A stretch of DNA of 64,000 bases. It comes from Oricola thermophila (GTDB lineage Bacteria; Pseudomonadota; Alphaproteobacteria; Rhizobiales; Rhizobiaceae). The notes beneath the pieces were generated by a model, which was not told the origin of the DNA, ran no database searches, and saw only the letters and a program-made list of their open reading frames with translations. Positions 1 through 64,000 of the stretch are shown one piece after another; the first letter of the stretch is position 1, and each line of letters starts with the position of its first letter. The DNA is taken from NCBI RefSeq assembly GCF_013358405.1, contig NZ_CP054836.1, positions 2,914,001 to 2,978,000 of the forward strand, read 5' to 3'. Both the position numbers and the translations under genes were made by a program.

Positions 1-1
1 A

Positions 2-769
2 GGCTCGGCCGCCTGCATTCTCGGCGAAACGGTGCGCCAGGAGCTTTTCGGTGCCGGGGACCCGGTCGGATCGACCGTACGCATGGGACAGATATCGTGC
101 CGGGTGATCGGCCTCCTGGAAGCAAAAGGCGCATCCAGTTTCGGCCAGGACCAGGACGACGTGGTGCTGATCCCCGTCCGCGCCTTCATGCGGCGGATCG
201 CCGGCCACCAGGACGTTTCATCCATGTATGTGGCCGTGCAGCCGGGCTATTCAACGGAACGGGCGCAGGCCACCATCGAGGCGCTGCTGCGCGAAAGAAG
301 GCGCATCGCGCTCGGCGAGGAGGACGATTTCTCGGTCATGGACACGAAGGAGATCACCTCCATGCTGACCAGCATCACAGGGGTGATGACCGGATTGCTG
401 TCGGCCGTCGCGGCGATCAGCCTGCTGGTCGGCGGCATCGGGATCATGAACATCATGCTGGTGTCGGTGACCGAACGCACGCGCGAAATCGGGATCCGGC
501 TGGCCATCGGCGCGACGGAAGGCCAGGTGCTGATGCAGTTCCTTGTCGAGGCAATCGTGCTGTCGCTGTTCGGCGGCCTGATCGGGATCGCGCTGGGCCT
601 TGCGCTGGGCTATGCCGGATCGGCCTACATGAAGGTGCCGTTCTCGCCGGACTGGACAGTCACGGCAATCGCCTTCCTGTTCTCGGCCTTCATCGGCATC
701 GTGTTCGGCTATTTCCCGGCGCGGCGCGCAGCACGGCTCGATCCGATCGAGGCACTTCGCCACGAGTGA
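2..769 (+). CDS. MacB/FtsX-type ABC transporter permease, 3' part
   Basis: The gene runs in from the left edge: the frame is open from base 2 with no start, so only the C-terminal ~255 residues are present. They show the end of the periplasmic MacB-type domain ([11 protein letters not shown], then a domain ending near [10 protein letters not shown]) followed by an FtsX domain with three membrane segments. Family hallmarks are the loop [20 protein letters not shown] and the end [17 protein letters not shown]. MacB-like permeases work with an ABC ATPase and usually a membrane-fusion protein to move lipoproteins, peptides or macrolides; those partners would lie upstream, outside the window. The substrate cannot be told from this part. 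Confidence 0.9.
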
Positions 770-841
770 ACAACACCGCCGAATTTTTGCCCGTATCGTG
801 CGATCTACCGGCGGCGACGAATCGAGAAGAAGGGGTCATCC

Positions 842-994
842 ATGGCACAGGCGGCAAAAACCATGCTCATCCTCGCCGCGTTTCTTTCGGCCAGCGGCTG
901 CGCCAACACCATCCGCGGCATCGGCGAAGACACGGCAAATGCCGTGGAAGCCACGCAATCGGCCGGGCGCAACATCATCCACGCCGCCCGCTAG
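842..994 (+). CDS. Entericidin A/B-family small lipoprotein
   Basis: A 50-residue protein, MAQAAKTMLILAAFLSASGC then ANTIRGIGEDTANAVEATQS and a short tail. It has a hydrophobic signal and a lipobox ending in Cys20 (SASGC), followed by the G-x-G-x-D motif typical of entericidins, which are short cell-envelope lipoproteins. A purine-rich Shine-Dalgarno (gagaagaaggggt) lies just before the ATG. In enterobacteria the EcnA/EcnB pair forms an antidote/toxin couple; single copies in rhizobia have no clear function. Size, lipobox and composition make the family call good; any toxin or antidote role is inference. Confidence 0.8.
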   Translation: MAQAAKTMLILAAFLSASGCANTIRGIGEDTANAVEATQSAGRNIIHAAR

Positions 995-1074
995 TCACGG
1001 GCGCGAGACGACATCAGGCCCGCCCGCGCGCCCCGGCAATTGCGGGGCATCCGGGCAGGCGATGGCAGAACCGG

Positions 1075-1311
1075 TCAGGATTTCTTCGCGCGGCTCCGCC
1101 CGCCGGCGGGGGGCCGTTTCGGCGACGGGGTTTTCGTCGCCTCGCCTTCACCTGCCGACGAGGCCTCGAGACGCAGCTTGCGCAAACGCTCGGTCTTCTT
1201 GCGGCGGGCCTTGGCTTCGGCGTCGATCATGGCGCGGGCGGTGTAGTCCGTCGCGGACTGTTTCGACTCCGCGCGCGTCGGCTTGAACAGGGGAATGCCG
1301 TTCCGGGCCAT
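1075..1311 (-). CDS. Small basic hypothetical protein after rpsU
   Basis: A 78-residue, strongly basic protein beginning [20 protein letters not shown] with a Lys/Arg/Pro-rich tail (SPKRPPAGGRSRAKKS). Its ATG overlaps the rpsU stop codon by one base (TAATG), so it is very likely translated by coupling to rpsU. The charge suggests nucleic-acid or ribosome contact, but no named domain is recognised. The tight coupling supports it as a real gene. Confidence 0.65.
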   Translation of the reverse strand: MARNGIPLFKPTRAESKQSATDYTARAMIDAEAKARRKKTERLRKLRLEASSAGEGEATKTPSPKRPPAGGRSRAKKS

Positions 1312-1571
1312 TACCGGGTCCCCGGCCTCGCGGCGTTCACAGGACGCGGCTTGCGCTTAGGGCCGGGGAGCAATCCCTCGCGTTGCGCCTGCTTGCGCGC
1401 GGCCTTGCGGCTGCGGCGAACGGCTTCCTGCTTCTCGCGGGTGCGCCTTTCCGACGGCTTCTCATAGGACCGGCGTGCCTTCATCTCGCGAAAGAGGCCT
1501 TCGCGCTGCATCTTCTTTTTCAGGACGCGAAGCGCCTGGTCGATATTGTTGTCTCTGACGATAACCTGCAT
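1311..1571 (-). CDS. rpsU: 30S ribosomal protein S21
   Basis: An 86-residue basic protein starting [20 protein letters not shown], the standard S21 N-terminus, followed by the arginine-rich helix containing [19 protein letters not shown]. The C-terminal extension ([17 protein letters not shown]) is usual for alphaproteobacterial S21. S21 joins the small subunit and helps mRNA selection at initiation. GAGGAG lies 6 bases before the ATG. It follows cspA on the same strand and is translationally coupled to the small basic gene after it. Confidence 0.96.
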
Positions 1572-1659
1572 CGAAACTCCTCATTCACTACGTTCGAGTT
1601 GACCGGATCGGTTCTCCCGCCAGGCGGCGGGTGCGATGTCGCTCGCCGTCCGGTCGCCA

Positions 1660-1681
1660 ACGCGTCCGGGCCCGGACGCGT
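1660..1681 (-). terminator. Perfect 22-bp palindrome between cspA and rpsU
   Basis: acgcgtccggg is followed directly by its exact complement cccggacgcgt. In minus-strand RNA it would form a very stable hairpin just after the cspA stop and about 90 nt before the rpsU start. There is no U-run on either side, so it is more likely a 3'-end stabiliser, processing signal or partial attenuator than an intrinsic terminator. Confidence 0.5.
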
Positions 1682-1690
1682 GCGGCCAGA

Positions 1691-1897
1691 TCAGACCGTC
1701 TGCAGATTGGCAGCGGAAGCGCGGCCATCGCGGCCAGTTTCGAGATCGAAGGTCACCTTCTGGCCTTCGACGAGACCGCCAAGGCCGGCGCGATCGAGCG
1801 CGCTGATATGGACGAAGACATCCTTGCTGCCATCTTCCGGCTGGATGAATCCAAAGCCCTTCTGGCCATTGTAGAATTTAACAGTACCTGTCTGCAT
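1691..1897 (-). CDS. cspA: Cold-shock protein, CspA family
   Basis: A 68-residue single cold-shock domain starting MQTGTVKFYNGQKGFGFIQP. It carries both RNA-binding motifs, KGFGFI (RNP1-like) and VFVHISAL (RNP2-like). Such proteins bind single-stranded RNA/DNA and act as RNA chaperones. The start is chosen at the conserved Met-x-Thr-Gly-Thr-Val-Lys-Phe; AGGAAA lies about 9 nt upstream. About 230 bases of non-coding sequence lie ahead of it on the minus strand, room for the long 5' leader that cspA mRNAs often carry. Confidence 0.95.
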   Translation of the reverse strand: MQTGTVKFYNGQKGFGFIQPEDGSKDVFVHISALDRAGLGGLVEGQKVTFDLETGRDGRASAANLQTV

Positions 1898-2131
1898 AAT
1901 ATGTATGTTTCCTGAAAGCATATGCCGCGCCGCAAACTGCGGACACGATCCAAACATCGATAATCTGGAAAGAAATTGGCGGGTCGAAAGCGATTGACGC
2001 CGCGAAAGCCAAGCCTGGCCAAAACACGATGACCCCGTATAGGCCCTAAACACGGCCAATACAAGGCATGCCGTCACCCGCCCTGCCCGGAGCAAGGCGA
2101 AGACCACGGCCAGAGGCGCGCAAGACGGCAC

Positions 2132-3442
2132 CTAGTGGTGCGGAGCGTGCCACTCCGGCGGATCGATGTCGCGGCGGCGAATCCGCAGGGCAAGGCCGAT
2201 GGCGACCCCCACCCCGATCGCGACGGTAAGATCGACCAGCACGGTGAGAACCATGGTGAGAACCAGTAGGCCGCGGTCGGAAATCCGCACCGATGGCGAC
2301 AGACGGTTCTTCAGCTCGTCCATCTCGGCCATGTTCCAGGCCGTCAGCAGAAGAATGGCGGCAAGGGCCGGCATCGGCAGATAGTTCGCCAGCGGGGCGG
2401 CAACCAGCATGAATACCAGGATGAACAGCGCGTGGGCGATTCCGGCCACCGGCGTCCGGCCACCGGCACGCACATTGGTCGCGGTGCGGGCGATGGCGCC
2501 GGTGGCGGGCAGGCCGGCAAACAGCGCCGAAGCGGTATTGGCAATGCCCTGGGCAACCACCTCGGCATTGGGGCGGTGCTTGCCGGCCACCATGCGGTCG
2601 GCAACGATGGCGGAGAGCAGGGACTCGATGCCGGCAAGGAAGGCGATGATGAAGGCCGAGGGGAACAGTTCCACCAGCTTCTCGGGCGACAGGTCGGGCA
2701 GCCGCGGCGCGGGCAGGGACGACTGGATCTCGCCGTAGCGCGAACCGATGGTCTCGACCGGCAGGCCGAACGCCCAGACGGCAAGAGAGGCCAGGATCAC
2801 GGCAAATATGATGCCCGGCAGACGCGGCGCGAGCCGGCGCAGGAGCACGATCAGTATGCCGGTGCCGACCGTAACCATGAGCGCCGTCAGGCTGAAGGTC
2901 TCGCGTACCGCCCACATGCCTTCCATCTTGGCGACGAATTCCGCCGGAAGGTTCTCGGCCTGCAGGCCGAACGCATCGCGAAACTGGCTGACGGCGATGA
3001 TGATCGCGATACCGACAGTGAAGCCGTTGATGACAGGCTCGGGAACATGGCGGATCAGGTTGCCGATTCTCAGCCAGCCGGAAACGACGAGGATGATCCC
3101 CGCCATGAAGGTGGCCGTGACGAGACCGTCATAGCCGTGCTCGGCGATGACCCCGTAGACGACGACGATGAAGGCCCCCGTGGGACCGCCGATCTGGACC
3201 CGGCTGCCGCCGAGCGCCGAAATCACGAAGCCGCCGACCACGGCGGTGACGAGGCCTACGCCCGGTTCCGCCCCCGAGGCGATGGCAATGGCTATCGAAA
3301 GCGGCAAGGCGACCAGCGCGACTGTCAGCCCGGCGAACAGATCGCCGAGAAATGTGTGCGTGTCGTAGTCCCTGAGCGTGGTCAGGATCTTCGGCTGGAA
3401 CAACGGCCCGCGGGCCGGCTTGGAGGGTGTGTTCGGTTGCAT
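2132..3442 (-). CDS. SulP-family anion transporter lacking the STAS domain
   Basis: A 436-residue integral membrane protein of the SulP/SLC26 family. Features include the N-terminal DLFAGLTVALVALPLSIAIA, the central GGPTGAFIVVVYG, and PATGAIARTATNVRAGGRTP near residues 310-330. SulP proteins move sulfate, bicarbonate or other small anions. The usual cytoplasmic C-terminal STAS domain (~120 residues) is absent: the protein ends about 15 residues after the last membrane helix. STAS-less members exist, so this is not necessarily a truncation. The start is somewhat uncertain because the nearest AGGAGG lies over 20 bases upstream of the ATG. Confidence 0.88.
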   Translation of the reverse strand: MQPNTPSKPARGPLFQPKILTTLRDYDTHTFLGDLFAGLTVALVALPLSIAIAIASGAEPGVGLVTAVVGGFVISALGGSRVQIGGPTGAFIVVVYGVIAEHGYDGLVTATFMAGIILVVSGWLRIGNLIRHVPEPVINGFTVGIAIIIAVSQFRDAFGLQAENLPAEFVAKMEGMWAVRETFSLTALMVTVGTGILIVLLRRLAPRLPGIIFAVILASLAVWAFGLPVETIGSRYGEIQSSLPAPRLPDLSPEKLVELFPSAFIIAFLAGIESLLSAIVADRMVAGKHRPNAEVVAQGIANTASALFAGLPATGAIARTATNVRAGGRTPVAGIAHALFILVFMLVAAPLANYLPMPALAAILLLTAWNMAEMDELKNRLSPSVRISDRGLLVLTMVLTVLVDLTVAIGVGVAIGLALRIRRRDIDPPEWHAPHH

Positions 3443-3495
3443 GGCACGGCAGGATGATAAGAGGACCTCCTACTTGCGCCATCACCCTGTCGCGG

Positions 3496-4176
3496 TCAAG
3501 CGCCCACCACCGTGCCTGCCTGCGTCACTATGGCATCCATGGGCACATCATGGGGCTGTGGAAAGATCGTGGGAATGCGCGCCAGTTCGTAACCGACACC
3601 GATCACGACGGGCCTTTTCTCCATCGTGGCGAGCGTGCGGTCGAAGAAGCCGCCGCCATAGCCCAGACGATAGCCCTCGCCGTCGAAGCCGACGACCGGC
3701 GCCAGGACAATGTCGGGGACGACCGGCGCACCGCGTGCCGGGACGGGAATGTTCCAGACGCCGCGCTCCAGGTCGTCGCCGGGTCGCCACGGGCGGAAGA
3801 CCAGGGGCTGCCCCTTCGCCTCCACCACCGGCAGGGCGCTGGTACCGCCCCGCCGCAACACGGTTTCGGCAAGCGGCCGCAGGTCCGGCTCGCCGCGAAT
3901 CGGCCAGTAGAGGCTGACGATCCGGCCGGAGACATCCCGCAATTCCGCCACATGGCCGGCAATCTCTGCCGCCCAGGCCGCGCGCTCCGCGGCGCCGACG
4001 GCCAGCCGTGCAGCGATCAGCCTTTCGCGCTCGGCCTTGCGCCAGCGCATCACGTCGCGCCGCTGCCGGGCGTCGACGAGATGAAAGGATCCGTCCGGAG
4101 CCTGCACGAGCTCCTCCGCAAAGCAGGGCGACGAGGCGGGTACGCCCATGTCCCTGCCGTCCCCCCTGCCTGTCAT
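3496..4176 (-). CDS. 5-formyltetrahydrofolate cyclo-ligase
   Basis: A 226-residue protein of the 5-FCL/MTHFS family, which uses ATP to convert 5-formyl-THF to 5,10-methenyl-THF in one-carbon metabolism. Visible motifs are the N-terminal helix MRWRKAERERLIAARLAV (ATP and folate contacts), the segment VSLYWPIRGEPDL, and the hallmark LGYGGGFFDRTL near residue 175. About 42 residues precede the usual family start, including PASSPCFAEEL, an extension I recall from rhizobial orthologues. AGGAGG lies 7 bases before the chosen ATG. The bases upstream were examined for 6S RNA, which neighbours this gene in other proteobacteria, without a clear match. Confidence 0.92.
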   Translation of the reverse strand: MTGRGDGRDMGVPASSPCFAEELVQAPDGSFHLVDARQRRDVMRWRKAERERLIAARLAVGAAERAAWAAEIAGHVAELRDVSGRIVSLYWPIRGEPDLRPLAETVLRRGGTSALPVVEAKGQPLVFRPWRPGDDLERGVWNIPVPARGAPVVPDIVLAPVVGFDGEGYRLGYGGGFFDRTLATMEKRPVVIGVGYELARIPTIFPQPHDVPMDAIVTQAGTVVGA

Positions 4177-4338
4177 CGCCTATCCTCCTCTCCGAAACCG
4201 GCCACAGCATGGCAGACGCCGCCTGCTCCCGTACGCCCGGTTGCGACGCCGAGCATTGGCGATGCTCCAGCGCGCCGGTCATTACTTTGCCGCACGAAGA
4301 CGGTTTCATGGAAGACCCTCCCGGGGTCCGGCGGGACC

Positions 4339-4352
4339 TTGATGCGCATCAA
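4339..4352. promoter_or_regulatory. Perfect FNR/FixK-type box
   Basis: TTGATGCGCATCAA is a perfect 14-bp palindrome matching the FNR/FnrL/FixK consensus TTGAT-N4-ATCAA. Its centre lies about 58 bases before the start codon of the small plus-strand gene at 4404. This would place the site near -41 of a start point around 4386-4388, the class II activation position. It is about 160 bases upstream of the cyclo-ligase start on the other strand. Confidence 0.7.
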
Positions 4353-4403
4353 TGCGCGAGGAAGCCCGACGGGATTGTCTCGAACGGCAACATGGAGAGG
4401 CAG

Positions 4404-4649
4404 ATGACCAAGCCAGCAATCAGTTCGGCCGATATCCGGCGCATCTGCGGCGACATGCCCGACTGGAAAGTCGCCGCGATCCAGGCGGCCGGCGGCGACA
4501 TCAACGATCTCAAACAGGCGGTGGCATGGTCGACCGGCGACGACGAGACGACGCCACTGCGCCACCTACCTCCCGGCAGCCCGGCGGCAAGCATTTACGC
4601 CGTGCTCATCGCCGGCGAGGAGGAAGAGGATGACCGTGCCCCGCGCTAG
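4404..4649 (+). CDS. Small acidic hypothetical protein, predicted FNR/FixK target
   Basis: An 81-residue protein starting MTKPAISSADIRRICGDMPD and ending in an acidic tail (AGEEEEDDRAPR). No named domain is recognised; the DIRRICGDMPDWKVAAI stretch looks like a short helical module. The start is set by GGAGAGG four bases upstream of the second of two in-frame ATGs. The perfect FNR/FixK box upstream supports it as a real, oxygen-regulated gene. Function unknown. Confidence 0.6.
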   Translation: MTKPAISSADIRRICGDMPDWKVAAIQAAGGDINDLKQAVAWSTGDDETTPLRHLPPGSPAASIYAVLIAGEEEEDDRAPR

Positions 4650-4691
4650 CCAGTGGCGGGATGGCGTGCGTCGCGCGGCCGCAACGCGGTG

Positions 4692-5600
4692 TCAGCGGTC
4701 CGCGTCCCGGCAGAGCATGGCGATGCGGCGCTCGAACAGCTTCGGTTCGTCGCGCAGCAGGTCCTTCACGATCATGCGCACCTGTTCGTGCAGCCGCCGG
4801 GACCGCTCGGCAATCGCCGCGCGGAGCAGCCGGGTCTCGGTGGCGCCGCCAACGACCTCCGGTTCGGCGGCCATGAGCAGGCAGAGATTGGCGAGGTCAT
4901 GGTCGTCGCCGAGCGCCTCGCCCGCACGATCGGCGACCTTGGCGCGAATGGCCATCTCGCCCGGCCAGGCCGGGCGCAACAGCAGGACATGCATCCCGTG
5001 ATACTTGATGCGCTTGCGCATGTCGTGCCAGTCGGCCTGGTTCCCGCTCTTGCGCGCGGTTTCGAAGGCACGAATCGCGCGCGCATAGTTCTTCGCCGCA
5101 CCGGCAGCGAGCAACGCGATCGCCTTGCCGCGCCCCTTCGGCAGATCGATGCCGTCGAGCGCATCCATTCCCTTCATGCACTCGACAATGGCCGCGGCGA
5201 CCTTGCCGGAAAGGTCGACCTCCTCGGCAACAATGCGATCGCGCCGCTCCGCGAGACGGCCGCGCACGGCAAGCAGCGCCTCGCGGCTCTCCTCCGAGGA
5301 TTCTGACTCCAGCAGCCTGTCCATCGCCTCGACCAGCGCGGTGGCGTCGCGCGCCGCAGAAAGGCTTCCGGCGATGGCGCGCAGCCGGGCATTCTCGGCG
5401 TCGAAGAGATCCCGCTGACCGTCGCGCACGAGGCGAAACAGGCCGCGCAGGCGCTTGAACCGCTTGCGGGCATCGTGGATCGCCCGGTAGCGATCGTTCT
5501 TCCCCTTGCCGAGAACGTCGATGGCCTTGCCGTATTGCGCCCTGGCGATGCGAACGACCTCGCCGGACAGCGGCCGGCCCGGCCTGATCTCATAGCTCAT
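4692..5600 (-). CDS. CHAD domain protein
   Basis: A 302-residue, largely helical protein with conserved His, Arg and Lys residues: AIHDARKRFKRLRGLFRLVR near residues 40-60 and DWHDMRKRIKYHGMHVLLLR near 190-210. This double basic H-x2-R-K-R pattern marks the CHAD domain, which binds polyphosphate and is often coupled to CYTH triphosphatases. The start MSYEIRPGRPLS is used because it overlaps the stop of the upstream CYTH gene (ATGA), giving a two-gene operon. A role in polyphosphate binding or granule association is inference from the family. Confidence 0.85.
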   Translation of the reverse strand: MSYEIRPGRPLSGEVVRIARAQYGKAIDVLGKGKNDRYRAIHDARKRFKRLRGLFRLVRDGQRDLFDAENARLRAIAGSLSAARDATALVEAMDRLLESESSEESREALLAVRGRLAERRDRIVAEEVDLSGKVAAAIVECMKGMDALDGIDLPKGRGKAIALLAAGAAKNYARAIRAFETARKSGNQADWHDMRKRIKYHGMHVLLLRPAWPGEMAIRAKVADRAGEALGDDHDLANLCLLMAAEPEVVGGATETRLLRAAIAERSRRLHEQVRMIVKDLLRDEPKLFERRIAMLCRDADR

Positions 5601-6073
5601 GGAAGCGCGCCCTCGGGCAATCCGTGAATGGCAAGCATGGCGTTCGACCATGCGGCTTCGCCGGTCACCTCGCGGCCGATCCATTCCGGCAGAACCGGCG
5701 TATCGTTCTCGGACCGCATCTCGACCTCGGCGATCACCAGGCCGGAAAGAGCGCCCTCATAGACATCGACCTCCCAGACGAAACCGCCCGATGGAATGAC
5801 ATGCCGGACCTTCTCGATCAGCCTGCCCTGCGCCGCTTCGATCATGCGCTCGGCATCTTCCAGCGGAACGGGATACTCGAACTCGTCGCGCACGAGACCC
5901 GAACGGCCGATCTTCACCGTCAGGCGTGCGCGTCGACCGTCGGATATGCGCACGCGCACCGAGGTGGAGCCGTCGAGCGCGAGATAGGCCTGGAGTATGT
6001 GATGCGAACCTCCGCCGGCTTCGCGCCAACTTTCGCCATCAACAAGGTATTTCCGCTCGATCTCAAGGGCCAT
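5597..6073 (-). CDS. CYTH domain protein (triphosphatase family)
   Basis: A 158-residue protein beginning MALEIERKYLVDGESWREAG. EIERKYLV is the signature ExExK motif of the CYTH (triphosphate tunnel metalloenzyme) family. Further conserved charged strands include RVRISDGRRARLTVKIG, FEYPVP, WEVDVYEG and LVIAEVEM. Family members hydrolyse inorganic tripolyphosphate or other triphosphates with divalent metal. It overlaps the CHAD gene by 4 bases. The upstream region is shared, divergently, with mbfA. Confidence 0.9.
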   Translation of the reverse strand: MALEIERKYLVDGESWREAGGGSHHILQAYLALDGSTSVRVRISDGRRARLTVKIGRSGLVRDEFEYPVPLEDAERMIEAAQGRLIEKVRHVIPSGGFVWEVDVYEGALSGLVIAEVEMRSENDTPVLPEWIGREVTGEAAWSNAMLAIHGLPEGALP

Positions 6074-6136
6074 GGACCGCATTCTTCGCCAATTCGGGGT
6101 TGGAACGCAAAAAGTTTCTCCGCGACCTTCCGTCCC

Positions 6137-6164
6137 TTGACGCCGAACCGGCAATCGCTAGATT
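6137..6164 (+). promoter_or_regulatory. Predicted sigma70 promoter of mbfA
   Basis: TTGACG at 6137-6142 and TAGATT at 6159-6164 are separated by 16 bases. They match -35 and -10 elements ahead of the mbfA ATG at 6196. The Irr-type inverted repeat at 6163-6179 begins inside the -10 hexamer and covers the expected transcription start, the geometry of a repressor site. Confidence 0.6.
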
Positions 6165-6179
6165 TAGAACAGTTCTAAA
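6163..6179. promoter_or_regulatory. Iron control element (Irr box) of mbfA
   Basis: TTTAGAA-CAG-TTCTAAA is a perfect inverted repeat of two 7-mers with a 3-base spacer. It matches the iron control element bound by Irr in rhizobia. It ends 16 bases before the mbfA start codon and overlaps the predicted -10. In Agrobacterium and Bradyrhizobium mbfA is known to be repressed by Irr under low iron, and an irr gene lies in this window at about 44.0-44.4 kb. Confidence 0.85.
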
Positions 6180-6195
6180 GTGGTATTTCCCGGTC

Positions 6196-7179
6196 ATGAT
6201 CCAACGTTTCTTTTCCTCCGCCCGACGCGATTTCAAATCCTTGAGCGAGCAGGAGATTCTCGCGCTTGCCATATCCTCCGAGGAGGATGACGCGCGCATC
6301 TATCTCGCCTATGCCGACGGTTTGCGCGACTCCTATCCGAACTCGGCCAAGGTCTTCGAGGAAATGGCGGAGGAGGAGAGCACGCACCGGGCACGGCTGA
6401 TCGATCTGCACAAGAAGCGATTCGGCGACCGCATTCCGCTGATCCGGCGCGAGCATGTGCGCGGCTACTACGAACGCAAGCCGGACTGGCTGGTGCGCCC
6501 GCTGGGCCTCGAAAAGGTGCGCGCCCAGGCCGCCGAGATGGAAGCGCAGGCACACCGATTCTACCTGCGCGCGGCGCAGCAGTGCGAGGACGCGGACACG
6601 CGCAAGCTGCTCGGCGAACTGGCGCTCGCCGAGGCCGGGCACGAGGCGAAGGCCGAGGAGCTGGAGGCCAAGCACCTTCCGGACGACGTGCGCGAAGCCG
6701 AGGATTCCGCGGAACGCCGCCAGTTCATCCTCACCTATGTCCAGCCGGGCCTCGCCGGCCTGATGGACGGCTCGGTATCGACACTGGCGCCGATCTTCGC
6801 CACGGCCTTCGCGACAATGAATCCCTGGACCACCTTCCTCGTCGGTCTCGCCGCCTCGGTCGGTGCCGGCATCTCGATGGGCTTCACCGAAGTGGCATCG
6901 GATGACGGCGTCATTTCCGGGCGCGGTTCGCCGATCAAGCGCGGGCTGGCAACCGGCATCATGACCACGCTCGGGGGGCTCGGCCACGCCCTGCCCTACC
7001 TGATCCCGCATTTCTGGACCGCGACGATCATCGCCATGATCGTCGTCGTCATCGAGTTGTGGGCGATTGCCTGGATACAGAAACGGTGGATGGAAACGCC
7101 GTGGAACCGGGCGATCTTCCAGGTCGTGCTTGGCGGCGCGCTGGTATTCGCCGCCGGCATGCTGATCGGCAATGCCTGA
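6196..7179 (+). CDS. mbfA: Membrane-bound ferritin MbfA, iron exporter
   Basis: A 327-residue two-domain protein. Residues about 1-160 are a ferritin-like four-helix region with carboxylate and His ligands (SEEDDARIY, EEMAEEESTHRARL, EMEAQAHRFYLRA, LAEAGHEAKAEE). Residues about 180-327 are a VIT1/CCC1-type membrane domain with several helices (GLMDGSVSTLAPIFATAFAT, then VGAGISMGFTEVASDDG). This erythrin-VIT arrangement is MbfA, which senses iron through the ferritin domain and exports it, protecting against iron and peroxide stress. The start at MIQRFFSSARRDF is set by the promoter and Irr box just upstream. Regulation by Irr is strongly suggested by the site. Confidence 0.95.
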   Translation: MIQRFFSSARRDFKSLSEQEILALAISSEEDDARIYLAYADGLRDSYPNSAKVFEEMAEEESTHRARLIDLHKKRFGDRIPLIRREHVRGYYERKPDWLVRPLGLEKVRAQAAEMEAQAHRFYLRAAQQCEDADTRKLLGELALAEAGHEAKAEELEAKHLPDDVREAEDSAERRQFILTYVQPGLAGLMDGSVSTLAPIFATAFATMNPWTTFLVGLAASVGAGISMGFTEVASDDGVISGRGSPIKRGLATGIMTTLGGLGHALPYLIPHFWTATIIAMIVVVIELWAIAWIQKRWMETPWNRAIFQVVLGGALVFAAGMLIGNA

Positions 7180-7245
7180 CGCGGTCACCGGAAACAAACC
7201 AAGTCCACGCGCAGGTGCACATTTTCTACCGCCGAATGCCACCAA

Positions 7246-7265
7246 AAACCCGAACCGCCGGGTTT
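7246..7265 (+). terminator. Weak hairpin downstream of mbfA
   Basis: aaacccg and cgggttt form a 7-bp stem with a 6-base loop about 65 bases after the mbfA stop. It is followed by only a weak T-rich stretch (cgttc). It may end mbfA transcription, but the tail is poor. Confidence 0.35.
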
Positions 7266-7353
7266 CGTTCACGCAGGATTCACACAGTTGCGGTTAGAAC
7301 CGAACCCATAGGGACGAGAGGCAAGAAACCTCCGTTACTCGGGAAACACGAGA

Positions 7354-7494
7354 ATGGTCTATATCAAGGCACTCGAACACAGACTGCGCACCATCCGCAA
7401 ATTCATCTGGCCTGACTACAGGCCGGAGCGGCACTACATGCGCGGACCGGGACCAGCCTGCGCACGGCGACAGGGCGAAACTTCCTTTTCGTAA
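7354..7494 (+). CDS. Possible 46-residue basic hypothetical protein
   Basis: A short frame starting MVYIKALEHRLRTIRKFIWP, with an aromatic and basic composition (DYRPERHYMRGPGPAC) and no recognised family. It lies in the ~510-base stretch between mbfA and the protease gene. Possible promoter-like sequence precedes it (ttgcggttagaaccgaaccc), but the Shine-Dalgarno is weak. It may be real or a chance frame. Confidence 0.3.
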   Translation: MVYIKALEHRLRTIRKFIWPDYRPERHYMRGPGPACARRQGETSFS

Positions 7495-7586
7495 GGCGCT
7501 TCGCCCGCCAATCACGGCGGTTTCGCAGCCCGGCAACATCCTCGTCACCAGCAGCCACCCGGCACATCCGTTCCGTGCTGCCACAG

Positions 7587-7655
7587 GAAGGACCGGCCAG
7601 CTGCATGATCACAGACCCGGACGGAAATCCGATCCTGCTCGATCAGCATGTGTAA
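7587..7655 (+). pseudogene. Possible remnant of a VOC/glyoxalase-family gene (C-terminal tail)
   Basis: In one frame the last residues before a stop read EGPASCMITDPDGNPILLDQ then HV. This resembles the C-terminal strand of VOC-superfamily proteins, where MxxDPDGNxxxLxQ is a standard ending with a metal-ligand region. The open frame upstream (back to about 7416) shows no VOC-like sequence and no good start. It is read as a decayed fragment; the match is short and could be chance. Confidence 0.3.
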
Positions 7656-7661
7656 GAAAAT

Positions 7662-7687
7662 GCGGAAACGGGGGCGGCCAGCCCCCG
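7662..7687 (-). terminator. Terminator of the transglutaminase-like protease gene
   Basis: cgggggc and gcccccg (7669-7675 / 7681-7687) form a 7-bp GC-only stem with a 5-base loop a few bases past the minus-strand stop. On the minus strand it is followed by TTTCCGCATTTTCTT, a T-rich tail. Confidence 0.6.
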
Positions 7688-7691
7688 ACGG

Positions 7692-8288
7692 TCATTCTAC
7701 CGAGCCAACGACCGTCCGGTCGGGCATCTCGATCGACACCCAGTGGCCTGCATGGCGCTCGGACTGGCGCTTCAGATAGGTGTAGGGCGTATCCTTCCAC
7801 AGCATGACCTTGGAAGTCAGATTGTCGAGAACGAAATCGCCGCGCGTCGTGCGCACGGTCAGCACGGCATGCCCCTCGCCGTCCGGCTTGCGGACCACGG
7901 TAATCAGCAGCGCGGAGGGCGAGATGCCCTCGTTGATGAGAAGCTGGCGCTTGAGCAGGACATAATCCTCGCAATCGCCCGCCCGATCGGGATAGGTCCA
8001 GACCTCTTCCTTGCCATAGATATCGAGGTCGCTCTTCGGCTCGATCACCATGTTCACCGTGGCGTTCACGGTCAGGATGGTGTTCCAGGTCCCCGCATCG
8101 AGGCGAAGAGGCTCGGCTGAGCCCCCGATGCGATCGCACTCGTCGCGATAGACCCGGCAGAAATCATAGTGGCCAATCGGCTGCGAGGTGAGCCCGCCCG
8201 TGCGCATCGCTCCGGCGGCGCCGGCATTTATCGGCGAAACCGAGGCCATCACCGCGGCCATGGCAAAAGCCGACACGATTCTCAACAC
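7692..8288 (-). CDS. Transglutaminase-like cysteine protease (BTLCP / DUF920)
   Basis: A secreted protein of about 198 residues. It has an N-terminal signal (LRIVSAFAMAAVMASVSPIN) and a BTLCP core with catalytic Cys and partners in YPDRAGDCEDYVLLKRQLL, a following GEGHAVLTVRTTRGDFVLD (His and Asp), and a late HWVSIEMPD. The family contains LapG, the periplasmic protease that cuts surface adhesins, but most rhizobial members are uncharacterised. The GTG start at 8288 is chosen because GGGGAG precedes it and a CtrA site and probable promoter lie upstream; longer frames starting as far as 8372 would run through that site. Confidence 0.75.
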   Translation of the reverse strand: MLRIVSAFAMAAVMASVSPINAGAAGAMRTGGLTSQPIGHYDFCRVYRDECDRIGGSAEPLRLDAGTWNTILTVNATVNMVIEPKSDLDIYGKEEVWTYPDRAGDCEDYVLLKRQLLINEGISPSALLITVVRKPDGEGHAVLTVRTTRGDFVLDNLTSKVMLWKDTPYTYLKRQSERHAGHWVSIEMPDRTVVGSVE

Positions 8289-8320
8289 ACCGGAACTCCC
8301 CACTACGCACTCCCACAAGG

Positions 8321-8336
8321 TTAACGAAAGGTTAAC
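8321..8336. promoter_or_regulatory. Perfect CtrA-binding site upstream of the protease gene
   Basis: TTAA-CGAAAGG-TTAAC matches the full CtrA consensus TTAA-N7-TTAAC exactly. It is 33-48 bases upstream of the chosen GTG start of the minus-strand protease gene. CtrA is the cell-cycle response regulator of alphaproteobacteria. Its position fits a site over or near the -35 of a promoter reading toward the protease. Confidence 0.65.
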
Positions 8337-8420
8337 CGGCATCGGCGAACAGCACAACGGCGTTGCGGGCAAACCTCACAGTATGGTTACCGGCGAGAGC
8401 GGCCGCCGAATCGGGGAACG

Positions 8421-8447
8421 AAAAAGGGCGCCCTCTCGGACGCCCTT
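8421..8447 (-). terminator. Intrinsic terminator of phaZ
   Basis: aagggcg (8424-8430) and cgccctt (8441-8447) form a 7-bp stem with a 10-base loop. On the minus strand it is followed by TTTTT, about 20 bases past the phaZ stop. Confidence 0.7.
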
Positions 8448-8469
8448 CCGGGAATGAATGTTCCGCCCC

Positions 8470-9735
8470 TCAGGCGGCCGGCATCCGGCTCTTCCCGCCG
8501 GCGGAGAAGCGCGAACGGGCACGCATGAAATCCAGTATGCGGGGGGCGATCTCCTTGCGGAAGCGCGATCCGTTGAAGACGCCATAGTGGCCGACCCGCG
8601 GCTGAACGTGGTGCATCTTCATCGCCTCGGGAATCGAGGTACACAGATCGTGGGCAGCCCTTGTCTGGCCGCGGCCGGTGATGTCGTCATTCTCGCCCTC
8701 GACGGTCAGCAGCGCAACGCGGCGGATCGCCGACGGATCGACCTTCTCCCCGCGATGCGTCATCGTTCCATTGGGCAGGGCGTGCCGGATGAAGACAGAA
8801 TCCACGGTCTGGAGGTAGAACTCCGCCGTAAGATCCATGACGGCGAGATACTCGTCATAGAATTCGCGATGCTTCTCCGCCGAATCGCCGTCGTCGCGCA
8901 CAAGGTGCATGAAGAAGTCCTTCTGCGCGATCAGGTGGCGGTCGAGATTCATGCTCATGAAGCCCGTGAGCTGCAAGAAGCCCGGATAGACATTGCGCAT
9001 GAAGCCGGGATTGGGTAGCGGCACCTGCATGATGACATTGCGCTCGAACCAGTCGATGTCCTTTTCCTCGGCAAGGCGGTTGACCGCGGTCGGATTGCAG
9101 CGCGTGTCGATCGGCCCGCCCATCAGGGTCATGGACATCGGCACGTCGGGATCGTCGCGTCCCTCCATCACGGAGACGGCGGCGAGCACCGGGACCGAAG
9201 GCTGGCAGACGCCGACGATGTGCGTGTCGGGCCCGAGCAGATGCAGCATCTCGATGACGTAGTCGACATAGTCGTCGAGATCGAAACTGCCATCGGAAAG
9301 CGGCACCATGCGCGCATCGATCCAGTCGGTGATGTACACATCCGCTTCCGGCAGGAACCGCTCGACCGTGCCGCGCAAAAGGGTTGCGTAGTGGCCCGAC
9401 ATCGGCGCAACAAGAAGCACCTTCGGATCATCCGGGCGGGGCGTCTTCAGATCACGCCGGAAATGGATCAGGTTGCAGAACGGCTTCGACCAGACGATCT
9501 TCTCGTGCACGTCGACGGCCTCGCCGTCGATCTCGGTCTGCGCCAGCCCGAATGCGGGTTTGCCGTAACGGCGCGTCGAACGCTCGAACACCTCGCACCA
9601 GGCGGCCGCGGTACGGCCCATCGCGGTTTCCGACAGCGGGTTGAGCGGATTCCGGTAGAACAGGCGAACCGCGTCGGCTGCCGCCCGCCAGGGCTGCATC
9701 ATCGCGTGGTTCATTTCGTAGAGCTGGTAGAACAT
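8470..9735 (-). CDS. phaZ: Intracellular polyhydroxyalkanoate depolymerase
   Basis: A 421-residue protein starting MFYQLYEMNHAMMQPWRAAA, typical of the cytoplasmic PHB depolymerases (PHB_depo family). These release 3-hydroxybutyrate units from native storage granules. The lipase-like active-site segment is VGVCQPSVPVLAA, in which Cys is thought to be the nucleophile. Other family stretches are VAPMSGHYATLLRGTVERFL, YITDWIDARMVPLSDGSFDL and, near the C-terminus, HHVQPRVGHYGVFNGSRF with the catalytic His. Upstream residues in the longer frame are not family-like. It is monocistronic, with its own terminator. Confidence 0.93.
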   Translation of the reverse strand: MFYQLYEMNHAMMQPWRAAADAVRLFYRNPLNPLSETAMGRTAAAWCEVFERSTRRYGKPAFGLAQTEIDGEAVDVHEKIVWSKPFCNLIHFRRDLKTPRPDDPKVLLVAPMSGHYATLLRGTVERFLPEADVYITDWIDARMVPLSDGSFDLDDYVDYVIEMLHLLGPDTHIVGVCQPSVPVLAAVSVMEGRDDPDVPMSMTLMGGPIDTRCNPTAVNRLAEEKDIDWFERNVIMQVPLPNPGFMRNVYPGFLQLTGFMSMNLDRHLIAQKDFFMHLVRDDGDSAEKHREFYDEYLAVMDLTAEFYLQTVDSVFIRHALPNGTMTHRGEKVDPSAIRRVALLTVEGENDDITGRGQTRAAHDLCTSIPEAMKMHHVQPRVGHYGVFNGSRFRKEIAPRILDFMRARSRFSAGGKSRMPAA

Positions 9736-10004
9736 TGCGTATCTGCCTTTCCGCCCGTCGCCGCGATACGGCGCGGACACGAGCCCACCAAAGGGGGCGG
9801 ACGTTACCACGTTCATGATGCAACGCAACAAACCAGCGGAGGATTTGGCCGCCAGATCGTAGAAATACGGTATACAATCGGCGTTTTCCGCGCCGCCGAC
9901 GCCCGGTCGGCATGCATCGCCCCCCGGGAAAAACGGAAAGTTCGGTCAAACGGCCCGGGTTGCCGGCGCGGCACAAGTCGCGTAGCCGGGCGCCGGCGCC
10001 GCCA

Positions 10005-10298
10005 TCAGCCGTCGAAGCCTTCGACCACCACCAGTTCGCCGTCGGCAATCTCCTGCCGTATCTTGCGTGCGGCGACATAGGCCGGCGAATTGTAGCAGGC
10101 CAGCGCCTTCTCGTAGGACTCGAACTCGATCACGACATTGCGCGGCCGGGCCTCGCCCTCTACCGCGTCGAACTTGCCGCCACGCACCAGAAATTTCGCG
10201 CCGTATTCCCTGTAGGCCGGCGTGGCTGTCGTGACATAGTCCTTGTAACGCTCGGGATCGTGCACCGTTATGCGGCCGATCCAGTATCCCTTGGCCAT
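10005..10298 (-). CDS. DUF1330 family protein
   Basis: A 97-residue protein starting MAKGYWIGRITVHDPERYKD. The conserved middle NVVIEFESYEKALACYNSPA and end VEGFDG identify the DUF1330 ferredoxin-like fold, related to dimeric alpha-beta barrel proteins. No enzymatic function is established for most members. It ends a run with pyrF, whose stop lies 12 bases upstream of its start, suggesting co-transcription. Confidence 0.85.
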   Translation of the reverse strand: MAKGYWIGRITVHDPERYKDYVTTATPAYREYGAKFLVRGGKFDAVEGEARPRNVVIEFESYEKALACYNSPAYVAARKIRQEIADGELVVVEGFDG

Positions 10299-10310
10299 CG
10301 TTTCCTCCGT

Positions 10311-11018
10311 TCAAACAGCCGCCCGAAGGGCCGCTTCCATTTCATCCAGGATCGCCTGCGCGGCAGCTTTCGGATCGTCAGCCGCGACAATTGGCCTGGC
10401 GACAACGAGATGGCTCGCGCCGGCGCGGATCGCGTCGCCCGGCGTGACAACGCGCTTCTGGTCGCCGGCGGCGGCCCCGGCCGGCCGGATGCCCGGCGTG
10501 ACAACGGCCATGCCCGGCCCCGCCATCGCGCGAACGGCGGCGGCCTCGGCCGCCGAACAGACGATGCCACCCATGCCGGCGTCACGCGCCTGCCGGGCGC
10601 GCCGCTCGACCAGCGCCGCTGCCGTATCGCGATAGCCCGCATCCGACAGGTCCGCATCGTCCATCGACGTCAGGACGGTGACACCCAGCAGGCAAAGATC
10701 CGAGCCCCTTGCGGCCCCGACGGCGGCGGCCATCGCCTTGGGATAGGCATGGATCGTCAGCATCGAGACGCCCATGTTCGCGATGTTCTCTACGCCCCGG
10801 GCAACCGTGTTGTCGATGTCGAGCAGCTTCATGTCGAGGAAGACCCGCTTGCCGGATGCGGCAAGATCGCGGGCAAATTCCAGTCCGCCGCCGAAAACGA
10901 GCTGGTATCCGATCTTGTAGAAGGAGACGGTATCGCCGAGCCGTTCGACCATGGCCTCGGCATCCGCCACATTCGGCAGGTCGAGTCCGACAATCAGGCG
11001 GTCTCTGGCGGCTGTCAT
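10311..11018 (-). CDS. pyrF: Orotidine 5'-phosphate decarboxylase
   Basis: A 235-residue TIM-barrel enzyme of pyrimidine synthesis that decarboxylates OMP to UMP. Visible are [13 protein letters not shown] at the N-terminus, the catalytic signature [18 protein letters not shown] (the D-K-x-x-D array), the segment [12 protein letters not shown], and the phosphate-binding [27 protein letters not shown] is chosen as start because GGGAGA lies 6 bases before that ATG; earlier in-frame ATGs extend the protein with unrelated residues. Confidence 0.95.
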
Positions 11019-11090
11019 CGGCATTCTCCCGGAATCATGGCATGCCATCACTTGGCACGGGCTACCGCCGACGGCAAGGGGCTCGGGCCG

Positions 11091-11672
11091 TCAGCGGCCA
11101 CGACCGGGCGTGCAGTGGTCCAGCAGCGCCCGGCAGGCTTTCTCGAGATGCTTCGCCTCCCGCTCGTCGGACGGCATGCCGTCTTCGCCGAACGCCTTGT
11201 TCGCCCAGGATATCGCGCATTGCTGGCTGACCACCTGCGCACCGACATTCATGAGGACGGCCCGCAGGTGGTAGAGACCGCGGATGCCGCCCAGCTTGCC
11301 GTCCGAGGCCGAACCGAGGGCCACCGTCAGCCCGTCGAACGGCCTGACCGGGCCGGAGCCGTCGGACCTGACAAGGCTCACCCAGTCGATCGTGTTCTTC
11401 ACCAGCGGCGGAATGGAAGCGTTGTACTCGGGACTGGCAAGGAAGAGCGCATCATGGGCGGCAAACAGCCGCGCCAGCCGAATCGCATTGGCGGGAACGC
11501 CCTTTTCCTTCTTCAGATCCTCGTCGACCAGCGGCAGCGGATAGTCGGCCAGCGCAATCATGGTGACCTCGGCTCCCTGCAGGGCCAGCACCTTGGCCGC
11601 CGCCTGGGCAAGCTGCCGGTTGAAGGAGCCCGAGCGGTTCGAGCCGGCGAATACAAGTACCCTGGGTATCAT
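11091..11672 (-). CDS. NAD(P)H-dependent FMN reductase
   Basis: A 193-residue flavodoxin-like protein. The N-terminal phosphate loop is VLVFAGSNRSGSFNRQLAQA, and the flavin-contact motif is LFLASPEYNASIPPLVKNTI followed by DW. These identify the FMN_red/azoreductase-chromate reductase family, which transfers electrons from NAD(P)H via FMN to quinones, azo dyes or metals; the natural substrate is unknown. The ATG start MIPRVLVFAG has AGGA 7 bases upstream. It lies between pyrF and pmtA on the same strand. Confidence 0.88.
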   Translation of the reverse strand: MIPRVLVFAGSNRSGSFNRQLAQAAAKVLALQGAEVTMIALADYPLPLVDEDLKKEKGVPANAIRLARLFAAHDALFLASPEYNASIPPLVKNTIDWVSLVRSDGSGPVRPFDGLTVALGSASDGKLGGIRGLYHLRAVLMNVGAQVVSQQCAISWANKAFGEDGMPSDEREAKHLEKACRALLDHCTPGRGR

Positions 11673-11762
11673 CGGCAATCCTGTCTGTTCCGGCACGGTC
11701 CTGCCCGAAAATGCGCTCCATGCGCAAGAGGCCGGCGAAAGGACGCCCGTTTTCCGGCGCGG

Positions 11763-12413
11763 TCAGGCCTTGCGGCGGTAGGTCCATACCCTCGCCGGCG
11801 GCATGTTGCGCAGGACCCAGGAGGAGCGGGCGACCGCGATCCCCGGATCGTCGACCGGAACCGGCTGCATCATGCCGTAGGAAAACTGCACGAAGGGCCG
11901 GCCGACGGGCAGCACGGACAGCGCCATCGCCAGCAGGCCACACCGTTTCTCGCGGGCGAAATTCAGCAGCGGGAGACCGGAAATGACGCAGTCGAACCGC
12001 CCCGGCGCCGCATCGCCCATTCGCTGTGCCAGCGTCGCCTCGAGGTCGAAGGCATCGCCCTGATGGAACCGCGCACCGGGAAACTTCTCGCGCAGAAGCC
12101 GGCAGAAGGATGCCGAATACTCTATGGCATGAAGGCGTTCCGGCGGCAGGCCGGAGGCGAGAATCGCCTGCGTGATCGCCCCCGTGCCGGGTCCGAGTTC
12201 CAGCACCGGCAATCCCGAGGACAGGTCGATATGGGAGGCCATCAGGCGCGCCGTTTCGGCCGATGTCGGGGCAATCGCCCCGATCGAGCGCGGCGCGCGA
12301 AGGACAGAACCCAGAAAGCGGACCTGGTCGGCAAACCGCGCCCTGACGACGGCCTTCCGCGCGATCTTCACGGGCGGCGCATGCAGGGCGGGCGGCTTGC
12401 CATCATTCGTCAC
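11763..12413 (-). CDS. pmtA: Phospholipid N-methyltransferase, rhizobial PmtA type
   Basis: A 216-residue SAM-dependent methyltransferase. [20 protein letters not shown] precedes the SAM-binding motif [16 protein letters not shown]; post-I and later motifs are [10 protein letters not shown] and [11 protein letters not shown]. This is the layout of PmtA of Sinorhizobium and Agrobacterium, which methylates phosphatidylethanolamine stepwise to phosphatidylcholine. Family members with this layout can stop at one or two methylations, so product range is uncertain. It overlaps the dnaJ end by 11 bases. Confidence 0.8.
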
Positions 12414-13539
12414 TGCCGAAGAATTCCTTCATGCGCGAGAAGAAACCGTTCGATTGCGGATTGTTCTCCTTGGCCGAAATCTCCTCGAACTCCTGCAGAA
12501 GTTCGCGCTGCCGCTTGGACAGGTTCTGCGGCGTCTCGACCACGATCTGAATGTACAGATCCCCCATGGCGGCCTGGCGCAATACCGGCATGCCCTTGCC
12601 CTTCAGGCGGAACTGGCGGCCGGACTGGGTCCCTTCCGGAATCTTCACCCGGGTATAGGCCCCGTCCATTGTGGCCACCTCGAAATGACCACCAAGCGCG
12701 GCCTGGGTCATGGATATCGGCACCTTGCAGTAGAGATCGGCGCCGTCGCGCTGGAAGAACTCGTGCGGCTTCACCGAGACGAAGATGTAGAGATCGCCCG
12801 TGGGACCGCCTCGGAACCCGGCCTCGCCCTCGCCGGCCAGGCGTATGCGGGTGCCGTCCTCGATGCCGGCGGGAATGTTGACCGAAAGCGACCGCTCCTG
12901 AGTGACCCGACCTTCGCCGTGGCAGTTCTCGCAGGGATCCTGAATCGTCTGGCCGCGACCGTTGCAGGTCGGGCAGGTGCGCTCGATGGAGAAGAAGCCG
13001 GACGCCGCACGCACGCGGCCGGCACCGCCGCAGGTCGAACAGGTCGACGGACTGGAACCGGGCCGGGCGCCGCTGCCGGAGCAGACCTCGCAGATGACCG
13101 AAGAGGGCACGCGGATCTGCGCGGTCTTGCCCGTGTAGGCTTCCTCGAGCGTGATTTCCATGTTGTAGCGCAAATCCGCGCCACGTTCGCGGCCGCCTCC
13201 CCTGCGGGAACGCGCGCCACCCATCATCTCGCCGAAGATGTCCTCGAAGATGTCGGAGAATCCGGCCCCGCCGAAACCGCCGCCCATGCCGCCGCCCGGC
13301 CCCATGCCGCCGTTCTCGAAGGCGGCGTGGCCGAAACGGTCGTATGCCGCGCGCTTCTGCGGATCCTTGAGCGTCTCGTAAGCCTCGTTGACTTCCTTGA
13401 ACCTGGCTTCCGCCTCGGGATCGCCCGGATTGCGGTCCGGATGATACTTCATCGCGAGCTTGCGATAGGCGCTCTTCAACGCCTTCTCGTCAGCACCGCG
13501 ATCGACACCCAGCGTCTCGTAAAAATCGGCCTTGGCCAT
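12403..13539 (-). CDS. dnaJ: Chaperone DnaJ (Hsp40)
   Basis: A 378-residue type I DnaJ: J-domain with the HPD motif ([11 protein letters not shown], residues about 5-70), a Gly/Phe-rich linker, then four zinc-binding C-x2-C-x-G-x-G repeats ([32 protein letters not shown]) and the C-terminal substrate-binding domains. DnaJ delivers clients to DnaK and stimulates its ATPase. It follows dnaK by about 70 bases with a GC-rich hairpin between them. Its 3' end overlaps pmtA. Confidence 0.98.
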
Positions 13540-13568
13540 TGTCCGCCGCTATCCCCTCAACAGAATGT

Positions 13569-13591
13569 CCTCCCGCGCCGGGCGCGGGAGG
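13569..13591 (-). terminator. GC-rich hairpin in the dnaK-dnaJ gap
   Basis: cctcccgcgc and gcgcgggagg form a perfect 10-bp stem with a 3-base loop between dnaK and dnaJ. There is no strong T-run on the minus strand (ACATTCTGTTG follows), so full termination is unlikely. Such elements in dnaKJ operons often lower dnaJ relative to dnaK or stabilise the dnaK 3' end; that role here is inference. Confidence 0.5.
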
Positions 13592-13609
13592 GACCGGCTG
13601 TCGCCCGGA

Positions 13610-15541
<1,932 letters not shown>

Positions 15542-15654
15542 TTTTATAACCTCTCCTAAGCAGACCGCCCGGACCCGTTCCGGCATTCCTTCCAGCGGCC
15601 CCTGTTTGCGGGTTTGCAGCTCGCCACCGCAATCGGAGCGGCGACGTTGCGGCG

Positions 15655-15684
15655 TATATAAGAACCGGATTTTGCGCCTGCAAG
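15655..15684 (-). promoter_or_regulatory. RpoH (sigma32)-type promoter of dnaK
   Basis: On the minus strand CTTG (15681-15684) is separated by 18 bases from CTTATATA (15655-15662). This fits the alphaproteobacterial RpoH consensus CTTG-N17/18-CYTATNT. It lies about 115 bases before the dnaK ATG, giving a leader of roughly 100 nt. Confidence 0.7.
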
Positions 15685-15806
15685 ACTGGCGAAGGGGCGA
15701 AAGACACCGCGCCGGGACAAATCCTCGAGGCTCCGTCAGCCTCGGACAAGGCGACTCCATCATCCTTCACGAATCGCCACAGCGGAGCGTGAAATCCGGC
15801 AAACCG

Positions 15807-17813
15807 ATGACTGCTAGCCATCCATACGTCAACCAGGCACTGCAAGCGGCTGCGAGTCCGAGCGAATATGACGCGCTGTCCGGTGCGAAACAGGTCTGCC
15901 GCCGGATACTCGACAAGATACCGAAACACGGACGTGCGCCGGCGGCATTGCGCGCCCCGCAGCAACAAGGCAGCGAGGCGGCGCTGCCGCAGGAGGCCGA
16001 CGAGGCAATCGACCTGTTCCGCCAGGGCCGGCTGGAAGAAGCGCGGGCGGAGGCTGCAAGCCTGGTCGCGCGATATCCACGCGCCGCGACGATGCACAAT
16101 CTGCTCGGCTCCATCGAAGCAGGACTCGGTCATTCGCTGCGCGCCATCGGCAGTTTCCGGCGCGCAGTGGCGCTAATGCCGGAACTGCTGGAGCCGAAGC
16201 TGAACCTGGCCGAAGCGCTGGGCGAGGTCGGCCGCCAGGAGGAAGCCGCGGACATCCTGGCGCGCGCGACCCGCAGCCATCCGGACAGCGCCGATGCGCA
16301 CGACCGGCTGGGCGCGGTGCTGCAAGCGCTCGGACGGCACGAGGCAGCTGCGGAAAGCCATCGCAAGGCCATCGACCTCAATCCCCGCTCGGCGCAGGCG
16401 CATATCAACCTCGGCCGCGCCCTGTCCGCGCTCGGAAAGGTTGAGGAAGCCACGCGCCAATTCGCCAAGGCGGCGCGGCTCGAATCGGATTCAGGCCAGG
16501 CCTTCTCCTGCCTCGGCGCGGGCCTGACCGGACTCGGACGCCCGAGGGACGGGATCAAGGCCTGCCACCGGGCAATCGAGCTCAGCCCCGGAAACGCACA
16601 GGCCTATGTCGACCTGGCCGAGGGGCTCGAAGGTGTCGGCGAGATTGAATCCGCGCGCCAATGCCTCGAAAGGGCGCTGGCGCTGAAACCCGACCATGCC
16701 GGGGCCCATAGCGCGCTCTGCGGCCTGCACCGGCGGGCAGGTGATGAAGACGGTTTCCGCGCCGCCCTGGAGAAGGCACGCCGCCAGTGCGGCGAGGACG
16801 ATCCGCGTATCCGCTTCCGGATCGCACAGCTCGCCGAGACCGAGGATGCCCCCCTGGCAGCCCGCAGAATCGCCGAAGGAATCCCCGACGGCAGACTTCC
16901 CGCGATCATGGAAGCGAGCCGGCTGATGCTGCTCGGCCGCGTCATGGACCGGCAGGGCGATCACGCGCAGGCGTTCGAACTCGCCCGTCGGGCCAACGAT
17001 TCGCTCGGAGCGACCCCGCTGGCGCGCAATCTCGACCCGGCAGCCTTCCTGCGAGACATCGAATCCCTGACGGCATCCTTTGCCGGGTTCACCGAGAAGC
17101 CCTGGCAGGACCCGCCGGATGCACCGTCGGACGCCCCCGTATTCCTGGTCGGCCCGCCCGGCACGGGTGGCGGCTTCATCGACGCCGTGCTCGCCGATCA
17201 TCCTTCCATCACCGTGGTGGAGGAAAAGCCGATGGTTGCGCGCATGCGAGCGCTGATCGACGGCCCGGCCGACTGCGAAAGGCTGGAAGCCCTTTCGCCA
17301 AGCGAACTGGAAGCGATGCGGCACGCCTATTACGGAGAGCTGAACCGCCATGCCGGTTCGGGCAACGCCGGCGCAGTCATCGTCGACAAGCTGCCGCTGA
17401 ACATCATCCATGCCGGACTGATCAGCCGGGTCTTCCCGTCGGCAAAATTCCTGTTCGCCGCACAGCACCCGTGCAACAGCGTGCTTGCCTGCTACATGGA
17501 CGATCCTTCCCTCGACGCGGTGACGGCGAACTTCCTCGATCTCGAGACCGGCGCCACGTTCTACGACCGGGTGATGCGACTGTGGTCGACATACCGGCAA
17601 ATGCTGCATCTCGACGTCCATGTCCTCTCCTGCGAGGCGCCGCCGGCGGACCGTCGACAGACCGTGCGGGCGATGCTGCAGTTCCTCGACCTCGATCCTT
17701 CCTACCTGCTGATCGAGCGCGGAACGACACGGCCCGGCTGGTGGGAGAACTATCGCGAACAGCTCGAGCCAGTCCTGCCGTTGCTTGAGTCCTGGGCACG
17801 GCACCCCGCCTGA
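15807..17813 (+). CDS. TPR protein with a degenerate sulfotransferase domain
   Basis: A 668-residue protein. Residues about 60-330 hold tandem tetratricopeptide repeats (units such as PRSAQAHINLGRALSALGKV). The C-terminal ~220 residues align with the sulfotransferase domain of the next gene, but the PAPS-binding loop is changed: FLVGPPGTGGGFIDAVLADH here against FVLGMPRSGTSLVEQILASH there, so the P-R-S-G-T core is lost. The counterpart of the second PAPS loop (T-R-D-P) reads AAQHPCNS. This copy is probably not an active PAPS enzyme. It lies head to head with dnaK and upstream of an intact paralogue. The start MTASHPYVN has only a weak Shine-Dalgarno. Confidence 0.8.
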   Translation: MTASHPYVNQALQAAASPSEYDALSGAKQVCRRILDKIPKHGRAPAALRAPQQQGSEAALPQEADEAIDLFRQGRLEEARAEAASLVARYPRAATMHNLLGSIEAGLGHSLRAIGSFRRAVALMPELLEPKLNLAEALGEVGRQEEAADILARATRSHPDSADAHDRLGAVLQALGRHEAAAESHRKAIDLNPRSAQAHINLGRALSALGKVEEATRQFAKAARLESDSGQAFSCLGAGLTGLGRPRDGIKACHRAIELSPGNAQAYVDLAEGLEGVGEIESARQCLERALALKPDHAGAHSALCGLHRRAGDEDGFRAALEKARRQCGEDDPRIRFRIAQLAETEDAPLAARRIAEGIPDGRLPAIMEASRLMLLGRVMDRQGDHAQAFELARRANDSLGATPLARNLDPAAFLRDIESLTASFAGFTEKPWQDPPDAPSDAPVFLVGPPGTGGGFIDAVLADHPSITVVEEKPMVARMRALIDGPADCERLEALSPSELEAMRHAYYGELNRHAGSGNAGAVIVDKLPLNIIHAGLISRVFPSAKFLFAAQHPCNSVLACYMDDPSLDAVTANFLDLETGATFYDRVMRLWSTYRQMLHLDVHVLSCEAPPADRRQTVRAMLQFLDLDPSYLLIERGTTRPGWWENYREQLEPVLPLLESWARHPA

Positions 17814-17955
17814 GGCCGGATCCCGACCGACGTCGGGAGCCCCGGCATGCCGCCGAATGGCGTGCAGCAATGCCTGCCACTGTTGCAATTCGAGAGGGGA
17901 CAGGATCAGATCGGTCTTTCCCGTGACCGATCCCGGATAGATACGTCCCGAACCG

Positions 17956-19653
17956 ATGAACGCCACCGCCCTTTCCGTAGACCAGGCATTGCGCAAGGCC
18001 AAATCGCTTGCCCGAAAGGGTGCGATGGACGAGGCCGAGGCGCTGCTGCGCCAAATGCTCGCACGGTTTCCCGACAACAGGCGACTGCAGGAGAGCATGC
18101 GGACGCTGGCACTCCCGCCGGGCGCCAGAAGGAACGGCAGGCCGTTGCCGCCCGACAAGGCGAACGCGCTTCTGGCTCTTTTCCGGCAGCGCCGGATCCG
18201 CGAGGCACTTGCGCTGGCCCGGTCCCTGCTCGCCCGACATCCGCAGGTCGCACTCCTGCACAGTGTGGAAGCCGCGTGCCTCGCCGAATCCGGCCAGACC
18301 GATGCCGCGCTTGCGAGCTACCGGCGCGCCATTGCGCTCGCCCCGGAAGCCGTCGACATGCGCAACAACATGGCCCGCCTCCTGATGGCAATGAAACGCA
18401 ACAGGGAGGCGCTGGAGCAGCTGGACGCCGTGCTGGAACGACAGCCCGACAACCTGGAGGCGCTGAACAACATGGGGGCCGTCCTGACTGTGCTCGGACG
18501 ATCGCAGGAGGCCATCGCGCCGCTGGAGAGGGCGCTTGCGCTCAAGCCGGATTTCCCGGACGCCCTGGCCAATCGCGGCAACGCGCTGAACCATGTCGGC
18601 CGACGCGAGGAAGCGATTGCCGACCTCGAAAAGGTCGTGGCACTGCAACCCGGCAATGCCGCGGCACACCGCAGCCTGAGCGCCGTGAAAACCTACGAGT
18701 CCGGCGATCCGCAAATCGCGCAGATGGAGGCACTGCTGGCCGCCGCCGGCCCCGCCGAACGAAGGCACCTGCATCTCGCGCTCGCCAAGGCCCATGACGA
18801 CCTCAGGGACGTGGACAAGGCCTTCGGGCACCTGCAAGCCGGAAACGCGCTTTGGCGCCAGTCCCACGGCGATCCGATGGAACGGCACCGCAAGGTCTTC
18901 GCGCAAATCCGATCCATGTTCGAAGACGGCATACCCGAGCCGATCTCCCCGGCAACGACCGGGAAACGGCCGATCTTCGTGCTCGGCATGCCGCGATCGG
19001 GAACATCCCTGGTCGAGCAGATCCTGGCCAGCCATCCGGAAGTCCATGGCGGCGGCGAGCTTTCGGCGCTACGCCAGGCCGTGATGCCGGCGCTCGGTGA
19101 AGAAACGCCGACACCGGAGATGCTGCAGGACATACGCCGACGCTACCTCGGGGAAATCGAAACGCTGGGCACCGACCGACCGGTTGTGACAGACAAGATG
19201 CCGGCCAATTTCCGGTGGATCGGATTTATCGCGGCGGCGTTGCCGGAAGCGACAATCATCCACACGACCCGGGACCCGGTTGCCGTCGGTTGGTCCATTT
19301 TCAGAACCTTCTTCCCTGCGGGCGGCATGGAATACAGCTTCGACCTCGGCGACATAGCGGCCTATACCAGATTCCACGACGAGATGATGGCCTTCTGGGC
19401 CGACCGGTTGCCCGGGCGCATCCACGAGATCAACTACGAGCGACTGACCGAAGACCAGGAAGGCGAAACCCGCCGGCTGCTGGAACTGTGCGGGCTGGAA
19501 TGGAACCCGCGCTGCCTCGAGTTTCACCGGACGGAACGGGTCGTCACGACCGCCAGCGCGGGTCAGGTGCGCAGGAAGATGTATGGCGGCAGCTCGCAGG
19601 CCTGGCGGAAATACGAAAAGCATCTCCGGCCGCTGGTCGCCGCACTTCAATAG
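17956..19653 (+). CDS. TPR-sulfotransferase fusion protein
   Basis: A 565-residue protein: TPR repeats over about residues 60-230 (for example DNLEALNNMGAVLTVLGRSQ), then a sulfotransferase domain (Sulfotransfer_3 type). It keeps the 5'-phosphosulfate loop FVLGMPRSGTSLVEQILASH (about residue 340) and the 3'-phosphate motif HTTRDPVAVGWSIFRTFF. Such proteins transfer sulfate from PAPS to a carbohydrate, lipid or peptide; the acceptor cannot be read from sequence. The gene follows its degenerate paralogue by 142 bases on the same strand. It ends 3 bases from the convergent PBP1A gene. Confidence 0.87.
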   Translation: MNATALSVDQALRKAKSLARKGAMDEAEALLRQMLARFPDNRRLQESMRTLALPPGARRNGRPLPPDKANALLALFRQRRIREALALARSLLARHPQVALLHSVEAACLAESGQTDAALASYRRAIALAPEAVDMRNNMARLLMAMKRNREALEQLDAVLERQPDNLEALNNMGAVLTVLGRSQEAIAPLERALALKPDFPDALANRGNALNHVGRREEAIADLEKVVALQPGNAAAHRSLSAVKTYESGDPQIAQMEALLAAAGPAERRHLHLALAKAHDDLRDVDKAFGHLQAGNALWRQSHGDPMERHRKVFAQIRSMFEDGIPEPISPATTGKRPIFVLGMPRSGTSLVEQILASHPEVHGGGELSALRQAVMPALGEETPTPEMLQDIRRRYLGEIETLGTDRPVVTDKMPANFRWIGFIAAALPEATIIHTTRDPVAVGWSIFRTFFPAGGMEYSFDLGDIAAYTRFHDEMMAFWADRLPGRIHEINYERLTEDQEGETRRLLELCGLEWNPRCLEFHRTERVVTTASAGQVRRKMYGGSSQAWRKYEKHLRPLVAALQ

Positions 19654-19656
19654 GAC

Positions 19657-21906
19657 CTAGCGCCCCATCAGGATGTCCATCACCGTCTTGCCTCCTTCGC
19701 CGGATGCCTCGCCGACGCCAACCCTGGGACGCGGACCGGCCGTGGAAGAGGTAACGGTGCGGTCGCGTTTCGGCGGGGCAAAATCGCGCGCGACGGGAAC
19801 CGGCCGGCCGCCATCGCCGGCTCCGGCAGTCGAGAGGGCGGGCGCCGGACGGGGCGCCGGCACGTTCCGCGGGCGGGCGACAGGCGTGGCAATGCGGGGC
19901 ATGTGTCCAGGCAGTCTCGCAACGGGCACGCCCTGGTGCGCCCTGACCATGAAGGCGCGCCATGCCTTCGCGGGCAGGGAGCCGCCGGTGACCTTGTCGG
20001 TCGGCGAGCCGTCGTCATTGCCGAACCAGACACCGGTTGTCAGATTTGCAGTGTAGCCGATGAACCATGCATCCCGCGATCTCTGGCTCGTGCCGGTCTT
20101 GCCGGCGGCCGGATGATCAAACGCCGCCGCACGGGCCGTGCCCTCGGTCAGCGTCTTCGCCATCATGGAATTCATCATGCCGGCAACTTCGGGAGAAATT
20201 GCGCGGCTCATGTTGTCGGCGGTGTGCTCGTAGAGCACCTTCCCGTCCAGCGTCGTCACGCGCCTGATGATGTAGGGTTCCGCGCGGTAGCCGCCATTGG
20301 CAAACGGGACATAGGCCGAAGTCAGCTCCATCAGCGTAACCTCCGACGTGCCGAGAGCAAGGGAGGCATTCGGTTCAAGAGCGGACCTGATGCCCAGGCG
20401 ATGTGCGGTTTCTACAACCTTTTCCGCACCCGTTTCCATGATGAGCTGCGCCGCCACCGAATTGAGAGACTTTGCCAGCGCCGTCTCCAGCGTCACCCGA
20501 CCATAGTACTTTCCACCGTAGTTTTCCGGCGTCCACTTGCCGATCTTCACGGGCGCGTCGTTGCGCACGGACTGCGGCGTGCGCCCCTGTTCGAGCGCCG
20601 CGACATAGACGAAGGGCTTGAAGGCCGAGCCAGGCTGGCGCTTCGCCTCGGTGGAACGGTCGAACTGGGAATTGGCGTAGTCGTAGCCGCCCACCATGGC
20701 ACGCACCGCACCGGTGTTGTCGATGGAGACCAGCGCGCCCTGGCTGACATTCTTTTTCCTTCCCTCCTGCGCAATCAGGTCGCGAATGGCATTCTCTGCG
20801 AATTTTTGCAGCACGAGATCGACAGTGGTATCGACGATGACATCCTGGCGGACCTCGCCAATCAGCGAGGGCAACTCCTCCATCACGGCGTCAGCGACAT
20901 AGTTCTCCGATCCCGTCCAGTAGGCAGCGGCACGAGTGGTGGGGCGAGAGATCGCGGCCGTCATCTCGCGATCGGAGACGAGGCCCTGATCGCGCATGGC
21001 GGCAAGAACAACCTGGGCGCGTTCCTCGGCAAGGTGCGGGTTGCGTGCCGGAGACAGGCGCGAGGGCGCCTTGAGAAGACCGGCCAGAAGTGCCGCCTCG
21101 GATAGCGAGACATCGCGAGCACTCTTGTTGAAATAGCGCCGCGCGGCAGCCTCGACACCGTAGGAACCGGATCCGAAATAGACCCGGTTTAGGTACATCT
21201 CCAGGATCTGGTTCTTGGTGTACTTGTGCTCAAGCCATAGCGCGAGCAACACCTCCTGCACCTTGCGGCCGACCGTGCGGTCCGGTGAGAGGAACAGATT
21301 CTTCGCCAATTGCTGGGTAATCGTGGATCCGCCCTGCACCAGCCGGCCCGCCATGAGATTTGCAGCCATTGCGCGGGCGAGGCCGACGGGATCGAGGCCG
21401 AAATGGCCGTAAAAGCGGCGGTCCTCGATGGCGATCACGGCCTGCGGGATCCATGGCGACATCTCGTGGATGCCCAGCGCCTCGCCGCCGGTGGCGCCGC
21501 GATTGGCGATCAGCGAGCCGTCGACGGCGACGATCTTGACGTTGGGCGGCCGGTCGGGAACCGCCCAGGTGGTGGCCGACGGCAGCTGCGCGCCGTACCA
21601 GGCAATGACGCCGGCAACGGCAACACCGCCCCAGATGCCGAGAACGAAGCTCCAGTAGACGAGACCGCCGAGCAGCCCGACCCAGCGACGGCCGGAACGG
21701 CGGCCGCGGGCCGTCTTCCGCTTCGGCTTGCGGGCCGATGACGCCTTGCGTTTCGTGGCGGTCTGCTTCTTCGCCGCCGGCTTGCGGCGGCGCGGCGGCG
21801 CGGCACGGTCGTCGTCGCTGACGCGAAGATCCGATCCGCGGCGTGCACGCGGCGCGTCGTCCAGGCGCGGCTCGACGCGTTTTCTCGGTTTCTTTCGGCT
21901 GGCCAT
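19657..21906 (-). CDS. Class A penicillin-binding protein (PBP1A family)
   Basis: A 749-residue bifunctional peptidoglycan synthase. A very basic cytoplasmic tail (residues 1-74, many Lys/Arg) precedes one membrane helix (about 76-105). The glycosyltransferase domain has the catalytic Glu in AIEDRRFYGHFG (about 161) and QGGSTITQQLAKNLFL. The transpeptidase domain has SxxK in PGSAFKPF (about 427-430), SxN in KSLNS (about 480) and KTGTS (about 603). It polymerises and crosslinks glycan in the periplasm. A perfect CtrA site lies 60 bases upstream, suggesting cell-cycle control. Confidence 0.95.
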   Translation of the reverse strand: MASRKKPRKRVEPRLDDAPRARRGSDLRVSDDDRAAPPRRRKPAAKKQTATKRKASSARKPKRKTARGRRSGRRWVGLLGGLVYWSFVLGIWGGVAVAGVIAWYGAQLPSATTWAVPDRPPNVKIVAVDGSLIANRGATGGEALGIHEMSPWIPQAVIAIEDRRFYGHFGLDPVGLARAMAANLMAGRLVQGGSTITQQLAKNLFLSPDRTVGRKVQEVLLALWLEHKYTKNQILEMYLNRVYFGSGSYGVEAAARRYFNKSARDVSLSEAALLAGLLKAPSRLSPARNPHLAEERAQVVLAAMRDQGLVSDREMTAAISRPTTRAAAYWTGSENYVADAVMEELPSLIGEVRQDVIVDTTVDLVLQKFAENAIRDLIAQEGRKKNVSQGALVSIDNTGAVRAMVGGYDYANSQFDRSTEAKRQPGSAFKPFVYVAALEQGRTPQSVRNDAPVKIGKWTPENYGGKYYGRVTLETALAKSLNSVAAQLIMETGAEKVVETAHRLGIRSALEPNASLALGTSEVTLMELTSAYVPFANGGYRAEPYIIRRVTTLDGKVLYEHTADNMSRAISPEVAGMMNSMMAKTLTEGTARAAAFDHPAAGKTGTSQRSRDAWFIGYTANLTTGVWFGNDDGSPTDKVTGGSLPAKAWRAFMVRAHQGVPVARLPGHMPRIATPVARPRNVPAPRPAPALSTAGAGDGGRPVPVARDFAPPKRDRTVTSSTAGPRPRVGVGEASGEGGKTVMDILMGR

Positions 21907-21965
21907 GTGCGGGTCCGGTCCGTTACGCGATACTTCGGCGGCTCATGCACAGTAATTGCGGCAAT

Positions 21966-21981
21966 TTAAGGCGCCGTTAAC
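21966..21981. promoter_or_regulatory. Perfect CtrA-binding site upstream of PBP1A
   Basis: TTAA-GGCGCCG-TTAAC matches the full CtrA consensus exactly and has an inverted GGCGCC centre. It lies 60-75 bases upstream of the PBP1A start. No plus-strand gene begins nearby, so PBP1A is the only plausible target. Confidence 0.65.
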
Positions 21982-22098
21982 AGGCGGTGAACGCGGAAGG
22001 GCAACTTGTAAAGAACCGGCCCGCACACGCGGACGCCGCCCCCCGGGAACACCGGGAGCGCGGTCACCGCCGAGAACGGCCGGACCCGGCCGGCCAGA

Positions 22099-23502
22099 CT
22101 ATCGTGCGGCCAGTGCCGCCATGATGCGCGCCCAGGAACGCTGGCCCTTGTGGTAGGATTTCAGCGCATATTTCTCGTTCGGCGAGTGGATGCGGTCATC
22201 GGCAAGACCGAAGCCGACAAGGACCGAATCCATGCCGAGCAGGTCCTGGAAATCGCCGACGACGGGGATCGAGCCGCCCATGCCGATCATGACGGCCGGA
22301 TTCGGCCACTCGTCGGACAGCGCCTGTTTCGCCTTCTGCAGGACCGGCGAATCGTAGGGCAGCTGTATGCCCGGGGAACCGCCGTGCTCCTCGAAGGAAA
22401 CCTTGCAGTCGGCAGGGATGCGCGCCCTGACGAAATCGCGGAAATTCCTGCGGATCGCCTCGGGATCCTGCTTGCCGACCAGGCGGAAGGAGACCTTCGC
22501 CGAGGCCTTCGCCGGGATGACCGTCTTGAAGCCTTCGCCGGTGTAGCCGCCGACAACGCCGTTGACCTCCGCCGTCGGGCGGGCCCAGGTCAGTTCCAGG
22601 ACGGATCGGCCCTTCTCTCCGGACGGGATGGACAGGCCGACCTCGCCGAGGAACTTCTCCGCCGTCAGGCCGAGGCTCTCCCACTGTTTCAGCACGTCGG
22701 CCGGCGTCTCCTCGACGCCATCGTAGAAATGCGGAATCGTGACCGCGCCGTTCTCGTCATGGAGATCGGCCAGAGCCCTGGCGAGGATGTGAATCGGGTT
22801 GGCCGCCGCACCGCCGAAATAGCCGGAATGCAGGTCGCGGTCCGCCGCCTCGACGGTAACCTCCTCGCCTACAAGGCCGCGCAGGCCGGTCGAGATGGCC
22901 GGCGTGTCGGCGTCCCACATGCCGGTATCGCAGACAAGGGCGAAATCGGCCTTGAGCTCCTCGGCATTGGCCCGGAGGAACGGCTTGAGCGACGGCGAAC
23001 CGGATTCCTCCTCGCCCTCGAACAGGATGGTGACGCGGCAGGGCAGTTCGCCGTAAACCTCCTTCCAGGCGCGGCAGGCCTCGACGAAGGTCATGAGCTG
23101 GCCCTTGTCGTCGGCAGTGCCCCGGCCGGTGATGATCTTGGAACCGTCCGGCCCGTCCTTGACCTTCGGATCGAAGGGATCGCTCTCCCACTCATCAAGG
23201 GGATCGACCGGCTGGACGTCATAGTGGCCGTAGAACAGCACATGCGGCGCGTCGGGCGAAGGCCCGTCGTGATGCGCGACTACCATCGGATGACCCGGAG
23301 TATCGCGCAGGGAGGCGTCGAAGCCGAGCAGGTCAAGCTGCGCGACCAGCCACTCCGCCGCCTTGCGGCAGTCGCCGGCATAGGCCGGGTCGGTCGAGAT
23401 GGAGGGAATGCGCACCAGTTCGAAGACGCGCACCAGGCTGTCGGCCAGATTTTCGTCGATCCGCTCGAGGACCGGCGCGAGGCCGCCATTGACGTTCTGC
23501 AT
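22099..23502 (-). CDS. M20-family metallo-dipeptidase
   Basis: A 467-residue di-zinc peptidase of the M20 family (DapE/ArgE/carnosinase-like). The metal-binding motif is FYGHYDVQP (His, Asp), followed by GRGTADDKGQLM, the catalytic Glu pair in ILFEGEEESGSPSL, and the dimerisation-domain motif DLHSGYFGGAAANP; a late HSPNEKY supplies a metal ligand. Members remove N-terminal residues from dipeptides; the precise substrate is unknown. It stands alone between the PBP1A gene and the glmS-like gene. Confidence 0.92.
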   Translation of the reverse strand: MQNVNGGLAPVLERIDENLADSLVRVFELVRIPSISTDPAYAGDCRKAAEWLVAQLDLLGFDASLRDTPGHPMVVAHHDGPSPDAPHVLFYGHYDVQPVDPLDEWESDPFDPKVKDGPDGSKIITGRGTADDKGQLMTFVEACRAWKEVYGELPCRVTILFEGEEESGSPSLKPFLRANAEELKADFALVCDTGMWDADTPAISTGLRGLVGEEVTVEAADRDLHSGYFGGAAANPIHILARALADLHDENGAVTIPHFYDGVEETPADVLKQWESLGLTAEKFLGEVGLSIPSGEKGRSVLELTWARPTAEVNGVVGGYTGEGFKTVIPAKASAKVSFRLVGKQDPEAIRRNFRDFVRARIPADCKVSFEEHGGSPGIQLPYDSPVLQKAKQALSDEWPNPAVMIGMGGSIPVVGDFQDLLGMDSVLVGFGLADDRIHSPNEKYALKSYHKGQRSWARIMAALAAR

Positions 23503-23573
23503 GAGTAGACTCCGTTCGAAACCGGAATCGATATCTGCGCGCGAAACGCAACGATGTCAAAGGGATGCGCGGC

Positions 23574-23610
23574 AGAAAACAAAACCGCCGCATGGCGGAC
23601 CATGCGGCGG
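23574..23610 (-). terminator. Strong intrinsic terminator, minus strand
   Basis: ccgccgcatgg (23585-23595) and ccatgcggcgg (23600-23610) form a perfect 11-bp stem with a cgga loop. On the minus strand it is followed by TTTTGTTTT. No annotated minus-strand gene ends upstream of it, so it may end a small RNA or a transcript starting in the 23.6-23.8 kb gap. It sits about 75 bases before the dipeptidase start. Confidence 0.7.
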
Positions 23611-23626
23611 AAACTCGAAAAGGTTC

Positions 23627-23664
23627 AAAAAGTGGCAGCCCGGAGAGGGGGATTAGGCTGCCAC
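23627..23664 (-). terminator. Second terminator-like hairpin, minus strand
   Basis: gtggcagcc (23632-23640) and ggctgccac (23656-23664) form a 9-bp stem with a 15-base loop. On the minus strand it is followed by TTTTTGAACC. It lies 17 bases upstream of the stronger terminator, so the pair could be the structured body and terminator of a small RNA. Confidence 0.55.
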
Positions 23665-24030
23665 CTGTCCGGATCGGCGGGGGACGGGCCTTAGCCGGAC
23701 ATCGGCGCAATATGCCGATTAACGATTTGTCCCACATGAGTGTGGCATAAAAGGGGCAATTTGCACGTTGTGCGGCACCTGTTAACTTTACGTCATGCAG
23801 GACCGGGCAAGGCTGGCGTAAAAGGCAAGGCCGGGCATCTCCATGTTCCGTCCGCCGGGCACCGTTTCCACCCTGGCCGAGTCGTTACAGCGTGCAAGAC
23901 AATGTGAGCGCGTGTATCAGTCATCGCACTTGTAGAAATCAATCGTCGGCGCTTCAAGAACGAGAAGCGTACAACCGGGCCAATTCAACCGGCGGCACGA
24001 GCCGCCGAAGCGAGATTTCGAGGGAATTAC

Positions 24031-27000
24031 ATGTGTGGCATTGCGGGATTCGTAACCGGCGCATTCGACGCCCGGCAGGCCGACACCGGCTGGCTCGCCG
24101 CGCTGTCCGCCGAAATCTCGGCGGCACCGCCCGGCCTTGCTGCCGTTGAGACCCTGCAAGCGGCGGTCGGCACGCTGGAAGAGCGATTCGCCGACCTCAT
24201 GAGCTTCGACACCGGGCTTGCCGTCGCCTTCGACGGCGAGTTCCGCCGGAAGGCCGTCGCGCTCGCCGACGCGTTCAAGGCCCAGGTCGAGGCGCTCACC
24301 GAACTTTCGAGAAGCGGCCGGACGGACCTCGATCCGCTGATCGAGAGCCTGCGCGACTACGAATGGCAGATCCGCGAGGAACTGGTGGCGCAGACGGGAG
24401 AGGCCGTCGCGCTGATGCCCGCCGACATGAAGTCGCTCGACGGCAACGCCGCGAAGGTGGCGCTGGCGACCGAACATGTCCTGCGGGCGAATGACCGCCT
24501 CGAGGTGCGCGGTCGCGACTCCGCCGGCATCGCGATCCAGATCCAGGTGCCGCAAACGGCCATTGCGGCTCTCTCAGCCGAACTGAAGGCCGAATACGAG
24601 AAGCGGAGCGCCGCTCTGCACGCGGACCACCTGGCCGTCTATTTCCACGAAAACGGCGGCGCCACGGCCACGCTGACATTCGTCTTCAAGACCGCGAACC
24701 TGGTCGGACGCCTCGGCGACAACGGCGCCGCGCTGCGCGAAACGATCAGGAACGACCACCTGCTTTGGACGCTGGCGGGCGAGGCGCGGCGGGCGGGCGT
24801 GCTGTCGCACACGCGATGGGCGTCGCACGGCATCATCTCGGTGGCCAACTGCCACCCGCACAACCCGTCCGTGAAACAGGACGAGACCGGCAGCAGCGGC
24901 ATCCCGCTCGGCGCGATGTACGCGCTCAACGGCGACGTCGACAATCACATGGAACTGCTCGCCGAACTGGTGACGAACCGGCAGATGGCCATCGATCCGG
25001 CCATAACCACCGACGCGAAGATCATCCCGATCGCGCATCGCAGCGCGGGCGCCGAGGGCGGCGACCTGCTGGACCGGTTCCGCACCGCGATCCGCCGCCT
25101 CGACGGCTCGATCGCCGTCGGCTGCATCGATCCCGGCCGGCCCGGCGAGGCGTTCCTGGCGCAGAAGGGATCGGGCCAGGGGCTCCACGCGGCGCGGCTG
25201 GCCGACGGCTGGATGTTCGCATCCGAGGTCTACGGCCTGTGCAACGTGGCGCGCGCATCCTACAACCTCGCCCGCTCGGTCGCCGGCGGCTCGGTCATCC
25301 AGCTCGACGGCGACAGCGACACGCCGGTCATGCGCGGCGTTTCCGACGGCACTCCGGCAACGGTGAACGCCGAGCCGATCCAGATATTCGCACGCGACAT
25401 CTATCGCGGCCATTTCGACTTCTATCTCGAGAAGGAAATCCACGACGGGCCGGAAAGCGTCGCCAAGACGCTGCGCGGGCGCTACCGCCGCGACGGCGGG
25501 CTGGTCGCCTTCGACAACCTGCCGACGGACATCTGGGCGCAGATGCGCAAGGCCGTCGCCAAGGGCATCGCCCGCGTCTACGTGATCGGCCAGGGAACGG
25601 CCGGCGTCGCTGCCGTCGGCATCGCCCACCTGATCGAGCGCGCACTCGGCCAGGACACGCGGCTGGACATCGCCGTGACCGCAAGGCGTTCCTCGGAGAT
25701 GTCGGCGGAGATCGACGCCTACGACTTCCGCAACGCGCTGGTGATCGCGGTGTCGCAGTCCGGCACGACGACGGACACCAACCGCGCGGTCGATCTCGCG
25801 CGCGAACGCGGGGCAACCATCCATGCCATCGTCAACCGGCGCAATTCCGACCTGGTGCGCAAGGCCGATTCCGTGCTGTTCACCTCCGACGGGCGAGACG
25901 TGGAAATGTCCGTCGCCTCGACCAAGGCATTCTACTCCCAGCTGACCGCCGGCAAGCTGACCGCGCTTTTCCTGGCCGACGCGCTCAACACGATGACCGA
26001 TGTCGAGATCGCCTACGAGATGGGCGAACTGGAGCGGCTGCCCAGCCTGATCGCGCAGGTGCTGGAAAATGAAGACCACATCGCCGAATGCGCGCGCTCC
26101 TTCGCGCCGCAGGCGCGCTACTGGGCGGTCACCGGCTCCGGCGTCAACCATGTCGCCGCGCTGGAAATCCGCATCAAGCTCTCCGAGCTCTGCTACAAGT
26201 CCATTCCCGTCGACTACACGGAAGACAAGAAGCACATCGACCTCTCGACCGAACCGCTGACGCTGGTCATCGCCAACGACCTGCCGGGCGATCTCGTCGG
26301 CGACGTGGTCAAGGAAGTGGCGATCTTCAAGGCGCATAACGGCCGCCCGATCGTGTTCGCGACCGAGGGCGACGACGCCGCGGCGTTCGCCGAATACGCG
26401 GAACGGGTGATCGCGCTGCCAAAGATCGGCGGCGACCTCGCCTTCGTGCTGGCCACGGTCGCGGGGCACATGTTCGGTTTCCATGCCGCGCGCGCCATCG
26501 ACCGCGCGGCGCAACTGCTCAAGCCGATCCTCACGGATCTGGGCCATGTCGCCATGGGCGACCGGGCCGCCGACCGGACCGCCGTGCTCGAAAGGCTCGA
26601 CGCCTTCATCGACGAGGGTGCCGCGGGCGCCTTCAACTCCGGCCTCGGCGCCAACGACCTGGCCATGCTCGCCAAGCTCGGCCGCGAACTCGGCCGGGCC
26701 GCCGATGCCGACGCGGCACGCGCCGTGGCGGAAGCCGCGATCGGGCGGGTGCGCCACACATTCGAGGAAACATCGCGCCCGATCGACACGATCCGGCACC
26801 AGGCCAAGACGGTCACCGTCGGCACCAGCCGGCCGGAGGACGCGCTTTCGCCGGCAATCCGCGACGCGCTGGCCGAACTCGGCGTCGCCGACTCGCGCCT
26901 TTCCTTCGACAATCGCAAGGTGCTCGCCGCCGTTTCGCGGCTCATCGACACCATCGAGTGGACCGCGCAGATGTCGGTGGAACAGGCCAAGGACGGGCCA

Positions 27001-27414
27001 CAGGTGCGGCTCGAAGGCAGCGCGCCCTCGCCCGCGATGGAACCCTATTCGGAACCGGCGAAACCGCTCGGCGTGCTGGGTTCCGCGCTCGACGACAACA
27101 CCGTGCATGCCGGCTACCTGGGCGATGCGGCAGTCATCGCCGTGCCGGTCAACAATGCCGCCTACTCGGAAGTGGATTCGCTGATCTGCTTCGCGGTCAG
27201 GCTGCAGGCCCACGCCTCGCGCGAGCAGAAGGCGGCCGCCATGACGGCGCTTGGCACCTACAAGCCGGCACTGCGCGAATGGGAACAGGTGTTCGGCGAG
27301 GATGCCGCGTCGGCGCTGGCGCGCCAGATCGCGCGCGAAACGCCCGAGAACATCGTGTTCCGGCCCAAGGTCCTCGACCCGGCACTAAGCCGGGACGAAC
27401 GGCAGAGCGCGTAG
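24031..27414 (+). CDS. Giant GlmS-like glutamine amidotransferase/SIS protein
   Basis: 1127 residues against about 610 for ordinary GlmS (glutamine:fructose-6-P aminotransferase). The N-terminal MCGIAGFV supplies the Ntn nucleophile Cys2. A ~150-residue insert separates it from RGRDSAGIAI (160-169), then HTRWASHG (260-267) and LNGDVDNH (299-306). Two SIS domains follow (about 505-650, with AVSQSGTTTDTNRAV, and about 695-815, with LEIRIKLSELCYKSIPVDYT). A stretch RHQAKTVTV near 922-930 resembles the GlmS C-terminal tail carrying the Schiff-base Lys, but ~200 further residues follow. The usual E-L-K-H-G-P segment reads EDKKHIDLS, so substrate may differ. GAGGG precedes the ATG. It converges with the ManC-AGE gene, 35 bases away. 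Confidence 0.85.
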   Translation: MCGIAGFVTGAFDARQADTGWLAALSAEISAAPPGLAAVETLQAAVGTLEERFADLMSFDTGLAVAFDGEFRRKAVALADAFKAQVEALTELSRSGRTDLDPLIESLRDYEWQIREELVAQTGEAVALMPADMKSLDGNAAKVALATEHVLRANDRLEVRGRDSAGIAIQIQVPQTAIAALSAELKAEYEKRSAALHADHLAVYFHENGGATATLTFVFKTANLVGRLGDNGAALRETIRNDHLLWTLAGEARRAGVLSHTRWASHGIISVANCHPHNPSVKQDETGSSGIPLGAMYALNGDVDNHMELLAELVTNRQMAIDPAITTDAKIIPIAHRSAGAEGGDLLDRFRTAIRRLDGSIAVGCIDPGRPGEAFLAQKGSGQGLHAARLADGWMFASEVYGLCNVARASYNLARSVAGGSVIQLDGDSDTPVMRGVSDGTPATVNAEPIQIFARDIYRGHFDFYLEKEIHDGPESVAKTLRGRYRRDGGLVAFDNLPTDIWAQMRKAVAKGIARVYVIGQGTAGVAAVGIAHLIERALGQDTRLDIAVTARRSSEMSAEIDAYDFRNALVIAVSQSGTTTDTNRAVDLARERGATIHAIVNRRNSDLVRKADSVLFTSDGRDVEMSVASTKAFYSQLTAGKLTALFLADALNTMTDVEIAYEMGELERLPSLIAQVLENEDHIAECARSFAPQARYWAVTGSGVNHVAALEIRIKLSELCYKSIPVDYTEDKKHIDLSTEPLTLVIANDLPGDLVGDVVKEVAIFKAHNGRPIVFATEGDDAAAFAEYAERVIALPKIGGDLAFVLATVAGHMFGFHAARAIDRAAQLLKPILTDLGHVAMGDRAADRTAVLERLDAFIDEGAAGAFNSGLGANDLAMLAKLGRELGRAADADAARAVAEAAIGRVRHTFEETSRPIDTIRHQAKTVTVGTSRPEDALSPAIRDALAELGVADSRLSFDNRKVLAAVSRLIDTIEWTAQMSVEQAKDGPQVRLEGSAPSPAMEPYSEPAKPLGVLGSALDDNTVHAGYLGDAAVIAVPVNNAAYSEVDSLICFAVRLQAHASREQKAAAMTALGTYKPALREWEQVFGEDAASALARQIARETPENIVFRPKVLDPALSRDERQSA

Positions 27415-27449
27415 CCGGACCCGGCCGGACCGCGCGGAAAGGCGCCCGG

Positions 27450-29660
27450 CTAGCGGGAACCCGCATACTCCGCCAGCGCGCAGAAGACGTGGTAGAAGCT
27501 CGATGACGGCATGTCGGGGGCGATCACCTGGCCCTCGTCGTCGATGGCATCGTACCAGCCGCCCGGCACCGGGCCGTTGAGATAGTGCGAGAACAGCACG
27601 TCAAACATGCGCCGGCGCAACGCCGCGGCGGGGCCGAGGCCCCGCTTCTCGAAGGCGAGGGAAACCTTGAGCGCCTCAGTCTGCGGCCAGAGCCGGGCAT
27701 GCGGCTCCACGGCCGACCCGTCCGGCTGCATGCCGTCGGCGGCGGCGCCCGTCGCCGGATGATGGCCGAAGGTGGCGGCGGTGGCAAAGAGCTGGCGCGC
27801 CTTGGCGCCGACATCCGGCGTATCGCGATGATCGAGATAGCGCGTGATCAGCCAGGCCCATTCGTAGTGGTGGCCCGGCTCGATGCGGGTCTCCTCGGCC
27901 GAGTTGCGGCTGCGCGACCAGTCGGCATGGAAATATTCCGACAGCGTGCCCGTCGCCTCGTCGAAGAAGTGGCGGTCGAACAGCATGACCATCGCCTGCG
28001 CGCGGTCGAGATACTTCTCCTCGCCGGTCGCCTCGTACCAGGCCATCATGGCCTCGAGGAAATGCATGTGCGGATTGGCGCGGCGCGGAAGCTTGCGGCC
28101 GTCGGTCTCGTAGAACCCGCCATGGGCGTGGTCGGCGAGATTCCGGTCCATGTAGTCGAGCGTCCAGTCGGCCCATTCGCGCGCCTCGGCCCGGCCGGTC
28201 GCCCGGTAGAGCCATGCCAGCCCGAACAGGACGAAGCAGTGGTCATAGGTATCGCGGGTCTCGTCCTGGACGCTGCCGTCGGGATTGAACAGGTGGATCC
28301 AGCCGCCATCGGGATGCCAGCCGGTGCGGGTCAGCGTTTCGAAGCAGTGGTCCAGGATGCCGTCGGCATCGCCCTCCCAGCCCATGAGCTTCGCGTGGGA
28401 GAAGCAGTAGATCTGCCGCGCCAGCACGCGCAGGCGCTTGTAGGGCAGCGGCGCCGGCGTGCCGTCGAAATTCAGCGCCTCGTGCACGCCGCCATGGACC
28501 CGGTCCACCCCCTTCTCGGCCCAGAACGGCAGGGCCGTCTCGAACAGCCAGGACCGAACGGTGGAGGGGTGGCTGTCGTCGCCGCGAGCCTTGAAGGCCA
28601 GGGTGACGTCCTTGACCAGGTGGGTGCGGTCGCGCGCGGTGACCAGAATCTTGTTGTCCTCGGCCACGACGACCAGATCGCGCACGCCGGCAATGGCCAC
28701 CGTGGCGCCACGCGCGCGCACCAGGTTGCCGTCTGCATCGACGGTGATGACGTCGCCGGACACGGCATTGGCGCGATCGTCCTTCGGCGCGGCCTCGTAG
28801 AGCTGCGCCCAGGAACCGAGATCGTCCCAGTCGAAGCGCGCGGGCACGACGCCGATATTGCCGGCCTCCTCCATGATTGCGTAGTCGATCGACAGTTTCG
28901 GCGAGGCGGCGAAGCTCTCCGGGTCGAGCACCAGCTTGCGGCCGTCGCGCGCGCCCTCGCGAACGGCCTTGCGCGCGCACTCCCAGATTCGCGGCTGAAG
29001 GCGGGCATACTCGGCGGCGAGGCGGCCGGCCCGGAACAGGAATATGCCGGCATTCCAGAAGAAGCTGCCGCTGCGCAGGTAGTGCTCCGCCGTCTCAAGG
29101 TCCGGCTTCTCGCGGAAACGGATGACGCGGAAGCCATCGCCCAGCGGCTCGCCCTTCTCGATATAGCCGTACTGCGTCTCGGCGCGGGACGGCGGAATGC
29201 CGATGGTCATGATCGCATCGGTCTCCCGCGCCACGCGGGCGGCGGCCGCGACCGTGTCCTGGAAACCGGCGATGTCGTCGATGCGGGCATCCGACGGCAG
29301 GACGATGACCAGCTCGTCGGGATTCGTCTCCGCGACGGTGGCGATGGCGGCGGCGATGGCGGCCGCGGTATCGCGGATGCAGGGCTCGAGAACCAGAACC
29401 TGCGGCAGGACGGGCGCGCGCGCGACCTCCTTCTCGAGCGCCTCGCCGAGCGCCGCCGAGCCGATGACATGCACCGGCCGGAACGATATGCCCGGCACCA
29501 CGGGAACCATGCGCTCGATGGTGTTGACCAGCAGGCTGCGATCGTTGACGAGGGCGTGGAACTGCTTCGGCTTGTCCTCGCGGGACATCGGCCACAGGCG
29601 CGATCCCGCCCCGCCGCACAGGATCACCGGGGTCACGGTCACATCATTCTTGTTCGCCAT
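27450..29660 (-). CDS. Mannose-1-phosphate guanylyltransferase fused to AGE-type isomerase
   Basis: 736 residues with two enzyme domains. The N-terminal ~365 residues are a GDP-mannose pyrophosphorylase: VILCGGAGSRLWPMSREDKP and KQF (nucleotide binding), GSFFWNAGIFLFRAGR and FDWDDLGSWAQLY. The C-terminal ~365 residues are an AGE (N-acylglucosamine 2-epimerase/mannose isomerase) alpha-barrel with RANPHMHFLEAMMAWYEATG and EPGHHYEWAWLITRYLDHRD. In ordinary bifunctional ManC enzymes the C-terminal domain is a cupin phosphomannose isomerase; here an AGE domain takes its place, so the protein plausibly makes GDP-mannose from fructose-6-P or mannose with other enzymes (inference). The start MANKNDVTVT is chosen by fit to the family. 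Confidence 0.88.
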   Translation of the reverse strand: MANKNDVTVTPVILCGGAGSRLWPMSREDKPKQFHALVNDRSLLVNTIERMVPVVPGISFRPVHVIGSAALGEALEKEVARAPVLPQVLVLEPCIRDTAAAIAAAIATVAETNPDELVIVLPSDARIDDIAGFQDTVAAAARVARETDAIMTIGIPPSRAETQYGYIEKGEPLGDGFRVIRFREKPDLETAEHYLRSGSFFWNAGIFLFRAGRLAAEYARLQPRIWECARKAVREGARDGRKLVLDPESFAASPKLSIDYAIMEEAGNIGVVPARFDWDDLGSWAQLYEAAPKDDRANAVSGDVITVDADGNLVRARGATVAIAGVRDLVVVAEDNKILVTARDRTHLVKDVTLAFKARGDDSHPSTVRSWLFETALPFWAEKGVDRVHGGVHEALNFDGTPAPLPYKRLRVLARQIYCFSHAKLMGWEGDADGILDHCFETLTRTGWHPDGGWIHLFNPDGSVQDETRDTYDHCFVLFGLAWLYRATGRAEAREWADWTLDYMDRNLADHAHGGFYETDGRKLPRRANPHMHFLEAMMAWYEATGEEKYLDRAQAMVMLFDRHFFDEATGTLSEYFHADWSRSRNSAEETRIEPGHHYEWAWLITRYLDHRDTPDVGAKARQLFATAATFGHHPATGAAADGMQPDGSAVEPHARLWPQTEALKVSLAFEKRGLGPAAALRRRMFDVLFSHYLNGPVPGGWYDAIDDEGQVIAPDMPSSSFYHVFCALAEYAGSR

Positions 29661-29754
29661 CGTCTTCCGATCGCCAGATTTCGCAGGCGCCCCCAGGGAA
29701 CCCAATACACGTTTCAGGGCCGGCTGCCCGGTCTCGGCGCGCACGAGGCCCGCG

Positions 29755-29796
29755 CAAGAAGAAACGGCCCGTCTCCCGGTTGAGGAGACAGGCCGT
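29755..29796 (-). terminator. Intrinsic terminator of the Flp pilin gene
   Basis: acggcccgtctcc (29764-29776) and ggagacaggccgt (29784-29796) form a 13-bp stem with one mismatch and a 7-base loop. On the minus strand it is followed by TTTCTTCTT. It lies 40 bases past the pilin stop, just ahead of the ManC-AGE start. A further 16-bp palindrome (29813-29828) sits between the pilin stop and this terminator. Confidence 0.75.
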
Positions 29797-29835
29797 CCCT
29801 GATTTGTCAAGTGCCGCCGCGCGGCGGCGTATCGG

Positions 29836-29997
29836 TCAGGCGCCCTTGACGGTCGTGCCGATCGCGTTGAACTTGGCGTTCAGCTCGGTACCGACCGTAG
29901 TCGCGCCGGCGATGATGGCAACGGCGATGAGGGCGGCGATCAGGCCATACTCGATGGCGGTCGCACCGGACTCGTCTTTCATGAAACGTGCAAACAT
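29836..29997 (-). CDS. Flp-family type IVb pilin
   Basis: A 53-residue Flp/Fap pilin: a short basic leader MFARFMKDES, the prepilin peptidase site before GATAIEYGLIAALIAVAIIA (Glu5-Tyr pair plus a long hydrophobic helix), and a short tail ending NAIGTTVKGA. Flp pilins are assembled by the Tad/Cpa machinery into adhesive pili. The pilin has its own terminator and reads away from the other pilus genes on the plus strand. Upstream, two GCTTAAGG copies 24 bases apart may be regulatory. Confidence 0.92.
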   Translation of the reverse strand: MFARFMKDESGATAIEYGLIAALIAVAIIAGATTVGTELNAKFNAIGTTVKGA

Positions 29998-30309
29998 GGT
30001 GAGCTCCTTTTCTCGTTCACAGCACTTCCGTCGGCGCTCTTCGCGGCGTCGATCGGATGAGGCCAACCTACAGCGCGCCGATTTCCACCTGCTTAAGGAA
30101 CAGGGTTTCCAAAGGCTTAAGGCGAAGGAACGGCAATCTTGGTGAACAATCGGTGCACGCGATGGCGACCATCCGACCGGCCCGCGCCGGACGCGCCGGC
30201 GCGGCGACGAGGCCGGGAGCGGGCATGATCGGCGGAGGCGCTTATGGTTAAATCTTCGTTCATCATTCCGGGCCATATTGCGACCGTACAGACGACAAGG
30301 AGTGCCGGT

Positions 30310-30786
30310 ATGTTCAAGGGGTCGAGATACCTTCTTAGCGCCGCGGCGGCGGCGGGCGTGCTCGCTCATTCGCCGATCGCCGTTGCAGCGGAAAATTTCG
30401 CGGAGATGAATGCCGTTCCCGAACCCGCCATCCGGGTCGTCCTCAATCACGCACGGATCGTCAAGCTGTCCGAGCCCGCCGCAACCGTGATCATAGGCAA
30501 TCCGGAAATCGCCGATGCGACGGTGCGCGACTCGCGCACGCTCGTGCTTACCGGAAGGGGCTTCGGCCAGACCAATCTCGTGATCCTCGACCAGGGCGGA
30601 AACCCGATCCTGGACGAACGGATCGCCGTCTCGCGCGAAAACGGATCGGCCCTGCGCATCTATCGACGCGCGGAGATCGAAACCCTGTCCTGCGAGCCCT
30701 ATTGCGAACGGGCCTACCTGACGGAAGCCGAACTCCAGTCGATCAGGGCGATCGCGGAAGCCAACAACGTCGACGACGACGATTGA
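30310..30786 (+). CDS. Secreted pilus assembly protein, N-terminal domain type (CpaC-like)
   Basis: 158 residues with a signal peptide (MFKGSRYLLSAAAAAGVLAH, cut probably after VAA) and the pilus/secretin N-terminal domain found at the start of CpaC/RcpA: VVLNHARIVKLSEPAATVII then GNPEIADATV and LVLTGRGFGQTNLVILD. The secretin barrel itself is absent, so this is a stand-alone periplasmic relative. AAGGAG lies 7 bases before the ATG. It heads a plus-strand set with the two TadE-like genes. A role in Tad pilus biogenesis is inferred from domain and neighbours. Confidence 0.82.
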   Translation: MFKGSRYLLSAAAAAGVLAHSPIAVAAENFAEMNAVPEPAIRVVLNHARIVKLSEPAATVIIGNPEIADATVRDSRTLVLTGRGFGQTNLVILDQGGNPILDERIAVSRENGSALRIYRRAEIETLSCEPYCERAYLTEAELQSIRAIAEANNVDDDD

Positions 30787-30892
30787 TCTCCCGCCATGGC
30801 GGGACCAATCGGCACCATTGCCAAATCGTAAAAGCGAAAGCTCGCGAAATCGCGGGCAGGAAAACCTTTTCTAAATCCTTTTCACCTATGTT

Positions 30893-30917
30893 GCCCCCGG
30901 TTTCGACCTGCGGGGGT
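30893..30917 (+). promoter_or_regulatory. Hairpin covering the Shine-Dalgarno of the first TadE-like gene
   Basis: cccccg (30894-30899) can pair with cggggg (30911-30916). The loop is 11 bases. The ggggg arm is the only G-rich stretch just before the ATG at 30922, so the ribosome-binding site would be folded away. Confidence 0.4.
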
Positions 30918-30921
30918 ATAC

Positions 30922-31476
30922 ATGGCGACACGTGCTGACACATACGGCCGACGCATCCTCGGCAAACTTCGCGGCTTCCGTGGCGACAGTCGCGGCGCGA
31001 CCGCAATCGAATTCGCCATGCTGGCACTTCCATTCGCATTGCTGTCCTTCGCGATCCTGGAGACGACGGTCTCCTTCACCGCGCAACAGGTGATGAACCA
31101 CGCAGCCGACCGCATCGGACGGCAGATCCGTACCGGACAGATCACGCTGGACAACACGACGGCGGCGCAGTTCCGCGCAAGGATCTGCAACGAAATCTCC
31201 ATCATCGTCGGCGACGGGTGCCCGGAGCTGGTGTACGACCTGAACCACTACAACAAGTTCTCGGACGTTCCGAAGACGATCCCGATCGGAGCCGACGGCG
31301 ACATCGATTCCACGGGTTTTACCTTCAATCCGGGCGACGAGGGAACAATCAACTCGTTGCGCATCTTCTATCGATGGCCTGTCATGACCGACGTGATGCG
31401 GTCGTTCATGGAAAACCTGCCCAATGGCAAAACCCTGCTGTTCGCGACGGTCACCTGGCAGAACGAGCCGTTCTGA
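30922..31476 (+). CDS. TadE/G-like pseudopilin 1
   Basis: 184 residues. After a basic leader the sequence GATAIEFAMLALPFALLSFA, with Glu in the hydrophobic helix, is the TadE motif for prepilin-type processing and membrane insertion. A variable extracellular part of about 120 residues follows, with two Cys (RARICNEIS, VGDGCPE) that may pair. TadE and TadF are minor pseudopilins of the Tad system. It is co-oriented with the CpaC-like gene upstream and the next TadE-like gene (34-base gap). Confidence 0.85.
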   Translation: MATRADTYGRRILGKLRGFRGDSRGATAIEFAMLALPFALLSFAILETTVSFTAQQVMNHAADRIGRQIRTGQITLDNTTAAQFRARICNEISIIVGDGCPELVYDLNHYNKFSDVPKTIPIGADGDIDSTGFTFNPGDEGTINSLRIFYRWPVMTDVMRSFMENLPNGKTLLFATVTWQNEPF

Positions 31477-31510
31477 CGATGCGACCCGGCTGGAAAACGA
31501 GGACATGACC

Positions 31511-32122
31511 ATGAAAGCGTTTCCGACCAGAGTCCTGCGCAAGGCGGCCGTCATGCACCGTTTCCTGCGCGACCGGCGCGGCATCGCGGCCGTCGAGTTC
31601 GCGCTGATCGTCCCGCTCATGCTGGTGATGTATCTCGGCACGCTCGAAATATCCGGCGCAGTGTCGATCAACCGGAAGGTCAGCCGCGTCGCCTCCACGG
31701 TCGCCGACCTGGTAACGCAGCAGGACGGCGTGACCAAGGCCGAACTCGACGACATCATGGAGATCGGCGAGGCGGTGCTGTTCCCCTACACGATAAAGAA
31801 GCCGGACATCTGGATCACCGCAATCAACGTCGATTCGAGCTATCCCAAGGGCGGGAAGGTCGCGTGGTCGCGCCGCTACAACGAGGGCACGTTCCAGAGC
31901 GGCGTGCCGGAGGGTGACGACACCTGGGTTCCACCGGATCTGCGCATCGACGGGACATTCCTTGTCAAGGTCGAAGCGGAACTCGACTATGTCCCGCTCG
32001 CAGCATGGCTCATCGGCAACTCGATCGGCACCACCAAGGACGGTGTCGGCATGATCGAGATGAGCGAACGCTACTACCTGCGGCCGCGCCTCGGCGAGGA
32101 CATTCCCTGCCCGGACTGCTAG
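31511..32122 (+). CDS. TadE/G-like pseudopilin 2
   Basis: 203 residues with leader MKAFPTRVLRKAAVMHRFLR and the TadE motif GIAAVEFALIVPLMLVMYLG; the rest is extracytoplasmic and ends in a C-P-D-C motif. Two in-frame ATGs (31505, 31511) are possible; the second is chosen because GAGG is 8 bases upstream. It is the last gene of the small Tad group and converges with the phnD-like gene 10 bases away. No Tad ATPase, prepilin peptidase or secretin is present in the window, so the core machinery must lie elsewhere. Confidence 0.82.
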   Translation: MKAFPTRVLRKAAVMHRFLRDRRGIAAVEFALIVPLMLVMYLGTLEISGAVSINRKVSRVASTVADLVTQQDGVTKAELDDIMEIGEAVLFPYTIKKPDIWITAINVDSSYPKGGKVAWSRRYNEGTFQSGVPEGDDTWVPPDLRIDGTFLVKVEAELDYVPLAAWLIGNSIGTTKDGVGMIEMSERYYLRPRLGEDIPCPDC

Positions 32123-32132
32123 GTTCCGCGCT

Positions 32133-33065
32133 TCACTCGCCGGAGGCGGAAATCGCAGCAACCAGCGCGAGCGCAGAGCGATACTCGTCGGCGGTCACGA
32201 TCTCGAACCCACCGCCGAGTTCCGGAGAAATTCCATCGAGAACATCGGGATGACCGAGAGCGAGGCCGGCAAGAGCGCGCCGGAGCGCTGCTTTCGCCTC
32301 GTGCGGCAGGTTTCGGCGAACCGCATGGGGACCGAAACGCACGGCCTGCGACCGCCACATGACGGCAAAACGATCCGGGGCCAGTTCTTCCAGATAGGCG
32401 CGGGGACCGCCCGCGAAAACGGCCGCCGAACCGGGCCGCACAAATTCCCATACAAAAGCCGCGGCAACCTCTCCATCGGCCAGCATGCGCAATGCCTCCT
32501 GCGTGGTTTCGACGCGCCGCAAATCGAGCCCGGATTGCGCGAGCGGACGCCCCTGCCAGCGAAAGCCCGCCGCGGGAAGCATATCCCCGCCAAGCGAATC
32601 CCGCGGGCCGATCGCGACCGGCAGGCCAGCAAGGTCGCCGATGTGCGCGACTTTCGCGCCGTCGGCGACCAGCACCGAGCGCACGGCGCTCGCCCCCTCC
32701 CTGTTGACCGGGGCCGCAAGCGGTTCGACGCATTCGCACAACTCGGAAGCCGTGGCATAGGCCAGCGCGGAAAACACCGCATATTCCACGCGTGACGTGG
32801 CGACGGCATCGATCAGCGCGGAACCGTCGCGTGCCGGAAATATCTCAACCGGCATGGCAAGGACTTCCGAGACCAGCGCACGAAATCCTTCCAGCCTTTC
32901 CCGTGCAAACGTCCCGTCCGACGGCAGGACAATGCCTATCCGGAACGTGCCCATCCCATCGCGCCAGTCGGCCCGCGCCGGGATGGCGGCAAGCAGGGCC
33001 ACGGCCAGGAAAATCGCCGCTTCGAGAAGAAGCGTCAGCTTGTTTCGGCGTCTCGGCAATGCCAT
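32133..33065 (-). CDS. PhnD-like phosphate/phosphonate-binding protein
   Basis: 310 residues: basic N-terminus, hydrophobic signal (LTLLLEAAIFLAVALLAAIP, cut near ARA) and a type 2 periplasmic-binding fold of the PhnD/SsuA-like group (FRIGIVLPSDGTFARERLEG, VEYAVFSALAYATASELCEC, LPVAIGPRDSLGGDMLPAAG). Such proteins feed ABC transporters for phosphate, phosphite or phosphonates, or act in sensing. No permease or ATPase gene is nearby, so it is an orphan binding protein. Ligand unknown. Confidence 0.75.
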   Translation of the reverse strand: MALPRRRNKLTLLLEAAIFLAVALLAAIPARADWRDGMGTFRIGIVLPSDGTFARERLEGFRALVSEVLAMPVEIFPARDGSALIDAVATSRVEYAVFSALAYATASELCECVEPLAAPVNREGASAVRSVLVADGAKVAHIGDLAGLPVAIGPRDSLGGDMLPAAGFRWQGRPLAQSGLDLRRVETTQEALRMLADGEVAAAFVWEFVRPGSAAVFAGGPRAYLEELAPDRFAVMWRSQAVRFGPHAVRRNLPHEAKAALRRALAGLALGHPDVLDGISPELGGGFEIVTADEYRSALALVAAISASGE

Positions 33066-33140
33066 CTTTAGTCATCCACCTCCATCCTGCCGATACGCAA
33101 AGGTATCGCAGAGGCAACAAACATAACAACGGACCATGCA

Positions 33141-34382
33141 ATGAAACGCGTTTTCCTCTTCGTCCTCGATTCCGTCGGCATAGGCGGGGCCAAGGATGCC
33201 GAAGCCTTCGGCGACGCGGGTTCGAACACGGTCGGCCACATCCTGGAACGCGCCAACGCCGGACAGGCCGACGAGGCGGGACTACGCGACGGCCCCCTCG
33301 AGCTTCCGAATCTCGCATCGCTCGGTCTCTTTCACGCACTCGAGGCGGCATCGGGGCATCCCCTCGCCGCGCAGATGAAGCCGGCCGAGGTTACCGGATT
33401 CTGGGGCGCATGCGACGAGGTTTCACACGGCAAGGACACACCGTCCGGGCACTGGGAAATCGCCGGCGTGCCGGTACGCTTCGACTGGGGATATTTCCCG
33501 GACGAGATCCCCTGCTTCCCGCAGGACCTGCTCGACAGGATCTACAAGGACGCGGGCATCGACGGCTCCCTCGGCAACAAGCATGCCTCGGGAACGGAGA
33601 TCATCAGGGAACTCGGCGAGGAACACGTGAAGACCGGCCTGCCGATCTTCTATACATCCGCCGACTCCGTGTTCCAGATCGCCGCCCACGAGGAAAGCTT
33701 CGGGCTGCAGCGGCTCTACGACCTGTGCGAAGTGGTGCGCGGCCATGTCGATGCGCTGAACATTGGCCGCGTGATCGCCCGCCCCTTCATCGGCAGCTCG
33801 GCGGACGACTTCGCGCGTACCGGCAACCGGCGCGACTACTCAGTGCTGCCGCCCGAGCCGACCGTGCTGGACCGGCTGACCGGGGATGGCGGGCGTGTTC
33901 TCGCCGTCGGCAAGATCGCCGACATCTTCGCCCACCAGGGCATCACAAAGCTGCGCAAGGCGAACGGCAACGCGGCACTGTTCGAGGCGACCCTGGCGAC
34001 GATGGACGAGGCGGGCGACCGCGACCTCGTCTTCACCAATTTCGTCGATTTCGACATGCTGTACGGCCATCGCCGCAACGTGCCCGGATACGCAGCGGCG
34101 CTGGAGGAATTCGACAGGCTGCTGCCGGAAGCAATGGCAAGGTTGCGGCCGGGAGACCTCATGATCATCACCGCCGACCACGGCTGCGATCCCACATGGC
34201 CCGGAACGGACCATACCCGCGAGCGCATCCCCGTCATCGGCACCGGCCCGGGGCTGCGTGCGACCGGCATCGGCGTGCGACCGACCTATGCCGACATAGG
34301 CGAAACCATTGCCGAACACCTGGGACTGAAGCCCGGGCGGCACGGCACATCCTTCCTGGCAGATATCGCCGCGAATGCCTGA
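33141..34382 (+). CDS. deoB: Phosphopentomutase
   Basis: A 413-residue metalloenzyme of the alkaline-phosphatase superfamily that interconverts ribose/deoxyribose 1- and 5-phosphates in nucleoside salvage. Seen are [20 protein letters not shown] (metal-binding Asp), [10 protein letters not shown] with the phosphorylated Thr region, [18 protein letters not shown], and [20 protein letters not shown] with the C-terminal metal ligands. It overlaps mutM by 8 bases, so the two are probably co-transcribed. It is divergent from the phnD-like gene over a 75-base gap. Confidence 0.97.
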
Positions 34383-35268
34383 ACTGCCCGAAGTCGAAAC
34401 CGTCCGCCGCGGCCTGCAACCGGCCATGGAAAACGCGCGAATCGACTCGGTCGAAACCCGGCGACCGGACCTGCGGTTTCCGCTTCCGGAAGGCATGGAA
34501 GGCGCGCTGGCAGGCCGGCGGATCGAGGCGCTGGGGCGGCGGGCGAAATACCTTCTTGTCGAGCTGGACAACGGACAGGTCCTCGGCTGCCATCTCGGCA
34601 TGTCCGGGTCGTTCCGCGTCGAGGACCCGGAGGCGTCGGAGACGCCGGGCGCATTCCGGCACGCCCGCTCGAAGGACAGCGCGCACGACCATGTCGTGTT
34701 CCACCTCATGTCGGCGGACGGAACGGCGCGGCGCGTGATCTACAACGATCCACGGCGTTTCGGCTTCATGTTCCTGACCAGCCGCGAGAGCCTCGACGGC
34801 AATCCCTTCCTGAGGAAGCTCGGCCTCGAGCCGACCGGCAACGCGCTCGACGGCAAGGCGCTGGCCGCCACACTCGCGGGGCGCAGAACGACGCTGAAGG
34901 CCGCCCTGCTGGACCAGAAAACGGTTGCCGGGCTCGGCAACATCTATGTCTGCGAGGCGCTGTGGCGAGCGGGACTGTCGCCGAAACGCACGGCCGCCAC
35001 GCTGGCGCGCAAGGACGGCATGCCGACAGATCGCTGCGTCCGGCTGGCCGATGCCGTCCGGGACGTCATCGCCGACGCGATCGCGGCGGGCGGATCGTCG
35101 CTCAGGGACCACATACGGACCGACGGGACGCTGGGATATTTCCAGCACTCCTTCTCGGTCTACGACCGCGAGGGGCAGCCGTGCCCGCGCGACGGCTGCG
35201 ACGGCACGATCCGGCGCATCGTGCAGTCCGGACGCTCGACTTTCCACTGTCCGACATGTCAGAAATAG
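34375..35268 (+). CDS. mutM: Formamidopyrimidine-DNA glycosylase (MutM/Fpg)
   Basis: A 297-residue base-excision repair enzyme that removes 8-oxoguanine and formamidopyrimidines. The mature N-terminal [13 protein letters not shown] carries the catalytic Pro and Glu; [18 protein letters not shown] is the helix-two-turn-helix; the zinc finger is CPRDGCDG then CPTCQ. Length fits the family. The first 8 bases overlap deoB, and an enoyl-CoA hydratase gene follows 34 bases later, a common order in Rhizobiales. Confidence 0.98.
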
Positions 35269-35302
35269 CCGCCCAACAGGCAATGGCGAGCGGAGTTGAC
35301 CA

Positions 35303-36076
35303 ATGGCCTACGAAACCATCCTGAGCGAGAAGCGCGGCGAGGTCGGGCTTATCACCCTGAACCGGCCGGACGCGATGAACGCGCTCAACTCCCGGCTCCT
35401 GTCGGAGCTGCTCGACGCGGTCGGCAAGATGGATGCCGACGCGCGCATCGGCGCCGTGGTGATCACCGGTTCGCAAAAGGCGTTCGCCGCAGGCGTCGAT
35501 ATCAAGGAAATGCAGGACTATGAATTCGCCGACATATGCATGAACGATTTCGTTGCGGGCTGGGACCGGTTCGCGGCGACGCGAAAACCGGTGATCGCCG
35601 CAGTCTCCGGCTATGCGCTCGGCGGCGGATGCGAGCTGGCAATGATGTGCGACTTCATCATAGCGGGCGAAAGCGCGAAGTTCGGCCAGCCCGAGATCAC
35701 GCTCGGCGTCATGCCCGGCATGGGGGGCACGCAACGCCTCGCCCGCGCGATCGGAAAGGCCAAGACGATGGAGATGTGCCTGACCGGCAGGCTGATGGAT
35801 GCCGCGGAGGCGGAAAGCTCGGGCCTGGTGGCGCGCGTCGTCCCGGACCACGAGGTCGTGGAAGAGGCCATGCGTGCCGCGGAAAAGATCGCCGGCCTCT
35901 CGCGCCCGGCCGTGCTGATGACCAAGGAAACCGTCAACCGCGCCTTCGAGACAACGCTCGCGGAAGGCCTGCGCTTCGAGCGGCGCGCCTTCCAGTCCAT
36001 GTTCGCGCTGGAAGACCAGAAGGAAGGCATGGCCGCGTTCGTCGAGAAGCGGTCTCCGAGCTTCAAGAACCGCTAG
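35303..36076 (+). CDS. Enoyl-CoA hydratase
   Basis: A 257-residue crotonase that hydrates trans-2-enoyl-CoA in beta-oxidation. Both catalytic Glu positions are present at the normal 20-residue spacing: [17 protein letters not shown] and [10 protein letters not shown]; the oxyanion-hole region is [11 protein letters not shown] and [14 protein letters not shown] follows. The C-terminal [12 protein letters not shown] resembles mitochondrial enoyl-CoA hydratases. CGGAG precedes the ATG. It lies between mutM and rpsT, as in many Rhizobiales, without an evident functional link. Confidence 0.95.
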
Positions 36077-36107
36077 CCAAAACCTCGGGGCGCGACGGCG
36101 GCAACCG

Positions 36108-36136
36108 TTGACGCAAAGGCCAATTGGGCGTATAGA
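36108..36136 (+). promoter_or_regulatory. Strong sigma70-type promoter of rpsT
   Basis: TTGACG (36108-36113) and TATAGA (36131-36136) are separated by exactly 17 bases. The predicted start lies near 36143, leaving a leader of about 90 nt before rpsT. Confidence 0.75.
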
Positions 36137-36234
36137 CCGCCCACCTTGGCGGCCAACCGGTCGCCATTATGATTTTGTCTGCCCGCATCGGCTGAGGATG
36201 CCGGACCGGGCTCCGAAAATGAAAGAGGACCACC

Positions 36235-36501
36235 ATGGCCAACACAACCTCGGCCAAGAAAATGACGCGCAAGATCGCGCGCCGCACGGCGATCAACACC
36301 AATCGCCGCTCCCGCGTGCGCACCTTCATCCGCAAGGTCGAGGAAGCGATCGCTTCCGGCGACATCAAGGCCGCCTCGGAAGCACTGAAGGCTGCGCAGC
36401 CGGAAATCATGCGCGCCGCCACCAAAGGCGTCCTGCACAAGAACACGGCATCGCGAAAGGTGTCGCGCCTGGCCTCGCGCGTGAAGGCCCTGGCCAGCTA
36501 G
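36235..36501 (+). CDS. rpsT: 30S ribosomal protein S20
   Basis: An 88-residue basic protein starting [20 protein letters not shown], with the S20 stretch [20 protein letters not shown] and a C-terminal [20 protein letters not shown]. It binds 16S rRNA early in small-subunit assembly. AGAGGA precedes the ATG. It has its own promoter and terminator, so it is a single-gene unit just upstream of dnaA. Confidence 0.98.
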
Positions 36502-36530
36502 ATTTCACGTAGTCGGCTAATGAATTTCGA

Positions 36531-36554
36531 AGCCCGGCAGTGCCGGGCTTTTTT
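36531..36554 (+). terminator. Intrinsic terminator of rpsT
   Basis: agcccggc and gccgggct form a perfect 8-bp stem with an agt loop, followed directly by TTTTTT. It lies 30 bases after the rpsT stop. Confidence 0.9.
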
Positions 36555-37272
36555 GCTGCCCGGACGCAGGGCCGCGGAGCGCTTGTGGACAGGTCCGGAT
36601 TTGCGTTTTGGCGCAACGCCTTACCCTGCGAATTGAAGGCGGCGCCGAGCTCGAACATCGACACAAATTTGCAAAGAAACTATCAAGCCTTAGAAATTCT
36701 CGTTGCATATCAGCAACTTGCGGACATTTTCGCCTCATGCATACCAGCGTCCCATTTCGGGATTGCAAAAAGTTACAAAAACCCTAACCGAGAAATTTTT
36801 TTCGTCCGGAGGGTCATTTTTTTCCGAAAAGAGAATCTGTGGAGTCTCAAATATTTAGGTTTTCACAGCCCCCCCGATGCGCATTTTGAATCGATTTGCA
36901 AGCCCATTGATTCCCTAAAATTGAGAGTCGAACGGCTTGCGTTTCCCGGTTCGGATTTTGTATCTTCCCCCCATCAGACAAGACGCTTGAACAACCCGAC
37001 AGCGCGCTTCCGAAAGGGGCGATCCAGAACCCCGGCGCGGCGCGATGGCGCGCAAGCTTTGTCTAACGGCAGGCATTTCGCCTGCCACTTCAAAACAGGC
37101 CAACAACCGCAACGGGGAACGACGGTTTCGCGACCGCCGAACGGGTGACTATTGGGAGGGCAAAAGGCGCATACATTCTCATACAGCACAATTCGAAGCG
37201 GCAGAACCGCGGGGGCAGCGGAGCAGCCGGCCAATGAATTTTTCAACTGACAGGGCGACAGAGAGAAGGTCG
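36555..37272. other. AT-rich control region upstream of dnaA
   Basis: About 700 bases without a convincing gene. The part 36660-36960 is clearly AT-rich compared with the GC-rich surroundings and has long A/T runs (aaatttttttt, catttttttcc). It holds five GANTC sites in 97 bases (36833-36929) and one DnaA-box-like 9-mer, gttttcaca (36859-36867; one mismatch to TTWTNCACA). A 202-codon open frame over 36540-37148 has no family signature and is rejected as coding. The region probably carries the dnaA promoter; whether it is also an origin is open. Confidence 0.6.
36833..36929. promoter_or_regulatory. Cluster of five GANTC (CcrM) sites upstream of dnaA
   Basis: GAATC 36833-36837, GAGTC 36842-36846, GAATC 36888-36892, GATTC 36909-36913 and GAGTC 36925-36929. 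CcrM methylates GANTC in alphaproteobacteria and couples transcription to replication. About 0.4 sites would be expected by chance in this length at equal base frequencies. Confidence 0.6.
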
Positions 37273-38892
37273 ATGAGGTATTATAGCGAGGGCATGGGCG
37301 GTCAACTCGAGGGGAAGGCCGGCATCCCTGCAATCATTGCGGGGCACAGCGCGAAACCGTCGGCCGCCAACGCCAACAAGGGGGACGGTGTGAGCGACGG
37401 ATCATCGGGCGGGCCGGAACATCCGAAAATGGACGACAATGTGGGTACACCAGCCTACGAGGCAGCATTCGAACGCATCAGGACGCGCCTGCGCGCGAAA
37501 CTCGGCGCCGATGTATACAACAGCTGGTTCGGACGACTGAAACTCGAGTCCGCGACACGCAGCGTGGCGCGCATGTCGGTGCCGACGGCGTTCCTGCGTT
37601 CCTGGATCAACAGCCACTACATCAACGACCTGATGACGCTCTGGTCCGAGGAGATCCCGGACATCATGCAGGTCGAGATCGTTGTCCGCAGCGCCACCAA
37701 GGCGCCGGCGCAGATGCGCGCCGACGACGCCAAGGGCGCGGCGCCGCGAAAGACATCCATGCAGCCGGTGGCGCGCGCGGTCTTCGCCCAGGACCGGAAC
37801 AAGCCCGCCCGCGGCAACGCCCTCGCCGAGAACAATGCCGGCGGCAAGCTGATCGGCTCGCCGATCGATTCCCACTACACCTTCGACAACTTCATCGAGG
37901 GCAAGTCCAACCGGGTCAGCCTGGCCGCAGCCCGGGCCGCAGCCGACCAGGGCGCCAACGCGGCGCGCTTCAACCCGCTGTTCATCTATGCCTCGGTCGG
38001 CCTCGGCAAGACGCACCTGCTGCAGGCCATCGCCAACGGCGTCCTTTCCGCCGAGCCGAAGAAGCGGGTGGTCTACCTGACCGCGGAATACTTCATGTGG
38101 CGCTTCGCCAGCGCGATCCGCGACAACAACGCGCTGACACTGAAGGAAACTCTGCATGACATCGACCTGCTGATCATCGACGACATGCAGTTCCTGCAGG
38201 GCAAGAAGATCCAGTCGGAGTTCTGCCACCTGATCAACACGCTGCTCGACAGCGCGCGCCAGGTGGTGGTGGCCGCCGACCGCCCGCCGCACGAGCTGGA
38301 ATCGCTCGATCCGCGCGTGCGCTCGCGGCTGCAGGGCGGCGTTGCGCTGGAAATCGGCGCGCCCGACTACGAGATGCGGCTGGCGATGCTGCAGCAGCGG
38401 CTGGAAAACGCCAAGAAGGAAGACCTGACGCTCGACATCTCCACGGAAGTGCTCGAGCACGTGGCCAAGAACGTCACCTCGAGCTTCCGCGAGCTGGAAG
38501 GCGCGTTCAACCAGCTGGTGTTCCGCCATTCCTTCGAGCCGGACCTGTCGATCGAGCGCGTGGACGACATTCTCGGCCACCTGGTGCGCGTGGACGACAA
38601 CCGCAAGATCCGCATCGAGGACATCCAGCGCGCCGTGTCGCGGCACTACAACGTGTCGCGCACCGACATGCTGTCCAACCGGCGCACGCGCCAGATCGTC
38701 AAGCCGCGCCAGATCGCCATGTACCTGGCGAAGATACTGACGCCGCGCTCGCTGCCCGAGATCGGACGGCGGTTCGGCGGACGCGACCACACGACGGTGC
38801 TCCACGCCGTGCGCAAGGTGGAAGGCATGATCGCCGAGGACGCGAAGCTCGCCAAGGAGCTGGAGCTCCTGAAACGGCTGATCGAGGAGTAA
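37273..38892 (+). CDS. dnaA: Chromosomal replication initiator DnaA
   Basis: DnaA in standard order: domain I ([20 protein letters not shown] then VYNSWF), a variable linker, the AAA+ domain III with Walker [16 protein letters not shown] and Walker [14 protein letters not shown], and domain IV with the DNA-binding signature [14 protein letters not shown]. It melts the origin and loads helicase. The ATG at 37273 (539 aa, GAAGG upstream) is chosen; a start at 37432, closer to known rhizobial DnaA N-termini, is also possible, so the first ~53 residues are uncertain. It is followed by a terminator and then dnaN. Confidence 0.95.
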
Positions 38893-38902
38893 TCCTCCCG
38901 AA

Positions 38903-38944
38903 CCCCGGCCGGCCGGCACGGCAATCCGGCCGGGGCTCCCTTTT
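38903..38944 (+). terminator. Terminator downstream of dnaA
   Basis: ccccggccgg (38903-38912) and ccggccgggg (38926-38935) form a perfect 10-bp stem with a 13-base loop, followed by ctcccttttcc. It separates dnaA from dnaN. Confidence 0.7.
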
Positions 38945-39132
38945 CCCCAGTCTTTGGCCTCCGCGTTCCGCGCAAGTCCGTCCGGGCGCTTGCTTTTCCG
39001 ACCGCAAGCCGCCACATTCGCGGTCCGTACCGGCGGGGAGCGAACGCGGCCGAATTTGCACGAATTCGCATGCCGCGGGCTGGCCCGCTCCGCGCCGGCT
39101 CGTCACAGATTCACACAATCGGACAGCGAACC

Positions 39133-40251
39133 ATGCGTGTCACCCTCGAACGAGCCAACCTGCTGAAGTCCCTGAACCACGTTCACCGGGTCGTCGAACG
39201 CCGCAACACCATTCCGATCCTCTCCAACGTCCTGCTGAAGGCCGAGGGATCGGCGCTCGACATGAAGGCGACGGACCTCGACCTAGAGATCACGGAGGCA
39301 GCTCCCGCCGTCGTCGAACAGGCCGGCGCGACGACGGTCGCGGCCCATCTGCTCTACGACATCGTGCGCAAGCTGCCCGAGGGCACGGAAGTCATGCTGT
39401 CGACGGATGCCGACGGAAACTCCATGACGGTGGTTTCCGGGCGCTCCAACTTCAAGCTGCAATGCCTGCCGCAATCGGACTTCCCCGAGCTGACCGCCGG
39501 CGAGTTCAGCCATACCTTCCGCCTCGACTCAGCGGTGCTGAAGGAACTGATCGACCGGACCCAGTTCGCGATCTCCACGGAGGAGACGCGCTACTACCTG
39601 AACGGCATCTACATGCACACGGCGGAAGGCGACAACGACATCGTCCTGCGCGCCGTCGCGACCGACGGCCACCGGCTGGCCCGCTGCGAAACGCCGGCGC
39701 CGAACGGCTCCGAGCAGATGCCCGGCATCATCATCCCGCGCAAGACGGTCGGCGAACTGCAGAAGCTGGTCGACGACCCGGACGTGGCGGTGACCGTGGA
39801 ACTGTCGGATTCCAAGATCCGGTTCACCATCGGGGCCATCGTGCTCACCTCAAAGCTGATCGACGGCACCTTCCCGGACTACCAGCGCGTGATCCCGACG
39901 GGCAACGACAAGGACATGATGGTCGATCGCCAGAGCTTCGCCGCCGCCGTCGACCGCGTCTCGACGGTGTCCAGCGAGCGCGGCCGGGCGGTGAAGCTGT
40001 CTCTCGCCGACGGACAGATGACGCTGACCGTCAACAACCCGGATTCCGGCTCGGCGACGGAAGAGCTTGCGGTCGACTATTCAGCCGACCCGATGGAGAT
40101 CGGATTCAACGCACGCTACCTGCTCGACATCACGAACCAGATCACCGGCACGGACGTGAAGTTCACGCTGGCCGATGCGGGATCGCCCACCCTGATCATC
40201 GACTCGGCCGACGAGAAATCGCTCTACGTGCTGATGCCGATGCGCGTCTAG
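39133..40251 (+). CDS. dnaN: DNA polymerase III beta subunit (sliding clamp)
   Basis: A 372-residue protein starting MRVTLERANLLKSLNHVHRV, the normal clamp N-terminus, with RRNTIPILSNVLL, DGHRLARCETPAPN and the C-terminal SLYVLMPMRV. As a dimer it encircles DNA and tethers polymerases and repair factors. The upstream gap of about 190 bases after the dnaA terminator should hold its own promoter. recF follows 25 bases later. Confidence 0.98.
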   Translation: MRVTLERANLLKSLNHVHRVVERRNTIPILSNVLLKAEGSALDMKATDLDLEITEAAPAVVEQAGATTVAAHLLYDIVRKLPEGTEVMLSTDADGNSMTVVSGRSNFKLQCLPQSDFPELTAGEFSHTFRLDSAVLKELIDRTQFAISTEETRYYLNGIYMHTAEGDNDIVLRAVATDGHRLARCETPAPNGSEQMPGIIIPRKTVGELQKLVDDPDVAVTVELSDSKIRFTIGAIVLTSKLIDGTFPDYQRVIPTGNDKDMMVDRQSFAAAVDRVSTVSSERGRAVKLSLADGQMTLTVNNPDSGSATEELAVDYSADPMEIGFNARYLLDITNQITGTDVKFTLADAGSPTLIIDSADEKSLYVLMPMRV

Positions 40252-40276
40252 GACGCGCATTCGCGCGCGCGGGAAC

Positions 40277-41419
40277 ATGACGCCGGAAAGCTTTCTCTCC
40301 TCGCTGAAGCTGACGGCATTCCGCAACTATGCCAGCCTGTCCGTTGCGTTCGAGCCCGGCCACGTGGTGCTGAGCGGCCCCAACGGCGCGGGCAAGACCA
40401 ACCTGCTGGAGGCCGTCTCCTTCCTGTCGCCGGGGCGCGGGCTGCGCCGCGCGCAGCTGGCAGACGTGGCGAAAGCGGGCACGCAGAGCGGCTTCGCCGT
40501 TCACGCGACACTGGAGCGCGGCGGCGAGAGCTATGAAATCGGCACCGGAACGGCCTACGGCGATGCCGGCCAGCGCCGCCTGCGGATCAACGGCACAAAC
40601 GCGAAAAGCGCCGACGAGCTGCTGGACCTCGCCCGCATCATCTGGCTGACACCGGCGATGGACGGGCTGTTCACCGGACCGGCCTCGGACCGGCGGCGCT
40701 TCCTCGACCGCATGGTCCTGGCGATCGACCCGGCTCACGGACGCCGCGCCGCCGACTACGAGAAGGCGATGCGGCAAAGAAACCGGCTTCTGGAGGAGCC
40801 GCCTGGCAGCCAGACCGACGCCTGGCTTGCGGCCACGGAAGCGCAGGTCGCCGCGCTCGGCTCGGCGATCATCGCGGCACGCCAGGAACTGGCCGGACTG
40901 CTGTCGGCCATCATCGCCGAACGGCGCGAAAGCGGCGACCCGTTTCCCACCGCGGTCCTTGCGATCGAGGGCGAACTGGAAACGGCGGCTCGCGAAGGCG
41001 CCGCGGCCGGCGAGATCGAGGAGCGGCTGATTGCCGACTATCGCGAGGGACGGTACCGCGACCGCGCGGCGGGACGCACGCTAACCGGACCGCATCGCGC
41101 CGAATTCGCGATAAGGCACGCGCAGAAGGACATGCCGGCCGCGCAATGTTCCACCGGCGAACAGAAGGCGCTGCTTGTCGGGCTCGTTCTGGCACATGCG
41201 GCACTGACACGCACCGTTTCCGGCATGGCCCCGATCATGCTACTCGACGAGATCGCGGCACATCTCGACCCGGCACGCCGCGCCGCGCTGTTCGACCGGA
41301 TCGACGCTGTCGGCGGGCAGGCCTTCATGACCGGCACCGACCGGTCGCTGTTCGAGGCGCTGGGCGAGCGGGCGCAATACCTGCGGGTCGAGAACGGCGC
41401 ACTGGCGCGCGAGGACTAG
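40277..41419 (+). CDS. recF: DNA replication and repair protein RecF
   Basis: A 380-residue SMC-like ATPase: Walker A in LSGPNGAGKTNLLEAVSFLS, the ABC-type signature near CSTGEQKALLVGLVLAHAAL, and Walker B PIMLLDEIAAHLDPARRAAL. It loads RecA at gapped DNA with RecO and RecR. The dnaN-recF order is conserved. moeB begins 13 bases after its stop, so the three genes may be co-transcribed. Confidence 0.97.
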   Translation: MTPESFLSSLKLTAFRNYASLSVAFEPGHVVLSGPNGAGKTNLLEAVSFLSPGRGLRRAQLADVAKAGTQSGFAVHATLERGGESYEIGTGTAYGDAGQRRLRINGTNAKSADELLDLARIIWLTPAMDGLFTGPASDRRRFLDRMVLAIDPAHGRRAADYEKAMRQRNRLLEEPPGSQTDAWLAATEAQVAALGSAIIAARQELAGLLSAIIAERRESGDPFPTAVLAIEGELETAAREGAAAGEIEERLIADYREGRYRDRAAGRTLTGPHRAEFAIRHAQKDMPAAQCSTGEQKALLVGLVLAHAALTRTVSGMAPIMLLDEIAAHLDPARRAALFDRIDAVGGQAFMTGTDRSLFEALGERAQYLRVENGALARED

Positions 41420-41432
41420 GACTGGACCGAAG

Positions 41433-42206
41433 ATGAGCGACGGCAAGCCGCTGAACCCGGACGAGATCGAGCGCTACGCGCGCCATATCATCCTGCACGA
41501 GATCGGCGGGGCAGGACAGCAGAAGCTGAAGGCGGCACGCGTGCTGGTGATCGGTGCCGGGGGCCTCGGCAGCCCGGTCCTGCTTTACCTCGCCGCCGCG
41601 GGCGTCGGCACGCTCGGCATCGTCGACGACGATGCCGTGAGCCTGTCCAACCTGCAACGCCAGATCCTCCATGCAACCGGGGACATCGGCCGTCCGAAGA
41701 CAGAGAGTGCGGCGCACAGCCTGATCGAAATGAACCCGAATGTCGCGATCGAGGAGCACAATGTGCGGCTCACGCGGGAAAATGCCGAGGCCATCCTCTC
41801 CGGCCACGACGTCGTTGTCGACGGCTCGGACAATTTCGAGACGCGCTACCTCGTCGCCGATACCGCGGAAGCGCTCGGCATCCCGCTGGTCGCGGGCGCT
41901 CTCGGTCGGTTCGACGGCAGCCTGACGGTGCTGGTGCCGCACCAGTCTGACGCGCAGGGAAATCCCAATCCGCGCTACCGCGACCTGTTTCCCGAACCGC
42001 CGCCCGAGGGCACCGTGCCTACATGCGCGGAAGCCGGCATCCTCGGCGCGGTCGCCGGCGTCATCGGCACGCTGCAGGCCGTGGAGGTGCTCAAGCTGAT
42101 CACCGGCATCGGCGAACCGCTTGTCGGCAGGCTGCTGCTCTACGACGCACTGTCGGTACGCTTCCAGACCATGAAATACGGACGGCGCGGCGAGCCCCGC
42201 AGGTAG
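41433..42206 (+). CDS. moeB: Molybdopterin-synthase adenylyltransferase (MoeB/ThiF/HesA family)
   Basis: A 257-residue E1-like enzyme that adenylates the C-terminus of a ubiquitin-like sulfur carrier (MoaD, or ThiS). ATP-binding motif: VLVIGAGGLGSPVLLYLAAA; then DDDAVSLSNLQRQILH, GRPKTESAAH and DGSDNFETRY; a Cys lies in VPTCAEAGILGAVAGV. There is no C-terminal rhodanese domain. The usual zinc C-x2-C pairs are not visible, so MoeB versus ThiF specificity is not certain. It follows recF closely. Confidence 0.88.
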   Translation: MSDGKPLNPDEIERYARHIILHEIGGAGQQKLKAARVLVIGAGGLGSPVLLYLAAAGVGTLGIVDDDAVSLSNLQRQILHATGDIGRPKTESAAHSLIEMNPNVAIEEHNVRLTRENAEAILSGHDVVVDGSDNFETRYLVADTAEALGIPLVAGALGRFDGSLTVLVPHQSDAQGNPNPRYRDLFPEPPPEGTVPTCAEAGILGAVAGVIGTLQAVEVLKLITGIGEPLVGRLLLYDALSVRFQTMKYGRRGEPRR

Positions 42207-42248
42207 GCGCGTCCCGCCATGCCATGCTGCGACCTGCCCTTCAGCAGG

Positions 42249-43250
42249 TCAGACCATGGACGGAAGGACGCGGTCGGGCGGCCGGTCGCCATCGGCCATC
42301 ATGCGGATGTTGATGATGACCTTCTCGCCCATCTCGATGCGGCCCTCGATCGTCGCCGAGCTCATGTGGGGAGACAGCACCACCTTGCCCTTGCGTGCCA
42401 GTTCGCGCAGGCGCGGATTGACCGAGGGCTCATCCTCGAAGACATCGAGGCCGGCGCCGGCAATACGCCCCTCCTCGATCAACCTGATCAGCGCCTGCTC
42501 GTCGATCACGTCGCCGCGCGAGGTGTTGACGATATACGCGGTCGGCTGCAGCAGCTCGAGGCGGCGCGCCGACAGAAGGTGGAAGGTCGCAGGCGTCGAC
42601 GGACAGTTGACCGACACGATGTCCATGTGAGCGAGCATCTGATCGAGGCTCTCCCACCAGGTTGCATCGAGTTCCTGCTCGATCGATTCGGCCATGCGGT
42701 GGCGGTTGTGATAGTTGATCGAAAGGCCGAAGGCGCGAGCCCGGCGCGCCACCGCCATGCCGATGCGGCCCAGCCCGATAATGCCGAGCCGCTTGCCGGA
42801 AATCCGGCGACCGAGCATCCAGGTCGGAGACCAACCCGCCCATTCGTCGTCGCCGGTAAGCACGGCGGCTCCTTCGGTCAGGCGACGCGGCACGGCAAGG
42901 ATCAGCGCCATGGTCATGTCGGCGGTGTCCTCGTTCAGCACGTTCGGCGTGTTGGTGACCGTTATGCCATGGCCGTGGGCCGCCTTGACATCGATATTGT
43001 CGACGCCGTTTCCGAAATTGGCGATCAGCCTGAGCTGGGGCCCCGCCTTGCCTATGAGTTCCGCATCAATCCGGTCGGTGACAGTCGGAACCAGCACCTC
43101 CGCCGTCTGCATCGCCTCGGCGAGCTCGGCGTGCGACATCGGCCGGTCGGTCTCGTTCAACCGGACATCAAACAGCTCCGCCATCCGCGCCTCGACGGGG
43201 TCCGGCAGCTTGCGCGTGATAATGACCAGCGGTTTCTTGCTTAGGGGCAT
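42249..43250 (-). CDS. D-isomer-specific 2-hydroxyacid dehydrogenase (glyoxylate reductase-like)
   Basis: A 333-residue NAD(P)-dependent enzyme. Start MPLSKKPLVIITRKLPDPVE. The Rossmann motif is GIIGLGRIGMAVARRARAFG; the catalytic Arg-Glu-His set lies in TSRGDVIDEQALIRLIE, DVFEDEP and LSPHMSSATIEGR. NVLNEDTADMTMALILA is typical of the rhizobial glyoxylate/hydroxypyruvate reductase group, but the substrate is not proven. It is divergent from the SH3 gene; a near-CtrA site lies 46 bases upstream. Confidence 0.92.
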   Translation of the reverse strand: MPLSKKPLVIITRKLPDPVEARMAELFDVRLNETDRPMSHAELAEAMQTAEVLVPTVTDRIDAELIGKAGPQLRLIANFGNGVDNIDVKAAHGHGITVTNTPNVLNEDTADMTMALILAVPRRLTEGAAVLTGDDEWAGWSPTWMLGRRISGKRLGIIGLGRIGMAVARRARAFGLSINYHNRHRMAESIEQELDATWWESLDQMLAHMDIVSVNCPSTPATFHLLSARRLELLQPTAYIVNTSRGDVIDEQALIRLIEEGRIAGAGLDVFEDEPSVNPRLRELARKGKVVLSPHMSSATIEGRIEMGEKVIINIRMMADGDRPPDRVLPSMV

Positions 43251-43295
43251 TCCTACTCCCAGTAACGCGTCCTGTGTCCTGCGCCGGTTCCGGCG

Positions 43296-43311
43296 TTGAG
43301 CGCTCGTTAAC
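43296..43311. promoter_or_regulatory. Near-match CtrA site
   Basis: TTGA-GCGCTCG-TTAAC has one mismatch to TTAA-N7-TTAAC. It lies 46-61 bases upstream of the 2-hydroxyacid dehydrogenase start and about 150 bases upstream of the SH3 gene. Confidence 0.35.
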
Positions 43312-43457
43312 CAAGATGGGCCAGAATGGAGGATGGCCCGCCTGCGTTCTGTAGCAAGGCGGGTGAAACAAGACAAAGAGTTTTGCGCGCGCGAAGGGCC
43401 GTTCATGACGGGGCAGCCCATGCCGCGCCGGTTGTGTAGAAAAGGTCCAGGTCCACT

Positions 43458-44009
43458 ATGTTTTCGCGTCGTACCGGTCTTTTGCTTTCCGCTTCCGCTT
43501 TTCTCGGCCTCACCGTCGCTGCCGCCGCGCAGACGACCGGCGCCATCAACAAGGGACCAAGCGGCCTGCCGCTTCCGCGTTTCGTCTCGCTGAAGGCGAC
43601 GAAGGTGAATTTGCGTGTCGGCCCCGGCCAGGACTACGCGGTTGCCTATCGCTACGTGAAAAGCGGTCTCCCGCTGGAGGTCATCCAGGAATACGACAAC
43701 TGGCGGCGCGTCCGCGATGCGGACGGCACGACCGGATGGATCCACGGCTCGCTGCTGTCCGGCGCGCGCACAGCAATCACCTCGCCATGGCGGAAGGGAT
43801 CGGACACGGACGAAACGGTCGTTCTCTTCGACACGCCTTCCGCCCAGGCCGGCGTCATCGCCTATATCGAACCGGGCGTGATCGGCGAGATCGAATCCTG
43901 CGACGGCGCGTGGTGCGAGTTCGAGGTCACCTATGACGAGCGCACGCTGCGCGGCTACGTCAACCAGGCGGAACTCTGGGGGGCCTATCCCGACGAGGTG
44001 ATCAAGTAG
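43458..44009 (+). CDS. Secreted bacterial SH3 domain protein
   Basis: A 183-residue exported protein: signal peptide MFSRRTGLLLSASAFLGLTV cut after AAA, then an SH3b domain (FVSLKATKVNLRVGPGQDYA, VIQEYDNWRRVRDADGTTGW then IHGSLLSG) and a second, looser repeat (GVIAYIEPGVIGEIES, CEFEVTYDERTLRGYV). SH3_4 proteins are periplasmic and thought to bind peptidoglycan peptides. It faces the dehydrogenase gene divergently and converges with irr 15 bases later. Confidence 0.88.
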   Translation: MFSRRTGLLLSASAFLGLTVAAAAQTTGAINKGPSGLPLPRFVSLKATKVNLRVGPGQDYAVAYRYVKSGLPLEVIQEYDNWRRVRDADGTTGWIHGSLLSGARTAITSPWRKGSDTDETVVLFDTPSAQAGVIAYIEPGVIGEIESCDGAWCEFEVTYDERTLRGYVNQAELWGAYPDEVIK

Positions 44010-44024
44010 GGAAAAGCGGCGCGA

Positions 44025-44438
44025 TCAGCGCTTGCGCCGGAGCCGGATCACCACATCGATATTGGCGACCTCCATGCCTTCCGGCGGCTCGGGCAGGTTC
44101 TCCACCCGGAGACCGGAAACCGGGACGTCGACCACCTCGCCCTCTTCCTCGATATAGAAATGATGATGGTCGGAGGTGTTGGTGTCGAAATAGGTGCGCG
44201 ACCCCTCTACGGCGAGGATACGCAGCATGCCCGCATTGGTAAACTGGTGCAGGGTGTTGTAGACGGTGGCAAGCGACACCGGCACGCCGGATTCGATTGC
44301 CTCGAAGTGCAAGTCCTCCGCGGCGAGGTGGCGATCGCCCTTGGCAAACAGCAATTCCGCCAGCGCGACACGCTGACGCGTCGGCCGAAGCCCCGCATCC
44401 TGCAATCTACGCCTTATTTCCGCGCCCGACTGGCTCAC
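44025..44438 (-). CDS. irr: Iron response regulator Irr (Fur family)
   Basis: 137 residues from the GTG at 44438 (a TTG 21 bases earlier is an alternative start). Winged-helix DNA-binding region: [20 protein letters not shown] and [20 protein letters not shown]; the Irr-type histidine cluster [20 protein letters not shown] replaces Fur metal sites; the end is [20 protein letters not shown]. Irr responds to haem/iron status, repressing iron-storage/export genes and activating uptake under low iron. A predicted target, mbfA, carries a perfect Irr box in this window. It is divergent from fabA. Confidence 0.93.
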
Positions 44439-44602
44439 TTTCCCGACAGACCCCTGCAAATCTCGCCTTAAGTCCGTGCAAAGATAAGATTTATCCTGTT
44501 CCTTGCCGCCGTCATCATATATTCGCTATGGCTGACGCAATCAATAGCGCAACCCGGCGCCGCCGGCGCGGCGACAGGAGACGACAAGAGGTTTTGCACC
44601 CC

Positions 44603-45118
44603 ATGGCCGAACAGAAATCGAGCTACACGAAAGACGAACTCATGGCCTGCGCGAGGGGCGAAATGTTCGGTCCCGGGAACGCGCAGCTTCCGGCCCCGCC
44701 CATGCTCATGGTCGACCGCATCACGGAAATCAGCGAAACCGGCGGCGACAACGAAAAGGGGTTCATCCGTGCCGAGTTCGACATCAAGCCCGACCTGTGG
44801 TTCTTCCCCTGCCACTTCATCGGCGACCCGGTGATGCCCGGCTGCCTCGGCCTCGACGCGTTGTGGCAGCTCACCGGCTTCTTCCTCGGCTGGCTCGGCG
44901 AGAAGGGCAAGGGCCGCGCGATCTCGACCGGCGAGGTCAAGTTCACCGGGATGGTGACGCCGGAGACCAAGCTGGTCGAGTACGGCATCGATTTCAAGCG
45001 CGTCATGCGCGGTCGTCTCGTGCTCGGCATCGCGGACGGATGGGTCAAGGCCGACGGCGAAACAGTCTTTCATGCGAAAGACTTGCGCGTGGGCTTGTTT
45101 CAGGAAAAATCCGCCTGA
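44603..45118 (+). CDS. fabA: 3-hydroxydecanoyl-[ACP] dehydratase/isomerase
   Basis: A 171-residue hot-dog fold enzyme that introduces the cis double bond in unsaturated fatty-acid synthesis. Active-site segment: [20 protein letters not shown] (catalytic His and later Asp), followed by [20 protein letters not shown]. Start [20 protein letters not shown] fits FabA. An in-frame ATG further upstream would add about 25 basic residues and is rejected. First gene of fabA-fabB-fabI. Confidence 0.97.
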
Positions 45119-45174
45119 CATAAGAAGCGGGCGCACAACGTTCGCGCCCGAACCGGCAAGCCAGGGAGCCTCTC

Positions 45175-46395
45175 ATGAAACGCGTCGTCGTCACCGGCAT
45201 CGGCATCGTCTCGTCCATCGGGAACAACGCGCAGGAAGTTACCGCCTCACTGCGGGAAGCGAAGTCGGGCATCAGCTTTTCCGAAGACTTTGCCGAGCAC
45301 GGTTTCCGCTGCCAGGTCTGGGGAGCGCCGACGCTCGACCCGGCGGAACTGGTTGACCGTCGCGCAATGCGCTTTCTCTCCAAGGGCGCGGCATGGAACC
45401 ATGTCGCCATGGAACAGGCCATCGCCGACGCCGGCCTCGAGGAGAAGGAAGTCTCCAACGAGCGCACCGGCATCATCATGGGTTCCGGCGGACCTTCGAC
45501 GCGGACAATCGTCGAGGCAGCCGACATCACCCGCGAAAAGGGCAGCCCCAAGCGCATCGGGCCGTTCGCGGTTCCGAAGGCGATGTCTTCGACCGCATCG
45601 GCGACGCTGGCAACCTGGTTCAAGATCCACGGGGTGAACTACTCGATCTCCTCTGCCTGCTCGACATCGGCACATTGCATCGGCAATGCCTGCGAGATGA
45701 TCCAGTGGGGCAAGCAGGACGTGATGTTCGCCGGCGGCCACGAGGACCTCGACTGGACGATGTCGAACCTGTTCGACGCCATGGGAGCCATGAGCTCCAA
45801 GTTCAACGACACGCCGCAATCCGCCTCGCGCGCCTATGATGTCGACCGCGACGGTTTCGTCATCGCCGGCGGCGCGGGCGTGCTCGTGCTGGAGGAACTG
45901 GAGCACGCCAAGGCGCGCGGTGCGAAGATCTATTGCGAGGTCACCGGATACGGTGCCACTTCGGACGGATACGACATGGTGGCGCCGTCCGGCGAGGGCG
46001 CCGTGCGCTGCATGAACCAGGCACTCGCGACCGTCGACGGCGAGGTCGACTACATCAACACGCACGGCACCTCGACGCCGGTCGGCGATTCGCGCGAGAT
46101 GGAAGCGATCCGCGAGGTCTTCGGCGAGAACGTGCCGCACATCGCCTCGACGAAATCCCTGACCGGCCACTCGCTCGGTGCCGCCGGCGCGCAGGAATCG
46201 ATCTACTCGATCCTCATGATGCAGGAAGGCTTCATCGGCGAAAGCGCCCATATTTCCCAGCTCGATCCCGAGTTCGAGGGTATGCCGGTCGTTCGCCAGC
46301 GCATCGACAACGCGAAAATTGACACTGTGCTGTCGAACTCGTTCGGCTTTGGCGGAACGAACGCGACGCTCGTCTTCCAACGCTACAACGGCTGA
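45175..46395 (+). CDS. fabB: 3-oxoacyl-[ACP] synthase I (FabB)
   Basis: A 406-residue condensing enzyme with Cys-His-His active site: [39 protein letters not shown] and [20 protein letters not shown]. It elongates acyl-ACP with malonyl-ACP and, with FabA, is needed for unsaturated fatty acids. GGGAG lies 6 bases before the ATG. It is 56 bases after fabA and 28 bases before fabI. Confidence 0.97.
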
Positions 46396-46423
46396 CCGTC
46401 CGACAATCCAGAAAGGAAACGGC

Positions 46424-47233
46424 ATGAATGGGTTGATGGCTGGAAAACGCGGCTTGATCATGGGCGTGGCAAACGACCACTCCATCGCCTGGGGCATAGC
46501 CAAGGCGCTGGCTGCACAGGGAGCCGAGATCGCACTGACCTACCAGGGCGAGGCCTTCGGGCGCCGGGTGAAACCGCTGGCCGACTCGATCGGTTCGAAA
46601 CTGCTGCTGCCCTGCGACGTGGAGGATGCCGAGACCATCGCCTCCGTGTTCGACACGCTGAAGTCGGAATGGGGCAGCCTGGACTTTCTCGTCCACGCCA
46701 TCGGCTTTTCCGACCGGGCACAGCTCAAGGGCCGCTATCTCGACGTGACCACGCGGGACAATTTCACGCGCACCATGGTCATTTCGGCCTATTCCTTCAC
46801 CGAGGTCGCGCAACATGCCGCACCGCTTCTGAACAAGGGCGGATCCCTGCTGACGCTCACCTATGGCGGGTCGATGCGGGTAATGCCCAACTACAACGTG
46901 ATGGGCGTCGCCAAGGCTGCACTGGAAGCGATGGTGCGCTACCTCGCGGCGGACTTCGGCGAGGATGGCGTGCGCGTCAACGCGATCTCGGCCGGCCCGG
47001 TGCGCACGCTCGCGGGCGCCGGCATCGGCGACGCGCGCCAGATGTTCTCCTACCAGCAGCGGAATTCTCCGTTGCAGCGTACCGTCAACATAGATGAAAT
47101 CGGGCAATCCGCGCTTTATCTTCTGTCCGACATGTCTTCCGGCGTGACGGGCGAAATCCATTACGTGGATTCGGGTTACAACATCATGTCGATGCCGCGG
47201 ATGAACGAACTTCGGAAACTCGACCCGAAGTAA
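46424..47233 (+). CDS. fabI: Enoyl-[ACP] reductase (NADH), FabI
   Basis: A 269-residue short-chain dehydrogenase-like reductase: cofactor motif RGLIMGVANDHSIAWGIAKA, LVHAIGFSDRAQLKG and the catalytic Tyr-x6-Lys in PNYNVMGVAKAALEAM. It carries out the last step of each fatty-acid elongation cycle and is the triclosan/isoniazid-type target family. AAAGGAAAC precedes the ATG. Last of the three fab genes; the EAL gene follows after 100 bases. Confidence 0.96.
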   Translation: MNGLMAGKRGLIMGVANDHSIAWGIAKALAAQGAEIALTYQGEAFGRRVKPLADSIGSKLLLPCDVEDAETIASVFDTLKSEWGSLDFLVHAIGFSDRAQLKGRYLDVTTRDNFTRTMVISAYSFTEVAQHAAPLLNKGGSLLTLTYGGSMRVMPNYNVMGVAKAALEAMVRYLAADFGEDGVRVNAISAGPVRTLAGAGIGDARQMFSYQQRNSPLQRTVNIDEIGQSALYLLSDMSSGVTGEIHYVDSGYNIMSMPRMNELRKLDPK

Positions 47234-47333
47234 TGCGCACATCGCAAAATCTTGTATTGGGCTAGAGCAAGGTCGTTCTTCAACCGCTTCTTAGGAAATA
47301 CATGCCACGCTGCGCCTTTGACGCGGAGTGGAC

Positions 47334-48872
47334 ATGATGTCTGTGAATGGAAAGCGGCGCAACTTCCTGCTTCGTCTCCTGACGATTCTTTCAAGCGGCT
47401 TCGGGGCGTTTTCCCTGGCTTTCGTTGCCCTGATGGTGTTCGCCTCGAATACGACCGGAGCCCCCGGATCTGTCATTATCGGAAGTGGCATCGCTGCATT
47501 GTCGGCGCTTGCCGGCATCGGATTCGCCTTTGCCTATTTCGCGGAAACGCCGGGCCAGACCGGCGATGAGGAGGTTTCGCCGGTCGTCGATCCCATTACC
47601 AGCCTGCTGTCGCGCTGCGGCCTCGAGAATGAACTGGCGCACGTTCTGGATGGACAGGACGAAAACGACACTCGCTGGATGCTGGTCTCGATCGAGATCG
47701 ATGCCTTCCGCGACATCAACGACACGCACGGGCAGGAAACCGGGGACAGGGTGTTGCGGATCGTCGCCAATCGCCTGAAGCGCCTGGTCGGAAATCTCGG
47801 CCCCGTGGCGCGTATAGCCGGAAGCGAATTCGCCTTCGCGATCGCTTTCGGCAACGACGACCGGGAGATCGCCGCCGTCATGAGCGCGGTCATCAACGAG
47901 GTCGGCAAGCCGATCAAGGCCGATCGCAAGACGATCACCGTCTTCTGCACCGCGGGACTGGTCGAACTGAAGCGCGACAACCTCTCGATCGACAAGATGC
48001 TGCGGAGGACCAACCTGGCGCGGGCAACCGCCCGGGCAAGCGGACTCGGCAATTGGGCGATCTATCACCCGGAGATGACGCGTTCGGCCAGCTACCGCAA
48101 ATGGATAGAGGCGGAGCTGGTTCGCGCGGTAAACGGCGACGAATTCGATCTCGTCTATCAGCCGCAGGTCAACAGCCTGACCGGGGAGACAGTCGGCTAC
48201 GAGGCGCTGCTGCGCTGGACTCACCCGAAAAAGGGCGTCATCCCGCCCTCCGAGTTCATCCCGGTCGCCGAGAAATACGGCCTCATCAGCCAGATCGGCA
48301 GCTGGGTCATGCAGCGCGCCTGCGAGGACGCGCGCGCACTCCCGCCCGGTGTCACGGTCGCCATCAATGTCTCGCCGATACAACTGAAATGCGACAGGTT
48401 CGTCAACGAACTCGCCAAAATGTTCGAGCAGACCGGGACGCGGCCGGAACAGATCGAAATCGAGATCACCGAAAACGTGCTGATCGACGACCACGATGCG
48501 GTGCGGCGCCAGTTCCGCAGCATCCGCTCCCTCGGCTGCAGCATCGCCATCGACGATTTCGGCACCGGCTATTCCAATCTCGGCTCGCTCGCCGACCTGC
48601 CCTTCACAAAGCTGAAACTCGACCGCTCGCTGGTCGCACGGCTCGGTACAAGGGAAAACGGCGGCGCGGTCGTCTCCACCATCGTCAACCTGGCGCGCGC
48701 GCTTGATGTCGACATCCTGGCCGAAGGCGTCGAGAACGAAGACCAGGTCGTGTTGCTGCGCGCAGCGGGCTGCAGGCTGATGCAGGGCTACTATTTCGGG
48801 AAACCCGTCGCGTTCGGAAAGCCCGGTGACGACGAAAGCCGGGCGGCCCCGCTGCAGAAGCTGTCGGCCTAG
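47334..48872 (+). CDS. Membrane GGDEF/EAL protein, predicted c-di-GMP phosphodiesterase
   Basis: 512 residues. Two N-terminal membrane helices (about 12-36 and 45-65), then a GGDEF-like domain in which the signature reads AGSEF, so diguanylate cyclase activity is unlikely. The EAL domain has intact motifs: GYEALLRWTH, IEIEITENVL, IDDFGTGYSNLGSLADLPFT then KLKLDRS and LAEGVEN. It should hydrolyse c-di-GMP, with the degenerate GGDEF domain perhaps binding GTP as a regulator. Start set by GGAG 5 bases upstream; ATG 47337 is equally possible. It overlaps the methyltransferase gene tail-to-tail by 4 bases. Confidence 0.9.
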   Translation: MMSVNGKRRNFLLRLLTILSSGFGAFSLAFVALMVFASNTTGAPGSVIIGSGIAALSALAGIGFAFAYFAETPGQTGDEEVSPVVDPITSLLSRCGLENELAHVLDGQDENDTRWMLVSIEIDAFRDINDTHGQETGDRVLRIVANRLKRLVGNLGPVARIAGSEFAFAIAFGNDDREIAAVMSAVINEVGKPIKADRKTITVFCTAGLVELKRDNLSIDKMLRRTNLARATARASGLGNWAIYHPEMTRSASYRKWIEAELVRAVNGDEFDLVYQPQVNSLTGETVGYEALLRWTHPKKGVIPPSEFIPVAEKYGLISQIGSWVMQRACEDARALPPGVTVAINVSPIQLKCDRFVNELAKMFEQTGTRPEQIEIEITENVLIDDHDAVRRQFRSIRSLGCSIAIDDFGTGYSNLGSLADLPFTKLKLDRSLVARLGTRENGGAVVSTIVNLARALDVDILAEGVENEDQVVLLRAAGCRLMQGYYFGKPVAFGKPGDDESRAAPLQKLSA

Positions 48873-49882
48873 CGCACGGCCTCGATCACCTTGTAGCCGG
48901 CCTCGACGTCCTTCTCCGCGACACGGCGGAACCCCTGCGCCAGGGCCTGCTCGTATGGCAGCTTGCGATTGGCCACCATCAGCAGCCGTCCGCCGGGCTT
49001 CAGGGCATTCGAGGCCGCGGCAATGAATGCCCGTCCGATATCCGGTTCCGCCGCACGCCCCGAATGAAAGGGCGGGTTCATGACCACCCAGTCGAACCGC
49101 CGCGCAACCGGCTCGGCGGCCAGGTCGCGCCAATGAGCGGAAACGGGCAAGCCCGGCGCGAGAGGCCCGACATTGCGCTCGGCGGCCTTCAGTGACGGGT
49201 AATGCGCCTCGAACATGGCCAGGCTGGCCGGGCGGGACCGCTCCAGGACATGCGATGCGAGATAGCCCCAGCCGGCACCGAAATCGGCCACGTCACCCGT
49301 GATGCGCTCGTCGATATGGCGCGCCAGCAGCACCGAGCCGGGATCCGGCCGCGCATGGGAAAACATGCCGGGCGCGGTCTCGAATCGCCCGTCCACGAGC
49401 ACGACCCCGGCGTCCATGTCGGAGAAGACATCGTCCCGGGGCGCGGCAAAACTGAAGACCGTGGCATGATGCTTCGCGAGGGATCCCTCGATCGCAACAC
49501 GATCGCCGGTCCACTTGCGCAAGGGCTGGATGCCGAGCGTCTTGTCGCCGGCAACGGCAACGGTGCCGTCGGGCGCCGCCAAGCCACAGGCCCTCGCTAT
49601 CATGGCGCGGTTCTCGCCCTTGTGCTTTCCGGCCAGGACAAGAGCGGCGGCAAAATCGCCCGCAGCGCCATCGAACACGGGCACCGCCGCATATCCGGCA
49701 CGTTCAAGCGCAAGGAAGGCGGGCCGGAAGCCTTGCTCGCAAAGCAACGCCGCCCTGTCGAAGCCCTCCGGCAAAGCGTCGGGGACGGCCGCATTCAGGA
49801 AGGCAATGCGTTGTCCCGCGCCCGGAAGAGCGATGTCGCCGGTGGCGAAGGGGATGAAAAGGGTGTCGACGGCGCCGCTCAT
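48869..49882 (-). CDS. RsmC/RlmG-type rRNA guanine-N2 methyltransferase
   Basis: 337 residues in two parts: a degenerate N-terminal methyltransferase-like half (about 1-165) and a C-terminal catalytic half with the SAM motif VADFGAGWGYLASHVLERSR and the N2-guanine motif VVMNPPFHSGR, ending GGRLLMVANRKLPYEQALAQ. This matches RsmC (16S G1207) and related enzymes; the exact target base is uncertain. The start MSGAVDTLFIPF is used; the longer frame runs into the pnp terminator. It overlaps the EAL gene end by 4 bases. Confidence 0.85.
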   Translation of the reverse strand: MSGAVDTLFIPFATGDIALPGAGQRIAFLNAAVPDALPEGFDRAALLCEQGFRPAFLALERAGYAAVPVFDGAAGDFAAALVLAGKHKGENRAMIARACGLAAPDGTVAVAGDKTLGIQPLRKWTGDRVAIEGSLAKHHATVFSFAAPRDDVFSDMDAGVVLVDGRFETAPGMFSHARPDPGSVLLARHIDERITGDVADFGAGWGYLASHVLERSRPASLAMFEAHYPSLKAAERNVGPLAPGLPVSAHWRDLAAEPVARRFDWVVMNPPFHSGRAAEPDIGRAFIAAASNALKPGGRLLMVANRKLPYEQALAQGFRRVAEKDVEAGYKVIEAVR

Positions 49883-49900
49883 GCAATCCAATCCCAAAAC

Positions 49901-49929
49901 GAAAAACGCGGGGCAATACGCCCCGCGCT
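49901..49929 (-). terminator. Intrinsic terminator of pnp
   Basis: cgcggggc (49907-49914) and gccccgcg (49920-49927) form an 8-bp stem with an aatac loop. On the minus strand it is followed by TTTTT, about 25 bases past the pnp stop and 20 bases before the RsmC-type start. Confidence 0.8.
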
Positions 49930-49954
49930 TCATCACTGCCAGGCAAATGGCCGA

Positions 49955-52084
49955 TCAGTCGGCATTGTCTTCCCTGGCGATTTCCTTGCCCGACTCCTGG
50001 TCGACCACCTTCATCGACAGGCGAACCTTGCCTCGCTCGTCGAAACCCATCAGCTTGACGTAGACCTTGTCGCCTTCCTTGACGACATCGGTCGTCTTGG
50101 CGACGCGCTCCGGCGCCAGCTGCGAGATGTGCACGAGGCCGTCGCGCGGACCGAAGAAGTTGACGAAGGCACCGAAATCGGTGGTCTTGACGACCGTACC
50201 CTCGTAGATCTCGCCAACTTCCGGTTCGGCAACGATGGAGTGGATCCACTTCTTGGCTGCCTCGATCTCCTTGCCGGAGGCGGAGGCGATCTTCACAGTA
50301 CCGTCGTCGTCGATATTGATCTTGGCGCCAGTCTGCTCGACGATCTCGCGGATCACCTTGCCGCCGGAACCGATAACGTCGCGGATCTTGTCGACCGGGA
50401 TCTGGATCTGCTCGATGCGCGGCGCGAACTCGCCGAGCTCCGAGCGGCTTTCCGAGATCGCCTTGGCCATCTCGCCGAGGATATGCAGGCGGCCGTCGCG
50501 GGCTTGGCCGAGAGCGACCTTCATGATCTCCTCGGTAATGCCCTGGATCTTGATGTCCATCTGCAGCGAGGTGACGCCCTTCGAGGTACCGGCAACCTTG
50601 AAGTCCATGTCGCCGAGATGATCCTCGTCGCCGAGAATGTCGGAAAGAACCGCGAACTCGTCGCCTTCCTTGATCAGGCCCATCGCGATGCCGGCCACCG
50701 GAGCCTTCAGCGGAACGCCGGCATCCATCAGCGCCAGGGAGGTACCGCAAACAGTCGCCATCGAAGACGAGCCGTTGGACTCGGTGATCTCGGAGACCAC
50801 GCGCAGCGTGTAGGGGAATTCCTCGGCGCTCGGAAGCATCGGGTGAATGGCGCGCCAGGCCAGCTTGCCGTGACCGATCTCGCGGCGGCCCGGAGACCCC
50901 ATGCGGCCCGTCTCGCCCACGGAATAGGGCGGGAAGTTGTAGTGCAGCATGAAGGTTTCCTTGTAGGTCCCCATCAGAGAGTCGACATACTGCTCGTCCT
51001 CGCCGGTGCCGAGCGTCGCGACGACGAGCGCCTGCGTCTCTCCGCGAGTGAACACGGCCGAGCCGTGGGTCCGCGGCAGGACGCCGACTTCCGCCACGAT
51101 CGGGCGGACGGTCGAAAGGTCGCGGCCGTCGATCCGGGTCTTGGTCCGGAGAATGTTGCCGCGCACGACCTTTGCCTGCAGCGACTTGAAGACGGAGCCG
51201 ATCTGTTCAGGCGTCCACTTCGCCTCCTCGCCCTCGGCGGGAGCGAAATGGCCCTTTACGCGATCCTTGACGGCGTCGATCGCGGCGTAGCGATCCTGCT
51301 TGTCGGTGATGGTATAGGCCTCGGCGAGTTCGCCGGAAACCAGGTTCTCCATCTCGGTCTCGAGCGCGGAAAGGTCTTCCGGCTCGAATTCGCGCGGGTC
51401 CTTCGCCGCAACCTCGGCGAGCTTGATGATCGCCTTGATGACCGGCTGGAAGCCTGCCTGACCGAACATGACGGCGCCGAGCATGGTTTCCTCGTCGAGC
51501 TCGCCAGCTTCCGATTCCACCATGAGCACGGCATCACCGGTGCCAGCGACGATGAGGTCGAGATCGCTCTCCACCATCTCGTCGACATGCGGGTTCAGCA
51601 CGTATTCGCCGTTGATGTAGCCGACGCGCGCGCCGCCGATCGGGCCCATGAAGGGCACGCCGGAAAGCGTAAGGGCGGCGGAAGCGGCGACCATCGCCAG
51701 CACGTCCGGATTGTTTTCCAGGTCATGCTGCAGGACGGTGATGACCACCTGGGTGTCGCACTTGTAGCCATCCGGAAAGAGCGGGCGGATCGGACGGTCG
51801 ATCAGGCGGGAGACCAGCGTCTCGTTTTCCGACGGACGACCCTCGCGCTTGAAATAGCCGCCCGGGATCTTGCCCGCGGCGAACGCCTTTTCCTGGTAGT
51901 TGACGGTCAGCGGGAAGAAGTCCTGGCCCGGCTTCGGCTCCTTGGCGGAGACGACGGTGGCAAGCACGACGGTCTCGCCATAGGTGGCCAGAACCGCGCC
52001 GTCAGCCTGACGGGCGATCTTGCCGGTTTCGAGAATGAGCGGACGCCCACCCCATTCGATTTCGACCTTGTGATTCTTGAACAT
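49955..52084 (-). CDS. pnp: Polynucleotide phosphorylase
   Basis: 709 residues: two RNase PH domains (start [40 protein letters not shown] and later [20 protein letters not shown]), a linker helix, a KH domain ([20 protein letters not shown]) and a C-terminal S1 domain ([20 protein letters not shown]). It degrades RNA 3'-5' with phosphate, acting with RNase E in the degradosome. AAGGA is 6 bases before the ATG. It follows rpsO, whose own terminator sits between, the usual rpsO-pnp order. Confidence 0.98.
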
Positions 52085-52294
52085 GTCTTGTCCTTGTTGT
52101 GCGGAGCGTACCCGCCACATGATCGCGCAGGCATCTCCAGTCCTCGTTTGAACGAGCCACGGGCAAGACGACAGGATGCTTGGGTCAATTCACAAGCAGC
52201 CGGCAATCCTGCCCCGAAGCTCCCTCGGGTCGGGCGACGGTGCTTCATTGCATACCGCCGGCCGGTTCCGGTTTCACGCCACCCGGAAAAGGCG

Positions 52295-52321
52295 AAAAGC
52301 GGACCGGCAAAGCCGGTCCGC
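52295..52321 (-). terminator. Intrinsic terminator of rpsO
   Basis: gcggaccggc (52299-52308) and gccggtccgc (52312-52321) form a perfect 10-bp stem with an aaa loop. On the minus strand it is followed by TTTTCGCC, 8 bases past the rpsO stop. The ~210-base gap to pnp may hold a second promoter. Confidence 0.85.
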
Positions 52322-52329
52322 AAGTCTTG

Positions 52330-52599
52330 TCAGCGGCGAATGCCGAGTTCGGCAATCAGCTTCTGATAGCGGCTTTCGTCCTTGCGCTTCAGATAGTCGA
52401 GCAGGCTACGGCGCTTCGACACCAGCTTCAGCAGACCACGGCGGGAATGGTTGTCCTTCTTGTGATCCTTGAAGTGCTCGGTCAGGTTGGTAATCCGTTC
52501 GGTGAGGATTGCCACCTGGACCTCCGGCGAACCGGTGTCTCCGTCCTTGGCCGCGAATTTCTGAATGAGCTCAGCCTTGCGCTCGGGCGTAATCGACAT
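52330..52599 (-). CDS. rpsO: 30S ribosomal protein S15
   Basis: An 89-residue protein starting [20 protein letters not shown], with the 16S-binding helices [19 protein letters not shown] and [20 protein letters not shown] and the end IAELGIRR. It nucleates assembly of the central domain of the small subunit. AAGGAAAGGG lies before the ATG. A consensus-like promoter is about 110-140 bases upstream. Confidence 0.98.
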
Positions 52600-52710
52600 C
52601 GTGTACCCTTTCCTTGATCGGGGCGAACCCCTTGTTGTTGGATAAGCCGCCCTGTGCCGGGATGTCGTCCAGCAGGGGCCGTGTTTCGCATTTTCATGAA
52701 TGCAGGCCCG

Positions 52711-52739
52711 CATATAGGCGATGCAGGGCGAAATGTCGA
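52711..52739 (-). promoter_or_regulatory. Predicted sigma70 promoter of rpsO
   Basis: On the minus strand TCGACA (52734-52739) and TATATG (52711-52716) are separated by exactly 17 bases, ahead of rpsO with a leader of roughly 105 nt. It shows rpsO need not depend on readthrough from the aldehyde dehydrogenase unit. Confidence 0.6.
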
Positions 52740-52758
52740 GAGTTGAGGTCGCGCTGCG

Positions 52759-53079
52759 TTAACAACCTCTCTTCACGTAGGTTTCGCCAACGGTCTCGCC
52801 CCAGTCGACCGCCTCGGCCGCTTCGCGGCTTTCGAACGGTCCGTCAACGAGGCAATGCCAGCCGTCCCGGAAGTTCGGGTAATCCTCGGTGCGGACGACC
52901 TTGGCGCGCGTCGTCCCGTCATCGGACAGGGCCGCGATGATGGCACGCTTCCGCTCCATCACCGCCTCCGACCTGGCGCAACCCAGCACGATGTACCAGC
53001 CGCATGTCTCGCCCGCGGCAAGCGGCACAGGCGTCGCAAGAACGGCAAGACAGATCATTGCAGCGGGGAACCGTTTCAT
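52759..53079 (-). CDS. Small secreted SPOR-like hypothetical protein
   Basis: A 106-residue exported protein: signal peptide MKRFPAAMICLAVLATPVPL then AAGE, and a mature domain TCGWYIVLGCARSEAVMERK ... DGWHCLVDGPFESREAAEAV. Four Cys residues probably form disulfides. The alternation and the VDGPFESREAA stretch recall SPOR-type domains that bind denuded peptidoglycan, but this is a weak resemblance. It is 7 bases after the aldehyde dehydrogenase stop on the same strand. Confidence 0.65.
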   Translation of the reverse strand: MKRFPAAMICLAVLATPVPLAAGETCGWYIVLGCARSEAVMERKRAIIAALSDDGTTRAKVVRTEDYPNFRDGWHCLVDGPFESREAAEAVDWGETVGETYVKRGC

Positions 53080-53086
53080 CGGCGAA

Positions 53087-54511
53087 CTATCGCGTGCTGA
53101 CGATCTTGACCTCGAGGAAATCCTCGATACCCCAGCGCCCGCCCTCGCGGCCGTTACCGGATTGCTTGTATCCGCCGAACGGATGGCCGGCGGCGAGGCC
53201 GGCACCATTGACGCGTACCATGCCGGCGCGCAGTTGCCGGGCGACGCGCTGCCCCCTTTCTGCGTCCGCCGTCGAAATGTAGGCGGCAAGTCCGTAGGGG
53301 GTGTCGTTGGCGATCGCAACCGCCTCCTCTTCGCCATCGAAGGGAATCATCACCAGCACCGGCCCGAAAACCTCCTCGCGCGCTATGGTCATGCCATTGT
53401 GCACGTCGGCGAAAACAGTCGGGCGGACGAAATAGCCCCGGTTCATGCCGTCCGGCCGACCGGGACCGCCGGCGACCAGGCGCGCGCCCTCGGCGATCGC
53501 GGTCTCGATCAGGCCCTGGACCTTGTCGAACTGCGCCTGCGAGACAAGCGGGCCGATGTGATCGCCATGCTCGCGCGGATTGCCGACCCGGACGGACTCC
53601 GCGGCGCGTTTGGCAAGATCGACCGCCTCGTCATAGACCGGCCGCTCCACCAGCATGCGCGTCGGCGCATTGCAGGACTGGCCGGTATTTTCCATGCAAT
53701 GGCTGACACCGCCGCGAACCGCCTTTTCGAGGTTCGCATCGGCAAAGATGATGTTCGGCGACTTGCCGCCGAGCTCGAGCGTGACGCGCTTGACGGTGTC
53801 GGCTGCCGCCCTGAACACCTGCGCACCGGCCCGCGTCGAGCCCGTGAAGGACATCATGTCGATATCGGGATGGTGCGACATCGCCTCGCCGACCGTCGGG
53901 CCGTCACCGTTGACGAGATTGAACACGCCTTTCGGGAAACCGGCCTCGTCGATGCATTCGGCGAAGATCAACGCCGAAAGCGGCGCAATCTCCGACGGCT
54001 TCAGAACGCAGGTGCAACCGGCGAGCAGCGCCGGGATGACCTTCAGCGCGATCTGGTTGACCGGCCAGTTCCACGGCGTGATGAGGCCGCAGACGCCGAT
54101 CGGTTCGCGGACGATGATCTGCCCCTCGGCGAAAGGCTCCTCCCACGCGATGTGCTTCACGCCCTCGAGAAAGCCCTTCATGTGCCACGGGCCGCAGGCG
54201 GCCTGCTCGCTGACAGCGAAATCGATCGGCGCGCCCATTTCCAGCGAGATCGCCTCGCCTAGCTCGCCGATGCGGCGCTGCATGATCGCGTCCAGCCTTT
54301 CCAGCAGGACGATGCGCGACTCCAGCGGCGTGGCCGCCCATGACGGGAAGGCGCGCCGCGCCGCCGCGACAGCCTCGTCGACATCGGATTTCGCACCAAG
54401 CGAGATGACCGCGCACGCCTCCTCGGTCGCCGGGTCTATTACCTCGAAGTCATTGGCCGCACGGGGAGAGACCCAGGCCCCGTCGATGTAGAATTTCCGT
54501 TTCTCGATCAT
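53087..54511 (-). CDS. NAD(P)-dependent aldehyde dehydrogenase
   Basis: A 474-residue ALDH superfamily enzyme. Substrate/cofactor motifs: LITPWNWPVNQIALKVIPAL, SFTGSTRAGAQVF, the catalytic Glu in TLELGGKSPNIIF and the catalytic Cys in ENTGQSCNAPTRMLVERPVY; the C-terminal NGAGLAAGHPFGGYKQSGNG is typical. It oxidises an aldehyde to the acid; the substrate cannot be named. Together with the small secreted gene it interrupts the usual truB-rpsO order. Confidence 0.93.
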   Translation of the reverse strand: MIEKRKFYIDGAWVSPRAANDFEVIDPATEEACAVISLGAKSDVDEAVAAARRAFPSWAATPLESRIVLLERLDAIMQRRIGELGEAISLEMGAPIDFAVSEQAACGPWHMKGFLEGVKHIAWEEPFAEGQIIVREPIGVCGLITPWNWPVNQIALKVIPALLAGCTCVLKPSEIAPLSALIFAECIDEAGFPKGVFNLVNGDGPTVGEAMSHHPDIDMMSFTGSTRAGAQVFRAAADTVKRVTLELGGKSPNIIFADANLEKAVRGGVSHCMENTGQSCNAPTRMLVERPVYDEAVDLAKRAAESVRVGNPREHGDHIGPLVSQAQFDKVQGLIETAIAEGARLVAGGPGRPDGMNRGYFVRPTVFADVHNGMTIAREEVFGPVLVMIPFDGEEEAVAIANDTPYGLAAYISTADAERGQRVARQLRAGMVRVNGAGLAAGHPFGGYKQSGNGREGGRWGIEDFLEVKIVSTR

Positions 54512-54538
54512 GACCTTCCCCGGATTCCAGCCGTCCGA

Positions 54539-55522
54539 TCATATCTTGAACACGCGGCGCGGGCGGAATTCGCCGGCGGCGATCTCGCCTATGGCGACCA
54601 GCCTTCCACGTTCGAAGGCGCAGGCATCCTCCGTCGGCAGCGGCGCGTCGCGACCGCGCAGGATGACCGGGTTGCCGAGACGGATCCGCTTGGCCTGGTC
54701 CCCGCTGACCGCGATGCTCGGATAGCCGTGCATCGCCTCGCCGGTATCGAGCAGGCAGGGATCGAGTGCCGCGAAACGGGCCTGCAGGCGCAGCTGCATC
54801 GCGGCCTCCTCGTCGTCGCCGTCCCCGATGTCCGCCTCGGCTTCGGCCGCGGACTTTTCCAGTTCCTCCAGCGTGACCGCATCCTCCTCGTCGAACGGAT
54901 CGACCACGGTGCGCCGCAGATCGACGACGTGGCCATAGCAACCCAGTTCACGGCCCATGTCGCGGGCCAGGGACCGCACATAGGTGCCCTTGCCGCACTC
55001 GACCTCGAATGTGGTGCGCCCGTCCTCGTGATTGACGACAACCAGGCTGTCGATCCGGACCTCGCGGGCCGGGATGTCGACCGCCTCGCCCTCGCGGGCG
55101 AGATCGTAGGCGCGCTCGCCGTCAATCTTGATCGCCGAATAGGCCGGCGGCTTCTGCATGATGGTGCCGGTATATCCGGGCAGGATCGCCTCGACGTCCT
55201 GCCGGGAGGGCCGATCGCCGGATTCCTTCACGACCGCGCCCTCGGTGTCATCCGTCGCGGTCTCCGCGCCCCACGCAACGGTGAAACGGTAGACCTTTTC
55301 GCCGTCGACGACATAGGGCACGGTCTTCGTGGCCTCGCCCAGCGCGATCGGCAGGATGCCGGAAGCCAGCGGATCCAGCGTGCCGGCGTGGCCAGCCTTC
55401 TCCGCCTTGAAAAGCCACTTGATCTTGGAAACAGCCTCGGTCGATCCCATGCCGCGCGGCTTGTCGAGCACGAGCCAGCCGGAAACGGGCCGCCCCTTCT
55501 TCTTGCGCTGGCGAGCCATCAT
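54539..55522 (-). CDS. truB: tRNA pseudouridine(55) synthase TruB
   Basis: A 327-residue enzyme making psi55 in the tRNA T-loop. Start [20 protein letters not shown]; catalytic Asp in [20 protein letters not shown]; further motifs [19 protein letters not shown] and [20 protein letters not shown]. An acidic insert ([19 protein letters not shown]) sits before the C-terminal part. It overlaps rbfA by 4 bases (ATGA), indicating coupling. Confidence 0.97.
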
Positions 55523-55920
55523 TCGTCCCCTTCGTCGTGACCGAGATCGCGCGCGACCTCGGGTGAGCGAAGCAATTCGTCAATCCTGGAAAAATTGTCA
55601 AAGGAGGTATCGGCGCGAAAACGGAACTGCGGCATGTATTTCATCTGCCGCAATGCCGGCGCGACGCGACCGCGGATGAACTTCGCATTCGCGGCGAGCG
55701 CCTTGACGATCCGGTCCATGTCGTCGCGGCCAAGTGCCGTCACGTAGACGGTCGCTATCTTCAGGTCCGGCGACATGCGCACCTCGTTGACGGAAAGCAC
55801 AACGCCCTCGAGCGCCGGATCGCGCAGGTCGCCGCGCTGCAGAATCTCCGTCAGCGCGTGGCGCACCTGTTCACCAACGCGCAGCTGGCGCTGCGACGGC
55901 ATCGTCCTATCGCGTGTCAT
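55519..55920 (-). CDS. rbfA: Ribosome-binding factor A
   Basis: A 133-residue KH-like protein that binds late 30S precursors and is needed for 16S maturation, notably in the cold. Seen are [40 protein letters not shown] and the end [20 protein letters not shown]. The ATG chosen has GAGG 4 bases upstream. It is separated from infB by a PagL-type gene on the opposite strand, so it cannot be read simply from the infB operon through that gene without antisense overlap. Confidence 0.95.
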
Positions 55921-56050
55921 GACGCCTCGCACTGTCCGGCCCTGCGAAAGCGGCAAATCGCGCTTCGAAGAGAAGGTGACAATTCAAATACAAATTCTAT
56001 ACCTTTCTGTGCTCTCAGTAACCCGGTTTCCGCTCAGGACTGAAACGACC

Positions 56051-56641
56051 ATGAACATTCCTCGCACTGTTGCCGCCCTGTCGGCGATGACGGCCCTCGT
56101 CGCCGCTTCCGGCGCCGTCGCGGGCGAGCGGCTCCATTCGGAGTGGCCCTGGATCGGCAAGAACGCCGAGGCCATGGAAATCCGCTTCGGCGGCGCATTC
56201 TACGACACCGGTCCGGCGACCCGCCACGACGAGGACGGGTTCGTCGTGAATGGCGAGGTGCTGCTGCCTTCGCCCGCCCTTCTCTCCGGCATCGGATCGC
56301 CCAGACCCTATGTCGGCGCGGACCTCGCCCTTGTGGAGGACGGCGCCGAGCCGGTGCATGTCGTCTATGCGGGTCTCAACTGGCAGGCGCACTGGAGCGA
56401 ACGCTTCTACACCTCGGCCAGCCTCGGCGGCTCGTACAACACCGCAGATCTCTCCAACCCCTCGCCCAATCACGGGGGGCTCGGCTGCAACTGGCTGTTC
56501 CATGTCGGAATCAGCGCCGGCTTCGATATCAGCGAACGAGTATCCGTCGAGGCCTATGGCAACCATTTCTCGAATGCCAATCAGTGTTTCAGCAATGGCG
56601 GGCTGGAATCGGCCGGCATGCGCGTCGGCCTGAGGTTCTAG
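56051..56641 (+). CDS. pagL: PagL-type lipid A 3-O-deacylase (acyloxyacyl hydrolase)
   Basis: A 196-residue outer-membrane beta-barrel: signal peptide MNIPRTVAALSAMTALVAAS then GAVAG, amphipathic strands, and a C-terminal Phe. The catalytic triad of PagL is visible: His and Ser in GNHFSNANQCF and Glu in GGLESAGMRVGLRF, with H-x-S and H-to-Glu spacing of 14 as in Pseudomonas PagL (H126, S128, E140). It removes the 3-O acyl chain of lipid A or a related lipid. It lies on the opposite strand between infB and rbfA, an unusual spot, with its own terminator. Confidence 0.83.
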   Translation: MNIPRTVAALSAMTALVAASGAVAGERLHSEWPWIGKNAEAMEIRFGGAFYDTGPATRHDEDGFVVNGEVLLPSPALLSGIGSPRPYVGADLALVEDGAEPVHVVYAGLNWQAHWSERFYTSASLGGSYNTADLSNPSPNHGGLGCNWLFHVGISAGFDISERVSVEAYGNHFSNANQCFSNGGLESAGMRVGLRF

Positions 56642-56673
56642 GCGGTTCATCCGTTGCCGGGGCAGGAATGCAT

Positions 56674-56700
56674 CGGCCCGGCTTGCACCGGGCCGTTCTT
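56674..56700 (+). terminator. Terminator between pagL and infB ends
   Basis: cggcccgg (56674-56681) and ccgggccg (56688-56695) form an 8-bp stem with a 6-base loop, followed by ttctt on the plus strand. It lies 33 bases after pagL and 20 bases from the infB stop, so it may serve both convergent units. Confidence 0.65.
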
Positions 56701-56720
56701 CCCGCATTCCCGTCACGCCG

Positions 56721-59291
56721 CTACAGCGACCGGGCGATTTCCTCGACGCGGAAACACTCGATCACGTCGCCGGCACGAATGTCGTCGTAGTTCTCGAAGG
56801 CCATGCCGCATTCCTGCCCGCCGGGCACTTCGGAAACCTCGTCCTTGAAGCGCTTGAGCGTCTTCAGCTTGCCCTCGTGGATCACCACGTTGTCGCGGAT
56901 CAGGCGCACACCCGCACCACGCTCCACCTTGCCCTCGGTGACGCGGCAACCCGCGACCTTGCCGACCTTGGTGATGTTGAACACCTCGAGGATCTCGGCA
57001 TTGCCGAGGAAGGTCTCGCGGCGCTCCGGCGACAGCAGGCCGGACATCGCTGCCTTCACGTCGTCAAGCAGGTTGTAGATGATGTTGTAGTAGCGGATCT
57101 CGACGCCCGCCGCCTCGGCGGCGTCGCGTGCCTGCTTGTTGGCACGCACGTTGAACGCCAGGATCGCCGCACCAGTCGACTCGGCGAGGGAAACATCCGT
57201 CTCGGTGATGCCGCCGGCGCCGGAATGGACGATGCGGGCTTGGACCTCGTCCGTGCCCAGCTTTTCCAGCGCGCCGATGATCGCCTCGACGGAGCCCTGC
57301 ACGTCGGCCTTGATGAGCAGCGGGAACTCCGCCATCTCCTTGTCGCGCGCCTGCGCCATCATCTGCTCGAGCGAGCCGCGGGAACCGGCCTGGCGGGCGA
57401 CCGCCTTCTCGCGGGTAACCCGCTGACGGTACTCGGAAATCTCGCGGGCCCGGGCCTCGCTTTCGACGACGGCGAACTTGTCACCGGCCAGCGGCGTGCC
57501 CTGCAGGCCAAGAATCTCGACCGGCTGCGACGGCACCGCTTCCTTGAGCTGCTGACCACGATCGTTGACGATCGCGCGCACGCGGCCCCACTCGTCACCG
57601 GCAACCAGAATGTCACCGATCCGCAGCGTGCCGGCCTGCACAAGTACCGTCGCCACCGAGCCGCGGCCCTTGTCGAGCTTGGCCTCGATCACGACGCCCT
57701 CGGCGGAGCGGTCCGGGTTGGCCTTCAGCTCGAGGAGCTCGGCCTGCAGCAGGATGGATTCCAGGAGGCCATCGAGATTCGTGCCCTTGAGCGCGGAGAC
57801 CTCGACCTCCTGGATATCGCCGCCCATGGATTCGACGAAGACCTCGTGCTGCAACAGTTCCGTGCGCACCTTCTGCGGGTCGGCCTCCGGCTTGTCGACC
57901 TTGTTGATCGCCACGATCATCGGCACGCCGGCCGCCTTGATGTGATTTATGGACTCGATCGTTTGCGGCATCACGCTGTCGTCGGCTGCCACCACCAGGA
58001 TGGCTATGTCCGTCGCCTGCGCACCACGGGCACGCATCGCCGTGAAGGCGGCGTGACCGGGCGTGTCCAGGAAGGTGATCTTCTGGCCGTCCTGCTCGAC
58101 CTGATAGGCGCCGATATGCTGGGTGATGCCGCCGGCCTCGCCGGAAACGACGTTGGCCTTGCGAATGGCATCGAGGAGCGACGTCTTGCCGTGGTCGACA
58201 TGGCCCATGATGGTGACGACCGGCGGACGCGGCTTCATGTCCTCGGGACGATCCTCGACATCGAAGATGCCTTCCTCGACATCCGCCTCGGTGACGCGCT
58301 TGACAGTATGGCCGAACTCCACGGCGATCAGCTCGGCCGTATCGGCATCGATCAGGTCGCCGGGCTTCATCATCTGGCCCTGCTTCATCAGGAACTTGAC
58401 CACGTCGACGGCCCGTTCGGCCATGCGCTGTGCAAGTTCCTGGATGGTGATGGTCTCCGGCAGCTGAACCTCGCGCGAGATCTTTTCGCGCGGCTCGTTG
58501 CCGGCCATCATCCGCTTCACCTTCTCCTGGCGGCGGCGCATGGCGGACAGCGAACGCGCGCGGCCCTCGCCGTCGGCGCCGACATTCGACAGGGAGATCT
58601 TGCCACGGCGACGCTCCTCGTCACGGCGCGGCGCAGGACGCGGCGGCGTTTCGGTGCGGCCGGGACGGCGCGGACCACGATTTTCTTCCTCCTCGCCGGC
58701 CCCGCGACGCCCCGCGGGCTTGCCCGCGGCGACGGCAGCCTTTTCCTCTTCCGGCGTCGGCGCACGCTTCGCGGCGTCGACCTCGGCGCGTTCGCGCGCA
58801 GCCTTTTCCGCGGCGAGGCGCTCCTCTTCCTCCTTCTGACGGCGCTCGGACTCGGCGCGCTCCTTGGCGCGACGCTCGTCCTCCTCGGCACGGCGCTTGG
58901 CCTCCTCGGCGGCACGCTTGCGTTCCTCGGCCTCGCGCACCTTGGCTTCCTCGAGGGCACGCTTGCGCGCCTCGATCTCGCTCTGGGACAGCTGGTTGAG
59001 AACGACACCGCCGCGCTTGCCGCCCTCGTCCGGGGCCGCGGCAGGTTTCCTGCCCTCGGCCGCCGGCGCGGCGGCGCGCGGCTTCACGCCCGCCTTGACC
59101 GTCGCGGCCGCAGCAGGCTTCTCGTCGGGCCGCGTGAACTTGCGCTTGCGCGTCTCGACGACCACCGATTTGGACCGGCCGTGGCTGAAATTCTGCCGCA
59201 CGGTGCTCTTGTCACCGCCCGAGCGCTTCAGCGTCAGCGTCCGTTTTCCGTCCGCGCCGGTTTTCTTGTCGTCCGAAGTCGTATCACTCAT
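56721..59291 (-). CDS. infB: Translation initiation factor IF-2
   Basis: An 856-residue GTPase. The N-terminal ~340 residues are low-complexity, rich in Glu, Arg, Lys and Ala. The G domain has [20 protein letters not shown] (G1), [20 protein letters not shown] (G3) and [14 protein letters not shown] (G4); C-terminal domains end [20 protein letters not shown]. It recruits fMet-tRNA to the 30S subunit. It overlaps the ylxR-type gene by 4 bases. Confidence 0.98.
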
Positions 59292-59935
59292 TCCGTAGTC
59301 GTGTCCTTCGCGGTGTTCGAGTTCGCGCCGCCCGATTGCGTATTTTCTGCGCCGAAATGCCGGAAACGGTCGAGAAATACAAGGCTTCGCAATGCAGCCT
59401 GTCCCGGCTGCCCGTCCAGTATTGCAGCATGTATCACATTTCCGGCGCCCAATGCCAAATCCAATTCGCCCTCGGCAAATGATTTGAACGCCGGAATGTC
59501 CGGCCCGCCCATGCTACGCACGAAAGTACGGGCCTGTTCTATCTTGCGGATCCCGTCCGCCGCCGCCGCCGGATCGTGCAGCACGGCAATCGCCGTGCCG
59601 GAACGGACCGCCTTGTCGACCTGCATCGCGCCCGTCACGACCGCACGGGCCTTGCGGGCGAGCCCGAGATGGCCGAGCGCGCGCCTGGCTATCAGATGAT
59701 CGACCAGCGCGCCGAGTTCAAGGTCCACGGTCACTTCACGGCGCAGACCGCGGCGAAAAAGCTTTTTCGCAACGGCCCTGTCGACGAGATCGCGGCGCGC
59801 GGTGACCCAGCAACCGCGCCCCGGCAGATTGCGTTTCAGGTCAGGGACAACCCTGCCGTCCGGATCCGCAACGAAGCGGATCATCTCCTCGGGCGGACGC
59901 GCCTCGCCGGTCACGATGCAGGTACGGTCGTTCAT
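59288..59935 (-). CDS. YlxR/DUF448 RNA-binding protein with L7Ae-like domain
   Basis: 215 residues. Residues about 1-80 are the YlxR (DUF448) domain, [20 protein letters not shown] then [15 protein letters not shown]; a second, L7Ae-like region contains [20 protein letters not shown]. In the nusA-infB operon this protein binds RNA; in other bacteria the YlxR/RnpM family has been linked to RNase P. AAGAAGG precedes the ATG at 59935; the ATG at 59959 is the alternative. It overlaps infB by 4 bases. Confidence 0.88.
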
Positions 59936-59994
59936 GTCGTCCTTCTTGCCTGCGGTCATGTCCGTATCCGGTCAGCGCGCCCATGGTGCCCGCC

Positions 59995-61632
59995 TCAGGC
60001 GTCGAACACGGCGCCGGCCTGCGCCTGCTCTTCGGCCGCTTCCCCGGCCTCGCCTTCCTCGACCTCCTCGTCTGCGCGCAGATCGTCCTCCGTGATCCAG
60101 CCGACGGCCAGGCGGGCGGCAACGATCATTTCCTCGGCCTCGGCACGGGAAGTGCCGAAGGGCGTGAAGATTCCGTCATGGATGACGGTCTCGCCTTCCT
60201 TGCGCTCGCGCCAGCCGACCAGGTCGTCGGCCGCGCAACCCGCGAAGTCTTCCATGCTCTTGACGCCGTCCTCGCCGAGCGCGACCATCATCGCCGTGGT
60301 CATGCCGGGAATCTCACGAAGCGCGTCGTCAACACCGAGCTTCTTGCGCTTCTCGTCGTTCTCGGCCTCGATGCGCTCCAGATATTCCCGTGCCCGGGTC
60401 TGGATTTCCGCGGCCGTATCCTCGTCGAAACCCTCGATGGAGGAGACTTCCTCTGCATCGACATAGGCGACTTCCTCGATGGAGGTGAATCCTTCCGAAG
60501 CCAGCACCTGGCCGACCATCTCGTCGACGTCGAGCGCCTCCATGAAGAGGTTGGAGCGTTCGACGAATTCCTTCTGGCGACGCGCCGATTCCTCTTCCTC
60601 GGTCAGGATGTCGATATCCCAGCCGGTCAGCTGCGAGGCGAGACGGACGTTCTGACCGCGGCGGCCGATGGCCAGCGACAGCTGCTCGTCCGGAACGACG
60701 ACCTCGATGCGTTCCGCATCCTCGTCGAGCACCACCTTGGCAACTTCCGCCGGCTGCAGCGCGTTGACGATGAAGGACGCGGCATCAGGCTGCCACGGAA
60801 TGATGTCGATCTTCTCGCCCTGCAATTCGGCGACGACGGCCTGAACGCGGCTGCCACGCATGCCGACGCAGGCGCCGACCGGGTCGATCGAGCTGTCCCG
60901 CGACACCACCGCGATCTTGGCGCGCGAACCGGGATCGCGAGCCACCGACTTGATCTCGATGATGCCGTCGTAGATTTCCGGCACTTCCATCTGGAACAGC
61001 TTTGCCATGAACTGCGGGTGGGTGCGGGACAGGAATATCTGCGGTCCGCGCTGCTCGCGGCGCACGTCATAGACATAGGCGCGCACCCGGTCGCCGTAGC
61101 GATAGGTCTCGCGCGGGATCAGCTCGTCGCGGCGGATGATGGCCTCGGCACGCCCCAGATCGACGATCACATTGCCGTATTCGACGCGCTTGACCGTGCC
61201 GTTGACGATTTCGCCAACGCGATCCTTGAATTCCTCGTACTGGTTATCGCGCTCGGCCTCGCGCACCTTCTGGACGATGACCTGCTTGGCGGACTGGGCG
61301 GCGATACGACCGAAATCGAGCGGCGGCAGCTGCTCGGCGATGAAATCGCCCGGCTGCGCCTCGGGGTTGCGGCCGCGAGCCTGCTCGATGGAAATCTGCG
61401 TGGCCGGGTCCTCCACGGTCTCGGACACCTCGAGCAGACGCTGCAGCTTGATCTCGCCGGTCTTGGTGTTGATATCGGCGCGGATGTTGGTTTCCTGGCC
61501 GTAGCGGGACTTCGCCGCCTTCTGGATCGCATCGGCCATCGCGGAGATGACGATGTCCTTGTCGATCATCTTCTCGCGCGCGACCGCGTCGGCGATCTGC
61601 AGAAGTTCCAGCCTGTTAGCACTGACTGCCAT
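59995..61632 (-). CDS. nusA: Transcription termination/antitermination factor NusA
   Basis: 545 residues: N-terminal RNAP-binding domain (MAVSANRLELLQIADAVARE), S1 domain (VGEIVNGTVKRVEYGNVIVD), two KH domains (ACVGMRGSRVQAVVAELQGE; LSLAIGRRGQNVRLASQL) and two C-terminal acidic repeats, the last ending near EGEAGEAAEEQAQAG. It modulates pausing, termination and antitermination. It lies 20 bases after rimP in the conserved cluster. Confidence 0.98.
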   Translation of the reverse strand: MAVSANRLELLQIADAVAREKMIDKDIVISAMADAIQKAAKSRYGQETNIRADINTKTGEIKLQRLLEVSETVEDPATQISIEQARGRNPEAQPGDFIAEQLPPLDFGRIAAQSAKQVIVQKVREAERDNQYEEFKDRVGEIVNGTVKRVEYGNVIVDLGRAEAIIRRDELIPRETYRYGDRVRAYVYDVRREQRGPQIFLSRTHPQFMAKLFQMEVPEIYDGIIEIKSVARDPGSRAKIAVVSRDSSIDPVGACVGMRGSRVQAVVAELQGEKIDIIPWQPDAASFIVNALQPAEVAKVVLDEDAERIEVVVPDEQLSLAIGRRGQNVRLASQLTGWDIDILTEEEESARRQKEFVERSNLFMEALDVDEMVGQVLASEGFTSIEEVAYVDAEEVSSIEGFDEDTAAEIQTRAREYLERIEAENDEKRKKLGVDDALREIPGMTTAMMVALGEDGVKSMEDFAGCAADDLVGWRERKEGETVIHDGIFTPFGTSRAEAEEMIVAARLAVGWITEDDLRADEEVEEGEAGEAAEEQAQAGAVFDA

Positions 61633-61652
61633 TGTCGTCTCCTCTATGGCTC

Positions 61653-62294
61653 TCAAGCCTCCGCATCGCTGTCCGATGCGGTATCCTCGTTGTCGTCATC
61701 GTCCCCGACCTCCAGTCCGCGGGCCAGGCGGGCGGCCTTGTCGGCCTTGAGCGCGGCACGGATCAGCTCGTCGGTCAGGATCAGCCTCGCTTCGGAGACC
61801 GCTTCGAAGGGTATGTCCGCGACCATCGCCTCGCCGAGCTTCGCCTTGTCCGCCTCGATCGTCACCGCGTCCTGCGTCATGCCGGTAATCGTGCCCCGGA
61901 ACCGCTTGCGTCCATCGACCATAACCGAGGTCTCGATCTTGGCGATGTGGCCCCGCCACCGGGCAAAATCGGACATTCGGACCAGTGGCCGGTCGATGCC
62001 GGGCGACGAAATCTCGAGATGGTAGGCCCGGTCGATCGGATCTTCCACGTCGAGCAGCGGCGAGATCATGCGGCTGACATCCTCGCAATCCTCGACCGTC
62101 ATGGTGCCGTCGGCGCGCTCCGCCATGATCTGCAAGGTCAGGCCATTCATGCCGGAAAGGCGAACGCGAACCAGCCGGTAGCCGGCCGAATTGAGAACCG
62201 GCTCGACGATCGACGCCACACGTGCGTCGACACCCGTCTCGCGAACGATCCGCGGTTCGTCATTTTCTATCGGCGCCAGAGTTGCGTCGCTCAC
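61653..62294 (-). CDS. rimP: Ribosome maturation factor RimP
   Basis: 213 residues from a GTG start ([20 protein letters not shown]). N-terminal alpha/beta domain with [20 protein letters not shown] and the motif [21 protein letters not shown]-terminal SH3-like domain ([20 protein letters not shown]), then an acidic tail ([18 protein letters not shown]). It acts in 30S assembly. AGG is near the GTG. A hairpin with T-run lies between its promoter and its start. Confidence 0.93.
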
Positions 62295-62318
62295 CAGATG
62301 CCTGCGGCCTTGTCCGCC

Positions 62319-62356
62319 AAAACAAAAAGAGCGGGTCCTCGCGGGCCCACTCTTGT
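62319..62356 (-). terminator. Terminator-like hairpin in the rimP-nusA leader (or trmB terminator)
   Basis: On the minus strand AAGAGTGGGCCC and GGACCCGCTCTT pair over 12 bases (one G-U, one C-A) around a GCGA loop, followed by TTTTTGTTTT. It has the form of a full intrinsic terminator. It sits downstream of a predicted promoter (62381-62409) and 25 bases upstream of the rimP start, so it could end trmB readthrough and also attenuate the rimP-nusA-infB transcript. Confidence 0.75.
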
Positions 62357-62380
62357 TCAAAAGACCAAGAATTTAAAGTC

Positions 62381-62409
62381 CATATACGCCCCGTGCGGCA
62401 AAAGCGCAA
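62381..62409 (-). promoter_or_regulatory. Predicted promoter of the rimP-nusA-infB operon
   Basis: On the minus strand TTGCGC (62404-62409) and TATATG (62381-62386) are separated by exactly 17 bases, about 87 bases before the rimP start and 35 bases after the trmB stop. Confidence 0.6.
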
Positions 62410-62443
62410 GAGCGCCGCGAGGCGGGCAGGACCGCATCCCGGC

Positions 62444-63138
62444 CTAACGGCGCCGAAAGGTCAGATAGGCAGGCGTGCGGCCTTCACGGAGCGCCTTGGC
62501 CTCATATCGCGTCCCCGGCCATCCCTCGAATGGTTCGCGCCAGTCGGCAGCATTGCGCGCCGTCCAGTCGAAGGCCGGATGGGCGTGCAGATGCGCAAGC
62601 GTCCAGTTGACATAGGTGTCGATATCGGAGGCGAAGCGGAAGTTCGCACCCGGCTTCATGACGCGGGCAAAACGATCGAGGTTCGCCGCATTCACGAAAC
62701 GGCGCTTCCAGTGCTTCTTCTTCGGCCAGGGATCGGGATAGAGCAGGTCTATGCCGTCCAGGCATGCCCCGGGCAGCCAGTCGAGAAGTCGCGTGGCATC
62801 ATCGTCATAGAGACGGATGTTGGCCACGCCCGCGTCCTCTGCGGCCGCGAGAAATTTCGCCATCGAGTTGACAAAGGGCTCGACCCCGATGAACCCGGCA
62901 TCCGGGTCCTCCTGCGCCCGGTGCAGCAGGTGTTCGCCGCCGCCGAAGCCGATCTCCAATACGATCCGGCTTGGCGCGTTGTCGAAGATGTCGGACAGGC
63001 GGTCTGGCGCAGGCGCCTCCAGGTCCAGCTTCCAGCGCGGCAGAAGACGCTCGAGAAGATCGGACTGGCGAGGACGCAGCGCCTTGCCGCGCCGGCGCCC
63101 GAAGAAGGCCTCGGTCGATCGGGTACGGCGCTCGCCGG

Positions 63139-63142
<4 letters not shown>
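62444..63142 (-). CDS. trmB: tRNA (guanine-N7-)-methyltransferase
   Basis: A 232-residue enzyme making m7G46. Motifs: [20 protein letters not shown] (SAM), [33 protein letters not shown] (the YPDPWPKxxHxKRR hallmark) and [11 protein letters not shown]. It overlaps the metK stop by 4 bases, so both are read from one transcript. Confidence 0.97.

Positions 63143-64000
<858 letters not shown>

Follow-up and report, generated by a model that had tools for sequence, protein, structure and literature searches.

A double-length GlmS-type enzyme is very probably the sole glucosamine-6-phosphate synthase of Oricola thermophila

In a 64,000-nucleotide window of the Oricola thermophila genome (NZ_CP054836.1, positions 2,914,001 to 2,978,000), we identified a giant GlmS-type gene, and we are highly confident that its product is the sole glucosamine-6-phosphate (GlcN-6-P) synthase of this bacterium and belongs to a class of double-length enzymes that has supplanted ordinary GlmS. 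GlmS produces the first amino sugar needed for the bacterial cell wall and thereby feeds peptidoglycan and LPS synthesis; most bacteria cannot do without it, and it is a drug target. The giants very probably form a second class of GlcN-6-P synthase, which replaces GlmS in three phyla and in one MAG of a fourth. The evidence that weighs most is genomic, namely the lack of an ordinary glmS beside the giant and, in Acidimicrobiales, the exchange of one enzyme for the other in the same operon slot.

The giant gene (P0001) is a single open reading frame on the forward strand (24031–27414; all features below are on this strand unless stated) that encodes 1127 amino acids and opens MCGIAG; the MCG start and the full length recur in relatives. 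The protein is nearly twice the length of the 608-residue E. coli chain, as the first-pass annotation of this DNA had stated, and the GlmS landmarks listed there are all present: Cys2, RGRDSAGI (residues 160–167), HTRWASHG (260–267), NGDVDN (300–305), two SIS domains and an AKTVTV segment (925–930). Pfam recognised a GATase_6 domain and two SIS stretches, and the NCBIfam glmS equivalog model TIGR01135 aligned with residues 256–822 at 217.7 bits, against a curated cut-off of 418.05.

Relative to E. coli GlmS, the giant has about 520 extra residues, most of them in four places. Alignments put ∼133 between Cys2 and RGRDSAGI, ∼55 between RGRDSAGI and HTRW, ∼91 between SIS2 and the tail, and 196 beyond the tail. 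The annotation's estimates of about 150, 100 and 200 for the first, third and fourth of these were close, while the second had been overlooked. Insert 1 (residues 11–145; 24061–24465) lies inside the amidotransferase domain and is predicted to be all-helical in a structure model. It is followed by the aligned amidotransferase segment with RGRDSAGI (146–175; 24466–24555) and by the insert 2 region (176–255; 24556–24795), ∼55 residues longer than in GlmS, with the motif FVYKxAxLIGRLGDN, in which K220, A222, G226, L228, G229, D230 and N231 were invariant among 15 sequences. The remaining amidotransferase domain (256–452; 24796–25386), carrying HTRWASHG, NGDVDN and D328, was delimited by Pfam GATase_6 (256–399) and the residue map. 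SIS domain 1 spans about residues 501–650 (25531–25980; Pfam SIS 515–645 and structure match) and SIS domain 2 about 651–822 (25981–26496; from the two Pfam SIS stretches and the NCBIfam glmS alignment, which reaches residue 822). Insert 3 (823–912; 26497–26766), helical in the model, separates SIS2 from the catalytic tail (913–934; 26767–26832), which contains RPIDTIRHQAKTVTVG. The C-terminal extension (935–1127; 26833–27411) consists of an alpha/beta domain and then helices.

The structure model matched E. coli GlmS over model residues 2–931, with ∼600 residues aligned, and this located the inserts around a GlmS core, as the annotation had proposed to do by structure prediction and alignment. 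Model confidence was low (pLDDT <50) at residues 264–274, 279–289, 627–629, 729–739, 920–937 and 1121–1127. Presumably, the loops at 264–274, 729–739 and 920–937 hold or adjoin residues that close the GlmS active sites or cross the dimer, and low confidence there is as one would expect of a single-chain model.

The same architecture was present in 27 loci of named genomes (some partial) and in 60 distinct sequences. Because it recurs in named genomes, a recent fusion or frame error was rejected. One might still suppose that the giant is biologically just an ordinary GlmS whose insertions are neutral or decaying. The core fold is indeed that of plain GlmS, and the modal-residue fraction over the 60 distinct giants was 0.38–0.49 in the extra parts compared with 0.56–0.69 in the core (0.88 in the tail). 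Weaker conservation of this kind would equally be expected of domains with a regulatory or assembly function. The complete giants in the alignment share the four extra regions (the truncated L035 is without the start), and the insert 2 motif is invariant. Moreover, the C-terminal domain modelled alone gave a confident fold (pLDDT 92.7). When 43 giants were placed in a tree with 10 ordinary GlmS proteins, all giants fell on one side (100%), which suggests a single origin rather than repeated accretion, although the tree was made by a quick method and carries a long-branch warning. We therefore consider the neutral-insertion explanation very unlikely. The description of the protein as a distinct, enlarged GlmS-type enzyme is borne out, its own side of the tree included. 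The annotation's alternative wording, a regulated form, may also prove apt given the extra domains. Structure comparison of the C-terminal extension returned weak matches alone, to GAF/PAS-type sensor domains, and gave no known fold for it. We infer that the inserts and C-terminal domain could have a regulatory or oligomerising role, with the extension possibly exerting allosteric control.

The catalytic residues of GlmS are Cys1, Glu488, His504 and Lys603, according to the excerpted text of a review (PMC9272926). By alignment, the E. coli amidotransferase residues R73, W74, N98, G99 and D123 correspond to R262, W263, N300, G301 and D328 of the giant. T302, S303, S347, Q348, S349 and T352 correspond to T523, A524, S575, Q576, S577 and T580, and E481, K485, E488 and H504 correspond to E712, K716, E719 and H735. 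The first three of this last group form an E712-x3-K716-x2-E719 element (26164–26187). K603 corresponds to K926, based on the AKTVTV motif and on the structural alignment (model residue 931 at chain position 607/608); the likeness of this segment to the GlmS tail, noted in the annotation, thus extends to the catalytic lysine. Across the 60 distinct giants, E481, K485, E488, K503, H504 and K603 were kept in 60/60, and Cys1 (giant Cys2, codon 24034–24036) in all 58 with a letter there, the other two being truncated and gapped. Cys1 and His504 were, however, part of the selection, since 41 of the 68 giant sequences (before duplicate removal) were taken from genome-search loci by three motifs, namely CG[IV] at the start, K.H..L and GRDSAG, a pick that all 41 loci tried passed.

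The annotation had singled out the sugar-site loop, describing the E-L-K-H-G-P segment as replaced by EDKKHIDLS. The segment is altered but not lost: TEDKKHIDLS (26218–26247) aligns with AGELKHGPLA, so that the flanking AGEL and GP are changed while Lys503-His504 (K734 and H735) are kept. The resulting signature of the class, KH[IV]D, was found in 60/60 giants, compared with KHGP in 40/40 distinct ordinary GlmS proteins (42 tried). As this change adjoins a catalytic residue, the giant may have a shifted specificity. Elsewhere in the site, position 303 was Ala in 59/59 giants, position 347 was Thr in 4/59 and position 400 Pro in 6/59. The Ser303-to-Ala change was dropped as a hallmark of the giants because ordinary GlmS proteins also vary there (CGTS in just 9/40 distinct sequences, CGTA in 20/40).

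By analogy with GlmS, we propose the following mechanism. The N-terminal cysteine (Cys2) would hydrolyse glutamine, and the ammonia would travel through a channel gated by Trp263 to a sugar site that two SIS domains build within a dimer. At this site, fructose-6-phosphate would be bound to Lys926 as a Schiff base, the partner subunit would contribute His735 to open the sugar ring, and Glu719 would isomerise the product to GlcN-6-P. GlmM and GlmU would then convert GlcN-6-P to UDP-GlcNAc.

The annotation had called for a search for a second, normal glmS: in the one-contig O. thermophila genome (3,998,539 bases) there was no TIGR01135 match over the cut-off, while 14/14 control genomes were positive. 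Among 61 relatives, 54 had a match over the cut-off; the seven others were a genome of 1.4 Mb and all six that were searched from the genus, each of which carries the giant. A further 22 giant-bearing genomes yielded no ordinary GlmS over the cut-off. In Acidimicrobiales (i.e. the order of the Candidatus Microthrix genome), 148 genomes divided into 94 with a giant (interrupted in a few by contig ends or frame breaks), 51 with ordinary GlmS, none with both and three with neither, one of which holds a fragment of the ordinary type. In 199 Planctomycetota genomes, 34 had the giant only, 141 ordinary GlmS only, one had both (G928) and 23 had neither. Overall, ordinary GlmS over the cut-off was absent from 153 of 154 giant genomes (G072, G073 and G074 counted once each), with the planctomycete G928 as the exception; many of the surveyed genomes are drafts or MAGs, in which an ordinary gene reduced to a fragment and scoring below the cut-off would escape. 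Fisher tests on this co-occurrence ignore kinship and have guide value only. As a side observation, some of the 23 Planctomycetota with neither type over the cut-off have genomes of 6–9 Mb (e.g. G919 and G1040); these 23 may have a further GlmS variant, fragments or incomplete genomes.

Next to glmU, the site that glmS has vacated can still be seen. In relatives the gene order is glmU-glmS-(DUF502-type gene)-recG-mfd, where the middle gene, which is not in every relative and had no NCBIfam match, is one we take to be DUF502. Ordinary glmS was flanked by glmU in 19 of 20 loci (the best-scoring 20 of 54; exception L058). In O. thermophila, glmU leads directly into recG, both named by NCBIfam, and glmS is absent there. 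At this junction (L107) the DUF502-type gene is missing too. The 11 other Ahrensiaceae-type giant genomes read show this arrangement as well, and glmS was thus gone from the glmU site in 12/12, one of them with a gap of ∼0.6 kb. It was likewise absent from the glmU locus in all seven Azospirillaceae giant genomes in which that locus was read. Genome G133, which belongs to the family of the giant genomes G257 and G353 and is without the giant, retains glmU-glmS.

In Acidimicrobiales, the two enzymes occupy one and the same slot, X, in the order rplM-rpsI-glmM-X-acpS-nnr-alr. NCBIfam named S9, glmM, holo-ACP synthase, the NAD(P)H-hydrate enzyme and alanine racemase in this locus; the first gene is presumably rplM. 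In 23 loci with the giant as X (L030, L031 and L034 together with 20 of the 94, chosen largely on score and flank), glmM was immediately upstream in 21 and acpS followed downstream in 20. With ordinary GlmS as X, glmM was upstream in 16 and acpS downstream in 16 of 20 loci (from the 51, picked likewise; several of the missing flanks fall at contig ends). In a tree built from 36 GlmM proteins of these loci, at least four giant/ordinary changes are required (3–5 across bootstraps; shuffled mean 12), and a giant genome is nested in an ordinary group with support of 93/90 and 94/81. Several swaps are therefore likely but not proven, because the bootstrap had not settled and these two branches are unstarred, the starred branches forcing only one change.

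These data bear on the annotation's suggestion of a distinct amino-sugar synthase with another ketose phosphate as its substrate, in which case GlcN-6-P would come from scavenging or from a reversed GlcN-6-P deaminase. The change from KHGP to KH[IV]D beside the catalytic histidine of every giant would suit such an enzyme, as would a score below the glmS cut-off, and stand-alone SIS proteins (open frames of 359–403 aa) that are possible deaminases occur in, e.g., G002, G004 and G005. Set against this are the exchange of giant and ordinary GlmS between glmM and acpS within one order, the single ordinary GlmS over the cut-off among 154 giant genomes, and the retention of the catalytic residues and most binding positions. 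We rejected this as the lead reading on the operon-slot swap and the invariant catalytic residues, and give it only a slight chance of being correct. The reading of the giant as a GlcN-6-P synthase has points that count against it: the 217.7 bits compared with a curated 418, the altered KHGP, the presence of both enzymes in G928, and the position of the gene in alphaproteobacteria, where neither glmM nor glmU neighbours the giant (no match in the window, nor in 18 of 19 loci, the exception being a distant 30% GlmM match in L036).

The giants are scattered across distant lineages. In evenly drawn samples they were found in 3/289 genomes of the O. thermophila class, 3/101 of the Ahrensia kielensis family, 27/296 of the Microthrix phylum and 35/199 of the planctomycete phylum (that of G072), and a giant was also present in one Desulfarculaceae MAG. 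The Ahrensiaceae and Azospirillaceae giants were sisters in the giant/GlmS tree. These families are far apart within their class, and the pattern thus fits horizontal transfer. Plasmid (325) and phage (21) records had partial GlmS-type matches, none of which covered 80% of the giant.

Some giants differ at the start of the protein. In four of ten planctomycete giants (L170, L177, L178 and L179) there is no Met before the Cys; instead they share an in-frame leader that reads roughly VRVGVDPRTC..GTIV..PRGGVVLR and then CGIAA, and an ATG lies 39 to 54 codons ahead of the Cys. In the Desulfarculaceae giant (L032), the only nearby start codons are 39–40 codons before the Cys. A GTG lies three codons before the Cys in three of these five leader-bearing giants, in which a very short leader is possible. 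That the longer leader is alike among the planctomycetes speaks for a propeptide removed ahead of the catalytic Cys, and PurF-type amidotransferases have such a propeptide.

Around the O. thermophila gene, the only Rfam match in the window was the sRNA ar7, an alphaproteobacterial sRNA (RF02342, 87.3 bits; 23579–23720, reverse strand), ∼310 bases upstream of the giant and on the opposite strand; Rfam detected no glmS ribozyme in the window. Adjoining the giant on the reverse strand (27450–29810) is a mannose-1-phosphate guanylyltransferase/N-acylglucosamine 2-epimerase-like fusion, and a similar neighbour was found in five of six other Ahrensiaceae loci compared (not L013).

Ordinary bacterial GlmS is controlled mainly at the RNA level. 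We regard it as quite possible, without yet leaning towards it, that the giants are a second, unnamed GlcN-6-P synthase class with its own sensor domain controlling amino-sugar flux at the protein level. Such a class would have repeatedly displaced GlmS, both in its operon slot and after horizontal transfer, and in its branch in Planctomycetota and the desulfarculacean MAG a cleavable leader would mask the catalytic Cys, implying a kind of maturation that is not known for GlmS.

Judged by titles and the openings of abstracts, none of the open-licence papers listed in the literature searches describes such an enzyme. Under the curated model, giant genomes look GlmS-less, and recognition of the class would fill this gap in the metabolic models for many Acidimicrobiales, Planctomycetota, Azospirillaceae and Ahrensiaceae. 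The exchange, within one operon slot, of an essential enzyme for one of twice the size is a natural experiment, and the role of the extra domains is therefore directly testable.

Among known systems, two-SIS enzymes without an amidotransferase domain differ from the giant, which has one: NagB-II (8fdb) and the E. coli tagatose-6-phosphate ketose/aldose isomerase (3c3j), both of which we take to be without that domain, showed 17–19% identity. Mycobacterium smegmatis L-GDH180 (7jsr; excerpt of PMC8175468) was a weak match, over its residues 171–361 (rmsd 5.6, 6% identity), and its catalytic domain is unrelated to the giant. Human GFAT-1 (PDB 6r4e, 6r4g and others; sequences of 686–687 aa) showed 21–24% identity, with an alignment that stops at model residue 932 and leaves residues 935–1127 of the giant without an aligned counterpart. 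E. coli GlmS (PDB 1jxa, 2j6h; TIGR01135) shares the domain order, the catalytic residues and, over 600 of its 608 residues, the fold; the giant of Acidimicrobiales also occupies the operon slot of ordinary GlmS. In agreement, the giant has the GlmS traits of an N-terminal Cys amidotransferase with R73, N98, G99 and D123 equivalents, two SIS domains with Glu488, His504 and Lys603 equivalents and, in the model, the whole GlmS fold. It differs in having 1127 residues instead of 608, with three inserts and a 196-residue C-terminal extension, in having KHID for KHGP, and in not ending at VTVE: ordinary GlmS ends in AK[ST]VTVE in 39/40 distinct sequences and AKVVTVE in the other, whereas the giant runs 196 residues further. 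The giant also lies outside the GlmS subunit range of 589–716 residues given in the excerpted review (PMC9272926). All indirect signs point to a GlmS-like function; the giant nevertheless departs from GlmS in TIGR01135 score, length, C-terminal end and KHGP, which places it outside the curated glmS equivalog, and we therefore regard it as a sister class that replaces GlmS.
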